Counted from the first letter of the stretch, positions 1 to 64,000 are shown. The stretch is DNA of 64,000 bases from Balneolaceae bacterium (GCA_017640605.1 JAEPQH010000006.1:62001-126000), one strand, 5' to 3'. Numbers and translations are program-made. The notes: generated by a model from the sequence alone, not told the origin.

Positions 1-873
1 GATGCGAACATGAACATGATATACCGTAAACTCACCGATTTTTACTAATCCTGAAAAGAGAACGGCTCCTACCACTCCAAGAATTAATAATAAGTTAAAC
101 GAACCTTCTAAGCCAAGCGGTTCGCTACCATCATCTTGAGGTGGAGTATTAGTTTCTTTGTTATATAAGTACTTATCCCATGCGTAATAAATGGCCAATA
201 AAATTGTAGCTACAAATGCCATCTCCCAGAAGAGATTGGTGGTAGTCCAGAAAAAGCCTACGCCTTGTAAAAAGCCCAAGAATAGCGGAGGATCACCAAG
301 GGGTGTAAGCGAACCCCCAACGTTTGCCACCAAAAAGATGAAAAAGATTACGATATGCTTTTTTGTATTTCTCCATGCATTTGCTCGCAGAATCGGTCGG
401 ATTAAAAGCATTGCTGCACCGGTAGTTCCCATCCAGCTGGCAAGTAACGTACCAATAAGCAAAATTCCGGTGTTCACTTCCGGTGTGCCCTTTAGATATC
501 CTTTAATTCGCACTCCACCGGAAATGGTAAAAAGTGCAAGTAATAGAATAATGAATGGGAAATATTCTAGGAGATACGCATGCAGAACTTCATAAAGTGT
601 TGCTCCAGGACCGAAGGTGAACGTCATTGGAATGACTAACAATAATCCCCAGAAAGCTGAAACTTTCCCAAAATTATGATGCCACCACTCTTCATTGACA
701 AGTGGGAAAATTGCGATGGAAAGAAGGATTCCGGCAAAAGGAATGGTCCAAAGCAGATTTAATCCACTTCCATCGATTCCGTATCCCTCAGCCGCAAGTA
801 ATACTTCGGGGGCAAAAGTAATCCCCAACAAAAGAAAAAAGAATTTTAGTGTAAGCGTATATTTTTGTGGCAT
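1..873 (-). CDS. Sodium:proton antiporter, NhaD/ArsB-like permease (3' end outside window)
   Basis: An open frame runs on the minus strand from an ATG at 873 to the left edge without a stop, giving the first 291 residues. The protein opens with a hydrophobic signal-like segment and then shows repeated hydrophobic helices. The stretches GTTGAAMLLIRP and NVGGSLTPLGDPPLFLGF are typical of the NhaD/CitM/ArsB ion-transporter superfamily, where the GDPP/LTPLG region lies in the re-entrant transport core. The likely role is Na+/H+ exchange across the inner membrane, expected in a marine bacterium. The short frames on the opposite strand here are shadows. The gene is divergent from the pterin dehydratase gene, with 174 bp between them. 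The family call is firm; the exact substrate is inferred. Confidence 0.85.
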   Translation of the reverse strand, partial: MPQKYTLTLKFFFLLLGITFAPEVLLAAEGYGIDGSGLNLLWTIPFAGILLSIAIFPLVNEEWWHHNFGKVSAFWGLLLVIPMTFTFGPGATLYEVLHAYLLEYFPFIILLLALFTISGGVRIKGYLKGTPEVNTGILLIGTLLASWMGTTGAAMLLIRPILRANAWRNTKKHIVIFFIFLVANVGGSLTPLGDPPLFLGFLQGVGFFWTTTNLFWEMAFVATILLAIYYAWDKYLYNKETNTPPQDDGSEPLGLEGSFNLLLILGVVGAVLFSGLVKIGEFTVYHVHVRI

Positions 874-1047
874 CTCTAAGAATTTAAGTTTGGAACTCTT
901 ATCGGACAGAAAATAGCATAACTCAAGAGCTTTCAAAAAGTAGGTTGTTAGATATTAAAAGAAACCCGATTAAAAGATTGTTAAGCCTAAAAACGTTAAT
1001 GGAGTTAGTTATGTTAACAGTGCAAGGATAATCAAACAAAATGCACT

Positions 1048-1332
1048 ATGGAACCATTAAAAGAAGAAAAAATTAACGAACACTTAACTAGTTTGAATGG
1101 ATGGAAATATGAGAATGATTCCATCACTAAAGATTTTAAGTTCAATGACTTTAAAGAAGCACTAGCATTTATAATTCGAGTTGGGTTTGAAGCGGAAGAG
1201 TTAGGGCATCATCCGAATCTGTCAAATGTGTACAATCAGGTGAGTATTGCCTTACAAACGCATGATATTGGTAATAAAGTGAGTGAAAAAGATATTGAAC
1301 TCGCACAGAAGATCGAGAAGATTTTAGCTTAA
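1048..1332 (+). CDS. 4a-hydroxytetrahydrobiopterin dehydratase (PCD/DCoH family)
   Basis: This 94-residue protein has the usual PCD length and the family active-site block (EELGHHPNLSNVYNQV, followed by TH near residue 72). PCD dehydrates the 4a-carbinolamine formed when aromatic amino acid hydroxylases use tetrahydrobiopterin; some bacterial members act in other pterin steps. The enzyme is a small soluble cytoplasmic protein. No Shine-Dalgarno site precedes the ATG; an out-of-frame ATG lies 7 bases upstream. No hydroxylase gene is visible in the window, but a PTPS/FolE2 pair at 19963-21321 could supply the pterin. It precedes the ribosomal protein operon by about 120 bp, with a hairpin between, so it is probably a separate transcript. 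Confidence 0.9.
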   Translation: MEPLKEEKINEHLTSLNGWKYENDSITKDFKFNDFKEALAFIIRVGFEAEELGHHPNLSNVYNQVSIALQTHDIGNKVSEKDIELAQKIEKILA

Positions 1333-1333
1333 A

Positions 1334-1374
1334 ACATTTTCGCTAAGTATATAGCATACTACCTTAGAAAATGT
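1334..1374 (+). terminator. Hairpin after the pterin dehydratase gene, weak terminator candidate
   Basis: ACATTTT plus CTAAG (1334-1347, with a 2-base bulge) pairs with CTTAG plus AAAATGT (1363-1374) around a 15-base loop. The following bases GTATATTT give only a weak T tract, so termination is uncertain. Confidence 0.35.
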
Positions 1375-1392
1375 GTATATTTAGGGCTCTCT

Positions 1393-1416
1393 GTTACTCG
1401 GAAAATCCAGAGTAAC
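1393..1416 (+). promoter_or_regulatory. Leader hairpin upstream of rpsF
   Basis: GTTACTC and GGA (1393-1402) pair with TCC and GAGTAAC (1406-1416), leaving a three-base AAA loop and a single bulged A at 1409. The hairpin lies about 35 bases before the rpsF start. S6:S18 is known to regulate its own mRNA through a leader structure in many bacteria, so this is a candidate site; the published motif was not clearly recognised here. Confidence 0.4.
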
Positions 1417-1451
1417 TGTTTTCAATTAACGGAAACATCCAAAGAAACATT

Positions 1452-1826
1452 ATGAGTAAAAACTATTACGAGTTTACGTACATCGTAAACCCTGTTCTGG
1501 AAGAAGAACAAACTAAAGAAGCCGTTGAGCAAATTACTAAGCTTTTCACAGACAACGGCGCAGACATTGAAGAAGTTAACGAGTGGGGATTACGTAAGTT
1601 TGCTTACGAAATCGACAAAAAAAACAGCGGATACTATGTGAATATGTATCTGGAAGCTCCCGCCGAGGCCATCCCTGTTGTTGAGCGTTTTTTACGTATC
1701 GAAGACAACTACATGCGTTACCTAACTCTAAAGTATGATGCAAAAATGTTGCGTCACCGCGAGTTGGTTAAGAAAAATGCAGTGCCTGATGTATTTGAGG
1801 TTGCTGAAGAAGAAACAGAAGGGTAA
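1452..1826 (+). CDS. rpsF: 30S ribosomal protein S6
   Basis: The 124-residue product carries the S6 pattern: YEFTYIVNP at the start, WGLRKFAYEIDKKNSGYY in the middle and RVERFLRI-like helix residues afterwards. S6 binds S18 and 16S rRNA on the platform of the small subunit. It heads a three-gene ribosomal operon (rpsF-rpsR-rplI) with 24 and 18 bp gaps. No ssb or priB gene is inserted between rpsF and rpsR, unlike in many Firmicutes or Proteobacteria. The ATG at 1452 matches the usual N-terminus. Confidence 0.97.
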   Translation: MSKNYYEFTYIVNPVLEEEQTKEAVEQITKLFTDNGADIEEVNEWGLRKFAYEIDKKNSGYYVNMYLEAPAEAIPVVERFLRIEDNYMRYLTLKYDAKMLRHRELVKKNAVPDVFEVAEEETEG

Positions 1827-1850
1827 TCGCAACATAAAAGGAAATTTCTC

Positions 1851-2102
1851 ATGATTAAGAATCCATCACACCCAAAGAAAAGCGTACGCAAAGTTAAGCA
1901 GTGTAAATTTACTCAGGCTGGCTTAGAGTATATCGACTACAAAGACGTAGACACACTACAACGTTTCACCAACGACCAAGGAAAAATTCTTCCACGTCGT
2001 GTTACCGGAACCAGCGCTAAACACCAACGTCAGCTAACAAGAGCTATCAAACGTGCACGTTTCTTAGCATTGATGCCATACGTAGCAGAAAACTTACGCT
2101 AA
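1851..2102 (+). CDS. rpsR: 30S ribosomal protein S18
   Basis: This 83-residue basic protein shows the S18 core with [21 protein letters not shown] and the C-terminal [15 protein letters not shown]18 forms a heterodimer with S6 on the 30S platform. It lies 24 bp after rpsF and 18 bp before rplI, the standard order. AAAGGAAA just upstream is a plausible ribosome-binding site. Length and sequence are ordinary. Confidence 0.97.
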
Positions 2103-2120
2103 TAGTTAGGGAGTAATACA

Positions 2121-2567
2121 ATGAAAGTTATTTTAAAAGAAGACATCGATAAATTAGGTAGTGCCGGTGATCTTGTAGCTGTGAAAGACGGTTACGGACG
2201 TAATTACCTTATTCCACAGAAAAAAGCAGTTCTAGCAACTAAAGGAGCTATTGCTGAGTTAGAGCTCATGAAAAAGAGAGCGGCTATCCAAGCAGAATTA
2301 ACGGTAAAGGAAGCAAAAGACTTAGCCAAAATTCTGGAAGCTACCTCGCTTACTATTTCTGTTACTACCGGTGAAGATGATAAAATTCACGGTACCGTAA
2401 CTAACGTACAAATTGCTGAAGCACTTCAGGAAAGAGATATTATGGTAGATCGCCGCGATATTTCTATCGATTCTGATGTAAAAGTACTGGGCGAATATAC
2501 AGCCACAGTAAGTTTGCTTGGCGATTTGAAACCGCAGGTGAAATTCTGGGTAGTTAAAGAAGACTAA
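2121..2567 (+). CDS. rplI: 50S ribosomal protein L9
   Basis: This 148-residue protein has the L9 N-terminal signature (MKVILKEDIDKLGSAGDLV, then GYGRNYLIPQKKA), a long connecting helix near residues 40-80 and a C-terminal RNA-binding domain. L9 binds 23S rRNA near the L1 stalk base and helps keep reading frame. AGGGAG sits 9 bases before the start as a good ribosome-binding site. It is the last gene of the rpsF-rpsR-rplI operon. Confidence 0.97.
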   Translation: MKVILKEDIDKLGSAGDLVAVKDGYGRNYLIPQKKAVLATKGAIAELELMKKRAAIQAELTVKEAKDLAKILEATSLTISVTTGEDDKIHGTVTNVQIAEALQERDIMVDRRDISIDSDVKVLGEYTATVSLLGDLKPQVKFWVVKED

Positions 2568-2628
2568 CCCGCTCATCGGTTTGCACGAATGATGAGGAAT
2601 AGCAATTTGTTACAATTTTGTTATTTCA

Positions 2629-2645
2629 TTGGCTTTGAAAGCCAA
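2629..2645 (+). other. Small perfect hairpin between rplI and the DsbD gene
   Basis: TTGGCTT and AAGCCAA pair perfectly around a TGA loop. There is no T tract after it, so it is probably not a terminator. A weaker CTCATC/GATGAG pair lies upstream at 2572-2596. These could be 5' leader structures of the following gene or chance. Confidence 0.25.
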
Positions 2646-2697
2646 GGTAAGCCTCTTATCATTCACTAACGCTTTGATAAACCAGCAAGCAACCCCG

Positions 2698-4599
2698 ATG
2701 AAAAATATTTCAACACGTTTAATGGGGATCATCATTTTGATGTTATCCCCATTTTTTTTGTTCGCCCAAATACCTGACCCTGTAAAATTTGAAGTGGTTG
2801 ACGCTCCAAAAGAGGTTTTAGCCGGCGAAGTTTACACGATCAAGATCGATGCTTCTATTGAAGGGGAGTGGCATTTATACTCGGTGTTAAACGATCCTGA
2901 CGCCGGACCATATCCAACCGCATTCTCAGCAAAATCTCCAAACTTTATAATTGCTGATGAAGTCAATGAATCTAAAGCCGATATCGAATTTGACCCTAAT
3001 TTTGAAGCTGAATTAGGTTGGCATTCCACCTTTGCGAAATTTGAAGTTCCGATTGCCGTAAAAACTGAAATGGAGGGTTCTCAAACGCTTGACATTGAGG
3101 TGTTTTACCAAGTTTGTGATGACCGTGTTTGTCTACCGCCTACAAGAAAATCCATTATCGCTACGGTTGAGGTAATCGGCGTCTCCGATGCACCGGTTGA
3201 AGCGGCAATTGGCGGTGCTGATTCTGAAGCTACAGTTTCTTCAGGCAGTTCCGATTTAGGAAAAGATGGGATTTTCTCTTTTCTATGGATTGCTATTCTT
3301 GCTGGATTTGCGGCGCTACTAACGCCTTGCGTTTTTCCGATGATTCCGCTTACGGTATCCTATTTTTCAAAACAAAACGATGATAAAAAAGGAGTTGGGC
3401 AGGCTATCATTTTCGGGATTGCCATTGTTGTTACTTTCACTCTGATCGGCTTTTTATTAGCAGCGATCTTTGGAGCTTCAGCGGCACAAAACTTTGCTTC
3501 CGATCCATTCATAAACACATTTATTGCAGTTGTATTAGTAGCTTTTGGGTTAAGTTTATTAGGGATGTACGAGCTTCAATTGCCCCATCAGCTTACAAAC
3601 TTTTTAAATCGGAAAAGCAACGAAAGCAGCGGTCTCATGGGCATTTTATTTATGGCCATGACGATATCAGCGGTCTCGTTTTCTTGTACTGCCCCCTTTG
3701 TTGGTGCAGTATTTGCTGCCACAGCCGGAGGCGAATGGTTTTATCCGATCATCGGTATGATTGGTTTTTCGGCGGCATTCGCAAGTCCGTTTGTGTTATT
3801 CGCTATGTTTCCACAATGGCTCGAATCCTTACCCAAAAGTGGTTCATGGATGAATGTTGTAAAAGTATTGCTCGGATTTATTGAATTGGCAGCTGCCATC
3901 AAATTCTTCTCGAACGTAGATTTAGTACTGGGTTGGGGACTAATAAGTCGACCATTCGCCATCGCACTCTGGATTGCAATATTTTTAATTGCAGGACTTT
4001 ACTTATTAGGAGTATTTGTACTCAAGCATGAGAAAAAGCCGGAATATATTTCTACGGGGAGATTGTTGCTGGCTATGCCCTTTCTGATGTTCAGTTTCTA
4101 TCTGATTCCTGGGTTGATGGGCGCCTCGTTGGGGATTTGGGATAGTTGGTTGCCTCCGAAAATGCAGACGGATGTGAGCGTTGTCGGAACCATTGCGGCT
4201 ATGGGGGGAACCGGAAATGTTACCGCTGATGATGGCTGGGAATCGGATTATGAAGCTGCCATTGAAGAAGCAAAATCGGAAGGAATTCCTGTTTTCATCG
4301 ACTTTACCGGCTATACGTGCACGAATTGCAGAGCGATGGAATCGAATGTGTTTCCATTGGCCGAAGTTCGCGAGCGCTTTGATCAAATGAAGTTGGTTAA
4401 ACTCTACACCGATGGCGGTGCAGATGCTCAAAAGAATCAGCAACTACAGTTTTCGCTAACGGGTAATGTAGCACTGCCAACATATGTGATTTTAGACCCA
4501 TCCAACGAGCAAGTGATTGCTCAAGAGTTGGGTTACATCGCTTCCGAAAAATTTGTATCCTTTTTGGATAAAGGACTCAACACTTTTAATTCGAAATAA
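2698..4599 (+). CDS. Thiol:disulfide interchange protein DsbD-like (CcdA core plus thioredoxin domain)
   Basis: The protein has three parts. An N-terminal periplasmic immunoglobulin-like domain contains a paired-cysteine CDDRVCLPP motif. A multi-spanning CcdA-type core at about residues 190-470 has cysteines in LLTPCVFPMIPLTV and SFSCTAPFVG. A C-terminal thioredoxin fold has TCTNC (Cys541 and Cys544). It passes electrons from cytoplasmic thioredoxin across the membrane to periplasmic disulfides or cytochrome c maturation. I chose the ATG at 2698 over the in-frame TTG at 2629 because it begins a proper signal peptide (MKNISTRLMGIIILMLS); this gives 633 residues. It follows the ribosomal operon and precedes a large outer-membrane-type protein; co-transcription is possible. 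Confidence 0.93.
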   Translation: MKNISTRLMGIIILMLSPFFLFAQIPDPVKFEVVDAPKEVLAGEVYTIKIDASIEGEWHLYSVLNDPDAGPYPTAFSAKSPNFIIADEVNESKADIEFDPNFEAELGWHSTFAKFEVPIAVKTEMEGSQTLDIEVFYQVCDDRVCLPPTRKSIIATVEVIGVSDAPVEAAIGGADSEATVSSGSSDLGKDGIFSFLWIAILAGFAALLTPCVFPMIPLTVSYFSKQNDDKKGVGQAIIFGIAIVVTFTLIGFLLAAIFGASAAQNFASDPFINTFIAVVLVAFGLSLLGMYELQLPHQLTNFLNRKSNESSGLMGILFMAMTISAVSFSCTAPFVGAVFAATAGGEWFYPIIGMIGFSAAFASPFVLFAMFPQWLESLPKSGSWMNVVKVLLGFIELAAAIKFFSNVDLVLGWGLISRPFAIALWIAIFLIAGLYLLGVFVLKHEKKPEYISTGRLLLAMPFLMFSFYLIPGLMGASLGIWDSWLPPKMQTDVSVVGTIAAMGGTGNVTADDGWESDYEAAIEEAKSEGIPVFIDFTGYTCTNCRAMESNVFPLAEVRERFDQMKLVKLYTDGGADAQKNQQLQFSLTGNVALPTYVILDPSNEQVIAQELGYIASEKFVSFLDKGLNTFNSK

Positions 4600-4674
4600 G
4601 CCGATAATACCGCTACCATCATTCATCAATGCTTAACGCAATCAATTATCGATTGCCGAACGTGATTAGCACCA

Positions 4675-7600
4675 ATGAGAAATCGGGTAGCTCTACTTTT
4701 TATAGGTTTTATATGCTGTGCTTCGTCGAGTTTGGTTTATAGCCAATCGTTGCTTTACGAATCGTTCGATGTCCCTATTCCAGCTTCCGATACCACGTTT
4801 TATTTAGATCATTGGTTGGATGAATATTCCATACAAGTAAAAACGCTACCTGATAGTATCGATATTATAAACTGGGAATATCAGCAAGATACCGGTTCAC
4901 TTTTTTTGCCACTTATTGATTCTACCCTATCTAAAGGGCAAAAAGCACTCTCAATTTATTATCAGCGATTTTCTACGAGTTTGGAAAGAGTGTATCAACT
5001 AAATCAGATAAAAGAATACATACAGGAAGTTGAGAACACTGACTCTTTGCGTCAAAGCACATTCGTGGAAGATAGCCGATATACTTCCGAAATCGAACAA
5101 TCAGGGAGTTTAAGCAGGGGAATTATTGTGGGGTCGAATCAGGATTTTGCCCTTGAAAGCGGACTTCAGTTTCAATTAGCTGGAAAGTTAACCGAGAAAA
5201 TCACCCTTGATGCTGTTTTAACTGATCAAAGTATTCCATTTCAACCGGATGGTACCACACAAAGTATTCGAGAATTTGATCGGGTATTGATTCGATTGCA
5301 TTCCGAGCAAGCGCAACTAGAAATGGGAGATGTAGATGTCAGTTTATCAAATACCATATTTGGCCAATTAAACCGGCGTTTACAAGGGGCTTCCGGTGAA
5401 TACTCCGGGGAACAGAATAATTCAAAATTTGCAGTTTCTTCGGTGCGAGGTACATTTTCCTCTCAACAATTCTTAGGCATTGAAGGAGTTCGGGGTCCAT
5501 ATCGGCTGACGGGGAGAAATAACGAACCATTTGTAATTATACTTGCAGGTACTGAACGGGTTTTTATAAACGGACAGCTAGTTCAACGAGGAGAGGAAAA
5601 TGAGTACATCATCGATTATGGTTTGGGTGAGATTTACTTCACCGATCAGGTTTTTATCAAAGATGAAACCCGAATTTTTGTAGAATACGAATATGTTGAT
5701 CAGGAATTCAGTCGAACGCTGATTGCAGGCGAGGCCAATCAAAAACTCTGGAATAATAAATTCGAACTGGGTGTCAGCGTTATCCGCATGGCAGACGGTA
5801 ATGACTTACTTTCCCAACAAAGCTTATCCGCAGAAGATATTGACATACTCGAATCGGTGGGTGATCAAACTGAAAATGCTATAGTGTCCGGTATTGTCAG
5901 TAATCCAGAGGAAGATGAATTCAATATTCGATATGCATTGATTGATACCGTTTTTCAAGGTCAAAACTATCAGATTTTTAAGAATATTCCCGGTTCGGCT
6001 TCTTCAAATATAGCAGTTCGTTTTTCTAACGTAGGTCAGGGCAATGGTTCTTATGTTCGGGTAGGAAATGTGCTAAATGGATTACTGTATGAATGGCGAG
6101 GTCCCGGGAGTGGAAGCTATGAACCTTTTCGAAACTTGCCGGCACCGGAAAAACATCAGATGGTTTCAATAACCGGAGCACATCAAATAACAGAAAGGCT
6201 TTCCTGGTATGGAGAAGTCGCACTTAGCGATGTGGATCAAAATCGATTCTCCACTTTAGATGATAATGACAACGCAGATGTTGCCTTTATTGGCGGACTT
6301 TCAGCTGAAGAATTAGAAATAGGAACGGTTTCCTTAGATGTCAATTATCAACATCGCCAGAGTGGTGAAAACTTTAAGTCCTTCGAACGAACCAGAGAAA
6401 TAGAGTTCGACCGTAGGTGGAATATCAGCGAAACCGATATTAATGGCGAGAAAATGGATGAATTTCGGGTTGCGGTACAATTTGGAGAAAAATCAAAAGC
6501 GGATGCAGAAATTGGAAGATTGATGCTACCGGGACAGCAAAGTTTGAGACAATCTGCAGGTGTAGTCTCAGAAATCGTTTCATCTACGTACATCAATTAT
6601 AAACAAGAATATGCCAGAACAAATTTAGAAGCAACGGGAATGGAGGATTCCTGGTTAAAACAAATCTCAATTATTCGAACAGATATTTCTAAAACTATTA
6701 GTGGATCGATAAATGTAGAGCATGAGGATAAACAAAATCGAAGGAAAGAAGGGGAGTTATCAAATAATTCATTTCGGTTTATTGAGGTGATCCCCGGAAT
6801 CGAAGTTCGAGTAAACTCGGCGGTGATAAAAGCTGGAATTGGATTCCGTGAAGAAAATATCGTACAAAATGGCTCATTTATAAAAGCATATGACGCCGTT
6901 GAACAACTATATGGGCTCGAATGGGAATACGGAACACTTTTGAGCACCGAAAATACCATCCGCCTTAGAAATAAAAAAACTTCGGAAACGCTGAAAGATC
7001 AAGGAGTGGGTAACTCCAATGCGTTGTTGATCAGTTCAGAAAATCAGTTAGAAACTGAGAGTTTAAGTTTGAGGTCAAGATATTCAGTAAATACCCAGCG
7101 GCAATCAATTGTACAGGAATCTTATTTTGAGGTTGGTCCGGAGCTAGGACAATATGTTTGGATAGATGGAAATGAAAATGGTATTGAAGAAATCGACGAG
7201 TTCTTTCCAGAGCTATCACCAAACGAAGGAACCTATATCCTGCAATATTTGCCTTCGGATGAGTTGGTGCCAAGCACAGAGCTAAGATTTAGAAATGGAT
7301 TTGAATGGCAACCCTTTTTTGATCGAGAAAATGAATCAGATCAATATCAATTCCTGCAAAGTATTCGCCTAGAAAGCCGGTTTGACGTGCTCGAAAACTC
7401 TACGAATCCTAAAGAAAGCGATATATATTTTTTACGCTTCAATACATTTAGAAATGATTCTCTGAGTATACAAGGTAGACTACATTGGTCGAATCGGATC
7501 GAATTTCAACCTACAAACCGTTGGGAAAGCTCTTTATTTATAAGCACAACCCGTTCATTGAATCGGAGAAGTTCTGAAACCGTAAAATCTTTTGATCAAC

Positions 7601-8121
7601 AAATAGTTGCTGAGAATCAATATTCCTTAAGTAATAATCAGTCGGTAAGTCTTACGCTTTCATCCGCAATAAAGGAAAATGATAGTGACTTTTTATTGCA
7701 GCGTAATTTCAATATAAAAGAATGGGAAGTAGAACCCGGTTATCGTTTTCGTTATTCAAGATCCTTACAATTTGGGATAAGAGGCGGTTATTCATCCAAA
7801 GTTAATCGAATAAATTCAGTGACTTCAGTGAATTCCAAATTATATCGCGCAGTATTTACAATACGGGCTTTTTTATTTGATCGAGTACAATTTGGGAGTA
7901 ATACCGAATTTCGAAACGCTACACTAACCGGCGAAACAAATACTTTTACAAATTTCGAGCTAACCGAAGGAACCGGGGTAGGGAATCATTTTATTTGGAG
8001 CATAAATGCCAGTTATCGGGTAAGTAATTTGGTACGTGTTACATTTAATTATGATGGTCGTACGGTTGCCCGGCGCCCGGATATACACACTCTAAAGCTG
8101 GTTGTAAGCGCTATTTTCTAA
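4675..8121 (+). CDS. Large exported protein, probable outer-membrane barrel, function unknown
   Basis: This 1148-residue protein starts with a cleavable signal peptide (about residues 1-23, ending SLVYSQ). The rest has no further membrane helices, many alternating hydrophobic/polar beta strands and a C-terminus typical of an outer-membrane barrel (LKLVVSAIF). A conserved-looking block around residues 265-325 contains GPYRLTGRNNEPF, GTERVFINGQLVQRG and DYGLGEIYFT. From memory, such blocks occur in large uncharacterised Bacteroidota surface proteins, some distantly like the SprA translocon, but I cannot name the family with certainty. The N-terminal third also has TDQSIPFQPDGTTQ. It lies 75 bp after the DsbD gene. 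Confidence 0.75.
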   Translation: MRNRVALLFIGFICCASSSLVYSQSLLYESFDVPIPASDTTFYLDHWLDEYSIQVKTLPDSIDIINWEYQQDTGSLFLPLIDSTLSKGQKALSIYYQRFSTSLERVYQLNQIKEYIQEVENTDSLRQSTFVEDSRYTSEIEQSGSLSRGIIVGSNQDFALESGLQFQLAGKLTEKITLDAVLTDQSIPFQPDGTTQSIREFDRVLIRLHSEQAQLEMGDVDVSLSNTIFGQLNRRLQGASGEYSGEQNNSKFAVSSVRGTFSSQQFLGIEGVRGPYRLTGRNNEPFVIILAGTERVFINGQLVQRGEENEYIIDYGLGEIYFTDQVFIKDETRIFVEYEYVDQEFSRTLIAGEANQKLWNNKFELGVSVIRMADGNDLLSQQSLSAEDIDILESVGDQTENAIVSGIVSNPEEDEFNIRYALIDTVFQGQNYQIFKNIPGSASSNIAVRFSNVGQGNGSYVRVGNVLNGLLYEWRGPGSGSYEPFRNLPAPEKHQMVSITGAHQITERLSWYGEVALSDVDQNRFSTLDDNDNADVAFIGGLSAEELEIGTVSLDVNYQHRQSGENFKSFERTREIEFDRRWNISETDINGEKMDEFRVAVQFGEKSKADAEIGRLMLPGQQSLRQSAGVVSEIVSSTYINYKQEYARTNLEATGMEDSWLKQISIIRTDISKTISGSINVEHEDKQNRRKEGELSNNSFRFIEVIPGIEVRVNSAVIKAGIGFREENIVQNGSFIKAYDAVEQLYGLEWEYGTLLSTENTIRLRNKKTSETLKDQGVGNSNALLISSENQLETESLSLRSRYSVNTQRQSIVQESYFEVGPELGQYVWIDGNENGIEEIDEFFPELSPNEGTYILQYLPSDELVPSTELRFRNGFEWQPFFDRENESDQYQFLQSIRLESRFDVLENSTNPKESDIYFLRFNTFRNDSLSIQGRLHWSNRIEFQPTNRWESSLFISTTRSLNRRSSETVKSFDQQIVAENQYSLSNNQSVSLTLSSAIKENDSDFLLQRNFNIKEWEVEPGYRFRYSRSLQFGIRGGYSSKVNRINSVTSVNSKLYRAVFTIRAFLFDRVQFGSNTEFRNATLTGETNTFTNFELTEGTGVGNHFIWSINASYRVSNLVRVTFNYDGRTVARRPDIHTLKLVVSAIF

Positions 8122-8214
8122 GTATTTAGTTTGTTTGAAAAAAGCAATGTGAAAAATGAATGAAAAAAGGGCTAATTATTACCATAAAGTTCACTTTTTA
8201 AGCCTTTTCGCGTT

Positions 8215-8243
8215 TTGACATTTATTTCAAAATGGCATATCCT
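8215..8243 (+). promoter_or_regulatory. Sigma-70-like promoter for the exbB operon
   Basis: TTGACA (8215-8220) and TATCCT (8238-8243) are separated by exactly 17 bp, about 50 bp before the exbB start. The -35 box is perfect and the -10 box matches four of six consensus bases. The downstream genes are tightly linked, so this probably drives the whole operon. Confidence 0.5.
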
Positions 8244-8292
8244 TTCGCTTCACTAATCTTAGATACTAACATTTAAAATATTCGGAGTGAAC

Positions 8293-9021
8293 ATGACATC
8301 GTCGATTGCTCTCTTTCTATTACAAGCCCCAGCCAATGAAGGCTTTTTTAACCTAATTGTTGAGAAATTTAACGAAGGTAATGATGGTGGCTGGATGTGG
8401 CCAGTACTTATTACTTTGATTTTGGGTCTTGCAATATTTCTTGAAAGAATTATTACCCTTAACCTTGCTGACATCAATACACGGAAGTTTATTGTTAACG
8501 TTCAGGAAGCTCTTCAGGAAGGCGGCGTTGAAGCTGCAGAACAACTTTGTGCACAAACTCGTGGACCGGTTGCCTCTGTATTTCAAGCTGGTTTAATGCG
8601 TTCACACGAAGGAATTGATGCCGCAGAAAAAGCTATTGCGGCTTACGGCTCTATCGAAATGAGCTTCCTTGAAAGAGGACTTGTTTGGCTTTCATTATTC
8701 ATCGCAATTGCTCCACTATTTGGATTCCTTGGAACGGTAGTTGGTATGATCGAGGCCTTCGATGATATCCAAGCTGCTTCTGATATCTCTCCATCTATTG
8801 TAGCCGGTGGTATTAAAACGGCACTTTTAACAACTGCTGGTGGTTTGATAGCAGGTATTATTCTTCAAATCGGTTACAACTATTGTGTTTCTAAAATCGA
8901 CCGTTTGATTGCCGAGATGGAAGAAAGCTCAATCACTCTTATCGATTCTATTATTTTATTACAAGAAGGTAAGCCGCTTGTTCCTGCAGTAGAAGCTGCA
9001 ACCGACTCAGAAACTGAATAA
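8293..9021 (+). CDS. exbB: MotA/TolQ/ExbB proton channel family protein
   Basis: The 242-residue protein has three membrane segments: about residues 30-50 (WPVLITLILGLAIFLE), 125-150 (WLSLFIAIAPLFGFLGTVVGM) and 170-190. The ExbB/TolQ signature PLFGFLGTVVGMIEAF is followed by GGIKTALLTTAGGLIAGI. ExbB forms the inner-membrane pentamer that, with ExbD, converts proton motive force into mechanical work on TonB or TolA. CGGAG at 8283-8287 lies 5 bases before the ATG at 8293, which favours it over the in-frame GTG at 8287. It is the first gene of a four-gene operon that also holds two ExbD genes. Confidence 0.93.
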   Translation: MTSSIALFLLQAPANEGFFNLIVEKFNEGNDGGWMWPVLITLILGLAIFLERIITLNLADINTRKFIVNVQEALQEGGVEAAEQLCAQTRGPVASVFQAGLMRSHEGIDAAEKAIAAYGSIEMSFLERGLVWLSLFIAIAPLFGFLGTVVGMIEAFDDIQAASDISPSIVAGGIKTALLTTAGGLIAGIILQIGYNYCVSKIDRLIAEMEESSITLIDSIILLQEGKPLVPAVEAATDSETE

Positions 9022-9045
9022 TTAACCCCCAAACGGAGAAGCTTT

Positions 9046-9327
9046 ATGGAAAGCAGTGTAATTGTACAAATAGCCGTTATTGGAGCCATGGGTTTAATTG
9101 GGTTGGGCGTTGCCTCGATGATTATATCGGGCATTAAAAGTCTTGCACAAGGAAAACAGGATGTAAAACGTATTGTTATCATGGCTGTGCCCTTCGTCAT
9201 CTTTGGTATTGCTTACGGCGTTTTAGGTGATATACCTAAAGCCGGAGTATTAACCACAATGTCGATGATGGGAATCATGGTTGTTTCTGTGATTTTCACC
9301 GGCCTACGCGGCACTTTTAAATTTTAA
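9046..9327 (+). CDS. Small membrane protein in the exbB-exbD operon, function unknown
   Basis: This 93-residue protein is almost all hydrophobic. It has three predicted membrane spans at about residues 5-30, 44-61 and 68-88, joined by a short basic loop (SLAQGKQDVKR). I do not recognise a family. It lies between exbB and the first exbD, with its own CGGAG ribosome-binding site 7 bases before the ATG. Its conserved place in the operon (24 bp after exbB, 15 bp before exbD) suggests an accessory subunit of the ExbB/ExbD motor; this is inference. It is clearly a real gene, given the spacing, ribosome-binding site and codon use. Confidence 0.8.
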   Translation: MESSVIVQIAVIGAMGLIGLGVASMIISGIKSLAQGKQDVKRIVIMAVPFVIFGIAYGVLGDIPKAGVLTTMSMMGIMVVSVIFTGLRGTFKF

Positions 9328-9342
9328 AACCGGAGCATTTCT

Positions 9343-9885
9343 ATGCTATTAAAAAAGAAAAAAAGAGAAGGAGCGGAAATAAATGGTTCGTCGATGGCAG
9401 ACATCGCCTTCCTGCTGCTCATTTTCTTCCTGGTTACCACCACAATTAATGTGGATACCGGGATTGGGATGGTATTGCCTCCGCCATTAGACGAAGAGGT
9501 TGATCCACCACCCATTCGTGAACGTAATCAGATGAACATTCTGGTAAACGCACAAGGACTTATTCTTATGGATGAGCAACCAACCGCAATTACCGAAGTT
9601 CGTGAGAAACTAAAAGAGTTTATCGATAACCCTAATAACGATGAAACTCTTGCAGTATCACCTGAAGCAGCGATTGTTTCACTCAAAACTCAGAAAGAAA
9701 CTCCTTACCGAATTTACATTGATATGTTGGATGAGGTAATGGGCGCATACAAAGAGTTACGTGATGCAGCCTCGCGAGCAAACTATGGTGTAGAATTTGA
9801 TCGACTTCAGCCGGAATCAGCTCAGCGTGAGCAAATTCAGGATATGTATCCTAAGAAAATTTCAATCGCAGCGGAGGAAGGATAA
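9343..9885 (+). CDS. exbD: Biopolymer transport protein ExbD/TolR (first copy)
   Basis: The 180-residue protein has a basic N-terminus, one membrane helix at about residues 18-38 (SMADIAFLLLIFFLVTTTI) and a periplasmic domain. The Asp in MADIAFLLLIFFLVTT is the proton-carrying residue of the ExbD/TolR family. It works with ExbB to energise TonB-type transducers. The periplasmic domain is longer than in typical ExbD (about 140 residues) and includes a proline/acid-rich segment (PPPLDEEVDPPP). CGGAG lies 7 bases before the ATG, and the stop overlaps the start of the next exbD by one base. Confidence 0.92.
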   Translation: MLLKKKKREGAEINGSSMADIAFLLLIFFLVTTTINVDTGIGMVLPPPLDEEVDPPPIRERNQMNILVNAQGLILMDEQPTAITEVREKLKEFIDNPNNDETLAVSPEAAIVSLKTQKETPYRIYIDMLDEVMGAYKELRDAASRANYGVEFDRLQPESAQREQIQDMYPKKISIAAEEG

Positions 9886-10334
9886 TGGCAGGTCATTTTA
9901 AAAAGAAACAAGCAGGAAGTAAGCAAGAAATCCCTACTTCAGCCATGCCTGATGTAGTATTCATGCTTCTGTTCTTCTTCATGGTAACCACCGTACTCCG
10001 GGAAGTTACCTTGAAAGTGAAACTTGATTTAACGCAAGCTACTCACATCGAGAAAATCGAAGAAAAACGATTAGTGTCTTACATCTATATGGGGCCTGAG
10101 CGTTTACCGGGAAATGAACTTGGTGAAGATAAAGTGCAAATCGACGATGCAATCGTAGATGATATCGGAGCAATTCGTAATCTCATGTACGATAAACTGT
10201 TAGAAGAGCCAAGGTTGATTGTTTCCCTTCGAGTGGATCAGAATTCTCAATTCGAATTACTGTCGGATGTTCAAAAAGAACTTCAACAGGCAGGTACTTT
10301 CCGAATTAACTATTCTACCAAACGCGAAGAGTAG
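9885..10334 (+). CDS. exbD: Biopolymer transport protein ExbD/TolR (second copy)
   Basis: The 149-residue protein repeats the ExbD plan: a short basic tail, then a single helix with the proton-relay aspartate (SAMPDVVFMLLFFFMVTTVL, about residues 19-40), then a periplasmic domain. It differs strongly from the first ExbD, so it is an old paralogue and not a recent copy. Paired ExbD genes may allow ExbD heterodimers in the motor pore. Its ATG overlaps the previous stop (TAATG at 9883-9887), implying translational coupling; CGGAGG precedes it by 7 bases. A strong terminator follows. Confidence 0.92.
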   Translation: MAGHFKKKQAGSKQEIPTSAMPDVVFMLLFFFMVTTVLREVTLKVKLDLTQATHIEKIEEKRLVSYIYMGPERLPGNELGEDKVQIDDAIVDDIGAIRNLMYDKLLEEPRLIVSLRVDQNSQFELLSDVQKELQQAGTFRINYSTKREE

Positions 10335-10356
10335 TTACTCTCGATACACATATTCA

Positions 10357-10387
10357 GGCATCTGCGTATTACGTGGATGCCTTTTTT
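10357..10387 (+). terminator. Rho-independent terminator of the exbB-exbD operon
   Basis: A 10-bp stem (GGCATCTGCG with CGTGGATGCC, two G-U pairs) around a TATTA loop is followed by six T residues. It sits 23 bp after the second exbD and just before thiL. Confidence 0.85.
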
Positions 10388-10401
10388 AATTTATACCACT
10401 T

Positions 10402-11430
10402 ATGAGCACAACATTTACACCCATTCAGGAAATAGGCCGCGAAAAATTAATTGAAAAGCTAAAAGCTTATAAAGGTGCAGAAGTTTCCAATGTGTTATAC
10501 GGCACAGGTGATGATGCCGCTGTATTCAAATCATCGCCGGGAACTCTACAATTGATTAGCTCAGATTCATTTGTTGAAGGAGCAGATTTTGACCCAACCT
10601 ACATGCCATTTACTCATTTCGGGTACAAAATGGTAACTGCGGTTGTTTCGGATATCATTGCCATGAATGGAGAGCCTAAAGGATTATTAGTTAATCTCGC
10701 ACTACCAAATCGACTGTCAGTAGAAATGATCGACCAGCTGTATGAGGGAATTGATCGGGCGTGTAAGCAATTTGGAGTGGCTATTTTAGGCGGTGACTTG
10801 ACCGGGAATCATCAAAATGCAGTGTTTTCACTTACAGTTTATGGAGAAGTTAAAGAAGAAGAACTCGTAACACGTGCAAATGCTAAACAAGGAGATGCCA
10901 TTTGTGTAACCGGTGATGTAGGTGCTGCTGTGGCCGGACTTAGAATTTTAATGCGCGAAAAGAAATTTTGGCAGGAACATGGCGATCAGCATGCACAACC
11001 TGATTTAGGTGATTATAAATTCGTAGTTGAAAGACAATTGCTTCCCGTTGCTAGGTTGGATGTCATAAAAACTTTACGAGCGCATGATGTTATACCTACT
11101 GCAATGATTGATTTGAGCAAAGGTATTATCAAAGAGGTAACAAGTTTATGCCGACAATCTAATTTAGGGGCACATTTGTATCAAGCTGCAGTGCCGGTGG
11201 CGGTAGAAACCCGACAAGTTGCCGACGAAATGGAAGAAGACGTTGATAAATATGCTTTATTCGGAGGCGAAGATTATGAACTGATTTTCACCCTGCCCGA
11301 GAAAGAAGTAGACAAGTTCATTAAACATTTTAACGATTTTTCTGTGATTGGGCGAATGACACCCAAAGAAGATGGGTTAATATTGCAGACGGCCGAGGGA
11401 GACCTGATTGGATTTGATGAATTGTCATAG
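10402..11430 (+). CDS. thiL: Thiamine-monophosphate kinase
   Basis: The 342-residue protein matches ThiL, which phosphorylates thiamine monophosphate to the active cofactor thiamine diphosphate. Visible family features are GTGDDAAVF near residue 35, the SDSFVEGADF block, GGDLTGN near residue 129, VTGDVGAAVAGL (an ATP/Mg-binding loop of the PurM-like fold), IDLSKGI (in place of the usual IDxSDGL) and FGGEDYEL near 288. Thiamine synthesis genes are not adjacent. The gene stands after the exb terminator and before ftsH. The ATG follows the terminator by only 14 bp, so its promoter must lie upstream, within the exb operon end, unless transcripts read through. Confidence 0.93.
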   Translation: MSTTFTPIQEIGREKLIEKLKAYKGAEVSNVLYGTGDDAAVFKSSPGTLQLISSDSFVEGADFDPTYMPFTHFGYKMVTAVVSDIIAMNGEPKGLLVNLALPNRLSVEMIDQLYEGIDRACKQFGVAILGGDLTGNHQNAVFSLTVYGEVKEEELVTRANAKQGDAICVTGDVGAAVAGLRILMREKKFWQEHGDQHAQPDLGDYKFVVERQLLPVARLDVIKTLRAHDVIPTAMIDLSKGIIKEVTSLCRQSNLGAHLYQAAVPVAVETRQVADEMEEDVDKYALFGGEDYELIFTLPEKEVDKFIKHFNDFSVIGRMTPKEDGLILQTAEGDLIGFDELS

Positions 11431-11471
11431 CAGATTTAGTGGCACGTTTTTTGCCAATCGAATGTTCCTTG

Positions 11472-11498
11472 AATCCCGCAAAAATTAAAAGCGGGATT
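11472..11498 (+). other. Hairpin between thiL and ftsH
   Basis: AATCCCGC (11472-11479) and GCGGGATT (11491-11498) form a perfect 8-bp stem with an 11-base A-rich loop, 35 bp before the ftsH start. It lacks a clear T tract, so it may be an ftsH leader structure or an inefficient terminator of thiL. Confidence 0.4.
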
Positions 11499-11533
11499 GT
11501 CTATATTGGAAAAAAAACTTAGAGATCATTTTA

Positions 11534-13666
11534 ATGGCTGATAACAAGCCCAACAAGAAAAAAACTATAAAGCCGCCTACTGGTGGTGGCAACAAACCCG
11601 GTAGCCCAAAGTTTCCAACCTGGGGTTTTCTGGTTATTATCCTGTTTTTAATATTTGTTCAGTTTTTGTTTTTAAATCCTGAGCCCGGTAATGGTATCAA
11701 ATACAGCGAATTTTTGTCGGACGTTAAGAATGGCTATGTAGAAGAAATCATTATCAAAAATGGCGTTGATATTTTTGGCAAGTATAATGACAAAGCCATA
11801 AGTGATGGTATAATAACGCCCCCCGCCGAATCAGATAATCCACTCAATATTCCATCGGCATCAGGAGAAGAGTTTAGAGCTTTTGTAACCACCATGCTTC
11901 CGGGAGATGACATCCGCCCAATTTTAGATGAGTATAATGTAGAATATGAAGTACGCATCGAAGAAGACTGGTTCAGTGGCGTATTCATGTGGTTGATTAT
12001 GATTGCACTTGCCATCGGATTCTGGGTGTTTATTTTCAGAAGAATGAATCCCGGACAACAAGTGCTCAATATTGGGAAGAACAAAGCCTCGTTGTATGAT
12101 CAACAAACTGACACAAAAGTAACTTTTAAAGACGTTGCCGGTTTAGATGAAGCAAAAGAAGAAGTAAAAGAGATTGTTGAATTTTTAAAGAATCCCGGCA
12201 AATTCACCAAACTTGGTGGTAAGATTCCTAAAGGTGCACTTTTAGTTGGATCTCCCGGTACCGGTAAAACATTACTTGCAAAAGCTGTTGCCGGTGAGGC
12301 TGCCGTACCATTTTTCTCACTTTCCGGTTCGGATTTCGTGGAAATGTTTGTAGGTGTGGGTGCGGCACGTGTTCGTGATCTATTCAAGCAAGCGAAAGAA
12401 AAAGCGCCATGTATCATCTTTATTGATGAGATTGATGCCATTGGACGTTCTCGAGGCCGTGGTCAAATGCCAGGTGCTAACGATGAGCGCGAGAACACCT
12501 TAAACTCTTTATTAGTAGAAATGGATGGTTTTGCTACGGATTCAGGCGTAATCATTCTAGCAGCAACCAATCGTCCAGATGTTTTGGACAATGCGTTATT
12601 ACGTCCCGGACGTTTTGATCGACAAATTTCTATCGACAAACCGGATATAGTTGGGCGAAAAGCAATCTTTAAAGTGCATCTTGAGCCACTAACACTCTCG
12701 AAAGATGTTGACGTGAAAAAACTTGCTGCGGCTACACCGGGCTTTGCCGGCGCAGAAATCGCGAATGTTTGTAATGAAGCCGCTTTAATTGCTGCTCGTA
12801 GCGACAAAGACTCCGTTGACATGGATGATTTCCACGATGCGATTGATCGTGTTATTGGTGGTCTTGAGAAAAAGAATAAAATTATCTCGCCAGAAGAAAA
12901 AGAGATCGTGGCGTATCATGAAGCAGGTCACGCAGTGGCAGGTTGGTACCTAGAACATGCAGATCCATTGGTTAAGGTTTCTATTGTTCCTCGTGGAATT
13001 GCTGCGTTGGGATATGCACAGTATTTACCAAAAGAACAGTACTTACACCAAACCGATCAGTTGTTAGATGAAATGTGTATGGCATTAGGTGGTAGAGCCG
13101 CCGAGCAAATCATCTTTGGCAAAATTTCCACCGGTGCGTTGAGTGATTTGGAAAGAATCACCAAAATGGCATACAGCATTGTTACCGTGTATGGAATGAA
13201 TGATCGCATTGGTAATATATCGTTTTACGATTCCAAGCAGAACGATTACAACTTTAATAAGCCTTATTCGGAAGACACAGCAAAGATCATCGACGAAGAA
13301 GTAAAAAAGATAGTGGATGGTGCGTATCAGCGAACTATCGAGTTACTAACCGAGAAGAAAGAGCAGCTTGAGATTCTTGCTAAAGAATTGCTCGATAAAG
13401 AGATTATTTTCCAGTCTGATCTTGAAAAATTAATCGGTAAGCGCCCATTTGATAAGCCAACAAATTATGAGGCCTACACAAATGGGGAAGCGTCAAATGA
13501 TGATGACGAATCTACTACCGAAGAGGAAAAAGGTAGCGATGAAAATGAAGATAATACCGATGAAAATATTAGCGCCAATGTTAACACGGTAATATCCGAC
13601 GATGAAAACGGTGCGGAAGAAACAAGCGATGAAGACGCTAAAAAGCCCGATTCTTCTAGCTCTTAA
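11534..13666 (+). CDS. ftsH: ATP-dependent zinc metalloprotease FtsH
   Basis: The 710-residue membrane-anchored AAA+ protease removes damaged or regulated membrane and cytosolic proteins. Two membrane helices (about residues 30-48 and 148-168) flank a periplasmic domain. The AAA module has Walker A GSPGTGKT (239-246), Walker B IIFIDE (294-299) and the second region of homology near 340-362. The zinc site is HEAGH (462-466). The second Walker A residue is Ser rather than the usual Pro, a mild variation. The C-terminal tail (about 655-710) is a long acidic Glu/Asp/Ser/Asn stretch likely to be disordered. The stop codon begins the first unit of an 11-bp repeat array that appears to control the next gene. 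Confidence 0.97.
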
Positions 13667-13740
13667 CATTGAGGTAATGCTTGGATAACTTTCGGGTAAC
13701 TATCCGATAACAGAAGCATAAACAGCAGGTAACAGTACGG
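13664..13740 (+). promoter_or_regulatory. Array of seven 11-bp direct repeats (TAAC units), probable activator-binding site
   Basis: TAA occurs at 13664, 13675, 13686, 13697, 13708, 13719 and 13730, exactly 11 bp apart. Five of the seven units read TAAC, one TAAT and one TAAAC. The two bases before each unit from the second on are GG, GA or CA, so the core is roughly G-R-TAAC. Head-to-tail sites spaced by 11 bp, one per helical turn, are the classic binding mode of PhoB/OmpR-family response regulators, including Pho boxes. The array ends 14 bp before a -7 element. The first unit coincides with the ftsH stop codon and may be chance. Confidence 0.7.
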
Positions 13741-13754
13741 AAAAGAGTGTGACG

Positions 13755-13762
13755 TAGTTTTG
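13755..13762 (+). promoter_or_regulatory. Bacteroidota-type -7 promoter element for the TonB receptor operon
   Basis: TAGTTTTG exactly matches the TAnnTTTG -7 consensus described for Bacteroidota primary sigma factors. The expected TTTG -33 element is not seen about 19 bp upstream; the last units of the 11-bp array lie there instead, as at activator-dependent promoters. The predicted transcript start is a few bases after 13762, about 40 bp before the GTG start at 13808. Confidence 0.5.
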
Positions 13763-13807
13763 TGCACGATCAAAACGTGAACAAAAAATACACATCAGCA
13801 CACACTC

Positions 13808-16690
13808 GTGAACAAAATAAAAATCACTTCCGTACTGATCTTTGCCTTACTAATCACATCAAATCTTTTAGCGCAAAGCTCAGCCAAAATCACCGGAACT
13901 GTAGTAGACAGTGAAACCGGTGAAACCTTGATCGGTGTTAACGTTGTAATCGACGGTACTATTAAAGGTACAGCCACCGATATTGATGGCAGATACACCA
14001 TCAGAAATGTAGAGCCCGGAACTTACACTCTTGTAGTAAGTTATCTGTCCTTTTCAACCCAACGCATTACTGATGTTGTTGTGGAAGAAGGAGCAACTGT
14101 TACTTTAGATGTAGCACTTCAGCCCGAATCTGAATTACTAGACGAAATTGTAGTAACTGCCGATGTAGTACTCAATAACGAAGCAGGGCTTTTACGTCAA
14201 CGCCAAAAATCTATCGCTTTTTCTGATGCGATTTCAGCGGAATCTATTTCGAAATCCGGATCCGGTGACGCCGCCGGAGCGCTTAAGAAAGTAGTGGGAG
14301 CATCGGTTGTTGGGGGAAAATACGTGTACGTTAGAGGTCTTGGTGATCGATACTCTACAGCTCACTTGAATGGATCAGAGCTTCCAAGTGCCGATCCTGA
14401 CAAAAATGCCTTTCAACTGGATTTGATTCCTAGCAATGTGATTGAAAACATTGTTACCATCAAAACCTTTACCCCTGACAAGCCGGGAAATTTTTCAGGC
14501 GGATTGGTAGATGTTACGACAAAAGATTTCCCTGAATCGATGTTGTTTAATATCTCTTCATCGGTTGGTTTCAATACCGAAACTACCTTTAAAGATGGGT
14601 TGGGATCAACCAGAAGTAATTCTGAGTTAATTGCCCTTAGTGGAGACATTAGAGAATTACCAACAGCAGTTGAGCAAAATTTAGGCAGTATTCCTCAGCG
14701 AGCCGATTCTTTCCTCAAATTCAGAGACGACCATTTAGCAGCTTCAGATACATTAGATCGCGTTAGTAGTGCATTCAATAACGAGATGACTCCTCGTAAT
14801 ATCACTATTCCATTAAACACCGGTTTATCGATGTCGTTAGGAAATGAGTTTCAATTCTTGAACCGTGATTTTGGGTATATCGTAGGCTTTTCTCACAATC
14901 GTTCATTTTCATCTTATGAAAATGGAACTGATGGTATATATCAACTTATTGGTAATCTGACACCTGAAACAGAGTTAAATGCTTTAAATAATCTCTCTGA
15001 TTTCAGAACCCAGGAGAATATCGATTTAGGAGGGTTGGCTTCGCTATCATTCAAAGCAAATCCAAATAATAAAGTGTCGCTTACTTGGGTTCGAACTCAA
15101 AGTGGTACAAATGAAGGTCGCGCGCTCAATGGTTTTAGAGAAGAAATCGATCAAGGTGGGTTTGATAGCTATAACTCTACCGTTATTTCTTACACAGAGC
15201 GAAAACTAAGTTCATTTCAAGCAAGTGGTAAGCATGTAGCTCCTGCATTAAATAACCTCACTTTCGAATGGAGTGGGACTTTTTCTGAAAACGAATTAGA
15301 CCAACCTGATATACGATTTTTTGAATATGGAATTCGTACCGCAGACACTACGTATTCGATTTCTACCGGTGCTTACTCACGTCCGCAACGATTTTTCCGA
15401 AATATGGATGAATCTAATACCAATTTGATTGCCGACTTAAGTCTTCCTATTCGATTTGGGCAAGGTAATACTATGATTTTAAAAACAGGTGGTTCTTATC
15501 TCGAAGGTGATCGAACATTTCGTGAGCGAAGATTTGCTTACGGACAGGATCGTGCAGATTTAAATGATTTTGATGGAAATTTTGATGAATTCTTTGCCTA
15601 CACCGGGATTGATGATGAGTTAACAGATGCCAACAATACCTTTATTTATTACGGGCATTATATTTTCGATCGTACCAACATCACAAATAATTATGATGGC
15701 TCAAAAGAGATAAAAGCCGGATATATGATGGCTGAAATTCCCTTTGGAAGATTCAAGTTTATTGGTGGCGCTCGTTATGAAACCACATTATTAAAGGCTG
15801 AAAGCCAAAATATTGAATTAGATGATTCACTTCGAATTGGTGAAATCGATCAGGAAGATTTGTTACCGTCAGCTTCACTAATCTTTAGCCTAAATGAGAA
15901 TCAAAATTTTAGAATAGCGTATTCAAACACACTGGCAAGACCTAGTTATCGTGAAATTGCGCCATTCTCTGGATTCGATGCCTACGGTGGTTCAATCAAT
16001 GTAGGAAATATCAATCTCGATCGGACTTTAATTACGAACTACGATGCTCGTTGGGAATATTTCTTAGGTGTTGGTGAGTTAGTAGCGATTAGTGGTTTTT
16101 ATAAAAATCTCGAGAATCCTATTGAGCGCGTTTTTGATACTCAGCGTGTACGTACAAGAACCTGGCAAAATGTTGAAGAAGCAACCGTTTACGGTGTCGA
16201 ATTTGAAGTAAGAAAGAACCTTGGTTTCATTACTCCAAAATTTGAATATCTATCACTAGCTACTAATCTAACTTTTGTTCATTCAGAAGTGAATGTGCCA
16301 GAAGAAGAGTTATTTACAGCAAGAATCAGTGATCCTGATTTTGAAGATACCCGACCACTTTATGGTCAATCACCCTACATCTTCAATATGGATTTGTCCT
16401 ATTTAAATCCTGAAATCGATCTTACTGTTGACTTAAATACCAACGTTTTTGGCGATCGACTATCCGATGTTACCCTAGGTGCAAATCCGGATGTATTTGA
16501 GCGCGGATATGTAACTACTGATCTAATCATATCTAAAGGTTTTGCCAATAATTTCAGTGCCAAGCTATCACTAAAGAACTTATTAGATCCTGAGATTAAG
16601 AATTCATCAGAATTGAATGGAGAAGAATATGTGTATCAGTCTTTCAACCGAGGCCGATCCATTTCATTGAGTATATCCTATAAACTCTAA
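13808..16690 (+). CDS. TonB-dependent outer membrane receptor with carboxypeptidase-regulatory-like N-terminal domain
   Basis: The start is a GTG, chosen because it begins a signal peptide (KIKITSVLIFALLITSNLLAQ) and no ATG lies nearby upstream. After cleavage a carboxypeptidase-regulatory-like domain spans about residues 25-105 (ITGTVVDSETGETLIGVNVV). The plug is at about 110-235 (LDEIVVTADVV, then YVYVRGLGDRYSTAHLNG) and a 22-stranded barrel-like region runs to the C-terminus (SISLSISYKL). Such receptors import large or scarce substrates using TonB-ExbB-ExbD. It lies 31 bp before the gene for a duplicated secreted protein, its likely partner. Its control region holds an 11-bp repeat array. 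The ligand cannot be told from sequence. Confidence 0.92.
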   Translation: MNKIKITSVLIFALLITSNLLAQSSAKITGTVVDSETGETLIGVNVVIDGTIKGTATDIDGRYTIRNVEPGTYTLVVSYLSFSTQRITDVVVEEGATVTLDVALQPESELLDEIVVTADVVLNNEAGLLRQRQKSIAFSDAISAESISKSGSGDAAGALKKVVGASVVGGKYVYVRGLGDRYSTAHLNGSELPSADPDKNAFQLDLIPSNVIENIVTIKTFTPDKPGNFSGGLVDVTTKDFPESMLFNISSSVGFNTETTFKDGLGSTRSNSELIALSGDIRELPTAVEQNLGSIPQRADSFLKFRDDHLAASDTLDRVSSAFNNEMTPRNITIPLNTGLSMSLGNEFQFLNRDFGYIVGFSHNRSFSSYENGTDGIYQLIGNLTPETELNALNNLSDFRTQENIDLGGLASLSFKANPNNKVSLTWVRTQSGTNEGRALNGFREEIDQGGFDSYNSTVISYTERKLSSFQASGKHVAPALNNLTFEWSGTFSENELDQPDIRFFEYGIRTADTTYSISTGAYSRPQRFFRNMDESNTNLIADLSLPIRFGQGNTMILKTGGSYLEGDRTFRERRFAYGQDRADLNDFDGNFDEFFAYTGIDDELTDANNTFIYYGHYIFDRTNITNNYDGSKEIKAGYMMAEIPFGRFKFIGGARYETTLLKAESQNIELDDSLRIGEIDQEDLLPSASLIFSLNENQNFRIAYSNTLARPSYREIAPFSGFDAYGGSINVGNINLDRTLITNYDARWEYFLGVGELVAISGFYKNLENPIERVFDTQRVRTRTWQNVEEATVYGVEFEVRKNLGFITPKFEYLSLATNLTFVHSEVNVPEEELFTARISDPDFEDTRPLYGQSPYIFNMDLSYLNPEIDLTVDLNTNVFGDRLSDVTLGANPDVFERGYVTTDLIISKGFANNFSAKLSLKNLLDPEIKNSSELNGEEYVYQSFNRGRSISLSISYKL

Positions 16691-16721
16691 AACAATCAAA
16701 AACCAAACAACAACCAACACT

Positions 16722-19700
16722 ATGCTTAAAAGATACATTCTTACTTTATTCTGCATCGCGTTTTCTGTTTCTGCTTTTGCGCAAACGGTAAACGTAACTA
16801 ATGCAGACTTCATGGCAGATACCGATTACTACTGGACTGCTGACAACACTTATATTTTGGATGACTTGGTATTCATCAAGCCGGGTTCGCGCTTATTCAT
16901 CGAGCCGGGAACATTGATTCAGGGTAACACTGGTGATGGTAACGATGCTACCGGTCTTGTAATCACTCGTGGTGCTAAGATCTACGCCGAAGGTACTCCA
17001 TCGAATCCAATCGTTTTCACTTCTATTGCCGATCAAAGAGACGGCACGGCGAACTCTTCGCTTCGCGGATTGTGGGGTGGAGTAGTAATCCTGGGTGCAG
17101 CCTCAACCAATAACGCTACCGCAGGTGGCGTGAAGTTGGTAGAAGGAGTGGATCAGATTGCCAATCCTGTAGCTCTTGCTGAGTACGGTGGAGACAACGA
17201 CGCTGACGATTCCGGTGTAATCCGCTATGTATCTATCCGTCACACCGGTATTCAGGTAGGTGATGTTGATGGAAACGAGATTCAAGGTCTTACTTTAGGT
17301 GGCGTTGGTTCTGGAACTACTATTGAGTACATAGAATCGTTTGCCTCCAACGATGATGGATTTGAGTTCTTTGGTGGAACTGTAAACACGAAGTTCTTAG
17401 TGTCTGCTTTTAACACCGATGATGCTTTCGATTGGGATGAAGGATTCCGTGGGAAAGGTCAGTTCTGGTTTGCCATTCAGGATAACGGCGTAGCAGATGG
17501 TTACGGTCGTGCTGCAGAGCAGGATGGAGCTACTGGTGATGAGAACACCACTCCGTTTGCCAAGCCGGTAGTATCGAATGTTACCTACTTGGGCGCTGGT
17601 TTAGATGCCGGAGCGAATGCCGGTGATGGTTCGCAATTACTTCTTTTCCGTGATAACACAGGTGGAGAGTACTACAACTCAATCTTCGGCGACCACGCCG
17701 GGTTAGGAATTACGATTGAAGCAGCGGGTAAAGTAGCCAACTTTGATTCTAAGACTCGTTTAGCCGAAGGTGATCTGAAGTTAATGAACAACCTATGGTG
17801 GGGCTTTGGAGCCGGTAACACGATTGCAGAATTCGCTGGTGGCGAAGATCAGGGGCATACTCGTGATTACCTCAGCAATGCCGCTAACGGTAACATGGTT
17901 GCTGATCCACAGTTTGCTGCAATTGGCCGTACAGATGGAGGAAATGGACTAAATCCTGTTCCTGCTACCGATGGTCCTGCTTTTACAATGGATAGAATGA
18001 TGATGGAAGATCCATTCTTCACCAATGTACCTTTTGTAGGCGCATTCGGTTCTGAAAACTGGTTACGTGGTTGGACTGCACTCGAAGAGCACGGATATTT
18101 AGCAGCTGCATCAGCAAAAACCACTGTAACGGTTGCTAACGCTGACTTTGTTGAAAATACCGATTACTACTGGACTGCTGACAACACTTATATTTTGGAT
18201 GACTTGGTGTTCATCAAGCCGGGTTCGCGCTTATTCATTGAGCCGGGAACATTGATTCAGGGTAACACCGGTGATGGTAACGACGCTACCGGCCTTGTAA
18301 TCACACGTGGTGCTAAGATCTACGCTGAAGGTACCCCATCGAATCCAATCGTATTCACTTCTATTGCCGATCAAAGAGATGGTACGGCGAACTCTTCACT
18401 TCGCGGATTGTGGGGTGGAGTTGTAATCCTGGGTTCAGCTTCAACCAATAACGCTACCGCAGGTGGTGTGAAGTTGGTGGAAGGTGTGGATCAGATTGCC
18501 AATCCTGTAGCTCTTGCTGAGTACGGTGGAGACAACGACGCTGATGATTCCGGAGTATTCCGATACGTATCTATTCGTCACACCGGTATTCAAGTAGGTG
18601 ATATTGATGGAAACGAGATTCAGGGTCTTACTTTAGGTGGCGTTGGTTCTGGAACTACTATTGAGTACGTAGAATCATTTGCCTCCAACGATGATGGATT
18701 TGAGTTTTTTGGTGGAACTGTAAACACGAAGTTCTTAGTGTCGGCTTTCAACACCGATGATGCTTTCGATTGGGATGAAGGATTCCGCGGGAAAGGTCAG
18801 TTCTGGTTTGCCATTCAAGATAACGGCGTAGCAGATGGTTACGGTCGTGCTGCAGAGCAGGATGGAGCCACTGGTGATGAGAACACCACTCCGTTTGCCA
18901 AGCCGGTAGTATCGAATGTTACTTACTTGGGCGCTGGCTTAGATGCCGGAGCGAATGCCGGTGACGGTTCGCAGTTACTTCTTTTCCGTGATAACACAGG
19001 TGGAGAGTACTACAACTCAATCTTTGGCGACCACGCCGGGTTAGGTATAACGATTGAAGCAGCGGGTAAAGTAGCCAACTTTGATTCTAAGACTCGTTTA
19101 GCCGAAGGTGATCTGAAGTTGATGAACAACCTGTGGTGGGGCTTTGGTGCCGGTAACACGATTGCAGAATTCGCTGGTGGCGCAGATCAGGCGCATACTC
19201 GTGACTACCTCAGCAATGCCGCTAACGGTAATATGGTTGCTGATCCAGAATTAAACGGTATTGACCGTAGTGATGCAGGTATGGCTTTAGATCCTCGTCC
19301 AAATCTTAATGGTATGGCTTACAGAATGGCTCTAAAAGATATGAGTGGCGATGATTTCTTTACTGCTACTAACTACGCAGGAGCATTTGGCCCAAGTTTA
19401 TGGATTGCCGGATGGACTGCTCTTGAAGAACATGGATATTTACGTGATGGCGGAGTAATCAGCCCGGTAGAAGATGTGTTTGAGCGTCCGGTTGCGATTT
19501 CTTTAGACCAAAACTATCCAAACCCATTCAACCCATCTACTAACATTTCTTTTGCATTACCATCTACACAGAAGGTAACCTTGAAAGTGTACGATATGCT
19601 AGGACGTGAAGTAGCTACTTTGATCAACAACCAAACTGTTTCTGCAGGCCAGCAAACAGTGAGTTTTGATGCATCCGGCTTGTCTTCCGGTGTGTACATC

Positions 19701-19757
19701 TACCAATTAGTAGGTGCGAATGCATCGATCACAAAGCGTATGACATTGATCAAGTAA
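16722..19757 (+). CDS. Secreted surface protein with two near-identical beta-helix-like halves and a Por-type sorting tail
   Basis: A signal peptide (residues 1-20, ending SAFAQ) is followed by two repeats of about 440 residues. Both begin DYYWTADNTYILDDL and contain GGVGSGTTIEY, ASNDDGFEFFGGTVN and DEGFRGKGQFWF. The repeats are offset by exactly 446 codons (1338 bp). The repeated short strands and turns suggest a right-handed beta-helix. The last 85 or so residues (NYPNPFNPSTNISFALP, then VYDMLGREV, ending TLIK) form a C-terminal secretion/anchoring tail of the type IX or FlgD-like kind. It is 31 bp after the TonB receptor gene and ends at a strong terminator, so the two form one operon. I infer a surface binding or capture partner for that receptor; no enzymatic motif was found. 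Confidence 0.88.
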   Translation: MLKRYILTLFCIAFSVSAFAQTVNVTNADFMADTDYYWTADNTYILDDLVFIKPGSRLFIEPGTLIQGNTGDGNDATGLVITRGAKIYAEGTPSNPIVFTSIADQRDGTANSSLRGLWGGVVILGAASTNNATAGGVKLVEGVDQIANPVALAEYGGDNDADDSGVIRYVSIRHTGIQVGDVDGNEIQGLTLGGVGSGTTIEYIESFASNDDGFEFFGGTVNTKFLVSAFNTDDAFDWDEGFRGKGQFWFAIQDNGVADGYGRAAEQDGATGDENTTPFAKPVVSNVTYLGAGLDAGANAGDGSQLLLFRDNTGGEYYNSIFGDHAGLGITIEAAGKVANFDSKTRLAEGDLKLMNNLWWGFGAGNTIAEFAGGEDQGHTRDYLSNAANGNMVADPQFAAIGRTDGGNGLNPVPATDGPAFTMDRMMMEDPFFTNVPFVGAFGSENWLRGWTALEEHGYLAAASAKTTVTVANADFVENTDYYWTADNTYILDDLVFIKPGSRLFIEPGTLIQGNTGDGNDATGLVITRGAKIYAEGTPSNPIVFTSIADQRDGTANSSLRGLWGGVVILGSASTNNATAGGVKLVEGVDQIANPVALAEYGGDNDADDSGVFRYVSIRHTGIQVGDIDGNEIQGLTLGGVGSGTTIEYVESFASNDDGFEFFGGTVNTKFLVSAFNTDDAFDWDEGFRGKGQFWFAIQDNGVADGYGRAAEQDGATGDENTTPFAKPVVSNVTYLGAGLDAGANAGDGSQLLLFRDNTGGEYYNSIFGDHAGLGITIEAAGKVANFDSKTRLAEGDLKLMNNLWWGFGAGNTIAEFAGGADQAHTRDYLSNAANGNMVADPELNGIDRSDAGMALDPRPNLNGMAYRMALKDMSGDDFFTATNYAGAFGPSLWIAGWTALEEHGYLRDGGVISPVEDVFERPVAISLDQNYPNPFNPSTNISFALPSTQKVTLKVYDMLGREVATLINNQTVSAGQQTVSFDASGLSSGVYIYQLVGANASITKRMTLIK
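16821..17911 (+). repeat. Intragenic direct repeat, first copy (1338-bp offset)
   Basis: About 1.09 kb here is repeated almost base for base at 18159-19249 within the same gene. By eye the differences are scattered, mostly third-position changes. Similarity drops sharply after GCTGATCC in both copies. Confidence 0.95.
18159..19249 (+). repeat. Intragenic direct repeat, second copy
   Basis: This is the second copy of the 16821-17911 segment at an exact 1338-bp (446-codon) offset, so the reading frame is preserved. Few protein differences are seen (for example Ala to Ser and Val to Ile changes), implying recent duplication or ongoing gene conversion. Confidence 0.95.
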
Positions 19758-19810
19758 GAAGAATCTACTCGAAGAAACGTCTCACAATATGTGAGGTGTG
19801 CTGATCACAA

Positions 19811-19846
19811 GGGGAGCTCCAGGGAACTGGGGCTCCTCTTTTTTTT
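19811..19846 (+). terminator. Strong rho-independent terminator of the TonB receptor operon
   Basis: A 12-bp stem (GGGGAGCTCCAG with CTGGGGCTCCTC, two G-U pairs) around a GGAA loop is followed by eight T residues. It lies 54 bp after the stop of the duplicated secreted protein. Confidence 0.92.
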
Positions 19847-19892
19847 ATGTAATATTTTATTTCGCTCGAACGATGAGTGCTTGCTTAGGATT

Positions 19893-19919
19893 TATAATCG
19901 GTAGAAATCATTAGATTTC
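19893..19919 (+). promoter_or_regulatory. Perfect -10 box and adjacent palindrome upstream of the PTPS gene
   Basis: TATAAT at 19893-19898 is a perfect -10 box, although no good -35 box is seen 17 bp upstream. Right after it, GAAATC and GATTTC (19904-19919) form a perfect inverted repeat around ATTA, where an operator or transcript start could lie. No known riboswitch was recognised in this leader. Confidence 0.35.
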
Positions 19920-19962
19920 GTGCCCTAACTCATTGGGCTGTAATTCACTAAGTAATATTATT

Positions 19963-20403
19963 TTGGTATTTGTAACACGACAAGCACACTTTAATGCGGC
20001 TCATAGGCTGCATAACCCCGACAAGAGCGACGAATGGAATGCATCCACATTTGGTAAATGCAATTATCCCAATTGGCATGGCCACAATTATGTGATAAAG
20101 GTGACGGTTGCCGGTCTTCCGGATCCTGAAACCGGCTATGTGATCGATTTAGGGAAGCTAAAGCAAATCATGAAAGATCAAATTTTGGATCCCTGTGATC
20201 ATCGGAACCTAAATATCGACGTTCCTTTTTTGAAAGGAATCATCCCGACTTCAGAAAATTTGGTAATAGCGTTTTACAATCAATTGAAAGAACAGGTGGA
20301 AGCTGTTGCCTCAGAAGGGAGTGTGCTTTACTCGGTAGAATTATTCGAAACCGAACGAAACATAGCCGAATATTGTCCTTTCAGGCAGATTGATATTAAA
20401 TAA
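19963..20403 (+). CDS. 6-pyruvoyl-tetrahydropterin synthase family protein (animal PTPS-like; QueD family)
   Basis: With the TTG at 19963 as start the protein has 146 residues and begins MVFVTRQAHFNAAHRL, the usual N-terminus; a TTG at 19933 would add ten atypical residues. Zinc ligands are His14 (NAAH), His39 and His41 (WHGH). The candidate catalytic Cys33 is in GKCNYPNWHGHNY, with the spacing of animal PTPS rather than of E. coli QueD. PTPS converts dihydroneopterin triphosphate to 6-pyruvoyl-tetrahydropterin. The neighbour folE2, 18 bp downstream, makes that substrate, which supports a pterin role; a queuosine role is possible but no queC or queE is nearby. The start codon choice is moderately certain. 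Confidence 0.88.
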   Translation: MVFVTRQAHFNAAHRLHNPDKSDEWNASTFGKCNYPNWHGHNYVIKVTVAGLPDPETGYVIDLGKLKQIMKDQILDPCDHRNLNIDVPFLKGIIPTSENLVIAFYNQLKEQVEAVASEGSVLYSVELFETERNIAEYCPFRQIDIK

Positions 20404-20421
20404 CCGACTATCTCAAGAGCT

Positions 20422-21321
20422 ATGATTTCAAACCAAGTGCGTAGATTTTACGATCCTACATTTACTATTACCCCAGAGTACAAAGAGTCATTACCGGATT
20501 TACAAAACGGTCCGGCTTCGTTAATTGAAGGAGCCAATGTTCCAATTCAACAGGTAGGAATTTCTAACTTCCGTTTACCGCTAAGATTTAAAACCAGAGA
20601 TGGTAAACCCATCACGCTAGAAACCTCCGTGGATGGCTATGTAAGTTTGGATGCCGGCAAAAAGGGTATCAACATGAGCCGAATCATGCGCACCTTCTAT
20701 AATTTCAAGGATGAGGTGTTTTCTTTGGATATGCTGGAAAGAGTTCTCCAAGCTTACAAAGAAGATCTTGAATCACAGGAGTCTTTTCTAAGATTATCAT
20801 TTTCTTACCCTATGATTATGGAAAGCCTTCGATCGGACATGGAAGGGTATCAGTATTACGAAGTTTCTTTTGAGGGTCACTTAGACAACTACGATCGTTA
20901 TCACAAGCATATGCACTTGAAGTTTGTTTATAGCAGTGCTTGCCCGTGTTCGTATGAATTAGCCGAGCATGCGCGTGAAAACCGTGAAGTTGCAGCTATT
21001 CCTCATAGTCAGCGCAGCGAAGCCGAAGTTACCGTTGCTTTGCGTGATGAATTTTTTGTAGAGGATTTGGTTCAGGTTTGTCGTGAAGCGCTCAAAACAG
21101 AAACTCAAGTGATGGTTAAGCGCGAGGATGAGCAGGCATTTGCAGAGCTCAATGGCGCATATCAGAAATTTGTGGAAGATGCCGCTCGATTACTTTACGA
21201 AGAGCTGGATAGTTATAATAGCATCCGGGATTTTGTGGTTAGATGTGCGCACTTAGAAAGCTTGCACAGCCACGATGCTGTTAGCCGAATTTGCAAAGGT
21301 GTACCCAACGGATTGAGATAA
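20422..21321 (+). CDS. folE2: GTP cyclohydrolase FolE2 (type IB)
   Basis: The 299-residue protein matches FolE2, the metal-dependent GTP cyclohydrolase that makes 7,8-dihydroneopterin triphosphate, the first step of folate and tetrahydrobiopterin synthesis. Visible family blocks are [13 protein letters not shown] near residue 50, INMSRIMR near 94 and, near 175-200, the active-site segment [12 protein letters not shown] followed by PHSQRS. FolE2 can use metals other than zinc and is often kept in organisms facing zinc limitation. It is 18 bp after the PTPS gene and ends at a strong terminator, so the two enzymes of consecutive steps form one operon. Confidence 0.95.
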
Positions 21322-21358
21322 ACGAGAGAGTAACTCAATCTAAGATTAGTGAATAAGG

Positions 21359-21387
21359 AAGGCTGAGTGAAAACTCAGCCTTTTTTT
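21359..21387 (+). terminator. Rho-independent terminator after folE2
   Basis: AAGGCTGAGT and ACTCAGCCTT form a perfect 10-bp stem around a GAAA loop, followed by a run of T to 21387. Confidence 0.92.
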
Positions 21388-21419
21388 GTTTGGGTGTGTT
21401 TAGCAAAAATCCATGAAGT

Positions 21420-21536
21420 GTCATTCCTGCGCAGCAAACATTCCGAAGTTTTAACACAGCTTTGGCAGGAATCTGAGGTTGTGAAAAGCTGATCTACTTA
21501 AATATAGCTTTAGATTCCCACCTTCGTGGGAATGAC
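21420..21536 (+). repeat. Dispersed palindromic repeat, copy A (117 bp)
   Basis: The element begins GTCATTCC and ends GGAATGAC, an 8-bp terminal inverted repeat. It contains two hairpins: CATTCCTGC with GCAGGAAT, and ATTCCCAC with GTGGGAAT. It is the same length as copy C and closely similar throughout. No coding capacity is present, so it is a REP/MITE-like element. It is followed at 21545-21579 by a second repeated module (GAATCCATCAGCCGTGC..., ending CAGATG). Confidence 0.88.
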
Positions 21537-21544
21537 TTTGATTA

Positions 21545-21579
21545 GAATCCATCAGCCGTGCATTTGCTCGACAGATGAG
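21545..21579 (+). repeat. Short dispersed module (about 35 bp), copy 1
   Basis: A module beginning GAATCCATCAGCCGTGC and ending ACAGATGAG follows repeat A by 8 bp. Related copies lie at 23012-23045, 23130-23163 and, degraded, 23361-23391. Confidence 0.7.
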
Positions 21580-21621
21580 TAAGATCAAATTAAAAGTGAA
21601 ATAGGAGGGGTACAACAAGTG

Positions 21622-21712
21622 TTAGTCTAGTCTAATTGATTATAAAATTTCTTAGTCTAGTATATTTCATTTTATTAGATTAAAAGGATCTATATTCCAA
21701 CCAGTTAGACTA
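21622..21712 (+). promoter_or_regulatory. Repeated TAGTCTA motifs in the fic control region
   Basis: TAGTCTAGTCTAA starts at 21623, TTAGTCTAG starts at 21652, and the inverse GTTAGACTA (21704-21712) overlaps the fic start codon. The rest is very AT-rich. Repeats placed around a promoter and a start codon look like operator sites; autoregulation through the winged-helix end of the Fic protein is a possible but unproven explanation. Confidence 0.45.
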
Positions 21713-22797
21713 TGTCGATTTCGAAAAACCATATACTGCCATTATTACCCCCTGACGAGCAAACTTACCCGGCTTTAACGCTGTTAACAGATGCTTATCT
21801 GGCAATTGGAGAATTAAAGGGGAGATTAATTAGTGATGTGATAAATCCAAGTCTAATCGTTGGGCCACTGCTTAATAAGGAAGCAGTAGCAAGTGCAAAA
21901 ATAGAAGGGACTCAAACTACTGTAGAAGAGGTGTTAAAATATGAAGCCCAAAACAAAGCCAAGGAAAATCCCGATATCAAAGAAGTATTGAATTACCGTA
22001 GAGCCATATTTCAGTCAATCGAACTTCTACATGAAAAGCCAATTGGTGAAAATTTAATAAAAACACTCCATCGAACATTATTAACCTCGGTGAGGGGAAG
22101 AGAAAAGAGTCCCGGAAATTTTCGAAAGTCACATGTTCATCTGGGTAAGCCAGGTAGTACTATTGAAGATGCTGCATACGTGCCGCCGGTGCTGGGTGAA
22201 ATTGTGCCACTTATACAGAATTGGGTAAACTACATACATATTAGTGATAACGATTTATTGATAAAGGTTGCTATCAGTCACTATCAGTTTGAGGCAATTC
22301 ACCCTTTTATGGACGGTAATGGGCGAGTTGGTAGGCTGTTGATTCCAATCATACTATTTGAGCAAGGTTTGATCCCTTACCCTTATTTCTACATAAGTGA
22401 GTACTTTGAAGAACATCGTGGAGAATATTATGAAGCCCTACGATTGGTAGATCGGAAAAGAGATTGGAATAGCTGGATCCAATTTTTTTTGGTTGCAATT
22501 AAGGAAACGGCAATTAGAATGCAATCGAAAGTTGGAGATATATATGAGCTTTATGGTAGTGTAAAATCACAAAGTATTGAAATGAATTCACAATATGCTC
22601 AGGTATTTATGGATCTATTGTTTGAGCGCCCTGTGATCTCCGCAAAAGAGATAATAGAAAAGCTAGAGCAACCTAGTCGTCAAACGCTGTACACTCTTAT
22701 AGAAAAGTTTGAACAGAAAGAAATTATCAAAGAAATAACCGGAAATAAACGCAATAAAGTATATGCTTTTAGGGCATTAATCGACATTATTAAGTAA
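21712..22797 (+). CDS. Fic family protein (AMP transferase-like) with N-terminal inhibitory motif and C-terminal winged helix
   Basis: The 361-residue protein has a Fic N-terminal domain (about residues 8-90) with the inhibitory motif SAKIEG at 61-66, fitting (S/T)xxxE(G/N) of class II Fic proteins. The catalytic loop HPFMDGNGRVGR is at 197-208, with all key residues (His197, Asp201, Asn203, Arg205, Arg208) present. A C-terminal winged-helix segment lies at about 300-355. Fic enzymes usually transfer AMP from ATP to target hydroxyls; self-inhibition by the glutamate is relieved by unknown signals. The gene stands alone between clusters of palindromic repeats, and no antitoxin gene is visible. 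The gene may have been acquired, but this is inference. Confidence 0.92.
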   Translation: MSISKNHILPLLPPDEQTYPALTLLTDAYLAIGELKGRLISDVINPSLIVGPLLNKEAVASAKIEGTQTTVEEVLKYEAQNKAKENPDIKEVLNYRRAIFQSIELLHEKPIGENLIKTLHRTLLTSVRGREKSPGNFRKSHVHLGKPGSTIEDAAYVPPVLGEIVPLIQNWVNYIHISDNDLLIKVAISHYQFEAIHPFMDGNGRVGRLLIPIILFEQGLIPYPYFYISEYFEEHRGEYYEALRLVDRKRDWNSWIQFFLVAIKETAIRMQSKVGDIYELYGSVKSQSIEMNSQYAQVFMDLLFERPVISAKEIIEKLEQPSRQTLYTLIEKFEQKEIIKEITGNKRNKVYAFRALIDIIK

Positions 22798-22915
22798 TTG
22801 AAAATTATGAGAGATAGAATTATTGAACAGTTTTCGTCTTAAGAACTAAGCTAAATTATCAGTTTAACATTTCAGCTAAATCAAGTTGATAGTAACTCTA
22901 CCTATTCGCTTAATT

Positions 22916-23002
22916 GTCATTCCTGCGCAAGCAGGAATCTGAGGTTGTGAAAAGCTGATGTGTTTAAATATGGCTTTAGATTCCCACCTTCGTGGGAATG
23001 AC
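22916..23002 (+). repeat. Dispersed palindromic repeat, copy B (87 bp, internally deleted)
   Basis: Same ends (GTCATTCC ... GGAATGAC) and same second half as copies A and C, but about 30 bp are missing from the first half. This leaves a tight hairpin, CATTCCTGC and GCAGGAAT around GCAA, followed by the ATTCCCAC/GTGGGAAT hairpin. Confidence 0.88.
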
Positions 23003-23011
23003 TTTTGAATA

Positions 23012-23045
23012 GAATTCATCAGTCGTGTGTTCGTCCAACAGATGG
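23012..23045 (+). repeat. Short dispersed module, copy 2
   Basis: This copy starts GAATTCATCAGTCGTG and ends CAACAGATGG. It follows repeat B by 9 bp, the same arrangement as after repeat A. Confidence 0.65.
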
Positions 23046-23060
23046 TGGGTTGTTCACTCC

Positions 23061-23091
23061 TCCATCATTTCGACGAAGTCGGGGTGATGGA
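23061..23091 (+). repeat. Separate hairpin repeat in the fic 3' region
   Basis: TCCATCATTTCGAC and GTCGGGGTGATGGA pair over 14 bp (three G-U pairs) around a GAA loop. It differs in sequence from the 117-bp element but has the same palindromic character. Confidence 0.6.
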
Positions 23092-23129
23092 ATTGTTTAA
23101 AAGGTATAAGAATAATCCAACTTAAAGTG

Positions 23130-23163
23130 GAATCCACCAGCCGTGCATTCGCCCGACAGATGG
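23130..23163 (+). repeat. Short dispersed module, copy 3
   Basis: GAATCCACCAGCCGTGC at the start and CGACAGATGG at the end match copy 1 closely. This copy is not preceded by a full 117-bp element, so the short module can occur alone. Confidence 0.65.
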
Positions 23164-23231
23164 AGAGGTTTTTACTCAGCCATCATTTATACAAATACTA
23201 AATGATGATAATGTTATCCTTTAGTTTTATC

Positions 23232-23348
23232 GTCATTCCTGCGCAGGAAGTATGCCGAAGTTAGAACGCAGGTTTGGCAGGAATCTGAGGTTGTGAAAAG
23301 CTGATATGCTTAAATTTAGCTTTAGATTCCCACCTTCGTGGGAATGAC
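23232..23348 (+). repeat. Dispersed palindromic repeat, copy C (117 bp)
   Basis: It has the same ends, hairpins and length as copy A, with a few substitutions in the first third. It lies 48 bp after the stop codon of the minus-strand glycosidase gene, where its hairpin could act as a terminator for that gene. A degraded copy of the short module follows at 23361-23391. Confidence 0.88.
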
Positions 23349-23396
23349 TTTGAGATTAGAAATCAACAGTAGTGCATTAATTTGTCAGATGTCCTG

Positions 23397-25718
23397 TTAC
23401 CAGTTAAACTGCGAAATACGAGCGGTAAATCGGGTGGTATCACCTTCGTTTACAAACGCTATTCTCCAATTCGGTTCTTCTTGTATCACTTGAATCTGTT
23501 CTTTATCGCCATCTCTAGAATACTCGAAAGTGAAGGTTTTATCTCCAATAAGCACATTTTCTAGTCTAGCTTCATCCCAAGAACTTGGCATTTGTGGTTT
23601 CAAATAAATCGTTTGTTCCGAGGCCATTGGCTGCACTCCAAAAAACTGCGACACAATCGGAACTGCGTAGCTGTAGATATTCCAGGCTTGGGTCATCATC
23701 CCGTAATCCGGAGATACTTCGTACATACTACCGGGCAGAGCATAGCTAAATGTGCGTGTCATACGTTGCAAATAATTTAATGCCTGATCGGGGCGACCAT
23801 AATTGTTTTCTGCAACCACTTGAACGCCCGTAGGGAGTGTCATAACAGCGCCAGTGTACGAAAAGATTTTACTTCCCTGAAACGACCCATCGTCAGAGCC
23901 GGCCGATTCATCCCGATCGATACCCGTTACAAACATCCCAAATGGATTCACAAAATTCTCGGCGGTTTGCAAAGCGATTAGCGCTTTCTCGGGATCGGCA
24001 ATTCCAACTTCCATAGGGGTGTTTACTACCCAATTATGGTGAACTACAAACGGTCGTTCTTTATCTGATGGATTATCTAAAATTGCCTGTCGCGTTGCTT
24101 TTAGTTCTTCTACAGCCCAAGGTTTGTTGAGCGTATCAGCACGAATAATCGCATCGTCAATTAAATGTAATGCTTGTTCATCCGTACCGATAAAGTCAGC
24201 GTAGCTGCCGAATTCCTCCGACCAAAACTCTTCATTAATTCGCTTCGCCAATTCGGTTGCTTTCTCGCGGTATGATGCTGCTAGTTCAGGCTTTCCGAGT
24301 TCGTCTGCTATATAAGCTGCATCTACAAATGCTTTTTGTGTGTAGGATGCTACATCAATCATTTCGCTGCTTAATCCATGTATTTCCATCATTCCATAGC
24401 CATCAGGGAAGAGGTTATTGTTGTCATCATTTTCAGCGAGAAGCCATTCTAATCCGGCTTCAATCGTTGGGAAGTAGCGCTCCAAAAACTCGCGATCACC
24501 GTTCCAACGATAGATTTGCCAAATCAGAGTAGCAAATTGTGGAGTTTCGTTAATATTTCCGGGATTAAACACCGCACCATTTGTGCTCATTTCGTGGATG
24601 ATTCGACCATTGCCATTTACCGCATTCGAAACAGAATCCAACAATTCGATGGTATCATACACTGCTTTGGTTTGCCCAATCATCATATAACCTTGTAAGG
24701 CATATTCGCTATCTACGCCAAACCACCAAGGATAATCAGGGATACCGGCACCAATTCCCGAGCCAATTTCAGGTACCGTTCGCACCAACCAATCAGAATT
24801 ATATTTCAGCCACTCGAAGGTTTCCTGAAGTTCTTTATCCGGGATGGTAAGTTTGGTTTGTTCCTGCAGTTCAACGTATCGATCTCTTTTTGAGATCAGC
24901 AACTCATGTGGATTTTCCTTTAACCGTTCAAGTGTTTCAAGAGCTGATTCTTTGTCGGTATATGAACCTGAAATATAAAATCGATGCGTGATCGAAGAAT
25001 TTGCATCCACTGTCAAATCAAAAGTTTGTGACGCAGCTATCCCTTTGCCCGGATGCGTTGATTCATATGTGGCAGCACTTGTTGGCGTTCCATCAGAGGT
25101 ATAAGCTGCAAACCATGGGTTTTCGATATCTTTAAAAAGTATGAGGTCATCATGAAGTTCTGCACTATCAGCTGCATCTATCATATTTGTTCTTTCACCG
25201 AGCCAAGTTGGGCGCAGATCGGAATAGGCGGTAAACTCAAGCTGTAAGTTAAGCTTGTTGTCTGAGTTATTTTTAAATACATATTCAATGATGATGCCCT
25301 CCAAGTCGTTGGGTACGTAATTCCACTGTTGAACCTCTACATCTTTATCAGTGAGATGGTAATCATGTCGGTTCGCGTAGGGATAGTTTGTGAAAGAACT
25401 TGCATTATTAAGCATAATCGGATCACTAAAATCGAAGGTCAAGGCAGCACTAATGCCGTCCATCAATTTGATGGGGTGATTCCAGATCCCGCCCATTTCT
25501 CCATCAATATGCCAGCCAAGTGGTGGGAATGTTCCATTTTGATGCCCAACCATGTACACTCGGTTCCCGGCGGTGACAAAAGGAGAATCGAGATATTCTG
25601 CCTTTCCCGTGATATTGGGAGAATCTTTGGTGATTTCTTCTATTTCTGAAAGGGTGGTGTTGGTACAATTCGCAAATAAAAATGCGAAAGTAAGTAGAGT
25701 AAGTAAGGGAGTTTTCAT
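23397..25718 (-). CDS. Exported glycoside hydrolase-like protein (six-hairpin/debranching-enzyme type)
   Basis: The 773-residue protein starts with a signal peptide ending FLFANCTN; the cysteine suggests a lipoprotein, although Asn before it is atypical. An N-terminal beta-sandwich (about residues 40-290) is followed by a helical region (about 300-690) with the look of an alpha/alpha six-hairpin glycosidase: DYPWWFGVDSEYAL, FATLIWQIYRWNGDREFLERYFP and DGYGMMEIHGLSSEMIDVASY. A short C-terminal beta domain follows. These features recall amylo-alpha-1,6-glucosidase/glycogen-debranching-like families acting on external oligosaccharides; the specific family and catalytic acids were not established. 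It lies 12 bp after the propeller gene in the same operon. Repeat C follows its 3' end. Confidence 0.75.
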   Translation of the reverse strand: MKTPLLTLLTFAFLFANCTNTTLSEIEEITKDSPNITGKAEYLDSPFVTAGNRVYMVGHQNGTFPPLGWHIDGEMGGIWNHPIKLMDGISAALTFDFSDPIMLNNASSFTNYPYANRHDYHLTDKDVEVQQWNYVPNDLEGIIIEYVFKNNSDNKLNLQLEFTAYSDLRPTWLGERTNMIDAADSAELHDDLILFKDIENPWFAAYTSDGTPTSAATYESTHPGKGIAASQTFDLTVDANSSITHRFYISGSYTDKESALETLERLKENPHELLISKRDRYVELQEQTKLTIPDKELQETFEWLKYNSDWLVRTVPEIGSGIGAGIPDYPWWFGVDSEYALQGYMMIGQTKAVYDTIELLDSVSNAVNGNGRIIHEMSTNGAVFNPGNINETPQFATLIWQIYRWNGDREFLERYFPTIEAGLEWLLAENDDNNNLFPDGYGMMEIHGLSSEMIDVASYTQKAFVDAAYIADELGKPELAASYREKATELAKRINEEFWSEEFGSYADFIGTDEQALHLIDDAIIRADTLNKPWAVEELKATRQAILDNPSDKERPFVVHHNWVVNTPMEVGIADPEKALIALQTAENFVNPFGMFVTGIDRDESAGSDDGSFQGSKIFSYTGAVMTLPTGVQVVAENNYGRPDQALNYLQRMTRTFSYALPGSMYEVSPDYGMMTQAWNIYSYAVPIVSQFFGVQPMASEQTIYLKPQMPSSWDEARLENVLIGDKTFTFEYSRDGDKEQIQVIQEEPNWRIAFVNEGDTTRFTARISQFNW

Positions 25719-25730
25719 CAGTGCTTAAAT

Positions 25731-26588
25731 TTATTCTTCAACAACTACTGCAAGTTTATCGCCGGCATTAGATACTGCCAAGCGGGTAATTCCTGTAAGT
25801 CCGAGCTCACTTAGATCAGCAAATTTTTTCCAACGGTTATCAGAAAAAATATAGAGTTCTGAACCCTTTCCCATGATGATATCATCCGAAGCGGTTAAGG
25901 ACATATCCGCTGATTCGGGCAATGCATTGGTAATAAAAATTGAAGTCTCATTATCAGGGAAGTAAGCTCGAATTTCGGCTACTTCTTCTTTATTTACGAT
26001 ATGGGCGATGGCATTCTGAGTATTCATTTTGTGAAAAGAACGTCCGGGATTTTCAGCCAGGATTTTCTTCTCACCCGTTTTTGTGTGATGATATTGCAAG
26101 GTGGCAGGATCAGTTTCGGTGGCAAGTACAAAACTGAGATAGCTTTCTGAATCGTACCAAGCATAATAACCTACAATACGTTCTGTTTCTAAAATGACAG
26201 GATCAGGGCTGCCCGGTGTGATTTTCCAAAACTGCTGAGTGCCATCTTCTCGTAAAATGATGAAAGAGATGTAAACTCCATCTGGAGTTTGAACCGGAGA
26301 GTATTCAGAAAAATCTGGTGTATGGTTTAAGAAATTGAGTTTCTCATTCTCGATATCATATAACGCAATGTCGGTTTGCCCATCGCGAGTTGCTGCCATC
26401 AGGATTCCAGAATCATCGAGCAAAAAAGAGGGCTGATTATCGTAACCGGGATTGTTGGTTATGTTTTTGGGATTCTCAACCGAATATCCGTCATCCGATT
26501 TTATCAAGTCGAAGAGATAAATTTCGGTTCCGGGTTGAGCAATCACAGTGGTGGATAGCATCAATAAGAATAAGATTGTAAAGCGCAT
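25731..26588 (-). CDS. Secreted beta-propeller (TolB/WD40-like) protein
   Basis: The 285-residue protein has a signal peptide (MRFTILFLLMLSTTVIAQ) and then repeated blades with the PD40-like pattern: NQPSFLLDDSGILMAATRDGQTDIALYD, split over residues 52-78, then SEYSPVQTPDGVYISFI and a later ITRLAVSNAGDKLAVV. About five to six blades are visible. Such propellers usually bind ligands or partner proteins rather than act as enzymes. It is the promoter-proximal gene of a two-gene operon with the glycosidase-like gene. It is divergent from the secreted nuclease gene, with about 190 bp between starts. Function is unknown. Confidence 0.75.
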   Translation of the reverse strand: MRFTILFLLMLSTTVIAQPGTEIYLFDLIKSDDGYSVENPKNITNNPGYDNQPSFLLDDSGILMAATRDGQTDIALYDIENEKLNFLNHTPDFSEYSPVQTPDGVYISFIILREDGTQQFWKITPGSPDPVILETERIVGYYAWYDSESYLSFVLATETDPATLQYHHTKTGEKKILAENPGRSFHKMNTQNAIAHIVNKEEVAEIRAYFPDNETSIFITNALPESADMSLTASDDIIMGKGSELYIFSDNRWKKFADLSELGLTGITRLAVSNAGDKLAVVVEE

Positions 26589-26779
26589 AGTTAGTTAGTT
26601 GGATGTGGCAGAATCTAGTAAATCAGTGATGAAAATCGAATAATAAAAGAAACTAAATTGGTTTTTGAATTATGACAAAACAGTTTGACTAGCCAAAAAT
26701 CTAACTTCTTACAATATCGTAACAATAGTCTGCTTATCTTGTGAAACTATTCATTTCTCAATTAAGGACTAAAGGCAAT

Positions 26780-29365
26780 ATGAAATCGATTCTGCGAAGC
26801 GCAGCGATCCTGTTCGCGATCACACTTTTTACAGCACCACTAAACGCACAATTATTTGAAGATTTTGAAGGAGGCGATAAAAGTGGCTATTCAGGTGCTT
26901 CAGTTGCTTTGGCTTCCGGATCTTGGTTTTTGGATGATGCGTTACTTGGTAGCCTAAGCAACGATAAATTCAACGGCGGACAAAGCGTACGCATGGATCG
27001 TAGAAATGATCGAATGGGCAATATCTTTATGGAATTTGATAAACCCAATGGAGCAGATGAGGTTTCATTCTACTTAGCGCATTATGGGAGTAATGCTAAT
27101 AATGCCGCATTACAGGTTCAGTACTCGATAGACGGCGGTTCTAGCTGGATAAACATTGGTGATGAAATTACCGCCCCGGAAAATCTCACTCAATTTACCA
27201 TACCCGTTCAAATTGATGGAAATATTCGCTTTAAATTTATTCAGTCGGGAGGTACCGATCGTTTAAATATCGATGATATACTCATTACCGACTACATCGA
27301 ACCGGCTGACGAGCCAACTGTACTAGTAAGCGTAGATAATATTGAGCTAGCTAACGAGGGGAATATCACTTTTGCGACGACTCTGGTTGGCACCAATCGC
27401 ACAAAAACCATCACCATAAAAAATGTTGGGAACCAAAAATTAGGTATCGACAGTGCGTATGTTTCCGGCTCTGTTTTCTCTCTTACTGCCCCAACAGCCG
27501 ATAGTTTAGCGTTTAACGAATCGGTATCACTTACGTTAACTTATACGCCGGATGCAGCCGGAGATGATGTTTCTCAGTTTACACTTTTATCCAATGCGGT
27601 AAATCAGGCTACGTTCACTGCAAACATAAGTGGAGATGCTATTGAGGACGGTGACGTAATTTCTATTGCAGATGCTCGCCAATTACCCCTCGGAACCAGA
27701 GTTTCGGTTCAGGGAAGAGTAACGGTAGCCAACGAGTTTGGCGGACCGCTTTATATGCAGGATGGCACAGCGGGAATCGCAGTATTTTGGTCCGATCTGC
27801 ACGCAGCAACTTCAATTGGCGATTCCATTCAAGTAACAGGTCCGCTAAACGTATTTAAACCAATTGCAGGTCCTGATTCTGATTTTCTACTTCAGATATC
27901 CGCTACCGATGAGGATAACAACATTCTATTTGAAGTATTTGATGTTGAAGCGGTTGAGCCACAGCCGAAAGTAATAACCATTACTGAAATGAACTCCGGG
28001 ATGTTCGAATCGCAATTGGTTACTATTCAAAACACCACCATTAGTGCTGATGGCGTATTTCAAGCGAATACTAATTACGATATTTCGGACGCTACAGGAG
28101 AGGCCGAACTAAGAATTGATAATTCAACCGATTTAGTGGATGCAGAGGCACCCACTGAAGCCATCAACATAACCGGTGTAATCGGAAAATTTGCCGGTGT
28201 ATATCAATTATTACCACGTACGGTTGCCGATTTAAATATCGAAGCCGTGGTAACTCCCGGCGAAGATACTCCACTTGATGTAACCTTTGATATAGTTACC
28301 TGGAACATTGAATGGTTCGGTCTTGATGGAAGCGGTCCTGAAGATGAAGCTCTACAGCTCGAAAATGTAAAAACGCTCATCACTACGATGGATGCAGATG
28401 TATACGCGTTGCAAGAAATTTCTAACGAGAGTTTCTTTACTACTTTAGATAACGATCTTACCGAATATGATGGAATCATCGCGAATTACAGTCAGACTCA
28501 AAAAACTGCTTATTTGTATAAATCATCGACTGTGCAAAGGCGAGAATCCCGGTTAATTACCAATGGTATGAACCAATCTGATTGGGCAAATGGTCGCTAT
28601 CCTTTTTATTTCAAATTCAATGCTACCATAAATGGTGAAGTGCGCGAAATGCATGTGTTCAACATCCATGCGAAAGCTTTTGGTGAGCAATCGGATTACA
28701 CGCAGCGATTAAACGCTTCCACACAAATGAAGGCGTATATCGATAATAATCATGCCGATGATAATGTGATTTTTCTGGGTGATTTCAACGACGAAATTCT
28801 TCAATCAACTGTAGGAAGTAACGAGTCGCCGTACGCAAATTTTGATCAGGATACCGAATACACCATCGTTACTCGATCGTTGGAAGAACGTGGTTTTACT
28901 TCCTTCTCGAGCTCTAGTATGATCGATCATATCGTGTTTTCTTCCGAACTCGTAGATGAATACTTTGAAGGAACCGAACAAATAGAAAATCCAACTTATA
29001 TCGGAAGCTACCTGAGTACTACCTCCGACCATTTCCCGGTTTGGGTTCGGTTCGAGTGGGGAGAAGCGGTATCAACCGAAGAACAGTATGGCTATACACC
29101 ATATTCTTTCAGCTTAGATCAGAACTATCCTAACCCTTTTAATCCGGCAACTACCATCAATTATTCGATTGCTGATGCAGGTGCAGTTCAACTTTCAGTA
29201 TTTGATGTAACCGGACGAAGAGTGGCAGTACTAGTTAACGAGACTAAAAACGCAGGTGCTCACACGGTGCAATTCGATGCAACTTCGCTTTCGAGTGGAG
29301 TATATTTTTATCGATTGGAGACACCTACGGGCATTCTCACAAAGAAAATGTTATTGGTTAAGTAA
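26780..29365 (+). CDS. Secreted endonuclease/exonuclease/phosphatase-family protein with OB-fold domain and Por-type tail
   Basis: I chose the ATG at 26780 over the GTG at 26741 because it follows AAAGG and opens a signal peptide (MKSILRSAAILFAITLF); this gives 861 residues. Domains in order are: a jelly-roll-like N-terminal domain, an Ig-like/choice-of-anchor domain near 180-285, an OB-fold-like region near 290-490 (RVSVQGRVTVANEFGGPLYMQDG), the nuclease domain near 505-760 and a C-terminal sorting tail (NYPNPFNPATTINYSI, ending MLLVK). The nuclease has TWNIEWFG, the metal-binding Glu in ALQEIS, GDFND and SDHFPVWV. It probably degrades extracellular DNA or RNA for nutrients, including phosphorus. 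Confidence 0.88.
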   Translation: MKSILRSAAILFAITLFTAPLNAQLFEDFEGGDKSGYSGASVALASGSWFLDDALLGSLSNDKFNGGQSVRMDRRNDRMGNIFMEFDKPNGADEVSFYLAHYGSNANNAALQVQYSIDGGSSWINIGDEITAPENLTQFTIPVQIDGNIRFKFIQSGGTDRLNIDDILITDYIEPADEPTVLVSVDNIELANEGNITFATTLVGTNRTKTITIKNVGNQKLGIDSAYVSGSVFSLTAPTADSLAFNESVSLTLTYTPDAAGDDVSQFTLLSNAVNQATFTANISGDAIEDGDVISIADARQLPLGTRVSVQGRVTVANEFGGPLYMQDGTAGIAVFWSDLHAATSIGDSIQVTGPLNVFKPIAGPDSDFLLQISATDEDNNILFEVFDVEAVEPQPKVITITEMNSGMFESQLVTIQNTTISADGVFQANTNYDISDATGEAELRIDNSTDLVDAEAPTEAINITGVIGKFAGVYQLLPRTVADLNIEAVVTPGEDTPLDVTFDIVTWNIEWFGLDGSGPEDEALQLENVKTLITTMDADVYALQEISNESFFTTLDNDLTEYDGIIANYSQTQKTAYLYKSSTVQRRESRLITNGMNQSDWANGRYPFYFKFNATINGEVREMHVFNIHAKAFGEQSDYTQRLNASTQMKAYIDNNHADDNVIFLGDFNDEILQSTVGSNESPYANFDQDTEYTIVTRSLEERGFTSFSSSSMIDHIVFSSELVDEYFEGTEQIENPTYIGSYLSTTSDHFPVWVRFEWGEAVSTEEQYGYTPYSFSLDQNYPNPFNPATTINYSIADAGAVQLSVFDVTGRRVAVLVNETKNAGAHTVQFDATSLSSGVYFYRLETPTGILTKKMLLVK

Positions 29366-29417
29366 AACCACGTATCCAACCTCGATTTAGCGGTTCATTT
29401 ATTCCTATCTTCTTCAG

Positions 29418-31154
29418 ATGTCTGAAAAAGCACTACATATTCGTTTAGAACAATTGAACCCTACAATCGGGGATTTGATCGGGAACCGTTCGTTGATTCT
29501 GGATTCCATCAAAAAAGCAGAATCCGACGGAATTGATCTGTTGATTTTACCGGAATTGGCGGTGTGTGGTTACCCACCCATGGATTTGATTGAACGCGAA
29601 GTATTTCGCTCTTTGTGTTATCAAATGAACGCAGAGATTGTGGCTGCTACCCAAAATACTACGGTGATTTTTGGAAGTATTACTCCAAATAATACCGGAG
29701 TGGGAAGAAGTTGTTTTAACTCAGCTATTATCGCTTCCAATGGATTGGTGCAGGCTGTGGTGCATAAAGCTCTATTGCCTACTTATGATGTTTTTGATGA
29801 TCTCCGATATTTTGAGCCGGGTAATTCATTTGAGCCTGTAACCATAAAAGGAGTTCCTTTTGGTATTACTGTTTGCGAGGATATCTGGTTCAACGACAAC
29901 GAAATACAATATCATACCTATTCGGTAAATCCGGCGGGGATTTTAGCCCAAAAAGGAGCGCAAGCCATTATCAACATTTCTGCTTCGCCATTTACCAAAC
30001 GTAAACCTGTTACAAGAGTTGGGATGTTGCAAAAACACGCCAGAGAATTAAATCTACCGCTGTTTTATGTGAATCAGGTTGGCGCAAATACCGAACTTAT
30101 TTTTGATGGCGATTCCCTTGCACTCGCTCCTGATGGCTACATTGTTACCCGCGACGAACGCTTTGTTTCTACTTTTGTGGATGTAACTTATGATGCCGGG
30201 CAACAGAAATTGCAAGCTGGAGAGTATGCCGATTGCGAACGTAGTGCTCCGAATCCAATCGAAACAATGTACCATGCACTAGTTCTAGGTGTGCGCGATT
30301 ATCTCAGAAAATCAAAGCTAGGTAGCAAAGTTGTATTTGGCTTAAGCGGAGGAATCGACTCGGCCTTGGTGGCAGCAATTGCAACCGAAGCTGTGGGGAG
30401 CGATAACGTGTTAGCAGTTACCATGCCATCGCAATATTCAAGTACCGGAAGTGTTACTGATTCTGAAAAACTCGCACAGAATTTCGGCTTCGAATTAAAA
30501 AATATCTCTATCAAGCCTGTATTTGACTCGTATTTACACCAACTGTCTGAGATGTTTGAAAATACCGAAGCTAATGTTGCGGAAGAAAATCTCCAAAGCC
30601 GAACGCGAGGGGATCTTTTGATGGCGATTTCAAACAAATTCGGACACATGCTTTTGAATACGGGCAATAAATCTGAAACAGCCGTTGGTTATTGCACACT
30701 TTACGGTGATATGGCGGGCGGATTGGGCGTAATTTCTGATTTATATAAAACCGAGGTATATGAAATGTGCCGGTGGTTAAACGAAGAGTATTATCAAGAA
30801 GAAATGATTCCAAATACGATTATTGAAAAAGAACCCAGTGCAGAATTACGTCCCGATCAAAAAGATGCAGATTCTTTGCCTGATTATGGAACCTTAGATT
30901 CCATTTTGCAATACTACCTCGAGGAACAAGCATCAAGAGAGGAGATTATTGCTCGTGGTTTTGAGACTAGTTTAGTGGATCGAGTGCTATCGCTTGTAGA
31001 TAGAAACGAACACAAGAGATATCAAGCGGCACCCGGACTTAAACTTTCTGCCAAAGCGTTTGGAACAGGTCGCAGGTGGCCGATTGTACAGCAATGGACA
31101 GGAACCGAAAAGCATTTGACCAAAAACGAACGCGTGCACAGCGATTTAAATTAA
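29418..31154 (+). CDS. nadE: Glutamine-dependent NAD+ synthetase
   Basis: The 578-residue protein joins an N-terminal nitrilase-type glutaminase to a C-terminal NAD synthetase. The glutaminase triad is Glu46, Lys117 and Cys153 (VCEDIW). The synthetase has the ATP-binding loop SGGIDS (310-315), followed by TGNKSETAVGYCTLYGDMAGG and LYKTEVYEM. It makes NAD from deamido-NAD, ATP and glutamine in the cytoplasm. It lies between a secreted nuclease and a lytic transglycosylase, with no other NAD genes adjacent. Tryptophan 2,3-dioxygenase and a kynureninase-like gene occur later in the window, but a full tryptophan-to-quinolinate route is not shown here. Confidence 0.96.
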   Translation: MSEKALHIRLEQLNPTIGDLIGNRSLILDSIKKAESDGIDLLILPELAVCGYPPMDLIEREVFRSLCYQMNAEIVAATQNTTVIFGSITPNNTGVGRSCFNSAIIASNGLVQAVVHKALLPTYDVFDDLRYFEPGNSFEPVTIKGVPFGITVCEDIWFNDNEIQYHTYSVNPAGILAQKGAQAIINISASPFTKRKPVTRVGMLQKHARELNLPLFYVNQVGANTELIFDGDSLALAPDGYIVTRDERFVSTFVDVTYDAGQQKLQAGEYADCERSAPNPIETMYHALVLGVRDYLRKSKLGSKVVFGLSGGIDSALVAAIATEAVGSDNVLAVTMPSQYSSTGSVTDSEKLAQNFGFELKNISIKPVFDSYLHQLSEMFENTEANVAEENLQSRTRGDLLMAISNKFGHMLLNTGNKSETAVGYCTLYGDMAGGLGVISDLYKTEVYEMCRWLNEEYYQEEMIPNTIIEKEPSAELRPDQKDADSLPDYGTLDSILQYYLEEQASREEIIARGFETSLVDRVLSLVDRNEHKRYQAAPGLKLSAKAFGTGRRWPIVQQWTGTEKHLTKNERVHSDLN

Positions 31155-31246
31155 CTTCAGCGCACATTTAGTAATCCCACTATTGGTATTCTACCTTTTT
31201 TTAAACGATAATTATTACATTAGTCGAAACAATCTACAGAAATTAT

Positions 31247-33229
31247 ATGGTTAAGAAGTCTCTACTGGCAATTTTAGTATGTTCATTTGGTATGGTGAAC
31301 ATCGCCGAAGCTCAAGATTCAACTCAGGTTATCAAAAATGATATGCCTCAACGATTGTTACCCTACAACAATCCAATGGAGAAAAACTCTGGGCTGGAAG
31401 AAAGTCCGCTTCAACCGGCGCTCATTCAACTTGATAGCTTTCAAAAAGATGTGATGAGCCGTGTTTCTGATATCTATCAGATTCACATTTTATCGCTGCA
31501 GGCTCAGGCAAATGATAACCCGATTAAAGCCGAAGAGCACATAAATGACGCCATTCAGGCTTCTCAGCAGTTATTAGACGATTATCCTGAAATTCGAAAC
31601 GATCGTCGATTTGCCGAGTTATCGAGAACAGTAGTAAGTGAATACCGCAGTTTTTATGGGATCACTGAAAATGAAAATGAACCACAGGGTGAAATTTTTA
31701 CCATACAACAGGATTTCTTAGATGATGAGATGACCATCGCTGAGAATTTCGAGTTTCCTGTTGATGCATCCATCCCAAAAACACAAGTACCACTCATTCA
31801 GAATTCTCAGGTTAATCGTCATTTAGTGTATTACACACTTCGCCGACCGGAAGTAATGGAAACATGGAGAGAGCGTGCTGAAATATATAAGCCGATGATG
31901 GATAAAATTTTTGCTGAAGAAGGTCTCCCGCCTGAATTAGTGTACTTGGCGTATATCGAAAGTGGATTAAACCCGACAGCTCGAAGCTGGGCATCTGCAG
32001 TTGGTATGTGGCAGTTTATTTCGGCAACAGGTCGTGTTTACGGCCTAGAAATTAACTGGTGGGTTGACGAACGCCGAGATCCGGAAAAAGCAACTCGTGC
32101 TGCAGCTCGACACCTTAAAGATTTATACAACATTTGGGGCGACTGGCATCTTGCGATGGCGAATTACAATATCAGCCCGCGAGGTTTGAACCGCGCCATA
32201 CGTAGAGCAGGTGGAGTTAAAGATTACTGGGCGGCATACCCTTATTTACCGCGTGAAACCCGAGGCTATGTACCCGGCTTTATTGCAACTACATTGATAA
32301 ATATGTCACCGGAAGAATTTGGCTTCCAAAAACGATATGGACAAGAACCTTACGCTTACGATGTGGTAGAAGTGGATGGGTTGATGCCATTGGATGCATT
32401 AGCTTCAGCTATCAATATAACTACCGATGAGCTGAAGCAACTTAACCCGGAATTACTTCGTTGGGCTACACCACCGGGCAACAAATACAATTTGAAAATT
32501 CCGGTTGGCTCCAAAAATGAGTTCCTTGCTGCTTACGATGATATCCCCAAAGAGTCTGCAAATCAAAGTATTACCATGCATACAGTGCGAAGTGGTGAAT
32601 CGATTGGTTTGATCGCTCGAAAATACGGAACAACCGTAAGCGGGATTTTTGCCAGCAACGAAAATTTAACAACCACAATTTACCCCGGACAAGTTCTTGC
32701 AGTGCCATTGCCTGCTGGAAGTACGTCTCAGCTTAGCGCCAGTAAACCATCCAATCAAAGAAATGGAGTTACCACAACACGTTCTTCGAACAGAACGGTG
32801 AATGTGCCGGCAAACTCAACAAGTCTTACTTACAAAGTTAAAACCGGCGATACAATTGGGCATATTGCAGAATGGTATGATGTTAGAGCTTGGCAGGTAC
32901 GAAGCTGGAACGGAATTGGAAATACGATAAGAGTGGGACAGAACCTTAAGGTGTATGTACCCAATAATTTAAAGTCGCACTACGAGAAGGTGAATAGCCT
33001 GTCGTTTAGAGAGAAACAAAATCTCGAGAGCCAACAAAAACGAGGTGAGAATATTTTCGCATCTGCGAGTAGTTCATCAACCAATAATGGAGCTACTTAC
33101 ACCGTTCGCAGAAACGATACATTAAGTGAAATTGCCGAAAACCACGGTGTTTCAATTTCTCAATTGCGAAGATTGAATAATCTTTCCGGCTCCCGGATCT
33201 ATGTTGGTCAGGTGCTCAAAATTAAATAA
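31247..33229 (+). CDS. mltD: Membrane-bound lytic murein transglycosylase D-like protein with three LysM domains
   Basis: The 660-residue protein has a signal peptide (residues 1-22), a coiled N-terminal region and an SLT domain at about 205-330. Its catalytic glutamate is Glu238 in YIESGLNPTARS, followed by AVGMWQFI and MANYNISPRG. Three LysM peptidoglycan-binding domains follow at about 444-490, 525-572 and 614-660. The enzyme cleaves glycan strands with formation of 1,6-anhydro-MurNAc, in the periplasm. No lipobox is obvious, so the mature protein may be soluble rather than a lipoprotein as in E. coli MltD. The Ctp-type protease gene starts 9 bp downstream, suggesting co-transcription. Confidence 0.94.
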   Translation: MVKKSLLAILVCSFGMVNIAEAQDSTQVIKNDMPQRLLPYNNPMEKNSGLEESPLQPALIQLDSFQKDVMSRVSDIYQIHILSLQAQANDNPIKAEEHINDAIQASQQLLDDYPEIRNDRRFAELSRTVVSEYRSFYGITENENEPQGEIFTIQQDFLDDEMTIAENFEFPVDASIPKTQVPLIQNSQVNRHLVYYTLRRPEVMETWRERAEIYKPMMDKIFAEEGLPPELVYLAYIESGLNPTARSWASAVGMWQFISATGRVYGLEINWWVDERRDPEKATRAAARHLKDLYNIWGDWHLAMANYNISPRGLNRAIRRAGGVKDYWAAYPYLPRETRGYVPGFIATTLINMSPEEFGFQKRYGQEPYAYDVVEVDGLMPLDALASAINITTDELKQLNPELLRWATPPGNKYNLKIPVGSKNEFLAAYDDIPKESANQSITMHTVRSGESIGLIARKYGTTVSGIFASNENLTTTIYPGQVLAVPLPAGSTSQLSASKPSNQRNGVTTTRSSNRTVNVPANSTSLTYKVKTGDTIGHIAEWYDVRAWQVRSWNGIGNTIRVGQNLKVYVPNNLKSHYEKVNSLSFREKQNLESQQKRGENIFASASSSSTNNGATYTVRRNDTLSEIAENHGVSISQLRRLNNLSGSRIYVGQVLKIK

Positions 33230-33238
33230 GTACACAGA

Positions 33239-34882
33239 ATGAAAAATTGGTCGGCCAGGTATAAAATTACAGGCGTTTTATTAGTAATTGGTGCCTTAAC
33301 GGTTGCCTTTCAGCCGACGGATATCTATTTCCTGATTAAAAAGAACTTCACCATTTTCAGTGAAACCTACGAGAATGTTGCGCTTGAATATGTTGATGAG
33401 GTAGATCCGGAAGTTTTGATGCGAAATGGAATCGACGCCATGCTAGAAACGCTCGATCCCTACACGCTCTATTACAACGAGAGCCAAAACGAACAGGCTG
33501 AGATTTTATCACGAAGTAATTATGCGGGAATAGGCATTGAGGCAGGATATCGTGATGGTCAGGTAGTTGTGGTTGCACCTACCGAGGGTGGGCCTGCCGA
33601 TAATAAAGGAATAAGAGCAGGGGATGTAATTTTATCGATTGACGGAGTTATGACCGAAGGCCTGCAACCCGATGAAGTTCAGAATTTAACGATGGGTGAA
33701 ATCGGATCTACCGTTACGCTTACCATACAGCGTTTCGGATTTGAACAGCCCTTGGAATTCGAAATCGAAAGAAAGAGTATTGAAGTTAAAAATGTGACCT
33801 ATGCTGATAGAATCGGCACAAACAACGACATTGGTTTTATTCGACTAGCTCAATTTGGGATGAATTCCGGCGATGAAATCCGCGACGAATTATTGGCACT
33901 TAATGCCGATGGAAATATGCAGGGTTTAATCCTTGATTTGCGGGATAACCCCGGAGGAATCTTACAAGAAGCAGTAAAAATCATTGATAAGTTTGTTGAA
34001 CCGGGTATTACAGTGGTAGAAACACGCGGTCGGATTGCTGAGTACAATCAGAGTTATGAAACGCAGGAGCCTGTTTTGTACGATAAGCCGGTGATCATCC
34101 TAATGAACGGTGGGAGTGCAAGCGCGAGTGAAGTTGTTGCCGGAGCCTTGCAGGATTTAGACCGAGCGGTAATTCTTGGAGAGCGAAGTTTTGGTAAAGG
34201 CTTGGTGCAAATCGTAAAACCAATGCCGTACAATACTTCACTAAAAATTACTATATCTCGTTATTACACGCCAAGTGGTCGAAGTATACAATCGGTTGCT
34301 TATACGCATAATGCTCGTAATGCATCCATCAACAGGGAAGAAATTGCCAATCGAATATTTAATACAAGAAATGGTCGCCCGGTTAAAGAAGGAAGAGGAA
34401 TTGAGCCCGATATCGAAAAGGAAACCGAAACAGCAGGGTTGCTGGAAGTAGCTTTATATCAACAAGGCAGTATTTTTGATTTTGCTACCCAATTTGAAAG
34501 CGAAAATGATTCGTATACTGCTGCTTCATTAAGTGACGATGTTTACAATCAGTTTTTAGATTTTCTTACGATCAGCGAGTTTAATATGAACTTAGAAGAA
34601 CAATATCTATTGGAAGAATTGCAGGCAGGAATGGAGGGCATTGAGAGTGCCGGTCCGCACATAGCCGGCTTGCAGGATGCAATCGAAGTAAAAAAACAGC
34701 GCATGTTTGAAGAGCATGAGTCACTGATTAGAGAGATACTATTTCTCGAATTAGTTTCCCGATATAATGGACAAACCGAGAGAACGAAGGCATCATTACA
34801 ATTCGATGACCAACTACAAGATGCACTGACATTAATAACCGATATTTCGCAGATCGAATCTATTTTGAGTGGTAACAATTGA
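33239..34882 (+). CDS. ctpA: S41 family C-terminal processing peptidase
   Basis: The 547-residue protein has an N-terminal membrane anchor, a PDZ domain at about residues 95-180 (YAGIGIEAGYRDGQVVV) and an S41 protease core. The catalytic Ser lies in GSASASE (292-298), and the Lys in RSFGKGLVQ near residues 316-324 completes the Ser/Lys dyad. Such proteases trim or degrade periplasmic proteins from the C-terminus. The C-terminal 150 residues are helical and less conserved. The gene overlaps the following PHP gene by 4 bp and is 9 bp after mltD, consistent with one envelope-related transcript. Confidence 0.93.
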   Translation: MKNWSARYKITGVLLVIGALTVAFQPTDIYFLIKKNFTIFSETYENVALEYVDEVDPEVLMRNGIDAMLETLDPYTLYYNESQNEQAEILSRSNYAGIGIEAGYRDGQVVVVAPTEGGPADNKGIRAGDVILSIDGVMTEGLQPDEVQNLTMGEIGSTVTLTIQRFGFEQPLEFEIERKSIEVKNVTYADRIGTNNDIGFIRLAQFGMNSGDEIRDELLALNADGNMQGLILDLRDNPGGILQEAVKIIDKFVEPGITVVETRGRIAEYNQSYETQEPVLYDKPVIILMNGGSASASEVVAGALQDLDRAVILGERSFGKGLVQIVKPMPYNTSLKITISRYYTPSGRSIQSVAYTHNARNASINREEIANRIFNTRNGRPVKEGRGIEPDIEKETETAGLLEVALYQQGSIFDFATQFESENDSYTAASLSDDVYNQFLDFLTISEFNMNLEEQYLLEELQAGMEGIESAGPHIAGLQDAIEVKKQRMFEEHESLIREILFLELVSRYNGQTERTKASLQFDDQLQDALTLITDISQIESILSGNN

Positions 34883-35730
34883 TATTACCTAAAGCTGATT
34901 TACACATTCACACAACTTGTTCTGATGGGCGACTTGAGCCAACAGATGCGGTAGAAGTTGCGAAAGACAGGAATTTGCATGCCTTAGCAATTACCGATCA
35001 TGATACCATAGAAGGTTACATTCGGGCAAAAGATAGAGCCGAAGAGTTAGAAATCGAACTCATACCCGGTGTGGAAATCACTTCTTCATTCAATGGTAAT
35101 GAGGCGCATATTCTAGCCTATTATTTCGATTTTGAATCGGAAGCCTTCACACATTTATTGCTGAAACAACGAGTTGGAAGGAGGGATCGGATAAAAGGAA
35201 TTCTGACAACCATTAACTCGCATGGCGTTGAAATTGATTACGAAGAAGTGAGAGCGGAAGCGAATGGTGCAAATATAGGTCGCCCACATGTAGCACAGTT
35301 GCTGATCAAAAAAGGATATGTTCGTAATTATTTTGAGGCCTTCTCGAGGTACTTGAGTACTGAGCAGCTGGGTGGTATCGATCATCAATATCCGGATTAT
35401 AAGGAAGTAATTTCATCGATTAAGGCAGCAGGCGGTGCTGCAATTCTTGCTCATCCGGGTAAATTATACACCAACAGCGATATTGAACAATTTATTGATG
35501 CAGGAATTGATGGACTTGAATGTATACATCCAAGCCATAACTACGAACTTCAAAAAAAATATTCCGAAATTGTAAGTCAACGCGCATTGTTAATGACGGG
35601 CGGAAGTGATTACCACGGAAGCAAAGAACGCGCTCATGTGCACATTGGTACGGTTAGTATTGCCGCGAAGTACGTCGAAAAGATGAAGCGTATGACCAAT
35701 CAACGAAAACAAATTGTCGAAACAAATTAA
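34879..35730 (+). CDS. PHP domain metal-dependent phosphoesterase (YciV/RNase AM-like)
   Basis: The 283-residue protein starts at a TTG that overlaps the previous stop (TTGA), followed directly by the first metal-binding motif DLHIHTTCSDG. Further PHP motifs are ITDHDT, PGVEITSS, a histidine-rich ILAHPGK and GGSDYHG near residues 240-246. The set of His/Asp ligands implies a three-metal site hydrolysing phosphoesters. Bacterial YciV relatives act on 3',5'-bisphosphonucleotides or as 5'-3' exoribonucleases on short RNA; which applies here is not known. It lies between ctpA and ribH, 1 bp from ribH, and is surely co-transcribed. Confidence 0.9.
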   Translation: MILPKADLHIHTTCSDGRLEPTDAVEVAKDRNLHALAITDHDTIEGYIRAKDRAEELEIELIPGVEITSSFNGNEAHILAYYFDFESEAFTHLLLKQRVGRRDRIKGILTTINSHGVEIDYEEVRAEANGANIGRPHVAQLLIKKGYVRNYFEAFSRYLSTEQLGGIDHQYPDYKEVISSIKAAGGAAILAHPGKLYTNSDIEQFIDAGIDGLECIHPSHNYELQKKYSEIVSQRALLMTGGSDYHGSKERAHVHIGTVSIAAKYVEKMKRMTNQRKQIVETN

Positions 35731-35731
35731 C

Positions 35732-36202
35732 ATGGCATATATATTAGTAGAAGGGAAAACGAATCCTGAAAATGCAAAAGTTGGAATTGTAGTTTCCAGA
35801 TGGAACTCAAACATTACCGATCAAATGCTGGAAGGAGCTTTAGATGCTCTAAAAGGAAATGGAATTAGTGAAGAAAATATCATTGTTAGCAAATGTCCCG
35901 GTTCGTTCGAAATTCCGCTTGCAGCTCAGTTTCTGTTAGAAAAAAAAGAAATTGATGGAGTAATCGCTCTTGGCGTTGTTATTCGTGGTGGTACACCTCA
36001 TTTCGAATATGTATGTGATGCGGTAACAAGAGGATGCATCGACCTGAATTTACGTTACCAAAAACCCGTTGCTTTCGGCGTACTAACTACCGATGACGTC
36101 AAGCAAGCCTTAGACCGAGCCGGAAGTAAAGGCAATAAAGGGGGAGAAGCCGCTCTGGCTTTACTCGAAATGATTGATTTAGGGCGTAAATTAGACTCCT
36201 GA
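35732..36202 (+). CDS. ribH: 6,7-dimethyl-8-ribityllumazine synthase
   Basis: This 156-residue protein is riboflavin synthase beta subunit, which condenses 5-amino-6-ribitylaminouracil with dihydroxybutanone phosphate. Signature parts are VVSRWNSNITDQML, VSKCPGSFEIPLAAQ, GVVIRGGTPHFEYVCD and FGVLTTDDVKQALDRAG. I chose the ATG at 35732 (MAYILVEGK) over an in-frame TTG six codons upstream, because the latter lies inside the preceding gene. It begins one base after the stop of the PHP gene. Other riboflavin genes are not in the window. Confidence 0.96.
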   Translation: MAYILVEGKTNPENAKVGIVVSRWNSNITDQMLEGALDALKGNGISEENIIVSKCPGSFEIPLAAQFLLEKKEIDGVIALGVVIRGGTPHFEYVCDAVTRGCIDLNLRYQKPVAFGVLTTDDVKQALDRAGSKGNKGGEAALALLEMIDLGRKLDS

Positions 36203-36252
36203 GCCTTGTTTACTGCTTGATTAAAGACGAGTAATACTCTAATTTTGAGGGC

Positions 36253-37101
36253 TTGAAATCAGTCATAAATCCATCCTCTTTGAAAGAGCTTACTCTTACT
36301 AATAAAGTTCAAACCAAAGACGACAAAGAAAAACAATCTTTGTTGGCTAATGCCGGAGAAATTCCCGAGCATATTGCCATTATAATGGATGGCAACGGTA
36401 GATGGGCAAAGAAAAAAGGCAGTATCAGGTTGCATGGTCATAAAGTTGGGGTAGACTCAGTTCGTGACATTACCGAAGCCTGCGCTCAACTTGGGGTGAA
36501 ATATCTTACGCTGTACGCTTTCTCAACCGAAAATTGGGGCCGACCTACCGCTGAAGTACGTGGATTAATGCGACTCTTAGTTGCATCCTTGCGCAAAGAA
36601 GCGGATAATCTTCACGAAAACGATATTAAGCTGGTTACCATAGGGCAAATGGATCGTTTTCCGGCGGATTGTCAGGACGAATTACAGGAAGCTATCGATT
36701 TAACCGCTGGAAATAATCGGCTTCAATTATGTTTGGCACTTAGTTATTCTGGGCGGTGGGATATTACCGAAGCTGTTAAGAAAATTGCTCGTCATGTGGA
36801 TGCAGGTCGATTAGATCCCGAGTTGATTAACGATCAAATGATTACCGATCATTTGTCGACGGCCAATGTTCCGGATCCTGATTTAATCATTCGTACTAGT
36901 GGAGAATATCGTATTAGTAATTTTCTACTCTGGCAATTGGCTTATTCCGAATTATACATCACAGAGAGATATTGGCCGGATTTCAGGCGCGATCAATTGT
37001 ATGAAGCAATAGAGTCGTTTCAGCAGCGAGATCGTAGATTTGGGAAAATAAAAAATGGTGAAGACGAAAACGCCAATAACTCCCGTTTACACAAAAATTA
37101 A
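36253..37101 (+). CDS. uppS: Isoprenyl transferase (undecaprenyl diphosphate synthase)
   Basis: The 282-residue protein contains the cis-prenyltransferase motifs IMDGNGRWA, LHGHKVG, TLYAFSTENWGRP and PDPDLIIRTSGEYRISNFLL, and ends with YWPDF. It extends farnesyl diphosphate to the C55 lipid carrier needed for peptidoglycan and O-antigen. The start is a TTG with GAGG only 2 bases before it, so the exact N-terminus is uncertain; the family core starts near residue 37, and the extra N-terminal 35 residues are atypical. The C-terminus is a short polar tail. It is 27 bp before bamA, an arrangement common in Bacteroidota and Proteobacteria. Confidence 0.93.
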   Translation: MKSVINPSSLKELTLTNKVQTKDDKEKQSLLANAGEIPEHIAIIMDGNGRWAKKKGSIRLHGHKVGVDSVRDITEACAQLGVKYLTLYAFSTENWGRPTAEVRGLMRLLVASLRKEADNLHENDIKLVTIGQMDRFPADCQDELQEAIDLTAGNNRLQLCLALSYSGRWDITEAVKKIARHVDAGRLDPELINDQMITDHLSTANVPDPDLIIRTSGEYRISNFLLWQLAYSELYITERYWPDFRRDQLYEAIESFQQRDRRFGKIKNGEDENANNSRLHKN

Positions 37102-37128
37102 ACGAATCATCAACAGGCAAGCATAAGC

Positions 37129-39600
37129 GTGACAAATTTCACGAAACGAGTTTTACTTTTAGCATTCTTACTTTCAGGACTCGCAGGATACTCACAACTC
37201 ACCTTCGCACAGGATTTTGAAATAACAGATCCTACCCAAACATTCCCACAGCAGTATACCATATTAAGTGTGAGCGTTGAAGGCAACGAGTCAACACGAA
37301 CGCAGTTTATTGTAAATGCAAGTTCATTGAACGAGGGTACTACAATCACCCATCCCGGTGACGAAATTCCCGATGCCATTAAGCGTTTATATCGAGTAGG
37401 ATTATTTTCTGATGTGAAGGTTTTCATCACCGAACAAACGGCAACCGGTGTTCATCTATTGATAAGAGTTCAAGAGCAACCGAGATTATTAGAATACAAA
37501 GTTGAAGGGGTTAAACGCTCTGAACGACGAGATTTAAAAGACGAGATTGTACTTGTTCCCGGTACAGCCATTACCGAGGCTAATGTAGAACAAACCAAAT
37601 CAAGCATACGCAGGTTTTTTAGAGAAAAAGGGTTTTGGTTTACAAAAGTAGAAACTCGAATTGAACCTTCTGAGGCAGAAAATCGATCTATTTTAGTTTT
37701 TGAAGTAGATAAAGGAGCAAGGCTGGAAGTAAAGGACATTATTTTTAAAGGAGCTGACGCATTTTCGAATCGAACACTTCTAAAAAATATTAAACCTCTG
37801 AAAGAAGATGCACCTTGGAAAATCTTTGGCAAAAAGGTGTACAAAGAAGAAGATCTTGAGGAAGGGCAGGAAAAGTTGATGGCTCTTTATAGAAAAAAGG
37901 GATACATCGATGCTCGTGTAGTTTCAGATTCTGTTTGGGTGTTTGATTATGCTGACGGCGAAAAACAAGGGGTTAAAGTTCAACTTAATATCCAAGAAGG
38001 TCCGCAGTACAAAGTACGCAACATCACTTGGGACGGTAATAGCGTTTATACCGACGAACAACTTACAACTGCTCTTGGTTTTGAAAAAGGAGACGTTTTT
38101 AACGAAGAGAAGTACGATCAAAACGTCAACTTCAATAAAACCTCCACTGATATTAACAGTTTATATCAGAACATTGGCTATCTGTTCTTCCAGGCATTTC
38201 CAAGAATTACCAAAGTGGCTGAGGACTCATTAGACATTCATTTTGATTTATATGAGGATGAAATTGCAACAATCCGTGAAGTATCATTTTCAGGTAATAC
38301 ACAAACTCATGACGATGTTGTTCGCCGAACTCTTCGAACAGTTCCTGGTAACACATATAGTAGAGATGCCATCGTTCGATCTATTCGTGAATTAAGCACG
38401 CTTGGATACTTCAATCCCGAAAATATTACTCCGGATGTAATCCCTAATCAACAAGATAAAACTGTAGATGTCACTTTTGATCTCGACGAATCACAAAGTA
38501 CCAGTAACTTCGAGTTTTCTGGTGGTTATGGTGGACGTTTTATCGGTGCGATCATTTCAGCTCGCTTAAACTTTAATAACTTTTCGTTAAAGCGTGCACT
38601 TGAAGGCGATTTCACTCCATTTCCATCGGGCGATGGTCAAACTCTTTCGTTGGGTGTTCAGGTTACAGGTACAGGTTATCAAAGTTACAGTTTTGGATTT
38701 GTTGAGCCTTGGTTGAATGGAAAGCCAACTTCTCTAGGTGTGAACTTATCGTACAATCTTATCAATTACAGCACCACCAGTGAGCGAAATAAACTCTTCT
38801 CAGCAAGTGTAAGTCTTGGTAAACGCCTACGTTGGCCGGATGACTTTTTCTCCACCAGAACGGTATTAGGTTATCAGCTTTATGATGTGCAAGGAACTGC
38901 ATCCTTTTTAGCTGAAGGAACATCGAGTATTATTTCCGTTCGTCAAGTTCTTGAACGTAACTCTTTAGATAATTTTATCTCTCCAAACTCGGGTTCAAAA
39001 TTTACGCTTTCCGCAGAGTTAGCGCCCCCAATTCCGGGATTCTCGGAGTATTATAAAATTAAGTCGGAGTTCCAGCATCATGTACCTGTAGCTGGAAAAC
39101 TTGTACTCACAAGTTTAGCTGATTACGGATACATCGGATATCTAACTCAATCAAAAAGAACCAATTTTCAGCGCTTCTTAGTGGGTGGTACTCAATTACA
39201 ACAGCGCCAGAGCTTCTTATACGATAATATCGATTTAAGAGGATACCCCGGCGGGCTCAGCGAAAGTATTGCCCCAATTGTTGATGGCGAAAAAATAGGT
39301 GGTAGATTATTCTCTAAATACTCACTTGAACTTCGTTATCCGGCCGTTTCTACCGAGCAATTGCAATTAATTCCATATGTATTTATGGATGCAGGTAATT
39401 CTTACGAAGATTTTGCAAATTTCGATCCATTTAACTTAAAACGTTCGGTTGGTGTAGGAACTCGTGTATTCTTACCGGTACTTGGGTTGGTTGATCTTAG
39501 CTACGGTTACCGACTTGATGGTGTACAGGGTGAATCTTCGAACTCTACCTTACTACCGGGTAAATGGGAATTCTTATTTAACATCGGATCACCATTCTAA
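37129..39600 (+). CDS. bamA: Outer membrane protein assembly factor BamA
   Basis: The 823-residue protein starts at a GTG, has a signal peptide (about residues 1-27) and then five POTRA domains over about residues 35-430. The POTRA strands are recognisable, for example SVEGNESTRTQFIVNA, EYKVEGVKRSERRDL and IREVSFSGNTQTHDDVVRR. The C-terminal barrel (about 435-823) includes FLVGGTQLQQ and the lid-loop-like DLRGYPGG, and ends with phenylalanine (LFNIGSPF). BamA folds and inserts outer membrane proteins. Its stop overlaps the next gene's start by one base (TAATG), coupling it to the first of three Skp-like chaperone genes. Confidence 0.96.
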   Translation: MTNFTKRVLLLAFLLSGLAGYSQLTFAQDFEITDPTQTFPQQYTILSVSVEGNESTRTQFIVNASSLNEGTTITHPGDEIPDAIKRLYRVGLFSDVKVFITEQTATGVHLLIRVQEQPRLLEYKVEGVKRSERRDLKDEIVLVPGTAITEANVEQTKSSIRRFFREKGFWFTKVETRIEPSEAENRSILVFEVDKGARLEVKDIIFKGADAFSNRTLLKNIKPLKEDAPWKIFGKKVYKEEDLEEGQEKLMALYRKKGYIDARVVSDSVWVFDYADGEKQGVKVQLNIQEGPQYKVRNITWDGNSVYTDEQLTTALGFEKGDVFNEEKYDQNVNFNKTSTDINSLYQNIGYLFFQAFPRITKVAEDSLDIHFDLYEDEIATIREVSFSGNTQTHDDVVRRTLRTVPGNTYSRDAIVRSIRELSTLGYFNPENITPDVIPNQQDKTVDVTFDLDESQSTSNFEFSGGYGGRFIGAIISARLNFNNFSLKRALEGDFTPFPSGDGQTLSLGVQVTGTGYQSYSFGFVEPWLNGKPTSLGVNLSYNLINYSTTSERNKLFSASVSLGKRLRWPDDFFSTRTVLGYQLYDVQGTASFLAEGTSSIISVRQVLERNSLDNFISPNSGSKFTLSAELAPPIPGFSEYYKIKSEFQHHVPVAGKLVLTSLADYGYIGYLTQSKRTNFQRFLVGGTQLQQRQSFLYDNIDLRGYPGGLSESIAPIVDGEKIGGRLFSKYSLELRYPAVSTEQLQLIPYVFMDAGNSYEDFANFDPFNLKRSVGVGTRVFLPVLGLVDLSYGYRLDGVQGESSNSTLLPGKWEFLFNIGSPF

Positions 39601-40127
39601 TGAGAAAGCTGCCTCTATATATAGCGGTTTTTGTGATTTTGTGTACTTCCAGTGTGATTGCTCAAAATCAAAAAATCGGATTTTTTGAATCAGATTTTAT
39701 TCTTTCCAACATTCCTGAATATGCAGGTATAGAACAACGCCTTCAATTATTAAGTGATACCTGGCAGCAGGAAATTGAAGAGATGGAAGCCGAAATCACA
39801 GCTTTGGAGGAAGATTATCAAGCAAAAGAGATTTTATATACTGAAGAAATTCGTGCTGAAAAAAAACGAGAAATCGAACAAAAGAAATCAGCGAGAGATG
39901 CGTTCTTAAACGAGAAGTTTGGACCGGAAGGCGATTATTTTAAAAGCCAGGACGAGCTGTTGGAGCCAATCATGAGGCAAATATTTACCGCGGTAAGTGA
40001 AGTTGCAAGAAAACAGGGATTTGATTTTGTATTTGACCGCACCGGCGACATTTATATGGTTTATGCTCGAAATGAATGGAATTTGAACGAGTCTATACTA
40101 ATTGAGTTAGGCATCGATATTGAATAA
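39600..40127 (+). CDS. OmpH/Skp-family periplasmic chaperone (first of three)
   Basis: The 175-residue protein has a signal peptide (about 1-21) and a long charged coiled-coil core (about residues 45-110, rich in Glu, Lys and Gln), as in the tentacles of Skp/OmpH. It starts with QKIGFFESDFILSNIPEY after cleavage and has the family C-terminal EVARKQGFDFVFDRTGDI. Skp trimers hold unfolded outer membrane proteins in the periplasm on the way to BamA. It is translationally coupled to bamA. It is the most divergent of the three tandem paralogues. Confidence 0.9.
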   Translation: MRKLPLYIAVFVILCTSSVIAQNQKIGFFESDFILSNIPEYAGIEQRLQLLSDTWQQEIEEMEAEITALEEDYQAKEILYTEEIRAEKKREIEQKKSARDAFLNEKFGPEGDYFKSQDELLEPIMRQIFTAVSEVARKQGFDFVFDRTGDIYMVYARNEWNLNESILIELGIDIE

Positions 40128-40173
40128 ACACTTTACACAAACAAGCGGTATTTTACCGCGCAAATTAAGGCAA

Positions 40174-40692
40174 ATGAAAAAACGGATACTATTACTAATC
40201 GCTGTTGTAGCAACTTTTGGAGCTGTGCAAGCTCAGGTAAAGATTGCTTACATGAACCCAAATGAGGTTTTGGTACAGTTGGAAGAAGTTGCAGCCATCG
40301 ACCAGCAAATACAAGCTTTGATTGCTCAAAGAGATGAAGAAATAATTGCAAAAGCTACGCAATTGCAGCAGGCATTTACCGATTACGAATCGGAGCGATT
40401 AGCTCTTACCCCAGAGCAACAACAAGCCAAAGAGCAAGATTTGTTGCAACAAAATCAGGATTTGGAGACCGAACGCGATTCTTATCTAAACGAAATAAGA
40501 CAACGAAGAGCTCAATTAATGCAACCTATAATTGAGCGAATGGATGCAGCTATCCAAAAAATTGCAACTACAATGAATATCGATTTGGTATTAAATGAAG
40601 GGACATCTTATGGAGATGCCATCGTATTTTACGCCAATGCGGATCGATTAAATATCACCAATCAGGTGCTAGAAGAGCTTAAATCAGAATAA
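40174..40692 (+). CDS. OmpH/Skp-family periplasmic chaperone (second of three)
   Basis: I placed the start at the ATG at 40174, which follows TTAAGG and opens a signal peptide (MKKRILLLIAVVATFGAVQA), rather than the TTG at 40120 inside the previous gene. The 172-residue product has VKIAYMNPNEVL after the cleavage site, a glutamine-rich coiled coil (about residues 40-110) and a C-terminal domain with KIATTMNIDLVLNEG. Very high Gln and Glu content matches Skp arms. It lies between two other Skp-like genes in the bamA operon, so a chaperone role in outer membrane protein delivery is expected. Confidence 0.9.
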   Translation: MKKRILLLIAVVATFGAVQAQVKIAYMNPNEVLVQLEEVAAIDQQIQALIAQRDEEIIAKATQLQQAFTDYESERLALTPEQQQAKEQDLLQQNQDLETERDSYLNEIRQRRAQLMQPIIERMDAAIQKIATTMNIDLVLNEGTSYGDAIVFYANADRLNITNQVLEELKSE

Positions 40693-40715
40693 AAGAAAGA
40701 AACTATTTACCTTTG

Positions 40716-41282
40716 ATGAAAACAATGAAAAATACAATCACATTATCGCTCGCAGCTTTTTTACTTGTACTCGGGTTTGGAGTAACTAATACGGTACAGG
40801 CACAAGCTGGTGAAGACGTTAAAATCGGATATGTTAATCCTCAGGCTATCTTAGCTAATATGCCGGAAATGAAAGCGGTGCAACAGCGCATCCAAAATTT
40901 TGCATTGAGAAAGCAACAAGAATTGGTGCAGAAAGAGCAGGCTTTTCAGGCAGAAGTAACTACCTACCAACAAAAGATCGGTGTAATATCAGCAGAAGCC
41001 CAAGCACAGGAAGAAGAGCGTTTAGGACAACTACAGGCAGAATTAGTTCAAGCTCAACAAACTGCTGAAACAGAACTAGAACAAAAAAGACAAGAATTAG
41101 TTGGTCCACTTTTAGAGCAAATTGGAAATGCCATTAATGTGGTAGCCGAACGAATGAATTTAACTTATGTGCTTAACACTACTACTTCAACAGGTGATCT
41201 GGTGATTCTGTATGCATCAGAAGAGTACAGTGCTAAATATAATATTACAGAAGCAGTAATGGAAGAGTTAGGTATGTTCTAA
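40716..41282 (+). CDS. OmpH/Skp-family periplasmic chaperone (third of three)
   Basis: The 188-residue protein starts at 40716 (an ATG at 40725 is equally possible) and has a signal peptide ending VQAQA. It then has KIGYVNPQAILANMPEMKAV, a coiled coil of Gln/Glu/Ala repeats (about residues 60-130), and a C-terminal NVVAERMNLTYVLN strand. It closely resembles the second copy, suggesting a tandem duplication. It is the last gene of the bamA operon and is followed by a terminator. Confidence 0.9.
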   Translation: MKTMKNTITLSLAAFLLVLGFGVTNTVQAQAGEDVKIGYVNPQAILANMPEMKAVQQRIQNFALRKQQELVQKEQAFQAEVTTYQQKIGVISAEAQAQEEERLGQLQAELVQAQQTAETELEQKRQELVGPLLEQIGNAINVVAERMNLTYVLNTTTSTGDLVILYASEEYSAKYNITEAVMEELGMF

Positions 41283-41307
41283 AACTAATCTACCACCAAA
41301 TTTTTCG

Positions 41308-41338
41308 AAGCCCGGCTCTAAGAGTTCGGGCTTTTTTT
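41308..41338 (+). terminator. Terminator between the skp genes and the convergent VWA gene
   Basis: AAGCCCG (41308-41314) pairs with CGGGCTT (41327-41333), followed by a run of T to 41338. The T run overlaps the stop codon of the minus-strand VWA gene. Confidence 0.85.
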
Positions 41339-42449
41339 ATTTTACGTTTTTTCTTCGATTACGGATGTAATCTTCAAAAATATAACCTCCTAAATTATCT
41401 AAAGAAGCGAAATAAGCTTTTCCTTTATTCGCTTCTGTCATTTCACGAACAAAACTTTGTAGATAAGGATCACTGGCTATCATAAAGGTGGTAATATTGA
41501 TTTTATCGCGTCGGCATTTTACAGCCTCATCAAGAACTTTATTTACAATCTTTCGATCGAGACCAAAACTGTTTTTATACAACTTTCCATTTTCTATCAT
41601 ACACGATGGCTTACCATCCGTAATCATAAAAATCTGTTTGTTCGCATATTTCCTACGTTGTAAAATATGACGAGCCACTTCCAGGCCTTGTTTAGTATTG
41701 GTATGATAGGGTCCAACTTTTAAGTAAGGTAAGTCCTTCACAGAAATTTGCCAGGCTTCATTTCCGAAAGCAACAATATCTAAAGAGTCTTTGGCATAAT
41801 TGTTCATGATCAATTCAGAAAGTGCCATTGCAACTTTCTTTGCAGGTGTAATGCGATCTTCGCCATAGAGAATCATTGAGTGGCTTAAATCGATTAAAAG
41901 TACGGTAGCCACCGATGTGTAATGATCTGTCTCATACACTTCCAAATCATCTTCATGTAAATTGAAATTGTCGATACTGGAGTGCTGAAGCATATTCAGC
42001 ATGGTTTTAGTAGAGTCGATTTGGCCGATGTCATCATTTTTACTCCAACGACGAGTTTCTGGTTGTCGCTCTAATCCACGACCAGAAAATGATGTTTTGT
42101 GCCCTCCTAAACCACCTTTATTCAGATTCTTGAATACTTCTTCGAGGGATTTCTTACGTAAGCTTCGTTCTGTTTTTCTTGTGATCACAACTTCTGTTGC
42201 ATCATCATTATTTTCAATATATCCCCGCTCCATCAGTTCTTCGATGAAATCACCTAAACCATATCCATCCTGAAATTGATCAGTTATTCGATATTGTTTG
42301 TCCAGTTCATTAAGCCAAGATAGAGCTTGGCTAACATCTCCACTTGAAATAGTGAGTAATTGTTGGAATAAATCCCAAAGGGTTTCAAAGGGAGTTTTAC
42401 CTTTGTTTTGCTTGTAGCGTTCGTCCCATTGGAAGTATCTAAAATCCAT
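41337..42449 (-). CDS. VWA domain-containing protein
   Basis: The 370-residue protein is predicted cytoplasmic, with no signal peptide. Residues 1-110 form an acidic helical domain starting MDFRYFQWDERY. A von Willebrand factor A domain spans about 180-350, with the metal-ion-dependent adhesion site DLSHS at 187-191 and a later TDGKPS. VWA proteins of this type usually pair with a MoxR-type AAA ATPase as a chaperone for metal-cofactor insertion or complex remodelling. No such ATPase is next to it here, so its partner would be encoded elsewhere. It converges on the skp operon and is divergent from rnhB, with 76 bp between starts. Confidence 0.88.
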   Translation of the reverse strand: MDFRYFQWDERYKQNKGKTPFETLWDLFQQLLTISSGDVSQALSWLNELDKQYRITDQFQDGYGLGDFIEELMERGYIENNDDATEVVITRKTERSLRKKSLEEVFKNLNKGGLGGHKTSFSGRGLERQPETRRWSKNDDIGQIDSTKTMLNMLQHSSIDNFNLHEDDLEVYETDHYTSVATVLLIDLSHSMILYGEDRITPAKKVAMALSELIMNNYAKDSLDIVAFGNEAWQISVKDLPYLKVGPYHTNTKQGLEVARHILQRRKYANKQIFMITDGKPSCMIENGKLYKNSFGLDRKIVNKVLDEAVKCRRDKINITTFMIASDPYLQSFVREMTEANKGKAYFASLDNLGGYIFEDYIRNRRKNVK

Positions 42450-42525
42450 GCATTTCCTTTTGTTTAATTAATTCAAAGTTTGCATCAACAGTTCCTTGAA
42501 TACATAATTGTATCTATCTTTTGGT

Positions 42526-43167
42526 ATGAAAAAAATTCCTAATCTTGACAGGCTTGACTACGAAAAAAAACTATGGAATGAAGGTTTCCAACGGGTAATG
42601 GGGCTAGATGAAGTTGGAAGAGGTTGCTTAGCGGGGCCGGTTGTAGCTGCCGGGGTAATATTTCCTCCAAATACTAATATCCCTGATATTCGTGATAGCA
42701 AAACCATTGCTGAAAAAAAAAGAAATGCGCTTGTAGCTCTCATCAAAGAAAAAGCAGAATTTTGGATCGTTCAAGAGCGACCTCCATCAAGAATTGATGA
42801 AATCAATATCCTTTGGGCCTCCATTGAAGCAATGCAATTATGTGCAGAAGCTAAAGGAGCAAACCCGGATTATTTGTTGGTAGATGGAAATCGGTACACA
42901 ACCTCACTCATTCCTTATACTTGTGTGGTTAAAGGAGATGATAAAAGTATGAGTATAGGAGCGGCTTCAATTTTGGCCAAAGTTCATCGTGATGCATTAA
43001 TGAACAAACTGCACTCGGATTATCCTGAATTTAGATGGGATTCTAATGTGGGATATCCGACACCGGTACATAAGCGGGCATTGGTGGAATATGGAATAAC
43101 CCCTCATCACCGAAAAAGTTTTAAACTGGGTACACAGAAAACCTACTCAGCTAGCGATAAATGCTGA
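42526..43167 (+). CDS. rnhB: Ribonuclease HII
   Basis: With the ATG at 42526 the protein has 213 residues, normal for RNase HII. The active site shows GLDEVGRGCLAGPVVAA (Asp and Glu metal ligands), SKTIAEKKR, LLVDGN and the GAASILAKVHRD block. It removes ribonucleotides and RNA primers from DNA:RNA hybrids. A TTG six codons upstream is an alternative start but adds an atypical extension. The 3' end overlaps the convergent rodA gene by 17 bp, so the two messages are antisense to each other there. Confidence 0.95.
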   Translation: MKKIPNLDRLDYEKKLWNEGFQRVMGLDEVGRGCLAGPVVAAGVIFPPNTNIPDIRDSKTIAEKKRNALVALIKEKAEFWIVQERPPSRIDEINILWASIEAMQLCAEAKGANPDYLLVDGNRYTTSLIPYTCVVKGDDKSMSIGAASILAKVHRDALMNKLHSDYPEFRWDSNVGYPTPVHKRALVEYGITPHHRKSFKLGTQKTYSASDKC

Positions 43168-44401
43168 ACTCACGTTTATGAAAATCCATATTCAAGATGA
43201 TTGCCAACATGATCGTATTGGTGAGAAATGCCGAACCCCCATAGCTTATAAACGGAAGGGGAATACCAATTACCGGTAATAAAGCAGTAGCGCTACCCAC
43301 ATTAATAAAGAAATGTATAAAGTAAACGGCAGTTACGCTTACAGTAACTAACTGAGCAAAAGGATGTTTATGTGTTCCAGCAATTCGTAAAAGTCTTAGA
43401 AATAAGATCATAAACAAAATCACGACCAATCCTGCGCCAATAAATCCAAACTCTTCACCGATTACACAAAACACAAAGTCGGTCCATTGCTCAGGTAAAA
43501 AACGTAATTGGGTTTGGGTTCCTTCTAAAAATCCTTTTCCACTTATTCCACCCGAACCAATTGCAGTTTTAGCCTGAATTACATTCCAGCCTGCACCGGT
43601 AGGATCGTAAGAAGGATTAGTAAAGGCGGTAATTCGAGCAATTTGATGCGGTTGAAGTACCTCAGTTAAGGCAAGTCGAACGCCAATAACGGTAAGAATA
43701 CCCGTAATGAATGAAGTGATTGTTAACCATTTCCTTCTTTGAATGAAGAACACAATTCCGGTTAATACAACAGCAGAAAGCAGCCCCAGTTGCCAGTTTA
43801 GCACTGTTAAATACAGAATGATTGCAGGTGATACTATAAACAGTGATACTCCATAGGGAAGGCCCGACCAAAACAACATTACAGGAATTAACGCGATAAA
43901 TATAATGGCTGTCCCGAAATCGTTTTGTGCTATTACCAGACCGGTTGGGATAATAATTATCAGTACGGAAATCAGTGCGTACCGTATATTCTCAACCGAA
44001 ATATTCCGTCGGCTTGTGAGATAATTTGCCACGGCGAGAATGGTTGCAATTTTCATAAACTCACTACTTTGGAATCCAAAAGGCCCGATTCGGAACCAGC
44101 TTTTGGCACCATTGATCTCATTCCCGAATATCAATGTTAAAACCATCAATACAATACCAATAAAATAAGCAACGTAGGATAATTGCATGAATGTACGAGG
44201 AGAAACAAATTGCACACCCAGCATTACTAAAATGGAAACAACTACAAAAGCGAGTTGCTTTATGAAGTTACTTTGTATGTGAGCAGGCAAAAATTCAGAA
44301 ACGGGACCTTGTGTAGCACTGTAAATTGCAACAAGACCAATACAGGTTAATAGTAACCAAACTGTTAAAATCACCCAGTTAAACTCACGAGGATTACTCA
44401 T
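43151..44401 (-). CDS. rodA: Rod shape-determining protein RodA (SEDS glycan polymerase)
   Basis: The 416-residue protein has about ten membrane spans and the SEDS signatures WFRIGPFGFQSSEFMK, NDFGTAIIF, GISGKGFLEGTQTQLRFLPEQWTDFVF and IPLPFISYGGSA. RodA polymerises lipid II into glycan strands during cylindrical growth, working with its transpeptidase partner PBP2, which is encoded just upstream (one-base overlap at 44401). It is the last gene of the mre operon. Its 3' end overlaps the 3' end of rnhB on the other strand by 17 bp, and no terminator is visible. Confidence 0.96.
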   Translation of the reverse strand: MSNPREFNWVILTVWLLLTCIGLVAIYSATQGPVSEFLPAHIQSNFIKQLAFVVVSILVMLGVQFVSPRTFMQLSYVAYFIGIVLMVLTLIFGNEINGAKSWFRIGPFGFQSSEFMKIATILAVANYLTSRRNISVENIRYALISVLIIIIPTGLVIAQNDFGTAIIFIALIPVMLFWSGLPYGVSLFIVSPAIILYLTVLNWQLGLLSAVVLTGIVFFIQRRKWLTITSFITGILTVIGVRLALTEVLQPHQIARITAFTNPSYDPTGAGWNVIQAKTAIGSGGISGKGFLEGTQTQLRFLPEQWTDFVFCVIGEEFGFIGAGLVVILFMILFLRLLRIAGTHKHPFAQLVTVSVTAVYFIHFFINVGSATALLPVIGIPLPFISYGGSAFLTNTIMLAIILNMDFHKREFSIYR

Positions 44402-46236
44402 TATTCCGACCTCTGAGAATTATCTTCTTTTGGCACCCAGTTCATTACATAATTGTAAACGAACTTTCTACTCACTTCGCCGGTGAGGTATTTTTCGTGT
44501 AGTAAAGCAGCGATTGGTGCAGCTGATGTAGATGCGAATCCTGCGTTTTCTAAAAATACGGTAATTACAATTTGCGGGTCGTCAACCGGAGCAAAGGAGG
44601 TAAACCAGCCATGGCTATATCCGTGTGGATTCTCAGCGGTTCCTGTTTTTCCAGCTATGGCTACTTTATCTGTTTTTGCATAAAACCGTCCGCTTCCTTC
44701 TTCAACTACACGGCGCATTCCATTTTTAACCACTTCCAGATATTCATCTTTTACCCAATCAATTGGATCGTACACAATTGGGGTATATTCGAACGTTCCA
44801 TCACTACGTTGCACCGAATGCACAATATGCGGTTGAATTTTATATCCTCCGTTTGCAATTGAACTCGTCATTTGGGCAATTTGCAATGGTGATACCGATA
44901 GAACGCCTTGACCAATGCCAAGGTTAATCATATCTCCAAGTCCCCATCTACGTTTTCCAAACCATCTATCCATAAATGCGCTATCCGGTACAATGCCCTG
45001 ATTCGCACTTGGCAAATCGATGGAGTTTGGAACTCCTAAGCCAAATTCTTTTACTAATCCACTCCAAGTATTAAACTGCCCGTTGCTGGCAATTTTATCC
45101 ATCAGCGCATAGAAATAGGTGTTACTCGAAAAGGCTATTGCTTTTTCCAAGTCATAGTCACCTAATGGGGCAATATCGCGGTATAAACGCCCTCGTTGAT
45201 ATCCACCGCGGTTAGCTATTATTGTTTCTTCTGTTACATGGCCAAGGTGTAACCCGATCATTCCCATGAGTGGTTTGAACGTTGATCCCGGAGGTTGTCG
45301 GCTGGAAATTGCACGGTTATAAAGTGGACGTGTGGTGTCAGAATTTATGTCTGCCCAATATTGTCGATCTAAACGACCTGCAAGTCTTCTTACATCATAA
45401 TTTGGAGAACTTACAATTGCAAGGATTTCTCCGTTATTTGGGTTCATTGCTATAACAGCGCCCGTTTTTCCTTGCATAAGCTCTTCGGCGTAGGCTTGTA
45501 ACTCTGCATCAATGGTAGTGATGATATTATCCCCCTGAAGTGGATTTTGCCCGGCTCTCTCGCCTTCGTACTCGCCAATAGTTTGTCCGTAAGCGTTCAC
45601 ACGCTGGAACTCGACACCAAGATCACCGCGAAGATTATCTTCATAAATCAGTTCAAGCCCACTTTTTCCAATCTTATCGCCTAATCTGAGATCATCAGAC
45701 GCTTCATACTCTTTACGATCAGCCTCACGCAAATACCCAAAAAGATGAGAGGCTTGCAAATCTGTAGGGTAATGTCGCTTACTACCAATTTCGTGTCCGA
45801 TTCCTGAAAGTTGCCACAGATTTTCCTGCACCCTCGAAAATGTCTCGAAATCAACATCAGTAAGTAAAGGCGAATTTCGGTACCAACTGTAGCGTTGAGC
45901 TTCATTTACTCTTTCGGTAATCACAGAGTCTGAAACATTCATTAATGAAGCTAGCAGAGGTATCTTCTCTTTATCGAATTTGGAAGGAGTGATGGTGATT
46001 GTAAAAATGGGTTCATTATCAACCAAGAGTACACCGTTTCGGTCAAAGATCAATCCGCGCGAAGGACTTACATACTCTTGCCGGATAGAATTTTCTTCCC
46101 CTAAAACAGAATACGTATCATATTGAATAATTTGCAGATAGAATACTCTTCCTAACACTACAAGGCAAAGCCCCAGCATAATTAGCTGAAGTGCACGAAT
46201 AGAAGTACGGGTTCTATTTGAGCTGCGGGTATCCAA
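44401..46236 (-). CDS. mrdA: Penicillin-binding protein 2 (peptidoglycan transpeptidase)
   Basis: The 611-residue protein has an N-terminal membrane anchor (about residues 15-37), a dimerisation/pedestal domain and a transpeptidase domain. Active-site motifs are STFK with catalytic Ser318, SSN in AFSSNTYFY, and KTG in AGKTGTAE. It cross-links peptidoglycan during elongation. It lies between mreD and rodA with 1-bp spacing to mreD and a one-base overlap with rodA. The N-terminal YVSPSRGLIFDRNGVLLVDN block is typical of class B PBPs. Confidence 0.96.
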   Translation of the reverse strand: MDTRSSNRTRTSIRALQLIMLGLCLVVLGRVFYLQIIQYDTYSVLGEENSIRQEYVSPSRGLIFDRNGVLLVDNEPIFTITITPSKFDKEKIPLLASLMNVSDSVITERVNEAQRYSWYRNSPLLTDVDFETFSRVQENLWQLSGIGHEIGSKRHYPTDLQASHLFGYLREADRKEYEASDDLRLGDKIGKSGLELIYEDNLRGDLGVEFQRVNAYGQTIGEYEGERAGQNPLQGDNIITTIDAELQAYAEELMQGKTGAVIAMNPNNGEILAIVSSPNYDVRRLAGRLDRQYWADINSDTTRPLYNRAISSRQPPGSTFKPLMGMIGLHLGHVTEETIIANRGGYQRGRLYRDIAPLGDYDLEKAIAFSSNTYFYALMDKIASNGQFNTWSGLVKEFGLGVPNSIDLPSANQGIVPDSAFMDRWFGKRRWGLGDMINLGIGQGVLSVSPLQIAQMTSSIANGGYKIQPHIVHSVQRSDGTFEYTPIVYDPIDWVKDEYLEVVKNGMRRVVEEGSGRFYAKTDKVAIAGKTGTAENPHGYSHGWFTSFAPVDDPQIVITVFLENAGFASTSAAPIAALLHEKYLTGEVSRKFVYNYVMNWVPKEDNSQRSE

Positions 46237-46237
46237 T

Positions 46238-46708
46238 TTATCTGTTTTTGAAAATATAGATTAACAATCCTATTAAAGCGGTGTACAATGTATTGCCAAT
46301 GATTATGGCAAATGGCGAGTAGGAGGTGGCGAACGCAATAAAGAAACTACTTAGAACAAATAAAATTATGTTGTGAATGAATGCACTCATGAAAATAATT
46401 AGAAATATCTGCCAAAGTAGAAGTTGAGCTTCCGATCGTCGTCTAACGAATGTGTAAACCAAGAAAATGGTGAGGGTTTTAGAGAACATCATTATTCCCC
46501 AAAAATCAAAAAAGGCATCTTGAAGCAAAGCAAATGATGCCGTCATAATTAGAATTGGTACGCGTTCATATTTCTGAATGATCCACAACAAATAACACAA
46601 TAATGGATCGGCAGTAGCACTGAAAATGGATAGGTGTTGAAAGAATAACACATCCAGCAACACAAAGAAGATCCCGAATAAAATATGTCGAATTAACTGA
46701 TTATTCAT
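46238..46708 (-). CDS. mreD: Rod shape-determining protein MreD
   Basis: The 156-residue protein is almost entirely membrane helices (about five), with short charged loops such as YERVP and RRRSEAQ. Sequence conservation in MreD is low, and the call rests partly on position between mreC and mrdA. The start overlaps the mreC stop by 4 bp. MreD links MreC to the elongasome in the inner membrane. Confidence 0.88.
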   Translation of the reverse strand: MNNQLIRHILFGIFFVLLDVLFFQHLSIFSATADPLLCYLLWIIQKYERVPILIMTASFALLQDAFFDFWGIMMFSKTLTIFLVYTFVRRRSEAQLLLWQIFLIIFMSAFIHNIILFVLSSFFIAFATSYSPFAIIIGNTLYTALIGLLIYIFKNR

Positions 46709-47547
46709 CGAAACAGCGCCTGTGTTTGTGTTGATAGAGAATCTAAGGTGGAATCCGGTTGAAACTTAATTACAAATCCCTCTGCAACTTCCGATAAAGA
46801 AGTGAATGGCGACAAGTATATTTTTTGAGTGTCTTTCCCTTCTTCCTCTTTCGTAGATAGCACTGTTCCAATAGGAATACCACCCGGAAATTCATTCCCA
46901 AATCCACTGGTTTCAACAACGAAGCCGGAATCGACTGGTACAGTTTTTGGAACAAAATCCATGACTAATTGCGACATATCTTCCCCCGACCAACTTACAA
47001 TTCCCATCGAGCGGGTTTGTTGAACTCGGGCGCTAACCCTAAATAAACTGTTAAAGTAAGGCATTACCTGTGCATATTCGGGTGCTGTAATTATCACTTT
47101 GCCAACCAATCCATCCGAAGTTATAACCGGCATCCCTACATCAACCCCTTGATTGGAGCCCGCATTTATGGTGAACGTGTTATTTATCCCATTCAGCGTT
47201 TTGGTAACAAAGCGGACTGGCTGAAGATCAAACTCAGAATTTGTTTGATAATTCAGAAGTTTCCTTAGCTCATTATTCTCTTGCTCAATTGATCGCAAAC
47301 GACTGAGTTCGTCTTGCAAAAGAATATTCTGTTCTTGTAGATATGTATTGGTTCGTAATGCTTGCCTGTAAACTCGAACGTTTGATAACGGCTCCTCCAA
47401 AACACTTACTACTATGATCGAAATTTGCCGAAGAGTATTTAGTCCATCCTGATGGCGGTTAATTGCAATTGCCAGGGCAAGTACAAGAATTAACGCAGTT
47501 ACAATATAATCGGTGGCGTTTTCAACTTTAAATACTCTAAACTGCAT
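46705..47547 (-). CDS. mreC: Rod shape-determining protein MreC
   Basis: The 280-residue protein has a single N-terminal membrane helix (about residues 10-28), a coiled coil (about 65-100) and a periplasmic beta domain with VDVGMPVITSDGLVGKVI and GFGNEFPGGIPIGTV. MreC forms a periplasmic scaffold that activates PBP2-RodA. It lies 9 bp after mreB and overlaps mreD by 4 bp. The length is in the family's usual range. Confidence 0.95.
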   Translation of the reverse strand: MQFRVFKVENATDYIVTALILVLALAIAINRHQDGLNTLRQISIIVVSVLEEPLSNVRVYRQALRTNTYLQEQNILLQDELSRLRSIEQENNELRKLLNYQTNSEFDLQPVRFVTKTLNGINNTFTINAGSNQGVDVGMPVITSDGLVGKVIITAPEYAQVMPYFNSLFRVSARVQQTRSMGIVSWSGEDMSQLVMDFVPKTVPVDSGFVVETSGFGNEFPGGIPIGTVLSTKEEEGKDTQKIYLSPFTSLSEVAEGFVIKFQPDSTLDSLSTQTQALFR

Positions 47548-47556
47548 TCAGCATGA

Positions 47557-48624
47557 CTATGAATCGATTACTGGTCGATAGTATTCGAGATTTTCAAGAA
47601 TTGCTCCTGTGCCACGCACAACGGCTGTAAGCGGATCTTCTGCTATGTGCACCGGAAGATCGGTGGTCTCCATAATCAATTTATCGAGATTTTTTAGCAA
47701 AGCTCCACCACCGGTTAGCATAATTCCGCGATCCAAAATATCTGCGGATAATTCCGGAGGGGTTTGCTCCAACGATTTTGTGATAGATTCTACAATGGTG
47801 TTAACAGATTCAGCCATTGCTTCTCGGGCATCTTTCGAAGTGATATGACGTGTTCGAGGAACACCGTTCACCAAATCTCGGCCTTTGGTAATCATTTCAA
47901 GCTCTTCATCAAGAGGAGCGGCGGAACCGATTTCACACTTAATTTTCTCAGCGGTTCGCTCACCGATCAACAAGTTATGATTTCTTCGGAAGTAGTTGAT
48001 GATGTCTTCGTTGAGTTCATCACCACCTAAGCGAACAGATTGTGCATAAACAATCCCGGATAATGCAATCACTGCTATCTCGGTAGTTCCACCCCCGATG
48101 TCAACGATCATGTTACCAACAGGTTCGTGTACGTCTAAACCGATACCAATGGCTGCTGCCATGGGCTCATCCACAAGAAAAACCTCTTTTGCACCGGCAT
48201 GTTCTGCACTATCACGTACCGCACGGCGTTCTACTTCGGTAATACCGCTTGGTACGCAAATTACCATCTGGCGCGTACTTGAATACCATTTCACTTTCAC
48301 CTTTTTGATCATGCCTCGAATCATCTGTTCGGCAACTTCAAAATCGGCAATCACACCATCACGTAAAGGACGAATAGTTCTGATTTTACGATGTGTTTTC
48401 TCGTGCATCAGGCGTGCTTCGTGTCCGGTAGCAACAGGAATATCCTGCTGATTCAGAGCTACGATAGATGGTTCATTTAATACAATACCCTCGCCGCGAG
48501 AGTAAATGAGTGTGTTCGCGGTACCCAGATCAATAGCGATGTCGGTATATAAAAAATCGAATAAGCCTTTCTTAGGCTGTTTTTTTGAGGATAATGGGGA
48601 AGGGATGCCTTGCCGATTGGACAT
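47557..48624 (-). CDS. mreB: Rod shape-determining protein MreB (bacterial actin)
   Basis: The 355-residue protein has the actin-fold nucleotide motifs DLGTANTLIYSRGEGIVLNEPS (phosphate-1), VDIGGGTTEIAVIA (phosphate-2) and MLTGGGALLKNLD (adenosine). MreB filaments guide the elongasome and set rod shape. It is the first gene of the mreB-mreC-mreD-mrdA-rodA operon. The N-terminal 20 residues (SNRQGIPSPLSSKKQPKKG) are a basic extension before the usual start, which might aid membrane contact; this is inference. Confidence 0.97.
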   Translation of the reverse strand: MSNRQGIPSPLSSKKQPKKGLFDFLYTDIAIDLGTANTLIYSRGEGIVLNEPSIVALNQQDIPVATGHEARLMHEKTHRKIRTIRPLRDGVIADFEVAEQMIRGMIKKVKVKWYSSTRQMVICVPSGITEVERRAVRDSAEHAGAKEVFLVDEPMAAAIGIGLDVHEPVGNMIVDIGGGTTEIAVIALSGIVYAQSVRLGGDELNEDIINYFRRNHNLLIGERTAEKIKCEIGSAAPLDEELEMITKGRDLVNGVPRTRHITSKDAREAMAESVNTIVESITKSLEQTPPELSADILDRGIMLTGGGALLKNLDKLIMETTDLPVHIAEDPLTAVVRGTGAILENLEYYRPVIDS

Positions 48625-48684
48625 TTCAGGTGCTTAACTATAGGTTTTTAGGACGATATTAATTCGATTGAAAATACAATTTTG

Positions 48685-48709
48685 ATACTCTATTTGCGAA
48701 TGCGAGTAT
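48685..48709. promoter_or_regulatory. Inverted repeat between purH and mreB
   Basis: ATACTC and GAGTAT form a perfect inverted repeat around 13 bases, in the 106-bp gap after purH and before mreB (both minus strand). It could be an operator for the mre operon or a weak purH terminator; there is no T tract. Confidence 0.3.
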
Positions 48710-48730
48710 TCACTTTGTTTTTAGCACTTT

Positions 48731-50305
48731 TTAATGCTTAAAATGCCGTGTTCCTGTGAAAATCATACACAAACCAAGCTCATTAGCTTTTGCGATTACT
48801 TCTTTGTCTCTGATACTGCCACCGGGTTGAATAACGGCCGTTACGCCCGCAGCTGCAGCTGCTTCAACACCATCAGAAAATGGGAAAAATGCATCACTTG
48901 CAATCGCTGCTCCATCAAGAGACAAACCTTCTTTTTCTGCTTTTGCAACGGCAATTTCTGAGGAATCAACACGTGAAGTTTGTCCCGAACCGATGCCCAA
49001 TGTTCGACCATCTTTCGCATACACGATTGCGTTCGATTTAACATGGCGAACTACTTTCCAAGAGAAAAGCAGATCTTTTAATTCTGACTCAGACGGTGTT
49101 CGTTTGGTAACTACTTTGAATGTTGATTGATCAAAAGCTTCGAGGTCGGCATCTTGTTTTAGTACACCACCAAAAATTGAACGATAGGTTATTGTCTCAC
49201 TCTTGGAAACATTTTTTCGAATTCGAATCAAACGCCGATTCTTTTTTGCGGTGAGTAATTCCAGGGCATCCTCATCAAATTCCGGAGCGATGATAATTTC
49301 CGTGAAAATTTTATCAATCGCGGTTGCTGTTGCGAGGTCAAGTGGTTTGTTTACAACAACAATTCCACCAAATGGTGAAACCGTGTCGGTACTAAACGCT
49401 TTGTTGTAGGCCTCTTCAAGGGTGCTTGCTGTACCTACGCCACAAGGAATTGTGTGTTTGATGATGGCACAGGTCGGTTCTTCTGTCTCAAAATCGGAAA
49501 TGATGTTTAAAGCAGCATCTACATCTAAGTAGTTGTTGTAACTTAGTTGTTTACCATGAAAGCAATCAATAACCTCGTTCTGAGTACCATAAACAGCTGC
49601 TTTTTGATGTGGATTTTCCCCATAACGCAATGGATGAGCTAGTGGCTCAGATATACTAAATTGTTTTGCAGGATTTTCATCTACTAATCCCGTAAAGTAG
49701 TTTGAAATGGCTACATCATAATCTGCTGTGTGTGTAAAAGCTGCTTTGGCAAGCTTTAAACGAAGCTGATAACTGATACCTTCATCAGTATTTAACTCTT
49801 CAATAAAATCGGTGTATTGCTCGGGAGAACTAAGAATACAAACATGCGCAAAATTTTTGGCTGCTGCTCTAATCATCGTGGGCCCGCCTATATCTATAAA
49901 TTCGGTAGCCGTTGCAGGGGTAATTCCATCCTTTTTTACCGTTTCTTTGAACGGATATAAATTCACCACAACTAGTTCGATAGGTTGAATACCAAGTTCT
50001 GCTAATTCAACATTATCGGGCTCATAACTGGTTCGGGCTAGCAATCCACCGTGAATATGTGGATGGAGAGTTTTTACCCTACCATCTAAACATTCAGGAA
50101 AGCCTGTTACTTCCGATGCATCGGTTACCGGAATACCTTCTTCTTTGATAACCTTTGCAGTTCCTCCGGTGGAAATCAATTCAACACCTTTTTTATGTAA
50201 AGCAGAGGCAAGAGGAATAATGTCTGTTTTATTAGACACCGAAAGGAGAGCGCGTTTAATAGTTAATGAGGTTTCCGGTAATTGTGCAAGCGGTTTTAAT
50301 GCCAT
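48731..50305 (-). CDS. purH: Bifunctional AICAR formyltransferase/IMP cyclohydrolase
   Basis: The 524-residue protein carries out the last two steps of IMP synthesis. The N-terminal IMP cyclohydrolase domain (about residues 17-160, MGS-like fold) contains LISTGGTAKVIKEEG and GRVKTLHPHIHGGLLA. The C-terminal transformylase has LRYGENPHQKAA, the KHTIPCGVG active-site loop and SDAFFPFSDGV. It lies 2 bp downstream of purN, which makes formylglycinamide ribonucleotide earlier in the same pathway, so the two are co-transcribed. Confidence 0.97.
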   Translation of the reverse strand: MALKPLAQLPETSLTIKRALLSVSNKTDIIPLASALHKKGVELISTGGTAKVIKEEGIPVTDASEVTGFPECLDGRVKTLHPHIHGGLLARTSYEPDNVELAELGIQPIELVVVNLYPFKETVKKDGITPATATEFIDIGGPTMIRAAAKNFAHVCILSSPEQYTDFIEELNTDEGISYQLRLKLAKAAFTHTADYDVAISNYFTGLVDENPAKQFSISEPLAHPLRYGENPHQKAAVYGTQNEVIDCFHGKQLSYNNYLDVDAALNIISDFETEEPTCAIIKHTIPCGVGTASTLEEAYNKAFSTDTVSPFGGIVVVNKPLDLATATAIDKIFTEIIIAPEFDEDALELLTAKKNRRLIRIRKNVSKSETITYRSIFGGVLKQDADLEAFDQSTFKVVTKRTPSESELKDLLFSWKVVRHVKSNAIVYAKDGRTLGIGSGQTSRVDSSEIAVAKAEKEGLSLDGAAIASDAFFPFSDGVEAAAAAGVTAVIQPGGSIRDKEVIAKANELGLCMIFTGTRHFKH

Positions 50306-50307
50306 GA

Positions 50308-50895
50308 TTAAACGTTGGTTTTTAAAAAATCAGAGATTACTTGTGGATACAATTTATGTTCGAGAGCGAGTATTTTTTTTGCAAGACTATCAGCCGTTTC
50401 ATCCTCGGCCAGCATAATTTTTGATTGACCGAGAACTGGGCCATCATCATAGATTTCAGTAACAAGATGTACGGTACATCCACTTTCAGCTTCATTATTC
50501 TCTATTACAGCTTGATGAACACGTTTGCCATAAAAGCCTTTACCGCCATATTTTGGCAATAGTGAGGGGTGAATATTTAGAATCCGATTTTGATAGATGC
50601 TAATTATAGAATTCGGAATTTTCTTTAAATAACCGGCTAGGACAATTAAATCGGTATTAAAACGGCTGAGTGTTTTGAGTAAAGTGGTAGAATAAGTCTC
50701 TTCATTATCAAATGAAGAAGGGTTCAATATTTCGACCGGAATATTATGTTTTTTTGCTCGATCAATGGCTTGAATATTTTTACGATCGGTAATTAAGCCT
50801 GTGATTACGCCCGGTATTTGTCCTGTAAGTGTAGCTTCAATAAGAGACTGAAAATTGGAACCCGAACCGGAGGCGAAAACAACGATATTCTTCAA
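50308..50895 (-). CDS. purN: Phosphoribosylglycinamide formyltransferase
   Basis: The 195-residue protein matches PurN (GART), transferring the formyl group of 10-formyltetrahydrofolate to GAR. Family features are VFASGSGSNFQSLI at the start, LAGYLKKIP, the catalytic block ILNIHPSLLPKYGG, and HLVTEIYDDGPVL near the end, with conserved Asn and His residues in NIHPSLLP. It is the first gene of a purN-purH pair. Confidence 0.95.
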   Translation of the reverse strand: MKNIVVFASGSGSNFQSLIEATLTGQIPGVITGLITDRKNIQAIDRAKKHNIPVEILNPSSFDNEETYSTTLLKTLSRFNTDLIVLAGYLKKIPNSIISIYQNRILNIHPSLLPKYGGKGFYGKRVHQAVIENNEAESGCTVHLVTEIYDDGPVLGQSKIMLAEDETADSLAKKILALEHKLYPQVISDFLKTNV

Positions 50896-50975
50896 AATTA
50901 TTCACGAAATGAGCATTGCGGATGTGCGGTGCAAAGATAGAAATAAAATAGTGGATGTAACACCGAAATTTCCGG

Positions 50976-52064
50976 CTAGCTGCTATTTGTAGATGGCGGT
51001 GTATTATCTAATCTGAAAACTTGATAATTATTGAAACTCCATGAAATCTGATTCACTGTAATTTTTATAACCGTTGCTAGTGGGATAGCAATCAACATTC
51101 CAAGAATCCCAGCGGTTTCGGCTCCAATCAAAATGATGAACAAAATCGCAACCGGATGCATATCGGCTGAGCGGGAGAACAGAAAAGGTTGTAGTACTAG
51201 ATTGTCGGTTAATTGAACAATAAATATGGCAATCATACAAACCAGTACCAGCGAAAAATCACCAGTTTCGATAATGGATACGATGATGGAAAGCACATAG
51301 CCAATGATCGGGCCGAAATACGGAATAGTATTCGCGATGCCAACAGAGATACCAACAGATAAGGAGTTTTCAAGACCGGCAACGCTTAAGGTAGTCCACG
51401 AAAGAAAAGCAACGATAAAGCTCTGCGCTAATACACTTCTGAAATAAAGTCCCAATCTCTTCTCAATTTTGTCGATAAGTGTGAGTGTTGTTTCAAAGTA
51501 TTTATTCGGCACCAATTGAAGAAGATCCCGGCGAATTTTACTACCGTCTTTTAAAAAGAAAAAGGCGGCGAATGGGACCACCAATACAGCAGAGAAAATA
51601 TTCGTAAATAAGCCTACTGCATCACCAAGTACGGTAGAGAGTTTACCTAAATCAAAGAGTTCGGCGGCAATTTGAGTAACATTATCCTGTAGAAAACCGG
51701 GCGGAATAAAGCTAAACTCTTCGGTCAGTTTCAGTTCAACGTCACGTGCAATCTGCTCAATTCGATCGATGGTGAGGTTTTCGGTTAACTCGATCATTTC
51801 TCCAACAAACAATGGAAATACATTTGTGGAAATATACACCAGCAGAAGGATCACGGTGGATAGGGTGAGAGTAATTCCAAATGTCCGATTCATCCCCATT
51901 CTTTGTAATCGATTTACAAATGGATCTAGGATATAACTGAGAATCATTGCCAGAATTACATAAGCAACTAATGTGCTGTAATTGTAAAGAATAAGCCCCA
52001 ACACACCAACGGTGGTTAAGCCGATAAAGAACCGAATAATTTTTTCAAGAGTAATATTTCTCAT
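50976..52064 (-). CDS. AI-2E family transporter (PerM/TqsA type)
   Basis: The 362-residue inner membrane protein has about seven to eight helices with a periplasmic/amphipathic segment near residues 75-150 (LTENLTIDRIEQIARDVELKL). The family block VPFAAFFFLKDG, then NTIPYFGPIIGYVLSIIVS and the C-terminal ILGMLIAIPLATVIK, mark the AI-2E exporter family, whose members include a Na+/H+ antiporter and a quorum-signal exporter. The substrate here is unknown. The start overlaps the recX stop by 4 bp, so it is coupled to recX. Confidence 0.9.
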   Translation of the reverse strand: MRNITLEKIIRFFIGLTTVGVLGLILYNYSTLVAYVILAMILSYILDPFVNRLQRMGMNRTFGITLTLSTVILLLVYISTNVFPLFVGEMIELTENLTIDRIEQIARDVELKLTEEFSFIPPGFLQDNVTQIAAELFDLGKLSTVLGDAVGLFTNIFSAVLVVPFAAFFFLKDGSKIRRDLLQLVPNKYFETTLTLIDKIEKRLGLYFRSVLAQSFIVAFLSWTTLSVAGLENSLSVGISVGIANTIPYFGPIIGYVLSIIVSIIETGDFSLVLVCMIAIFIVQLTDNLVLQPFLFSRSADMHPVAILFIILIGAETAGILGMLIAIPLATVIKITVNQISWSFNNYQVFRLDNTPPSTNSS

Positions 52065-52753
52065 GCATCGAGCTTATTTAATAGCGATGGCAATACTTTC
52101 ATCACGTGGGCTGAATCGTAGCCTTTTCTAATCAAAAAATCGAATATTTTCTTTCTTCTTTTCGACTTTTCTGCCCGAAGAAATCGCGGCTTAGCTTTTA
52201 ATACCAGATATTCCATTTTCTCCAAAATCTCATCGTTACCTAGTTCTTCAAGCGCTTGTTCTATATCGTACGATTTGATTCCCTTTTTTTTCAATTCCAT
52301 ACGGATTTTCTGCTTCCCCCAATGATTGAAATTGAATTTATCCTGGGCAAATTTCCGGGCAAAAACATCATTTCGAATATATTTTTTCTCTTCTAGCTCA
52401 TCTAAAATGCTATCAATCTCCGCATTCGTATAACCTTTCTTATGTGCTTTTTGCACTAATTCTTGCCGAGAGTGATCACGTCGTGCCAATAGGCGGATAA
52501 AATAATCTCTAATCTTCCAATGTTGTTCTTGCAATTCAATGGCTTGTAGTAGATTAGCCGTTAACTCAGTACCAACATGCAAATTAAAATGAACAAGCGT
52601 TTGTTCCGAAACTCCCATCAAAAAATTATTCTCAACAAAAATGGAATATCGGTACGCATTTTTTTTCTGAACCTCGATACCGGAGATCGGCACTCGTTCC
52701 TTTCCAATTGATTCAAATATTTTAATGGTATCCCGCTCTGTATTTGGTTTCAT
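52061..52753 (-). CDS. recX: Regulatory protein RecX
   Basis: The 230-residue protein is made of repeated three-helix units. The family core is visible in LLARRDHSRQELVQKAHKKGY, then ARKFAQDKFNFNHWGKQKIRMELKKKGI and, near the C-terminus, RRKKIFDFLIRKGYDSAHVMKVL. RecX inhibits or modulates RecA filaments in DNA repair. It is longer than E. coli RecX because of an N-terminal 60-residue beta region (GIEVQKKNAYRYSIFVENN), common in Bacteroidota. It lies about 3.1 kb from recA, not next to it. The start codon is only 4 bp from the divergent FIST gene. Confidence 0.9.
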   Translation of the reverse strand: MKPNTERDTIKIFESIGKERVPISGIEVQKKNAYRYSIFVENNFLMGVSEQTLVHFNLHVGTELTANLLQAIELQEQHWKIRDYFIRLLARRDHSRQELVQKAHKKGYTNAEIDSILDELEEKKYIRNDVFARKFAQDKFNFNHWGKQKIRMELKKKGIKSYDIEQALEELGNDEILEKMEYLVLKAKPRFLRAEKSKRRKKIFDFLIRKGYDSAHVMKVLPSLLNKLDA

Positions 52754-52757
52754 TTAG

Positions 52758-53933
52758 ATGGATTACAAAAAATTGGATTGGCACATGGAAATTGCTCAAC
52801 AAATTTACAAAGATGAATCGGGTTGGACACAAATAAAATCTACACCGGGATTTAGTTCGGCATCCTGCGACTTAGTTCTCGCATTTGGGTCGAAAGCAAA
52901 ACTTGGTGCAAAAAAAGCATTAAAAGAATTAAGCGAGCAGTATCCAAATGCTCAGGTTATTTCCTGTAGCACAGCCGGGGAGATTTCTGGGATATCTGTT
53001 ATTAACGAAACCATTGTAGCTACCGCTATTTCTTTTGATAAAACGAAGATAAAACCGGCCTTAGTAAACTACGAGGATGTCGCAAACAGCGAAGAAGCAG
53101 GGATTACTATTGCAAAAAAATTACAGGATGAGAGCCTAAAACACGTGTTAATTATTTCGGATGGACAAATGGTAAATGGTTCAGAATTAGTAAAAGGCAC
53201 AAATTCTGTATTACCAACTAAAATTCCGGTTACCGGTGGACTTGCCGGTGATGGAACCGACTTTGAGGGAACATTAGTAGGATTGAATGAGGATATTAAG
53301 CAAGGAAATATTGTGGGGATTGGATTCTACGGCAACGAGCTCAAAATTGGGTTTGGCTCTCACGGAGGATGGGATGAATTTGGTCCTCATCGCAAGGTTA
53401 CTAAGTCGAAGGGAAATATCTTGTATGAAGTAGATGATCAGAATGCATTGGAACTTTATAAAAAATATCTCGGACCAAAAGCTGAAGAACTACCGGGATC
53501 AGCACTTTTATTTCCGTTAAGCATGCGTGTTACGGATGATTCACCCACCTTGGTTCGCACTATTTTATCTGTTGATGAAAAAGAACAGTCAATGACCTTT
53601 GCAGGTGATATCCCAGAAGGCGCTACAGTTCGATTTATGAAATCAAATTTTGATCGCTTAATCGATGGAGCTTCGAAAGCAGCGAGCGATGGCTATTATT
53701 TTAATGAACAACCAGTTAATCCTGAATTGGTTTTATTAATCAGTTGTGTGGGACGAAAAGTTGTGTTAGACCAACGGATCGAAGAGGAGATAGAAGCAGT
53801 GGAGGAAATATTCGGTAATGAAACGTTTTATTGCGGTTTTTATTCATACGGAGAGTTAGCACCAAGTTCGGTTGGCACAACTTGCGATCTTCATAATCAA
53901 ACCATGACCCTTACTACCTATTCAGAAAAATAA
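52758..53933 (+). CDS. FIST domain sensory protein
   Basis: The 391-residue protein has the FIST N domain (about residues 25-225: LVLAFGSKAKLG, VISCSTAGEISG, TGGLAGDGTDF) followed by the FIST C domain (about 225-375: LYKKYLGPKAEELPGSALLFPLSM, and FYSYGELAPSS near the end). FIST domains are thought to bind small ligands such as amino acids and to feed signals to kinases or cyclases. There is no signal peptide, so it is a cytoplasmic sensor. The hybrid kinase gene begins 4 bp downstream, which fits a sensor-kinase pair. Its start lies 4 bp from the divergent recX start. Confidence 0.92.
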   Translation: MDYKKLDWHMEIAQQIYKDESGWTQIKSTPGFSSASCDLVLAFGSKAKLGAKKALKELSEQYPNAQVISCSTAGEISGISVINETIVATAISFDKTKIKPALVNYEDVANSEEAGITIAKKLQDESLKHVLIISDGQMVNGSELVKGTNSVLPTKIPVTGGLAGDGTDFEGTLVGLNEDIKQGNIVGIGFYGNELKIGFGSHGGWDEFGPHRKVTKSKGNILYEVDDQNALELYKKYLGPKAEELPGSALLFPLSMRVTDDSPTLVRTILSVDEKEQSMTFAGDIPEGATVRFMKSNFDRLIDGASKAASDGYYFNEQPVNPELVLLISCVGRKVVLDQRIEEEIEAVEEIFGNETFYCGFYSYGELAPSSVGTTCDLHNQTMTLTTYSEK

Positions 53934-53937
53934 CCGC

Positions 53938-55836
53938 TTGAAAAAAGACAATCACATATCTAGTAAACTACTGAAACGGCAGATTAGGAAGTATCTGGGT
54001 TCGGTTGATGAAATTCCGGATGGAATCTTCCCCTTGCTACAAGCAATTGATCAATCTTACGGTCACTATGATAGCGACAGAGAACTCCTTGAACGAGCGA
54101 TGGATCTCAGTTCAGAAGAACTTTCCACTACAAACAAAAGATTGAGAGAAGAACTTCAGCTTCAAACACAAGTTGTAGAAAAGCTGAAAAACAATCTGAG
54201 TAAAATACAGATTCATGATGCCGATTGGGATTCTAACGACCTATTTAAAGTTGCCGAATTTATTTCGCTGGAAATAGAGAAGAGAAAGGAAGCTGAAAAA
54301 GCACTTCGGTACAGTAGGCAGGCGTACAAAACGTTAGTAGAAACCGCACCAGATATCATATATAGAGTAAATGCAGATGGGTATTTTACCTATGTGAATC
54401 CGATTGGCTTTGAATTGTCGGGGTATACCGAAGATGAAGTTTATAATATGCGGTATATCGATGTGGTGCGAGATGATTATAAAAAAAGAGTTGGGGCATT
54501 TTATATAAAACAAGTTCGTGATCAGAGAGAATCAACCTACCTTGAATTTCCGATGGCGAATAAACGAAATCGAGAAATATGGATTGGGCAGAAAGTTCAG
54601 CTTATTTATAAAGATGGTAAATACGACGGCATTCTAGCTATTGCCCGAGATATTACCGAGTTCAGGCGAATCAGAGAAGATTTAAAGAAGGCAAAAGTAG
54701 AGGCGGAGGCTTCATCTAAGGCGAAAGAGGCGTTTTTGGCGAATATGAGCCATGAAATTCGAACTCCGATGAACGCCATTATTGGAATGTCGCGACTGCT
54801 TAAGCAAACAGATATTAATAACGAGCAGGCAAAATATTTAAATGCGATCTCCAGCTCTTCCTCAAATCTTATTGTACTGATAAATGATATACTGGATTTA
54901 TCAAAAATCGAGTCCGGCAAACTGGAGTTGGAGCAACTTGGGTTTAGTTTAAGTGATCTGCTCGATAGCTTGTTTTATGCACAAAAATTGTTGGCTGATC
55001 AGAAAGGCATTGAGTTTCATTATACGGTAGACTCCGAAATACCAAATGCTTTATTCGGCGATCCATATCGACTTAATCAGATTCTTACAAATCTGATTAA
55101 CAACGCGATAAAATTTACGCCAAAAGGTAGAGTTGAACTCAGTGTAAAGCTTGTTAATGCAAAGAAGAAAACCAACATCATTGAGTTTAGTGTAAAAGAT
55201 ACTGGAATAGGTATTTCACGAGAAAACCTGAACTCTATTTTTGATGCGTTTTCTCAAGCTGATACCAGCATAACACGAAAGTTTGGAGGCACAGGTTTGG
55301 GACTCGCAATCACTCGGCATTTAGTTTCTATCATGGATGGAGAATTGGATGTACAAAGTACTGCCGGGGTGGGCACGGTATTTAAAGTTCGATTACCACT
55401 CAAAAAAGCGGATAAGATTGAAGTGAAAGTTGAGGAAAAATTAGAATCAGATTTGCTGGATCTGGAGGGATTGTCCTTACTGATTGTTGAAGATAACCGA
55501 ATCAATCGCCTGCTCGCTTTCACACTGTTAGACAAGTGGGGCGTTAACTACGATTGGTCGGAAAATGGTAAGGATGCTATTGAAAAGTTAGCGAATAAAA
55601 AGTTTGATATTATTTTAATGGATATGCAGATGCCGGTTATGGATGGGCTGGAAGCTACTCGATATATCCGCAACGAGCTTCATCTCGATATACCAATTAT
55701 TGCCCTCACGGCAAATGCTTTCAAAGATGATGCGGACAAGTGTTTACAAAGCGGAATGAACGATGTGATCACAAAACCCTTTGAGCCATCAATTTTGTAC
55801 AATAAAATCCTAAAACAGATTTATCAGCAGATATAA
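53938..55836 (+). CDS. Hybrid sensor histidine kinase/response regulator with PAS domain
   Basis: The 632-residue cytoplasmic protein starts at a TTG 4 bp after the FIST stop. An N-terminal coiled coil (about 45-95) precedes a PAS domain (about 127-243). The kinase has the phospho-accepting His272 in ANMSHEIRTPMNAIIG and the ATP-binding N box LNQILTNLINNAIKF (379-393), then DTGIGIS and GGTGLGLAI. A C-terminal receiver domain (about 512-630) has phospho-acceptor Asp562 (LMDMQMPVMDG), Thr591 and Lys613 in TKPFEP. There are no membrane helices. The adjacent FIST protein probably supplies the input. The output is unknown; no transfer protein or DNA-binding regulator is nearby. Confidence 0.93.
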   Translation: MKKDNHISSKLLKRQIRKYLGSVDEIPDGIFPLLQAIDQSYGHYDSDRELLERAMDLSSEELSTTNKRLREELQLQTQVVEKLKNNLSKIQIHDADWDSNDLFKVAEFISLEIEKRKEAEKALRYSRQAYKTLVETAPDIIYRVNADGYFTYVNPIGFELSGYTEDEVYNMRYIDVVRDDYKKRVGAFYIKQVRDQRESTYLEFPMANKRNREIWIGQKVQLIYKDGKYDGILAIARDITEFRRIREDLKKAKVEAEASSKAKEAFLANMSHEIRTPMNAIIGMSRLLKQTDINNEQAKYLNAISSSSSNLIVLINDILDLSKIESGKLELEQLGFSLSDLLDSLFYAQKLLADQKGIEFHYTVDSEIPNALFGDPYRLNQILTNLINNAIKFTPKGRVELSVKLVNAKKKTNIIEFSVKDTGIGISRENLNSIFDAFSQADTSITRKFGGTGLGLAITRHLVSIMDGELDVQSTAGVGTVFKVRLPLKKADKIEVKVEEKLESDLLDLEGLSLLIVEDNRINRLLAFTLLDKWGVNYDWSENGKDAIEKLANKKFDIILMDMQMPVMDGLEATRYIRNELHLDIPIIALTANAFKDDADKCLQSGMNDVITKPFEPSILYNKILKQIYQQI

Positions 55837-55864
55837 AAAAGGCATCTACATAAGTAAATGCCTT
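55835..55864 (-). terminator. recA terminator, shared with the convergent kinase gene
   Basis: AAGGCAT (55839-55845) and ATGCCTT (55858-55864) form a stem with a 12-base loop. Read on the minus strand it ends in six T residues, making a good recA terminator. On the plus strand only a short T tract follows, so it is a weaker terminator for the kinase gene. Confidence 0.8.
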
Positions 55865-55891
55865 TGTAATTTTATTGGGGCGAAGAAATCA

Positions 55892-56929
55892 TTATTCCTC
55901 GATCGGTGCAGCAGATTCAGAAACCAGTTCTTCATCTTCTATCCCATTAAGTTTTTTGCGAACTGCTTTTTCGATGTTATCGGTCAACTCAGGATCTTCT
56001 TCCAAAAACTGCATGGCTGCATCAGCACCTTGCCCGATTGGCTCACCATTGTAACGGAACCAGCTTCCACGCTTTTGAATGATGTCAAACTCAACAGCAA
56101 GATCAAGAATCTCGGATATTTTAGAGATACCCTTTCCATACATAATGTTAAATTCAACCACTTTAAAAGGAGGAGCTACTTTATTCTTTGCAACTTTAAC
56201 CTTGGTTCGGTTTCCGATTACTTCATCTGCCTTTTTAATAGCACCAATTCTTCGGATATCTAAACGGACGGATGAATAGAATTTAAGGGCTCTACCACCG
56301 GTTGTGGTTTCAGGATTTCCGAACATGACACCAATCTTCTCGCGCACCTGATTGATGAAAATGCAGGAAGTAGATGTTTTATTTACGATACCCGTGATTT
56401 TTCTCAAGGCTTGTGACATCAATCGCGCTTGAAGTCCCATGTGAGAATCGCCCATTTCACCTTCTAATTCTGCACGTGGAACTAAAGCCGCTACCGAATC
56501 CACCACAATCACATCCAAAGCTCCTGAACGGATAAGTGTTTCAGTAATTTCAAGTGCTTGTTCACCGCTGTCTGGTTGAGAAACCAACAGTTCTTCGGTA
56601 TTGATGCCTAAGGCCCGTGCGTATCTTGGGTCGAAGGCATGCTCAGCATCTATAAATGCTGCATAGCCACCGTTTTTCTGAGCTTGTGCAATTACCTGAA
56701 GAGCAAGTGTTGTTTTACCCGAAGCTTCCGGACCGTAAATCTCGGTAATTCTTCCTCTTGGAACCCCCTGTACGCCTAATGCGTAATCCACCATAATAGA
56801 GCCAGTAGAGATGACATCCACATCTTGTGATGCACCATCCCCAAGCTTCATTATGGTTCCCTTTCCATGTTGTTTTTCGATTTGCCCAACGGCAATGTCT
56901 AGTGCTTTAAGTTTGTTTTCGTCAGCCAT
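55892..56929 (-). CDS. recA: Recombinase RecA
   Basis: The 345-residue protein is RecA, which forms filaments on single-stranded DNA for homologous recombination and triggers LexA cleavage. Walker A GPEASGKT is at 66-73. Other family blocks are [35 protein letters not shown] and the L2-loop region [15 protein letters not shown]. The length is standard and the C-terminus acidic. The upstream 166 bp shows no obvious LexA box of the E. coli or Bacillus type. It is followed by a minus-strand terminator. Confidence 0.98.
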
Positions 56930-57081
56930 AGTGTTATGCTTTATTGATTTTTCTCAAATGTAAGGGGGGAAGGTGTCAGATTGTGTCACATACGATCGGG
57001 GATAAATATATGTGCAAATTATGTATGTTGCAAGAGTTAAAATTCCAACTTTCAACTTTCAAATATCAAACAAGTTTCAAT

Positions 57082-57104
57082 TCTCAATAAACCAATTATT
57101 GAGA
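57082..57104 (-). other. Inverted repeat overlapping the end of the four-helix-bundle gene
   Basis: TCTCAATAA and TTATTGAGA form a perfect 9-bp stem around a 5-base loop. One arm includes the stop codon of the gene at 57096-57443. It may act as a weak terminator; there is no long T tract. Confidence 0.4.
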
Positions 57105-57443
57105 TTTTAACAAGATTGAGCTAAGTATTTTTAGCAGTTGAGTAGATTCGTCGATTAATTGCGTTTTTTCAGATTCTAGAATGCTGTCACTTTCAACATC
57201 TATAAGCTTAAGCCAAAAACGGCTTTCTTTAACCTCTTTTCTCGCAATTCTCATTCGATATTTAAAATCTTTTTTGCTTATTGCTTCGTTCGCCTCAATA
57301 TAGTTAGCACCTACCGAGCCCGAAGAACGAACTAACTGCTTAGCATCCTCATTGATAATTAATGTGGCAGGTAATTTTCCAATAAAGGTGCGCACTCGAA
57401 TGGCATAATCGAGTGTTCTTTCTTCTAGATTGTAAATTGCCAT
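57096..57443 (-). CDS. Four helix bundle protein (23S rRNA intervening-sequence protein family, standalone)
   Basis: The 115-residue protein has four amphipathic helices and the family motifs VRSSGSVGANYIEANEA and FKYRMRIARKEVKESRFWL. Related proteins are found inside intervening sequences of 23S rRNA genes in some bacteria and as standalone genes in many Bacteroidota; their function is unknown, though their basic surface suggests nucleic acid binding. Here it stands alone between recA and the kynureninase-like gene. An inverted repeat overlaps its stop. It could be a passenger element, but no mobility gene is seen. Confidence 0.88.
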   Translation of the reverse strand: MAIYNLEERTLDYAIRVRTFIGKLPATLIINEDAKQLVRSSGSVGANYIEANEAISKKDFKYRMRIARKEVKESRFWLKLIDVESDSILESEKTQLIDESTQLLKILSSILLKSQ

Positions 57444-57497
57444 TTGTTTGAAATTTGATCATTGGTTTTTAGGTATGATCACCCCCAAACCAATTCC

Positions 57498-58685
57498 TTA
57501 CAAAAATTTCTGAACCGAAGCCTTCAATTCTCCTATCATTTCTTCAATTTGTGCGGTAGTTGTATAAGGTGCAGGACCTAAACGCAGAATTTCATTTCTG
57601 GCATCTGTAAAGATATTTCGTTCCATTAAATCTGCTTTAATTTCCCTTGCTTTAGGAGATGTTAGCGATAAGAATCCACCGTTTCTTGAAAGAGGTTCAT
57701 TGTGTGTGAGTCGTATTTGTGCCGGGTCGAAATCCTGCTCTAAAAATAGACTACGTAGCATACCAACCTGCGCTTCGTACTGTGCTCGTAATATTTGTGG
57801 AGTGAGTCCTTGATCTTTAAAAAATTCTACAACTTTAGCCGCTCGGAATTGGGAAGAGGGATCATAAGTAGCACTTGCAAATCGCTGATCTGAATGATCG
57901 TATTGAACGGGAGCATCAGTACGTGGGTGTTCAAGAGTACTGAACGATGCAAACCAACCTGTAATGGCAGGGCGATACTCACAATCTTTAGGAAATCGGA
58001 GAAAACAATTGGCCTCACCCCATTGTAGATATTTATATCCGCCAATAAGTATAAAACAATCCTCTAAATTGGCTTCACGTAGAGAAAGCGGCACTACATT
58101 TGTTCCATGGTAATCGTCGATGATAACAGGAATGCCTTGAACTCTGGCTGCGGCTGCAATTTCCGTTAAATGAGTGTTGATCAAGCAACTTTGGAAATAC
58201 ACTCTGGAAAGCATGATGGCAGAGGTATTAATATCAATTTCATTAATAATTCGAGTGGCAAAATCCTCATCCGGATCTATAGGAACTCGAACTACTTCCA
58301 AGCCTTCTTCCTCTAAACGACGAAGTTGACGATGCAAAGAATGAAATTCAGCATCGGTAGTAATGATTTTTGGCTTATTCTTCAGATCGAAGCTGCTCAT
58401 CAGACTAACCATCAGAAAATGAGTGCTTTCTTCCCTGCAATAAAAACCATCGGGATCGTCATAATACTCACGGAGGTAGTTTCGTAAAACTTCCGTCTTT
58501 TCAGCAGCGATTTCCCACTTTTTATCGACTTCGCGAGCACAAACATCGAAATATTCTACCTGACCTTCTCTGGCTAAATCGGGCCATGCTTGATGCGAAT
58601 GCCCGGTAAAAAGTAGCCGATTTGCTACATCAAAATGTGAGTAATAAGGTTGTAGTCGCTTTGCGAGATGATCTATTTCAGACAT
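57498..58685 (-). CDS. Kynureninase-like PLP enzyme (aminotransferase class V fold)
   Basis: The 395-residue protein has the type I PLP fold. The PLP-binding Lys is predicted at Lys218 in GGYKYLQWGEANCF, and the pyridine-nitrogen Asp lies in VIIDDYHGTN at 190-191. The adjacent tryptophan 2,3-dioxygenase gene, 83 bp upstream in the same orientation, supports a kynureninase role (kynurenine to anthranilate plus alanine). Its active-site segment differs from the canonical KYLNxGPG of kynureninases, so this may be a divergent subgroup or act on a related substrate. The formamidase needed for the intermediate step is not in the window. Confidence 0.8.
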   Translation of the reverse strand: MSEIDHLAKRLQPYYSHFDVANRLLFTGHSHQAWPDLAREGQVEYFDVCAREVDKKWEIAAEKTEVLRNYLREYYDDPDGFYCREESTHFLMVSLMSSFDLKNKPKIITTDAEFHSLHRQLRRLEEEGLEVVRVPIDPDEDFATRIINEIDINTSAIMLSRVYFQSCLINTHLTEIAAAARVQGIPVIIDDYHGTNVVPLSLREANLEDCFILIGGYKYLQWGEANCFLRFPKDCEYRPAITGWFASFSTLEHPRTDAPVQYDHSDQRFASATYDPSSQFRAAKVVEFFKDQGLTPQILRAQYEAQVGMLRSLFLEQDFDPAQIRLTHNEPLSRNGGFLSLTSPKAREIKADLMERNIFTDARNEILRLGPAPYTTTAQIEEMIGELKASVQKFL

Positions 58686-58768
58686 ATATGAATTGATTTT
58701 GTATCCCTGCTGTTTTGGTTTAGTCTAATTCGTTTGAGGGGTAGAAAGTTCAGTGAACCTAGAACTTT

Positions 58769-59548
58769 TTAAAATTCAGTTCGGATGGCCCACAAATCCG
58801 GAAATATCGCATGGTTGGTTGTTTTCTTTAAGTAATCGACTCCAGCCGAACCTCCCGTACCTTTTTTGCGACCAATTGTACGCTCCACCATTTTTACATG
58901 TCGATAACGCCATTCTTGTAATCCTTCGTCGAAGTCTACCAACAATTCACAAACCAAAGCCAATTCAGGGGCTGTTTTCATAACCAAAACCAGCTGTTCT
59001 TGGATTTCTGGCGATGGATTATATATCAAGCCTATCTCATTGTCTCTTTTCGGTTGAATAGGAAAGCCTTTAGTAGTTAAATACTCTCCAAAACTTTCCC
59101 AGATTGTTTGTTCCTCCATCCTCGACTTCAATAACTCGACGGTCTCTTTGTCGTCTTTATGGGCTTCCAGCATAAGTGGGAGTCTTAATCCGCATAGTAT
59201 TTCGATTTCGCGAAATTGTACCGATTGAAAACCGGTAGATTGCCCCAAAAAAGAGCGAAAGCTATTGAATTCGAGGGGAGTCATAGTTTCGAGAATATCT
59301 ACCTGCGAAACTAATGTTTTCATTATAGTAAGGATGCGTCGCAATGTTTTGATTGCGTGATAACTTTCACCATTAATAAGATCCTTGCGTAGTTTTTCAA
59401 ATTCGTGCAAAATTTGTTTGAACCATAGCTCATAAGTTTGATGGATTATGATGAAAAGCATCTCATCGTGTTCTTTGGGATCCGATTGTAAATGTTGAAT
59501 GGAAGTGAGCGCCTCCACTTCAAGATATTTTGAATACGTTAGGTTCAT
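58769..59548 (-). CDS. kynA: Tryptophan 2,3-dioxygenase
   Basis: I set the start at the ATG at 59548, where the family N-terminus MNLTYSKYLEVEAL begins; the frame extends 21 codons further upstream but that part is atypical. This gives 259 residues. The heme enzyme opens the indole ring of tryptophan to N-formylkynurenine. Visible motifs are HDEMLFIIIHQTYELWFKQI (with the conserved active-site His36), FRSFLGQSTGFQSVQFREIE, and the C-terminal RHVKMVERTIG plus GTGGSAGVDYLKKT, which carry the proximal heme His and substrate-binding residues. It lies upstream of the kynureninase-like gene, so the two probably form one tryptophan-degrading operon. Confidence 0.94.
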   Translation of the reverse strand: MNLTYSKYLEVEALTSIQHLQSDPKEHDEMLFIIIHQTYELWFKQILHEFEKLRKDLINGESYHAIKTLRRILTIMKTLVSQVDILETMTPLEFNSFRSFLGQSTGFQSVQFREIEILCGLRLPLMLEAHKDDKETVELLKSRMEEQTIWESFGEYLTTKGFPIQPKRDNEIGLIYNPSPEIQEQLVLVMKTAPELALVCELLVDFDEGLQEWRYRHVKMVERTIGRKKGTGGSAGVDYLKKTTNHAIFPDLWAIRTEF

Positions 59549-59887
59549 ATCACGCACAGTTTGGAATAAAAATGATGATAAAAAGAAATTGTGCAAGTAC
59601 ACAATGAGCACAAATTTACACGCTTAGAACGCCTTAAAGTGCTGAATGATGGGTGATTAGAGTAACTGCTAATCAGCTAACATAATGCATTAATCTTAGA
59701 AAAAGAATTTTTTCTCTGATTTTTTGCAAAATTAAAATCATAATGCAGATAATGTATTTTTTTAGATGAAAATTAAATCTAGGCTTTCCTTTATGGTCGA
59801 TATTTTGATACAATTCCTACATCAAATATTTATCAAATCTGGGGTCCCGGATAGGTACATCTCGAACGGTTCAATTGTAATCTCATT
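59549..59887. other. AT-rich intergenic region upstream of a TonB receptor and of tryptophan dioxygenase
   Basis: The 339-bp gap lies between divergent genes. It holds a 10-bp perfect palindrome TAATGCATTA (59683-59692), a GATTAG/CTAATC inverted repeat (59655-59674) and long A/T runs. No clear promoter box, RNA gene or coding frame was recognised. The 11-bp repeat pattern seen before the other TonB receptor is absent. Confidence 0.6.
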
Positions 59888-62800
59888 ATGATAAAATTCA
59901 GGCTATTAACACTTCTCACTTTCGTCTTGTGTTCGGGCTCAGTATTAGCTCAAACAGGTAAAATAACAGGATTTGTTACCGACAGCGAAGGCGAGCCACT
60001 TCCCGGCGTAAGTATTGTAATTGAAGGTACGGTACAAGGCGCGGCAACATCCGCAGATGGATACTATCAAATACTTAATGTGGACCCGGGTGTATACACA
60101 CTTAAGGCTTCTTTCATAGGTTTTGCTACCGTTTTGGTAGAAAATGTGGAAGTAAATACTGATTTAACTACCCGTCAGGACTTCGAGATGGCCGAACAAA
60201 CCATCGAAGGGGAAGAAATCGTAGTAACCGCCGAGCAACCTGTGGTTCGTAAGGATGTTTCGTCAAGCCAGGCGAATATCAGTACCGATGATATAAAAGC
60301 ACTTCCTGTAACAAGTTTAACTAGTGTGATTGGATTGCAGGCAGGGGTAGAAGGTTTAAGTATTCGTGGAAGCGGTACCGATGAGGTTGCTTTTAATTTG
60401 AATGGTTTTACTCTCCGGTCAGGACGTGATAACAGCCCGTTTACAGGGGTTAGTATTACATCAGTTCAATCGGTTCAGGTACAAACCGGTGGTTTTAATG
60501 CTGAATATGGTAATCTAAGATCGGGTTTAGTTAACGTAACTAGTAAAGAAGGTGACCCTGATCGGTATACTGTAGATGGTATTATTCGAATTACTCCGCC
60601 ACAAGCAAAAAACATTGGGCAAAAAATAAACGATCCCAATTCATATTGGTTACGTCCATATTTAGATGATGATGTAGCATGGACCGGTACTAAAAATGGT
60701 GCGTGGGATCAATACACTCAAGACAGCTACCCTGAGTTTCAAGGGTGGAATGCTTATGCGCAATCGACCTTGGCTGATAACGATCCAACAAATGATTTAA
60801 CTCCTGAAGCTGCACAACAAGCCTTCTTATGGCAACATCGCAAAGACTTTGCCATCACAAACCCAGATTATGAAGTAGATTTGACCTTTGGTGGTCCGGT
60901 ACCGGGAATAAGTGAAAAACTAGGTAATTTGCGCTTTAGTTCTTCAATACGACAAACTCAAACAATGTATATGGTCCCACTTTCGGAAGATCGATTCCAG
61001 CAAACCACTTTTCAAACAAAACTGACTTCTAATGTTGGAGATGGTATGAAATTGTCGATTGATGGTCTTTATAGTAAAGAGATAGGTACCGGAGCAAGTC
61101 AATCGGGGAATCCTGGTTTTTTTATTTCTCCAGGTGGTATTTCTGGTTCTATGGATAATGTGAGTTATATAGATGCTCGTTTATATGCTTCCGACTATTG
61201 GGCCCCTTCTGAAAGAGTAAGTGCGAACATTGGTGCAGAGTTTACTCATTCATTAAGTGAGAATACATTTTATGAGGTTAAGGTTAATAATTATTTTTCA
61301 AGTAATAGTACTAATCCGGGCGCTTTCAGGGACACAAGCGATGTTGTTTTTATAGGTGGTGTAGGATTTGATGAAGCACCATTCGGCTTTTTTGATGAAC
61401 CTGATAATGCCGTAGGTGTTGATATGCGTTTAGGTGGTGGAATGAGTACTTCTAGAGATAGTAGTCAGGTATCTGATTTTAATATATCAGCAAGTATTAC
61501 TAGTCAGGTTAACCGAATTAACTTAGTTAAAGCAGGAATTGAGTTTTCTAGAACTCGAAGTCAAGTGAACTATGGTTCTTTTGATAAATTATTCCAAACA
61601 GGAAGAACACGATCTGTTTGGGATACCACTCCTTTCAGAATTGCTGCTTATGTACAAGATAAGCTCGAGTTTAATGGAATGATTGCAAACTTAGGTCTAC
61701 GTCTTACCTACAATAATCCAAATATTGATTGGTACGAATACGATACTTTTGATGATGCGTTTAGAAAAGGCCAAGCATCAACTTTGGAGGATTTGCCTCG
61801 GTCAAGAGTAAAACCTCAAGTGGTGTTACAACCAAGAATTGGAGTTTCTTTTCCAATTACCGATGTTAGTAAACTCTTCTTTAACTATGGGCATTTTATT
61901 CAGTTACCTGATCCAGAAAACTTATATCTCGTTCGTGTAGAGCCATTCACTAATACAATCACAAGAATTGCTGCACCTGCTAATAAATTGCCAAAAACTG
62001 TTGCATATGAACTAGGATTTGAGCAAAGTTTCTTTGATAATTATTTAGTTAGAATCAGTGGTTATTACAAGGATACAATTAATGATCCAGCATTACAGAC
62101 TTATATTCATAGAGGTGAGAGTGATTCATACAGTGTTTCACAACCTTTTTTCTATCGTGATGTTCGTGGAGTTGAACTAACTTTGAGAAAGCAAAGAGGG
62201 CGATTTTTCTGGGGTGAAGTAAACTATACATATGACGTTCAATCACGTGGATTCTTTGGTTCTCTCGAGGTCTACCAAAATCCATTCAGGCAAGATGAAT
62301 ATGACCGAGCTACTAGCGATAATGATATAACTCGCCCAGTGCCTCAACCATTTGCGCGATTACAACTTTATTTCAGAACCCCAGAAGATTTAGGTCCGAC
62401 TGTACTTGGTGGTAAACCATTAGGTGGATGGCAATTTGTGCCACTCATTTCGTGGAGGCAAGGATTTTTGCTTACCTATACAGGGGGAGGGGATCGCCCA
62501 GGGATTTTTCGAAACCTAAAATATAAAGACAGTTGGGGAAATAGCCTACGTATTTCAAAGCAATTTAACTTAGAAGGGCGATCAAATTTAAGTTTCTTTG
62601 CAGATATCACTAATGTGATAAATCATCGTTATTTCAATATCTATAATTCTGGAACAATCAATGGAACGGATCGTGAGAATTACTTTTCTTCGTTACACTT
62701 GCCAGCTGATAAACTAGAAGAAATTGGACTAACTAATTCGAGAGTGCCTGGAAACGATCAACCAGGTGATTATCGACCGGCTGGTGTTAAATTTGTACCT

Positions 62801-63034
62801 ATCGAAGCATCTTCAGATTTGGGTAGTATAAACAATCCCAATACTAGAGCGTTGTATTACGATACTCAGCTGGGCGAGTATTTCCAATATGTAGACGGTG
62901 GTTTTGTCGCTGCAGATAAGGATTTTGTAAATAAAGTACTTGATGATAAAGCCTACATAGACATGCCTAATCAAGAATATTTCCATTTCCTCGACCCACG
63001 TACTGTTCGGTTTGGAATCAGATTTTCATTTTAA
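59888..63034 (+). CDS. TonB-dependent outer membrane receptor with carboxypeptidase-regulatory-like N-terminal domain (second)
   Basis: The 1048-residue protein starts with a signal peptide (MIKFRLLTLLTFVLCSGSVLAQ). A carboxypeptidase-regulatory-like domain follows (about 24-105: ITGFVTDSEGEPLPGVSIVIEG), then the plug (about 115-235: EEIVVTAEQPVVRKD, VEGLSIRGSGTDEVAFNLNG and VQTGGFNAEYGNLRSGLVNV). A large barrel runs to the C-terminal phenylalanine (TVRFGIRFSF). It imports an unknown substrate across the outer membrane. It is 26 bp before a secreted protein gene that runs off the window, an operon arrangement like the receptor/partner pair at 13808-19757, although the partner is unrelated. 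The receptor is distinct in sequence from the first. Confidence 0.92.
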   Translation: MIKFRLLTLLTFVLCSGSVLAQTGKITGFVTDSEGEPLPGVSIVIEGTVQGAATSADGYYQILNVDPGVYTLKASFIGFATVLVENVEVNTDLTTRQDFEMAEQTIEGEEIVVTAEQPVVRKDVSSSQANISTDDIKALPVTSLTSVIGLQAGVEGLSIRGSGTDEVAFNLNGFTLRSGRDNSPFTGVSITSVQSVQVQTGGFNAEYGNLRSGLVNVTSKEGDPDRYTVDGIIRITPPQAKNIGQKINDPNSYWLRPYLDDDVAWTGTKNGAWDQYTQDSYPEFQGWNAYAQSTLADNDPTNDLTPEAAQQAFLWQHRKDFAITNPDYEVDLTFGGPVPGISEKLGNLRFSSSIRQTQTMYMVPLSEDRFQQTTFQTKLTSNVGDGMKLSIDGLYSKEIGTGASQSGNPGFFISPGGISGSMDNVSYIDARLYASDYWAPSERVSANIGAEFTHSLSENTFYEVKVNNYFSSNSTNPGAFRDTSDVVFIGGVGFDEAPFGFFDEPDNAVGVDMRLGGGMSTSRDSSQVSDFNISASITSQVNRINLVKAGIEFSRTRSQVNYGSFDKLFQTGRTRSVWDTTPFRIAAYVQDKLEFNGMIANLGLRLTYNNPNIDWYEYDTFDDAFRKGQASTLEDLPRSRVKPQVVLQPRIGVSFPITDVSKLFFNYGHFIQLPDPENLYLVRVEPFTNTITRIAAPANKLPKTVAYELGFEQSFFDNYLVRISGYYKDTINDPALQTYIHRGESDSYSVSQPFFYRDVRGVELTLRKQRGRFFWGEVNYTYDVQSRGFFGSLEVYQNPFRQDEYDRATSDNDITRPVPQPFARLQLYFRTPEDLGPTVLGGKPLGGWQFVPLISWRQGFLLTYTGGGDRPGIFRNLKYKDSWGNSLRISKQFNLEGRSNLSFFADITNVINHRYFNIYNSGTINGTDRENYFSSLHLPADKLEEIGLTNSRVPGNDQPGDYRPAGVKFVPIEASSDLGSINNPNTRALYYDTQLGEYFQYVDGGFVAADKDFVNKVLDDKAYIDMPNQEYFHFLDPRTVRFGIRFSF

Positions 63035-63060
63035 TACTGAGAAAGTTTAATAAAGAATAC

Positions 63061-64000
63061 ATGACGAAGAAGAATTCTAACATAGTTATCTGGACGGCCA
63101 TAATTCTAGTATTTACCTCTGTAAGTCTGAAAGCACAGGTGGAAAATCGATGGTTATCAGCAGGTTCTTTCCATAATTATTATGCCAGTATTGGTTCCGA
63201 AATTGAAAGTGGATTTATTAGTGCCCAACAAGGTGGCTGGCAATGGCCAGCTATTTATTCGGGGCAAGATGCTATGGCAATGAAAGGATTTTGGTTGGGA
63301 GTAAAGAATTTTAATGATGGATTTAATGATTGGGAAACTAGAGTTGTTCACGTAGGCCCTCGAGTAACTGGTTTAGGTGAGTTTTATCCGGTTAGTATGG
63401 AGACTATAAGTAAATTTGAACCACCTCAAGTATTTGTAGATGGTCTTCAATCCATTGCTAAAGATGTGGTAAACGAACGTGTTGACCCCAATCTTGATGC
63501 AGATCGTGAAATTCGAATTGAAGTAAATACTTTAATTGGAGTAACCGTAAAGCGAACCATCAAGCAATTCAGCCAACAGTACCATGATAATTATCACGTA
63601 CTTGAATATACCTTTATAAACACAGGAAATACCGATTCAGATCCAGAGATTGAGCTCCCGGGACAAGACTTAGAAGGGTTTATTCCTTATTTCCTAAACA
63701 GAATGGCTCCGGTTAAGGCAACACGTTTTACTATTGGAAATGCTTCCGGTTGGGGTATTAATACAATGAACGATCAGAGAGGTGACGGTTGGAGACCGGA
63801 AGAACCTGAAGATTTTAGAGCTTCTTTTGCATGGCACGGTTACTGGCCTAATGCGGAGGTTGAATATGACAATATTGGAGCACCAATATTTATACCAAAC
63901 ACTACAGGCGGTTTCCTATCACCAGCCGATACAACAGGGCGATTAGGAGCTTATCACTTTGTTGGAACTGCAACATTGCAAGCTCCGGTGTCTGCTGACG
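63061..64000 (+). CDS. Secreted protein of unknown function, partner of the TonB receptor (3' end outside window)
   Basis: An open frame runs from the ATG at 63061 to the right edge, covering the first 313 residues. It has a signal peptide (about 1-26, ending SLKAQ) and then a beta-rich region with ENRWLSAGSFHNYYASIGSE and DNYHVLEYTFINTGNTD. I do not recognise a family with certainty; similar proteins, from memory, follow TonB receptors in Balneolota and Rhodothermota. The 26-bp spacing to the receptor suggests co-transcription. A C-terminal sorting tail may lie beyond the window. Confidence 0.8.
   Translation, partial: MTKKNSNIVIWTAIILVFTSVSLKAQVENRWLSAGSFHNYYASIGSEIESGFISAQQGGWQWPAIYSGQDAMAMKGFWLGVKNFNDGFNDWETRVVHVGPRVTGLGEFYPVSMETISKFEPPQVFVDGLQSIAKDVVNERVDPNLDADREIRIEVNTLIGVTVKRTIKQFSQQYHDNYHVLEYTFINTGNTDSDPEIELPGQDLEGFIPYFLNRMAPVKATRFTIGNASGWGINTMNDQRGDGWRPEEPEDFRASFAWHGYWPNAEVEYDNIGAPIFIPNTTGGFLSPADTTGRLGAYHFVGTATLQAPVSAD

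Follow-up and report, generated by a model that had tools for sequence, protein, structure and literature searches.

The closest described systems are ElpS (cc0170) with the TonB receptor Cc0171 of Caulobacter crescentus (Le Blastier et al. 2010, PMC2996285) and, in Flavobacterium johnsoniae, Fjoh_0545/Fjoh_0546 (FII), which lie in a phoBR cluster, and Fjoh_3857/3856 (FI), reported with the designations PUSIV and PUSIII (Lidbury et al. 2020, PMC8115612). ElpS is induced by Pi starvation, and co-occurrence of both genes in genomes was already noted by the authors (PMC2996285). FII is induced by Pi starvation as well, proteins of the ElpS type rank with the most strongly induced products when Flavobacterium is starved of phosphate, and FI–FIII are stated to be related to ElpS (PMC8115612). 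The gene pair that we analyzed had been put forward, in a reading made from its sequence only, as a new candidate surface uptake system; such novelty does not hold, as publications of 2010 and 2020 had already described the pairing and its tie to phosphate. What appears to be new here is a cross-phylum test of the pairing, a promoter array that the pair shares with plcP and pstS, and an invariant set of acidic residues in the partner protein.

The pair lies on the plus strand of a 64-kb stretch of DNA (64,000 nucleotides, hereafter the window) from a 3.74-Mb Balneolaceae genome. A 960-aa TonB-dependent receptor translated from a GTG start (13808–16690) is followed, 31 bp downstream, by a 1011-aa putative ElpS-family beta-helix protein, predicted to be secreted, with two units and a T9SS type A tail (16722–19757). 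Upstream, ftsH ends at 13666, and the next gene downstream begins at 19933, leaving the pair isolated. Hairpin folding places an intrinsic terminator common to both genes at 19809–19840 (+), with a 14-bp stem (-25.9 kcal/mol, z -4.85) and a T run after it, and an array of seven units at 11-bp spacing precedes both genes from 13663. Thus, the layout given by the sequence-only reading, an isolated operon of two same-strand genes with a shared upstream array and one strong terminator, was recovered in full.

That reading had staked itself on the two families not occurring independently in most genomes, and when we ran this comparison, pairing held in nearly all complete loci and the genes were present or absent together. 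Of 91 related loci, about 80 have a TonB receptor gene next to that for the beta-helix protein; both gene orders occur, and the loci range from Bacteroidota to Verrucomicrobia and Proteobacteria. Scored as a same-strand receptor within 1.5 kb, pairing is found in 75 of 85 loci (63 receptor-first, 12 partner-first; the 85 include a few genomes twice) and in 60 of the 65 interior loci (50 receptor-first, 10 partner-first). Among the five unpaired interior loci, three (L056, L069, and L102) prove to have a receptor next to them and are ORF-picking artefacts, one (L064) has broken frames, and one (L117) is truly without a nearby receptor, as is likewise L070. Because gene order varies, the link between receptor and partner is not one frozen ancestral arrangement. 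Co-inheritance was assessed in 24 chosen genomes, 11 with the partner and 13 without. A full-length receptor orthologue is present in 11/11 of the former; it is absent, or reduced to a match to the plug region alone, in 11/13 of the latter. The other two partner-less genomes (G085 and G051) carry a full-length receptor less than 260 bp from a contig end. In both, that end is where the partner would lie. These results support a functional link between the receptor and partner families.

A survey of the genes around the pair in other genomes, a check proposed along with the original reading, identified phosphate genes as its recurrent neighbors. These include pstS, pstC, pstB, PhoB-type regulators, PPK1 and PPK2, together with a Na/Pi cotransporter gene 25–79 bp away and the PlcP gene 117–266 bp away in six. 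In Alteromonas, the pair is preceded by phoB, phoR, and a phosphate-binding-protein gene and followed by ExbB/ExbD/TonB genes. The ars-type genes also found among the neighbors would fit arsenate entry through phosphate uptake.

Upstream of the pair, a direct reading reveals a Pho-box-like array of seven [TG]TAA[CT]A-type units (13663–13734, +), which start at 13663, 13674, 13685, 13696, 13707, 13718, and 13729, the first overlapping the ftsH stop. This array is the sole 11-bp outlier in the window (24.8 vs 16.1 for the next best elsewhere), and its score was reached by 0/100 shuffles. About 21 bp past the last unit lies TAGTTTTG (13755–13762, +), a candidate Bacteroidota -7 promoter element, the core and spacing of which are conserved in aligned Balneolaceae upstream regions; this assignment follows from TAnnTTTG, which we take to be the Bacteroidota -7 consensus. 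The array is also present upstream of relatives' receptor-partner pairs. Of 83 pair upstream regions, 30 contain four or more copies at period 11, vs 0–6 at any other period from 7 to 20. With a six-base weight matrix, 58/78 regions contain a four-unit period-11 array that beats all 100 shuffles, compared with 1–4/78 at other periods (40 shuffles each); the weights were chosen after some upstream regions had been seen, and the controls at other periods, scored with the same matrix, reduce this bias without abolishing it.

The same array is common to the known Pho genes plcP and pstS. Known to respond to phosphate starvation, plcP is often followed by a glycosyltransferase gene (PMC4796936), and its upstream regions in 21 genomes give a mean array score of 18.4 at period 11 vs 7.6–10.9 at other periods. 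In the host genome, an array at C33:67532, identified by its position and by relatives, precedes plcP and a glycosyltransferase gene, and pstS likewise has an array upstream in G042 and G092, both relatives from the same family. The plcP product is involved in phospholipid remodelling, and the host shares the order in which the glycosyltransferase gene lies behind plcP. A relaxed array pattern gave no more matches across the host genome than a reversed control, and location and conservation were therefore used as criteria; in the pattern search of this genome, only two arrays stand out, that of the pair and the C32 array. A strict KTAAC triple pattern yielded few matches in 16 relatives, and no Pho-like array was found before the window's nuclease-like gene (26741). 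Our limited literature search found no published description of the array for this pair. In Riemerella, another member of the Bacteroidota, a regulator upregulated by Pi starvation binds a motif in which the bases TTTAACA are conserved most strongly (PMC9603813).

Given that its array is shared with plcP and pstS and that phosphate genes are often its neighbors, the pair very probably represents a Pho-regulon module, and the hint at phosphate in the original reading is strongly supported by both lines of evidence. Since the two genes travel together and their control region points to a probable switch-on by phosphate shortage, phosphorus scavenging is their most likely role. Overall, we think it likely that the pair serves phosphorus acquisition as a Pho-regulon module of the ElpS/Cc0171 (PUSIV) kind, which would capture a phosphorus-containing ligand and import it via TonB. 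During phosphate starvation, a response regulator that we infer to be of the PhoB type would bind the seven 11-bp units, and both genes would be transcribed from the TAGTTTTG promoter. The receptor would sit in the outer membrane, and the beta-helix protein, exported by the T9SS and held on the surface, would capture or prepare an organic or condensed phosphate, presumably by binding rather than by catalysis. In putative contact with this protein, the receptor would then import the captured ligand with TonB energy. Against this scheme speak two findings in Caulobacter, where loss of elpS did not alter extracellular phosphatase activity and where cc0171 was constitutive (PMC2996285).

The description of the partner as a duplicated protein of all-beta repeat architecture was supported by sequence comparison and modeling. 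Its first unit (443 aa; 16785–18114, +) yields an AF2 model of mostly short strands (pLDDT 93.3, pTM 0.94), and the second (18123–19448, +) is 89.7% identical to it in protein and 93.7% in DNA, with the same acidic residues kept. Many repeated units within one protein are 84–99% alike, vs about 50–57% between species, so that duplication or homogenisation has taken place repeatedly. Within the host genome, this gene alone carries matches to the unit. Within the phylum, 196/296 genomes contain relatives of one unit. Further relatives occur in Verrucomicrobia, Kapabacteria, Ignavibacteria, and Lysobacteraceae, and plasmids from Pseudoalteromonas, Alteromonas, Sphingomonas, and others carry them too. 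Sequence and profile searches found no entry for the unit in Pfam, NCBIfam, or PDB, and Foldseek no useful match of its model in BFVD. In model comparisons, every structure related to the unit is a right-handed beta-helix, though a distant one (TM about 0.3), the closest solved folds being PL6 chondroitinase B, AlgE4, pectate lyases, and polygalacturonase. The NDDGFE...TDDAFD motif and published modeling of FI/FII had suggested GH28; the unit resembles this family by eye in its right-handed beta-helix and conserved aspartates about one coil apart, but differs in profile-profile comparison (hhalign probability 0.8%) and has no Pfam match, and GH28 identity was rejected.

The absence of an enzyme motif, as first described, is correct for the databases, where no enzyme family was matched, but eight acidic positions show no variation among 68 homologues (E165, D190, D191, E194, D212, D213, D216, and E245, unit numbering). 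The DD pairs of this set are 22 residues apart, about one coil, a spacing that may suit a metal or active site. Because of these eight residues, the partner could have such a site, and the claim that it is necessarily a binding or scaffold protein and not an enzyme is unsupported as stated. A surface enzyme, the acidic cluster of which binds metal or cleaves a phosphorus-containing polymer or glycan for import of the product by the receptor, would be consistent with this invariance, with the beta-helix enzymes among the closest solved folds (PL6 chondroitinase B, AlgE4, and polygalacturonase), and with the increase in extracellular phosphatase activity upon ElpS overexpression (PMC2996285). 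However, refolded and immunoprecipitated ElpS was without phosphatase activity on pNPP (PMC2996285), and the failure to match any enzyme family by sequence, the GH28 result, and the low TM to known enzymes also weigh against catalysis; we consider this explanation rather unlikely.

Capture and import of a phosphorus-containing ligand must also be weighed against uptake of Pi itself. In the 99.8% complete host genome there is no match to PhoU and no recognisable PstS, the PF12849 matches being a LysR regulator and a 139-aa protein, and plant-associated Flavobacterium is also without pstS (PMC8115612). Where the Pst route is missing, the module might replace it by importing inorganic phosphate or a metal-phosphate complex. 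The pair is found, however, in genomes with PstS too, even within pst clusters. Pi normally crosses via porins, which makes TonB energy needless, and a substitute for Pst is in our estimation unlikely.

Several observations bear on where the two proteins reside. The partner's sorting tail (residues 932–1007; 19515–19742, +) matches PF18962 (Por_Secre_tail, E 7.3e-13) and TIGR04183 (E 1.4e-12), in agreement with the first description, and nearly all of the partner's 72 whole-genome matches are confined to it. The host encodes the T9SS translocon protein SprA (TIGR04189, 1459 bits), and having a sorting domain at its C terminus and a T9SS encoded by its host, the partner is a predicted T9SS type A substrate. 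Among homologues, simple pattern tests assign a T9SS-like tail to 50, an N-terminal lipobox to 24, both to 0, and neither to 23, and Caulobacter ElpS is accessible to proteinase K (PMC2996285). These data support a probable surface location, as had been proposed. Two alphaproteobacterial homologues, those of Sphingomonas and Indioceanicola, adjoin T2SS genes. The first gene was correctly named a TonB receptor: Pfam detects PF13715 (CarbopepD_reg_2, residues 28–116), PF07715 (plug, 139–219), and the TonB barrel (PF00593 and PF14905), and the AlphaFold model adopts a TBDT fold (pLDDT 83.6). With PhuR, PfeA, and FecA as its best PDB matches in Foldseek, this predicted structure matches siderophore-type TonB importers.

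The receptor might instead act as a sensor, or as the exit route for the beta-helix protein, in a phosphate-starvation adhesin or secretion device rather than in an importer. The T2SS genes that follow the pair in Sphingomonas and Indioceanicola and the release of ElpS from Caulobacter cells (PMC2996285) would be compatible with this, but ElpS production persisted after cc0171 deletion (PMC2996285), the receptor resembles importers, FecA and PfeA among them, in plug and barrel, and homologues have surface routes of their own in T9SS tails or lipoboxes; we find it highly improbable.

SusC membership of the receptor was rejected, as TIGR04056 (SusC/RagA) scores 70.2 bits against a cut-off of 368.25 and covers residues 27–118 only, the N-terminal domain alone; Pfam and NCBIfam scans of both proteins found no SusD domain in the partner. 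The idea that the pair does the job of SusC/SusD without a SusD therefore stands with respect to the missing SusD and otherwise stays an analogy. A glycan-uptake pair of SusC/SusD type with no phosphate tie, to which a TonB receptor and surface partner in one operon would conform, can be given almost no weight in view of these scans and the phosphate genes that recur beside the pair.

If the pair is a phosphorus-acquisition module, it may belong to an ancient class of outer-membrane phosphorus importers found over several phyla, in which an acidic-site beta-helix replaces SusD, anchoring is exchangeable, and lineages without PstS and PhoU depend on the pair as their main high-affinity phosphorus route; we offer this wider view tentatively, with somewhat less than even confidence. 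The strict pairing, the eight acidic residues, and the array across Bacteroidota make it testable which phosphorus compound crosses the outer membrane, and how. The array can additionally serve to catalogue genes under phosphate control in uncultured Bacteroidota.

Set beside the known systems, the window pair very probably is of the ElpS-Cc0171/PUSIV kind, as judged by gene order, domain content, and the published relation of FI–FIII to ElpS. As in Caulobacter, a gene for a beta-helix protein, here of putative surface location, adjoins one for a TonB receptor, and the Sphingomonas and Indioceanicola homologues share with Caulobacter the order beta-helix, TonB receptor, gsp. In tblastn, the unit matches these with identities of 30% over 94% for Indioceanicola and of 41% over 45% for Sphingomonas, the matched proteins being ones in the published elpS-TBDT-gsp gene order, not ElpS or Fjoh_0546 themselves. 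By contrast, ElpS is a lipoprotein and no T9SS substrate, its gene order is reversed, and cc0171 was reported as constitutive by RT-PCR (PMC2996285), so co-regulation of the pair is not universal. Fjoh_0545 is a TBDT with PF07715, PF13715, and PF14905, all present in the window receptor, and lies beside a pectin-lyase-fold surface protein, with strong induction by Pi depletion; FI and FII, however, are characterised as lipoproteins, not as T9SS type A substrates, and have phoBR or a protease in their clusters, unlike the isolated window pair. With SusC/SusD and PusC/PusD it shares a TonB receptor in one operon with a surface partner, here a predicted one, and a CarbopepD_reg N-terminal domain, but it is without a SusD domain, falls below the SusC cut-off, and has an unrelated beta-helix as partner. 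Within the ElpS-Cc0171/PUSIV kind, its own traits are the T9SS tail, the two units, and the absence of PhoU and of any recognisable PstS from its genome.

A second 11-bp TTAAC array, of about six units, lies elsewhere in the genome of the window (G000:C32:36094-36153, corresponding to positions 8095-8160 of locus L163, minus strand), 5' of a gene for a 134-aa secreted protein; this gene possibly also belongs to the Pho regulon. Within the window, positions 26741-29365 encode a likely extracellular nuclease that combines a T9SS tail with an endonuclease/exonuclease/phosphatase domain and DUF5689; a search 5' of this gene found no Pho-like array. In the same genome, in which PhoU has no match, the gene for a 139-aa protein weakly matching a PstS-type PBP domain adjoins a 397-aa porin-like gene (locus L169, G000:C9).

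Upstream of the pair, an ExbB gene and two ExbD genes (window 8287-10334) could energise its TonB receptor, but their conserved synteny with thiL-like and ftsH genes is a general feature of the family. A 1148-aa ORF (window 4675-8121), with no match in Pfam, contains a weakly SprA-like stretch at window 5542-5793 (E 3.5e-4).

In several relatives, genes for ArsR, ArsC-like and ACR3-like proteins lie less than 3 kb from the pair (loci L073, L078, L079, L080 and L126). Beta-helix homologues from Opitutaceae and other Verrucomicrobia (loci L047-L057), which have no lipobox, carry a different type of C-terminal tail of about 154 aa that is not T9SS-like.
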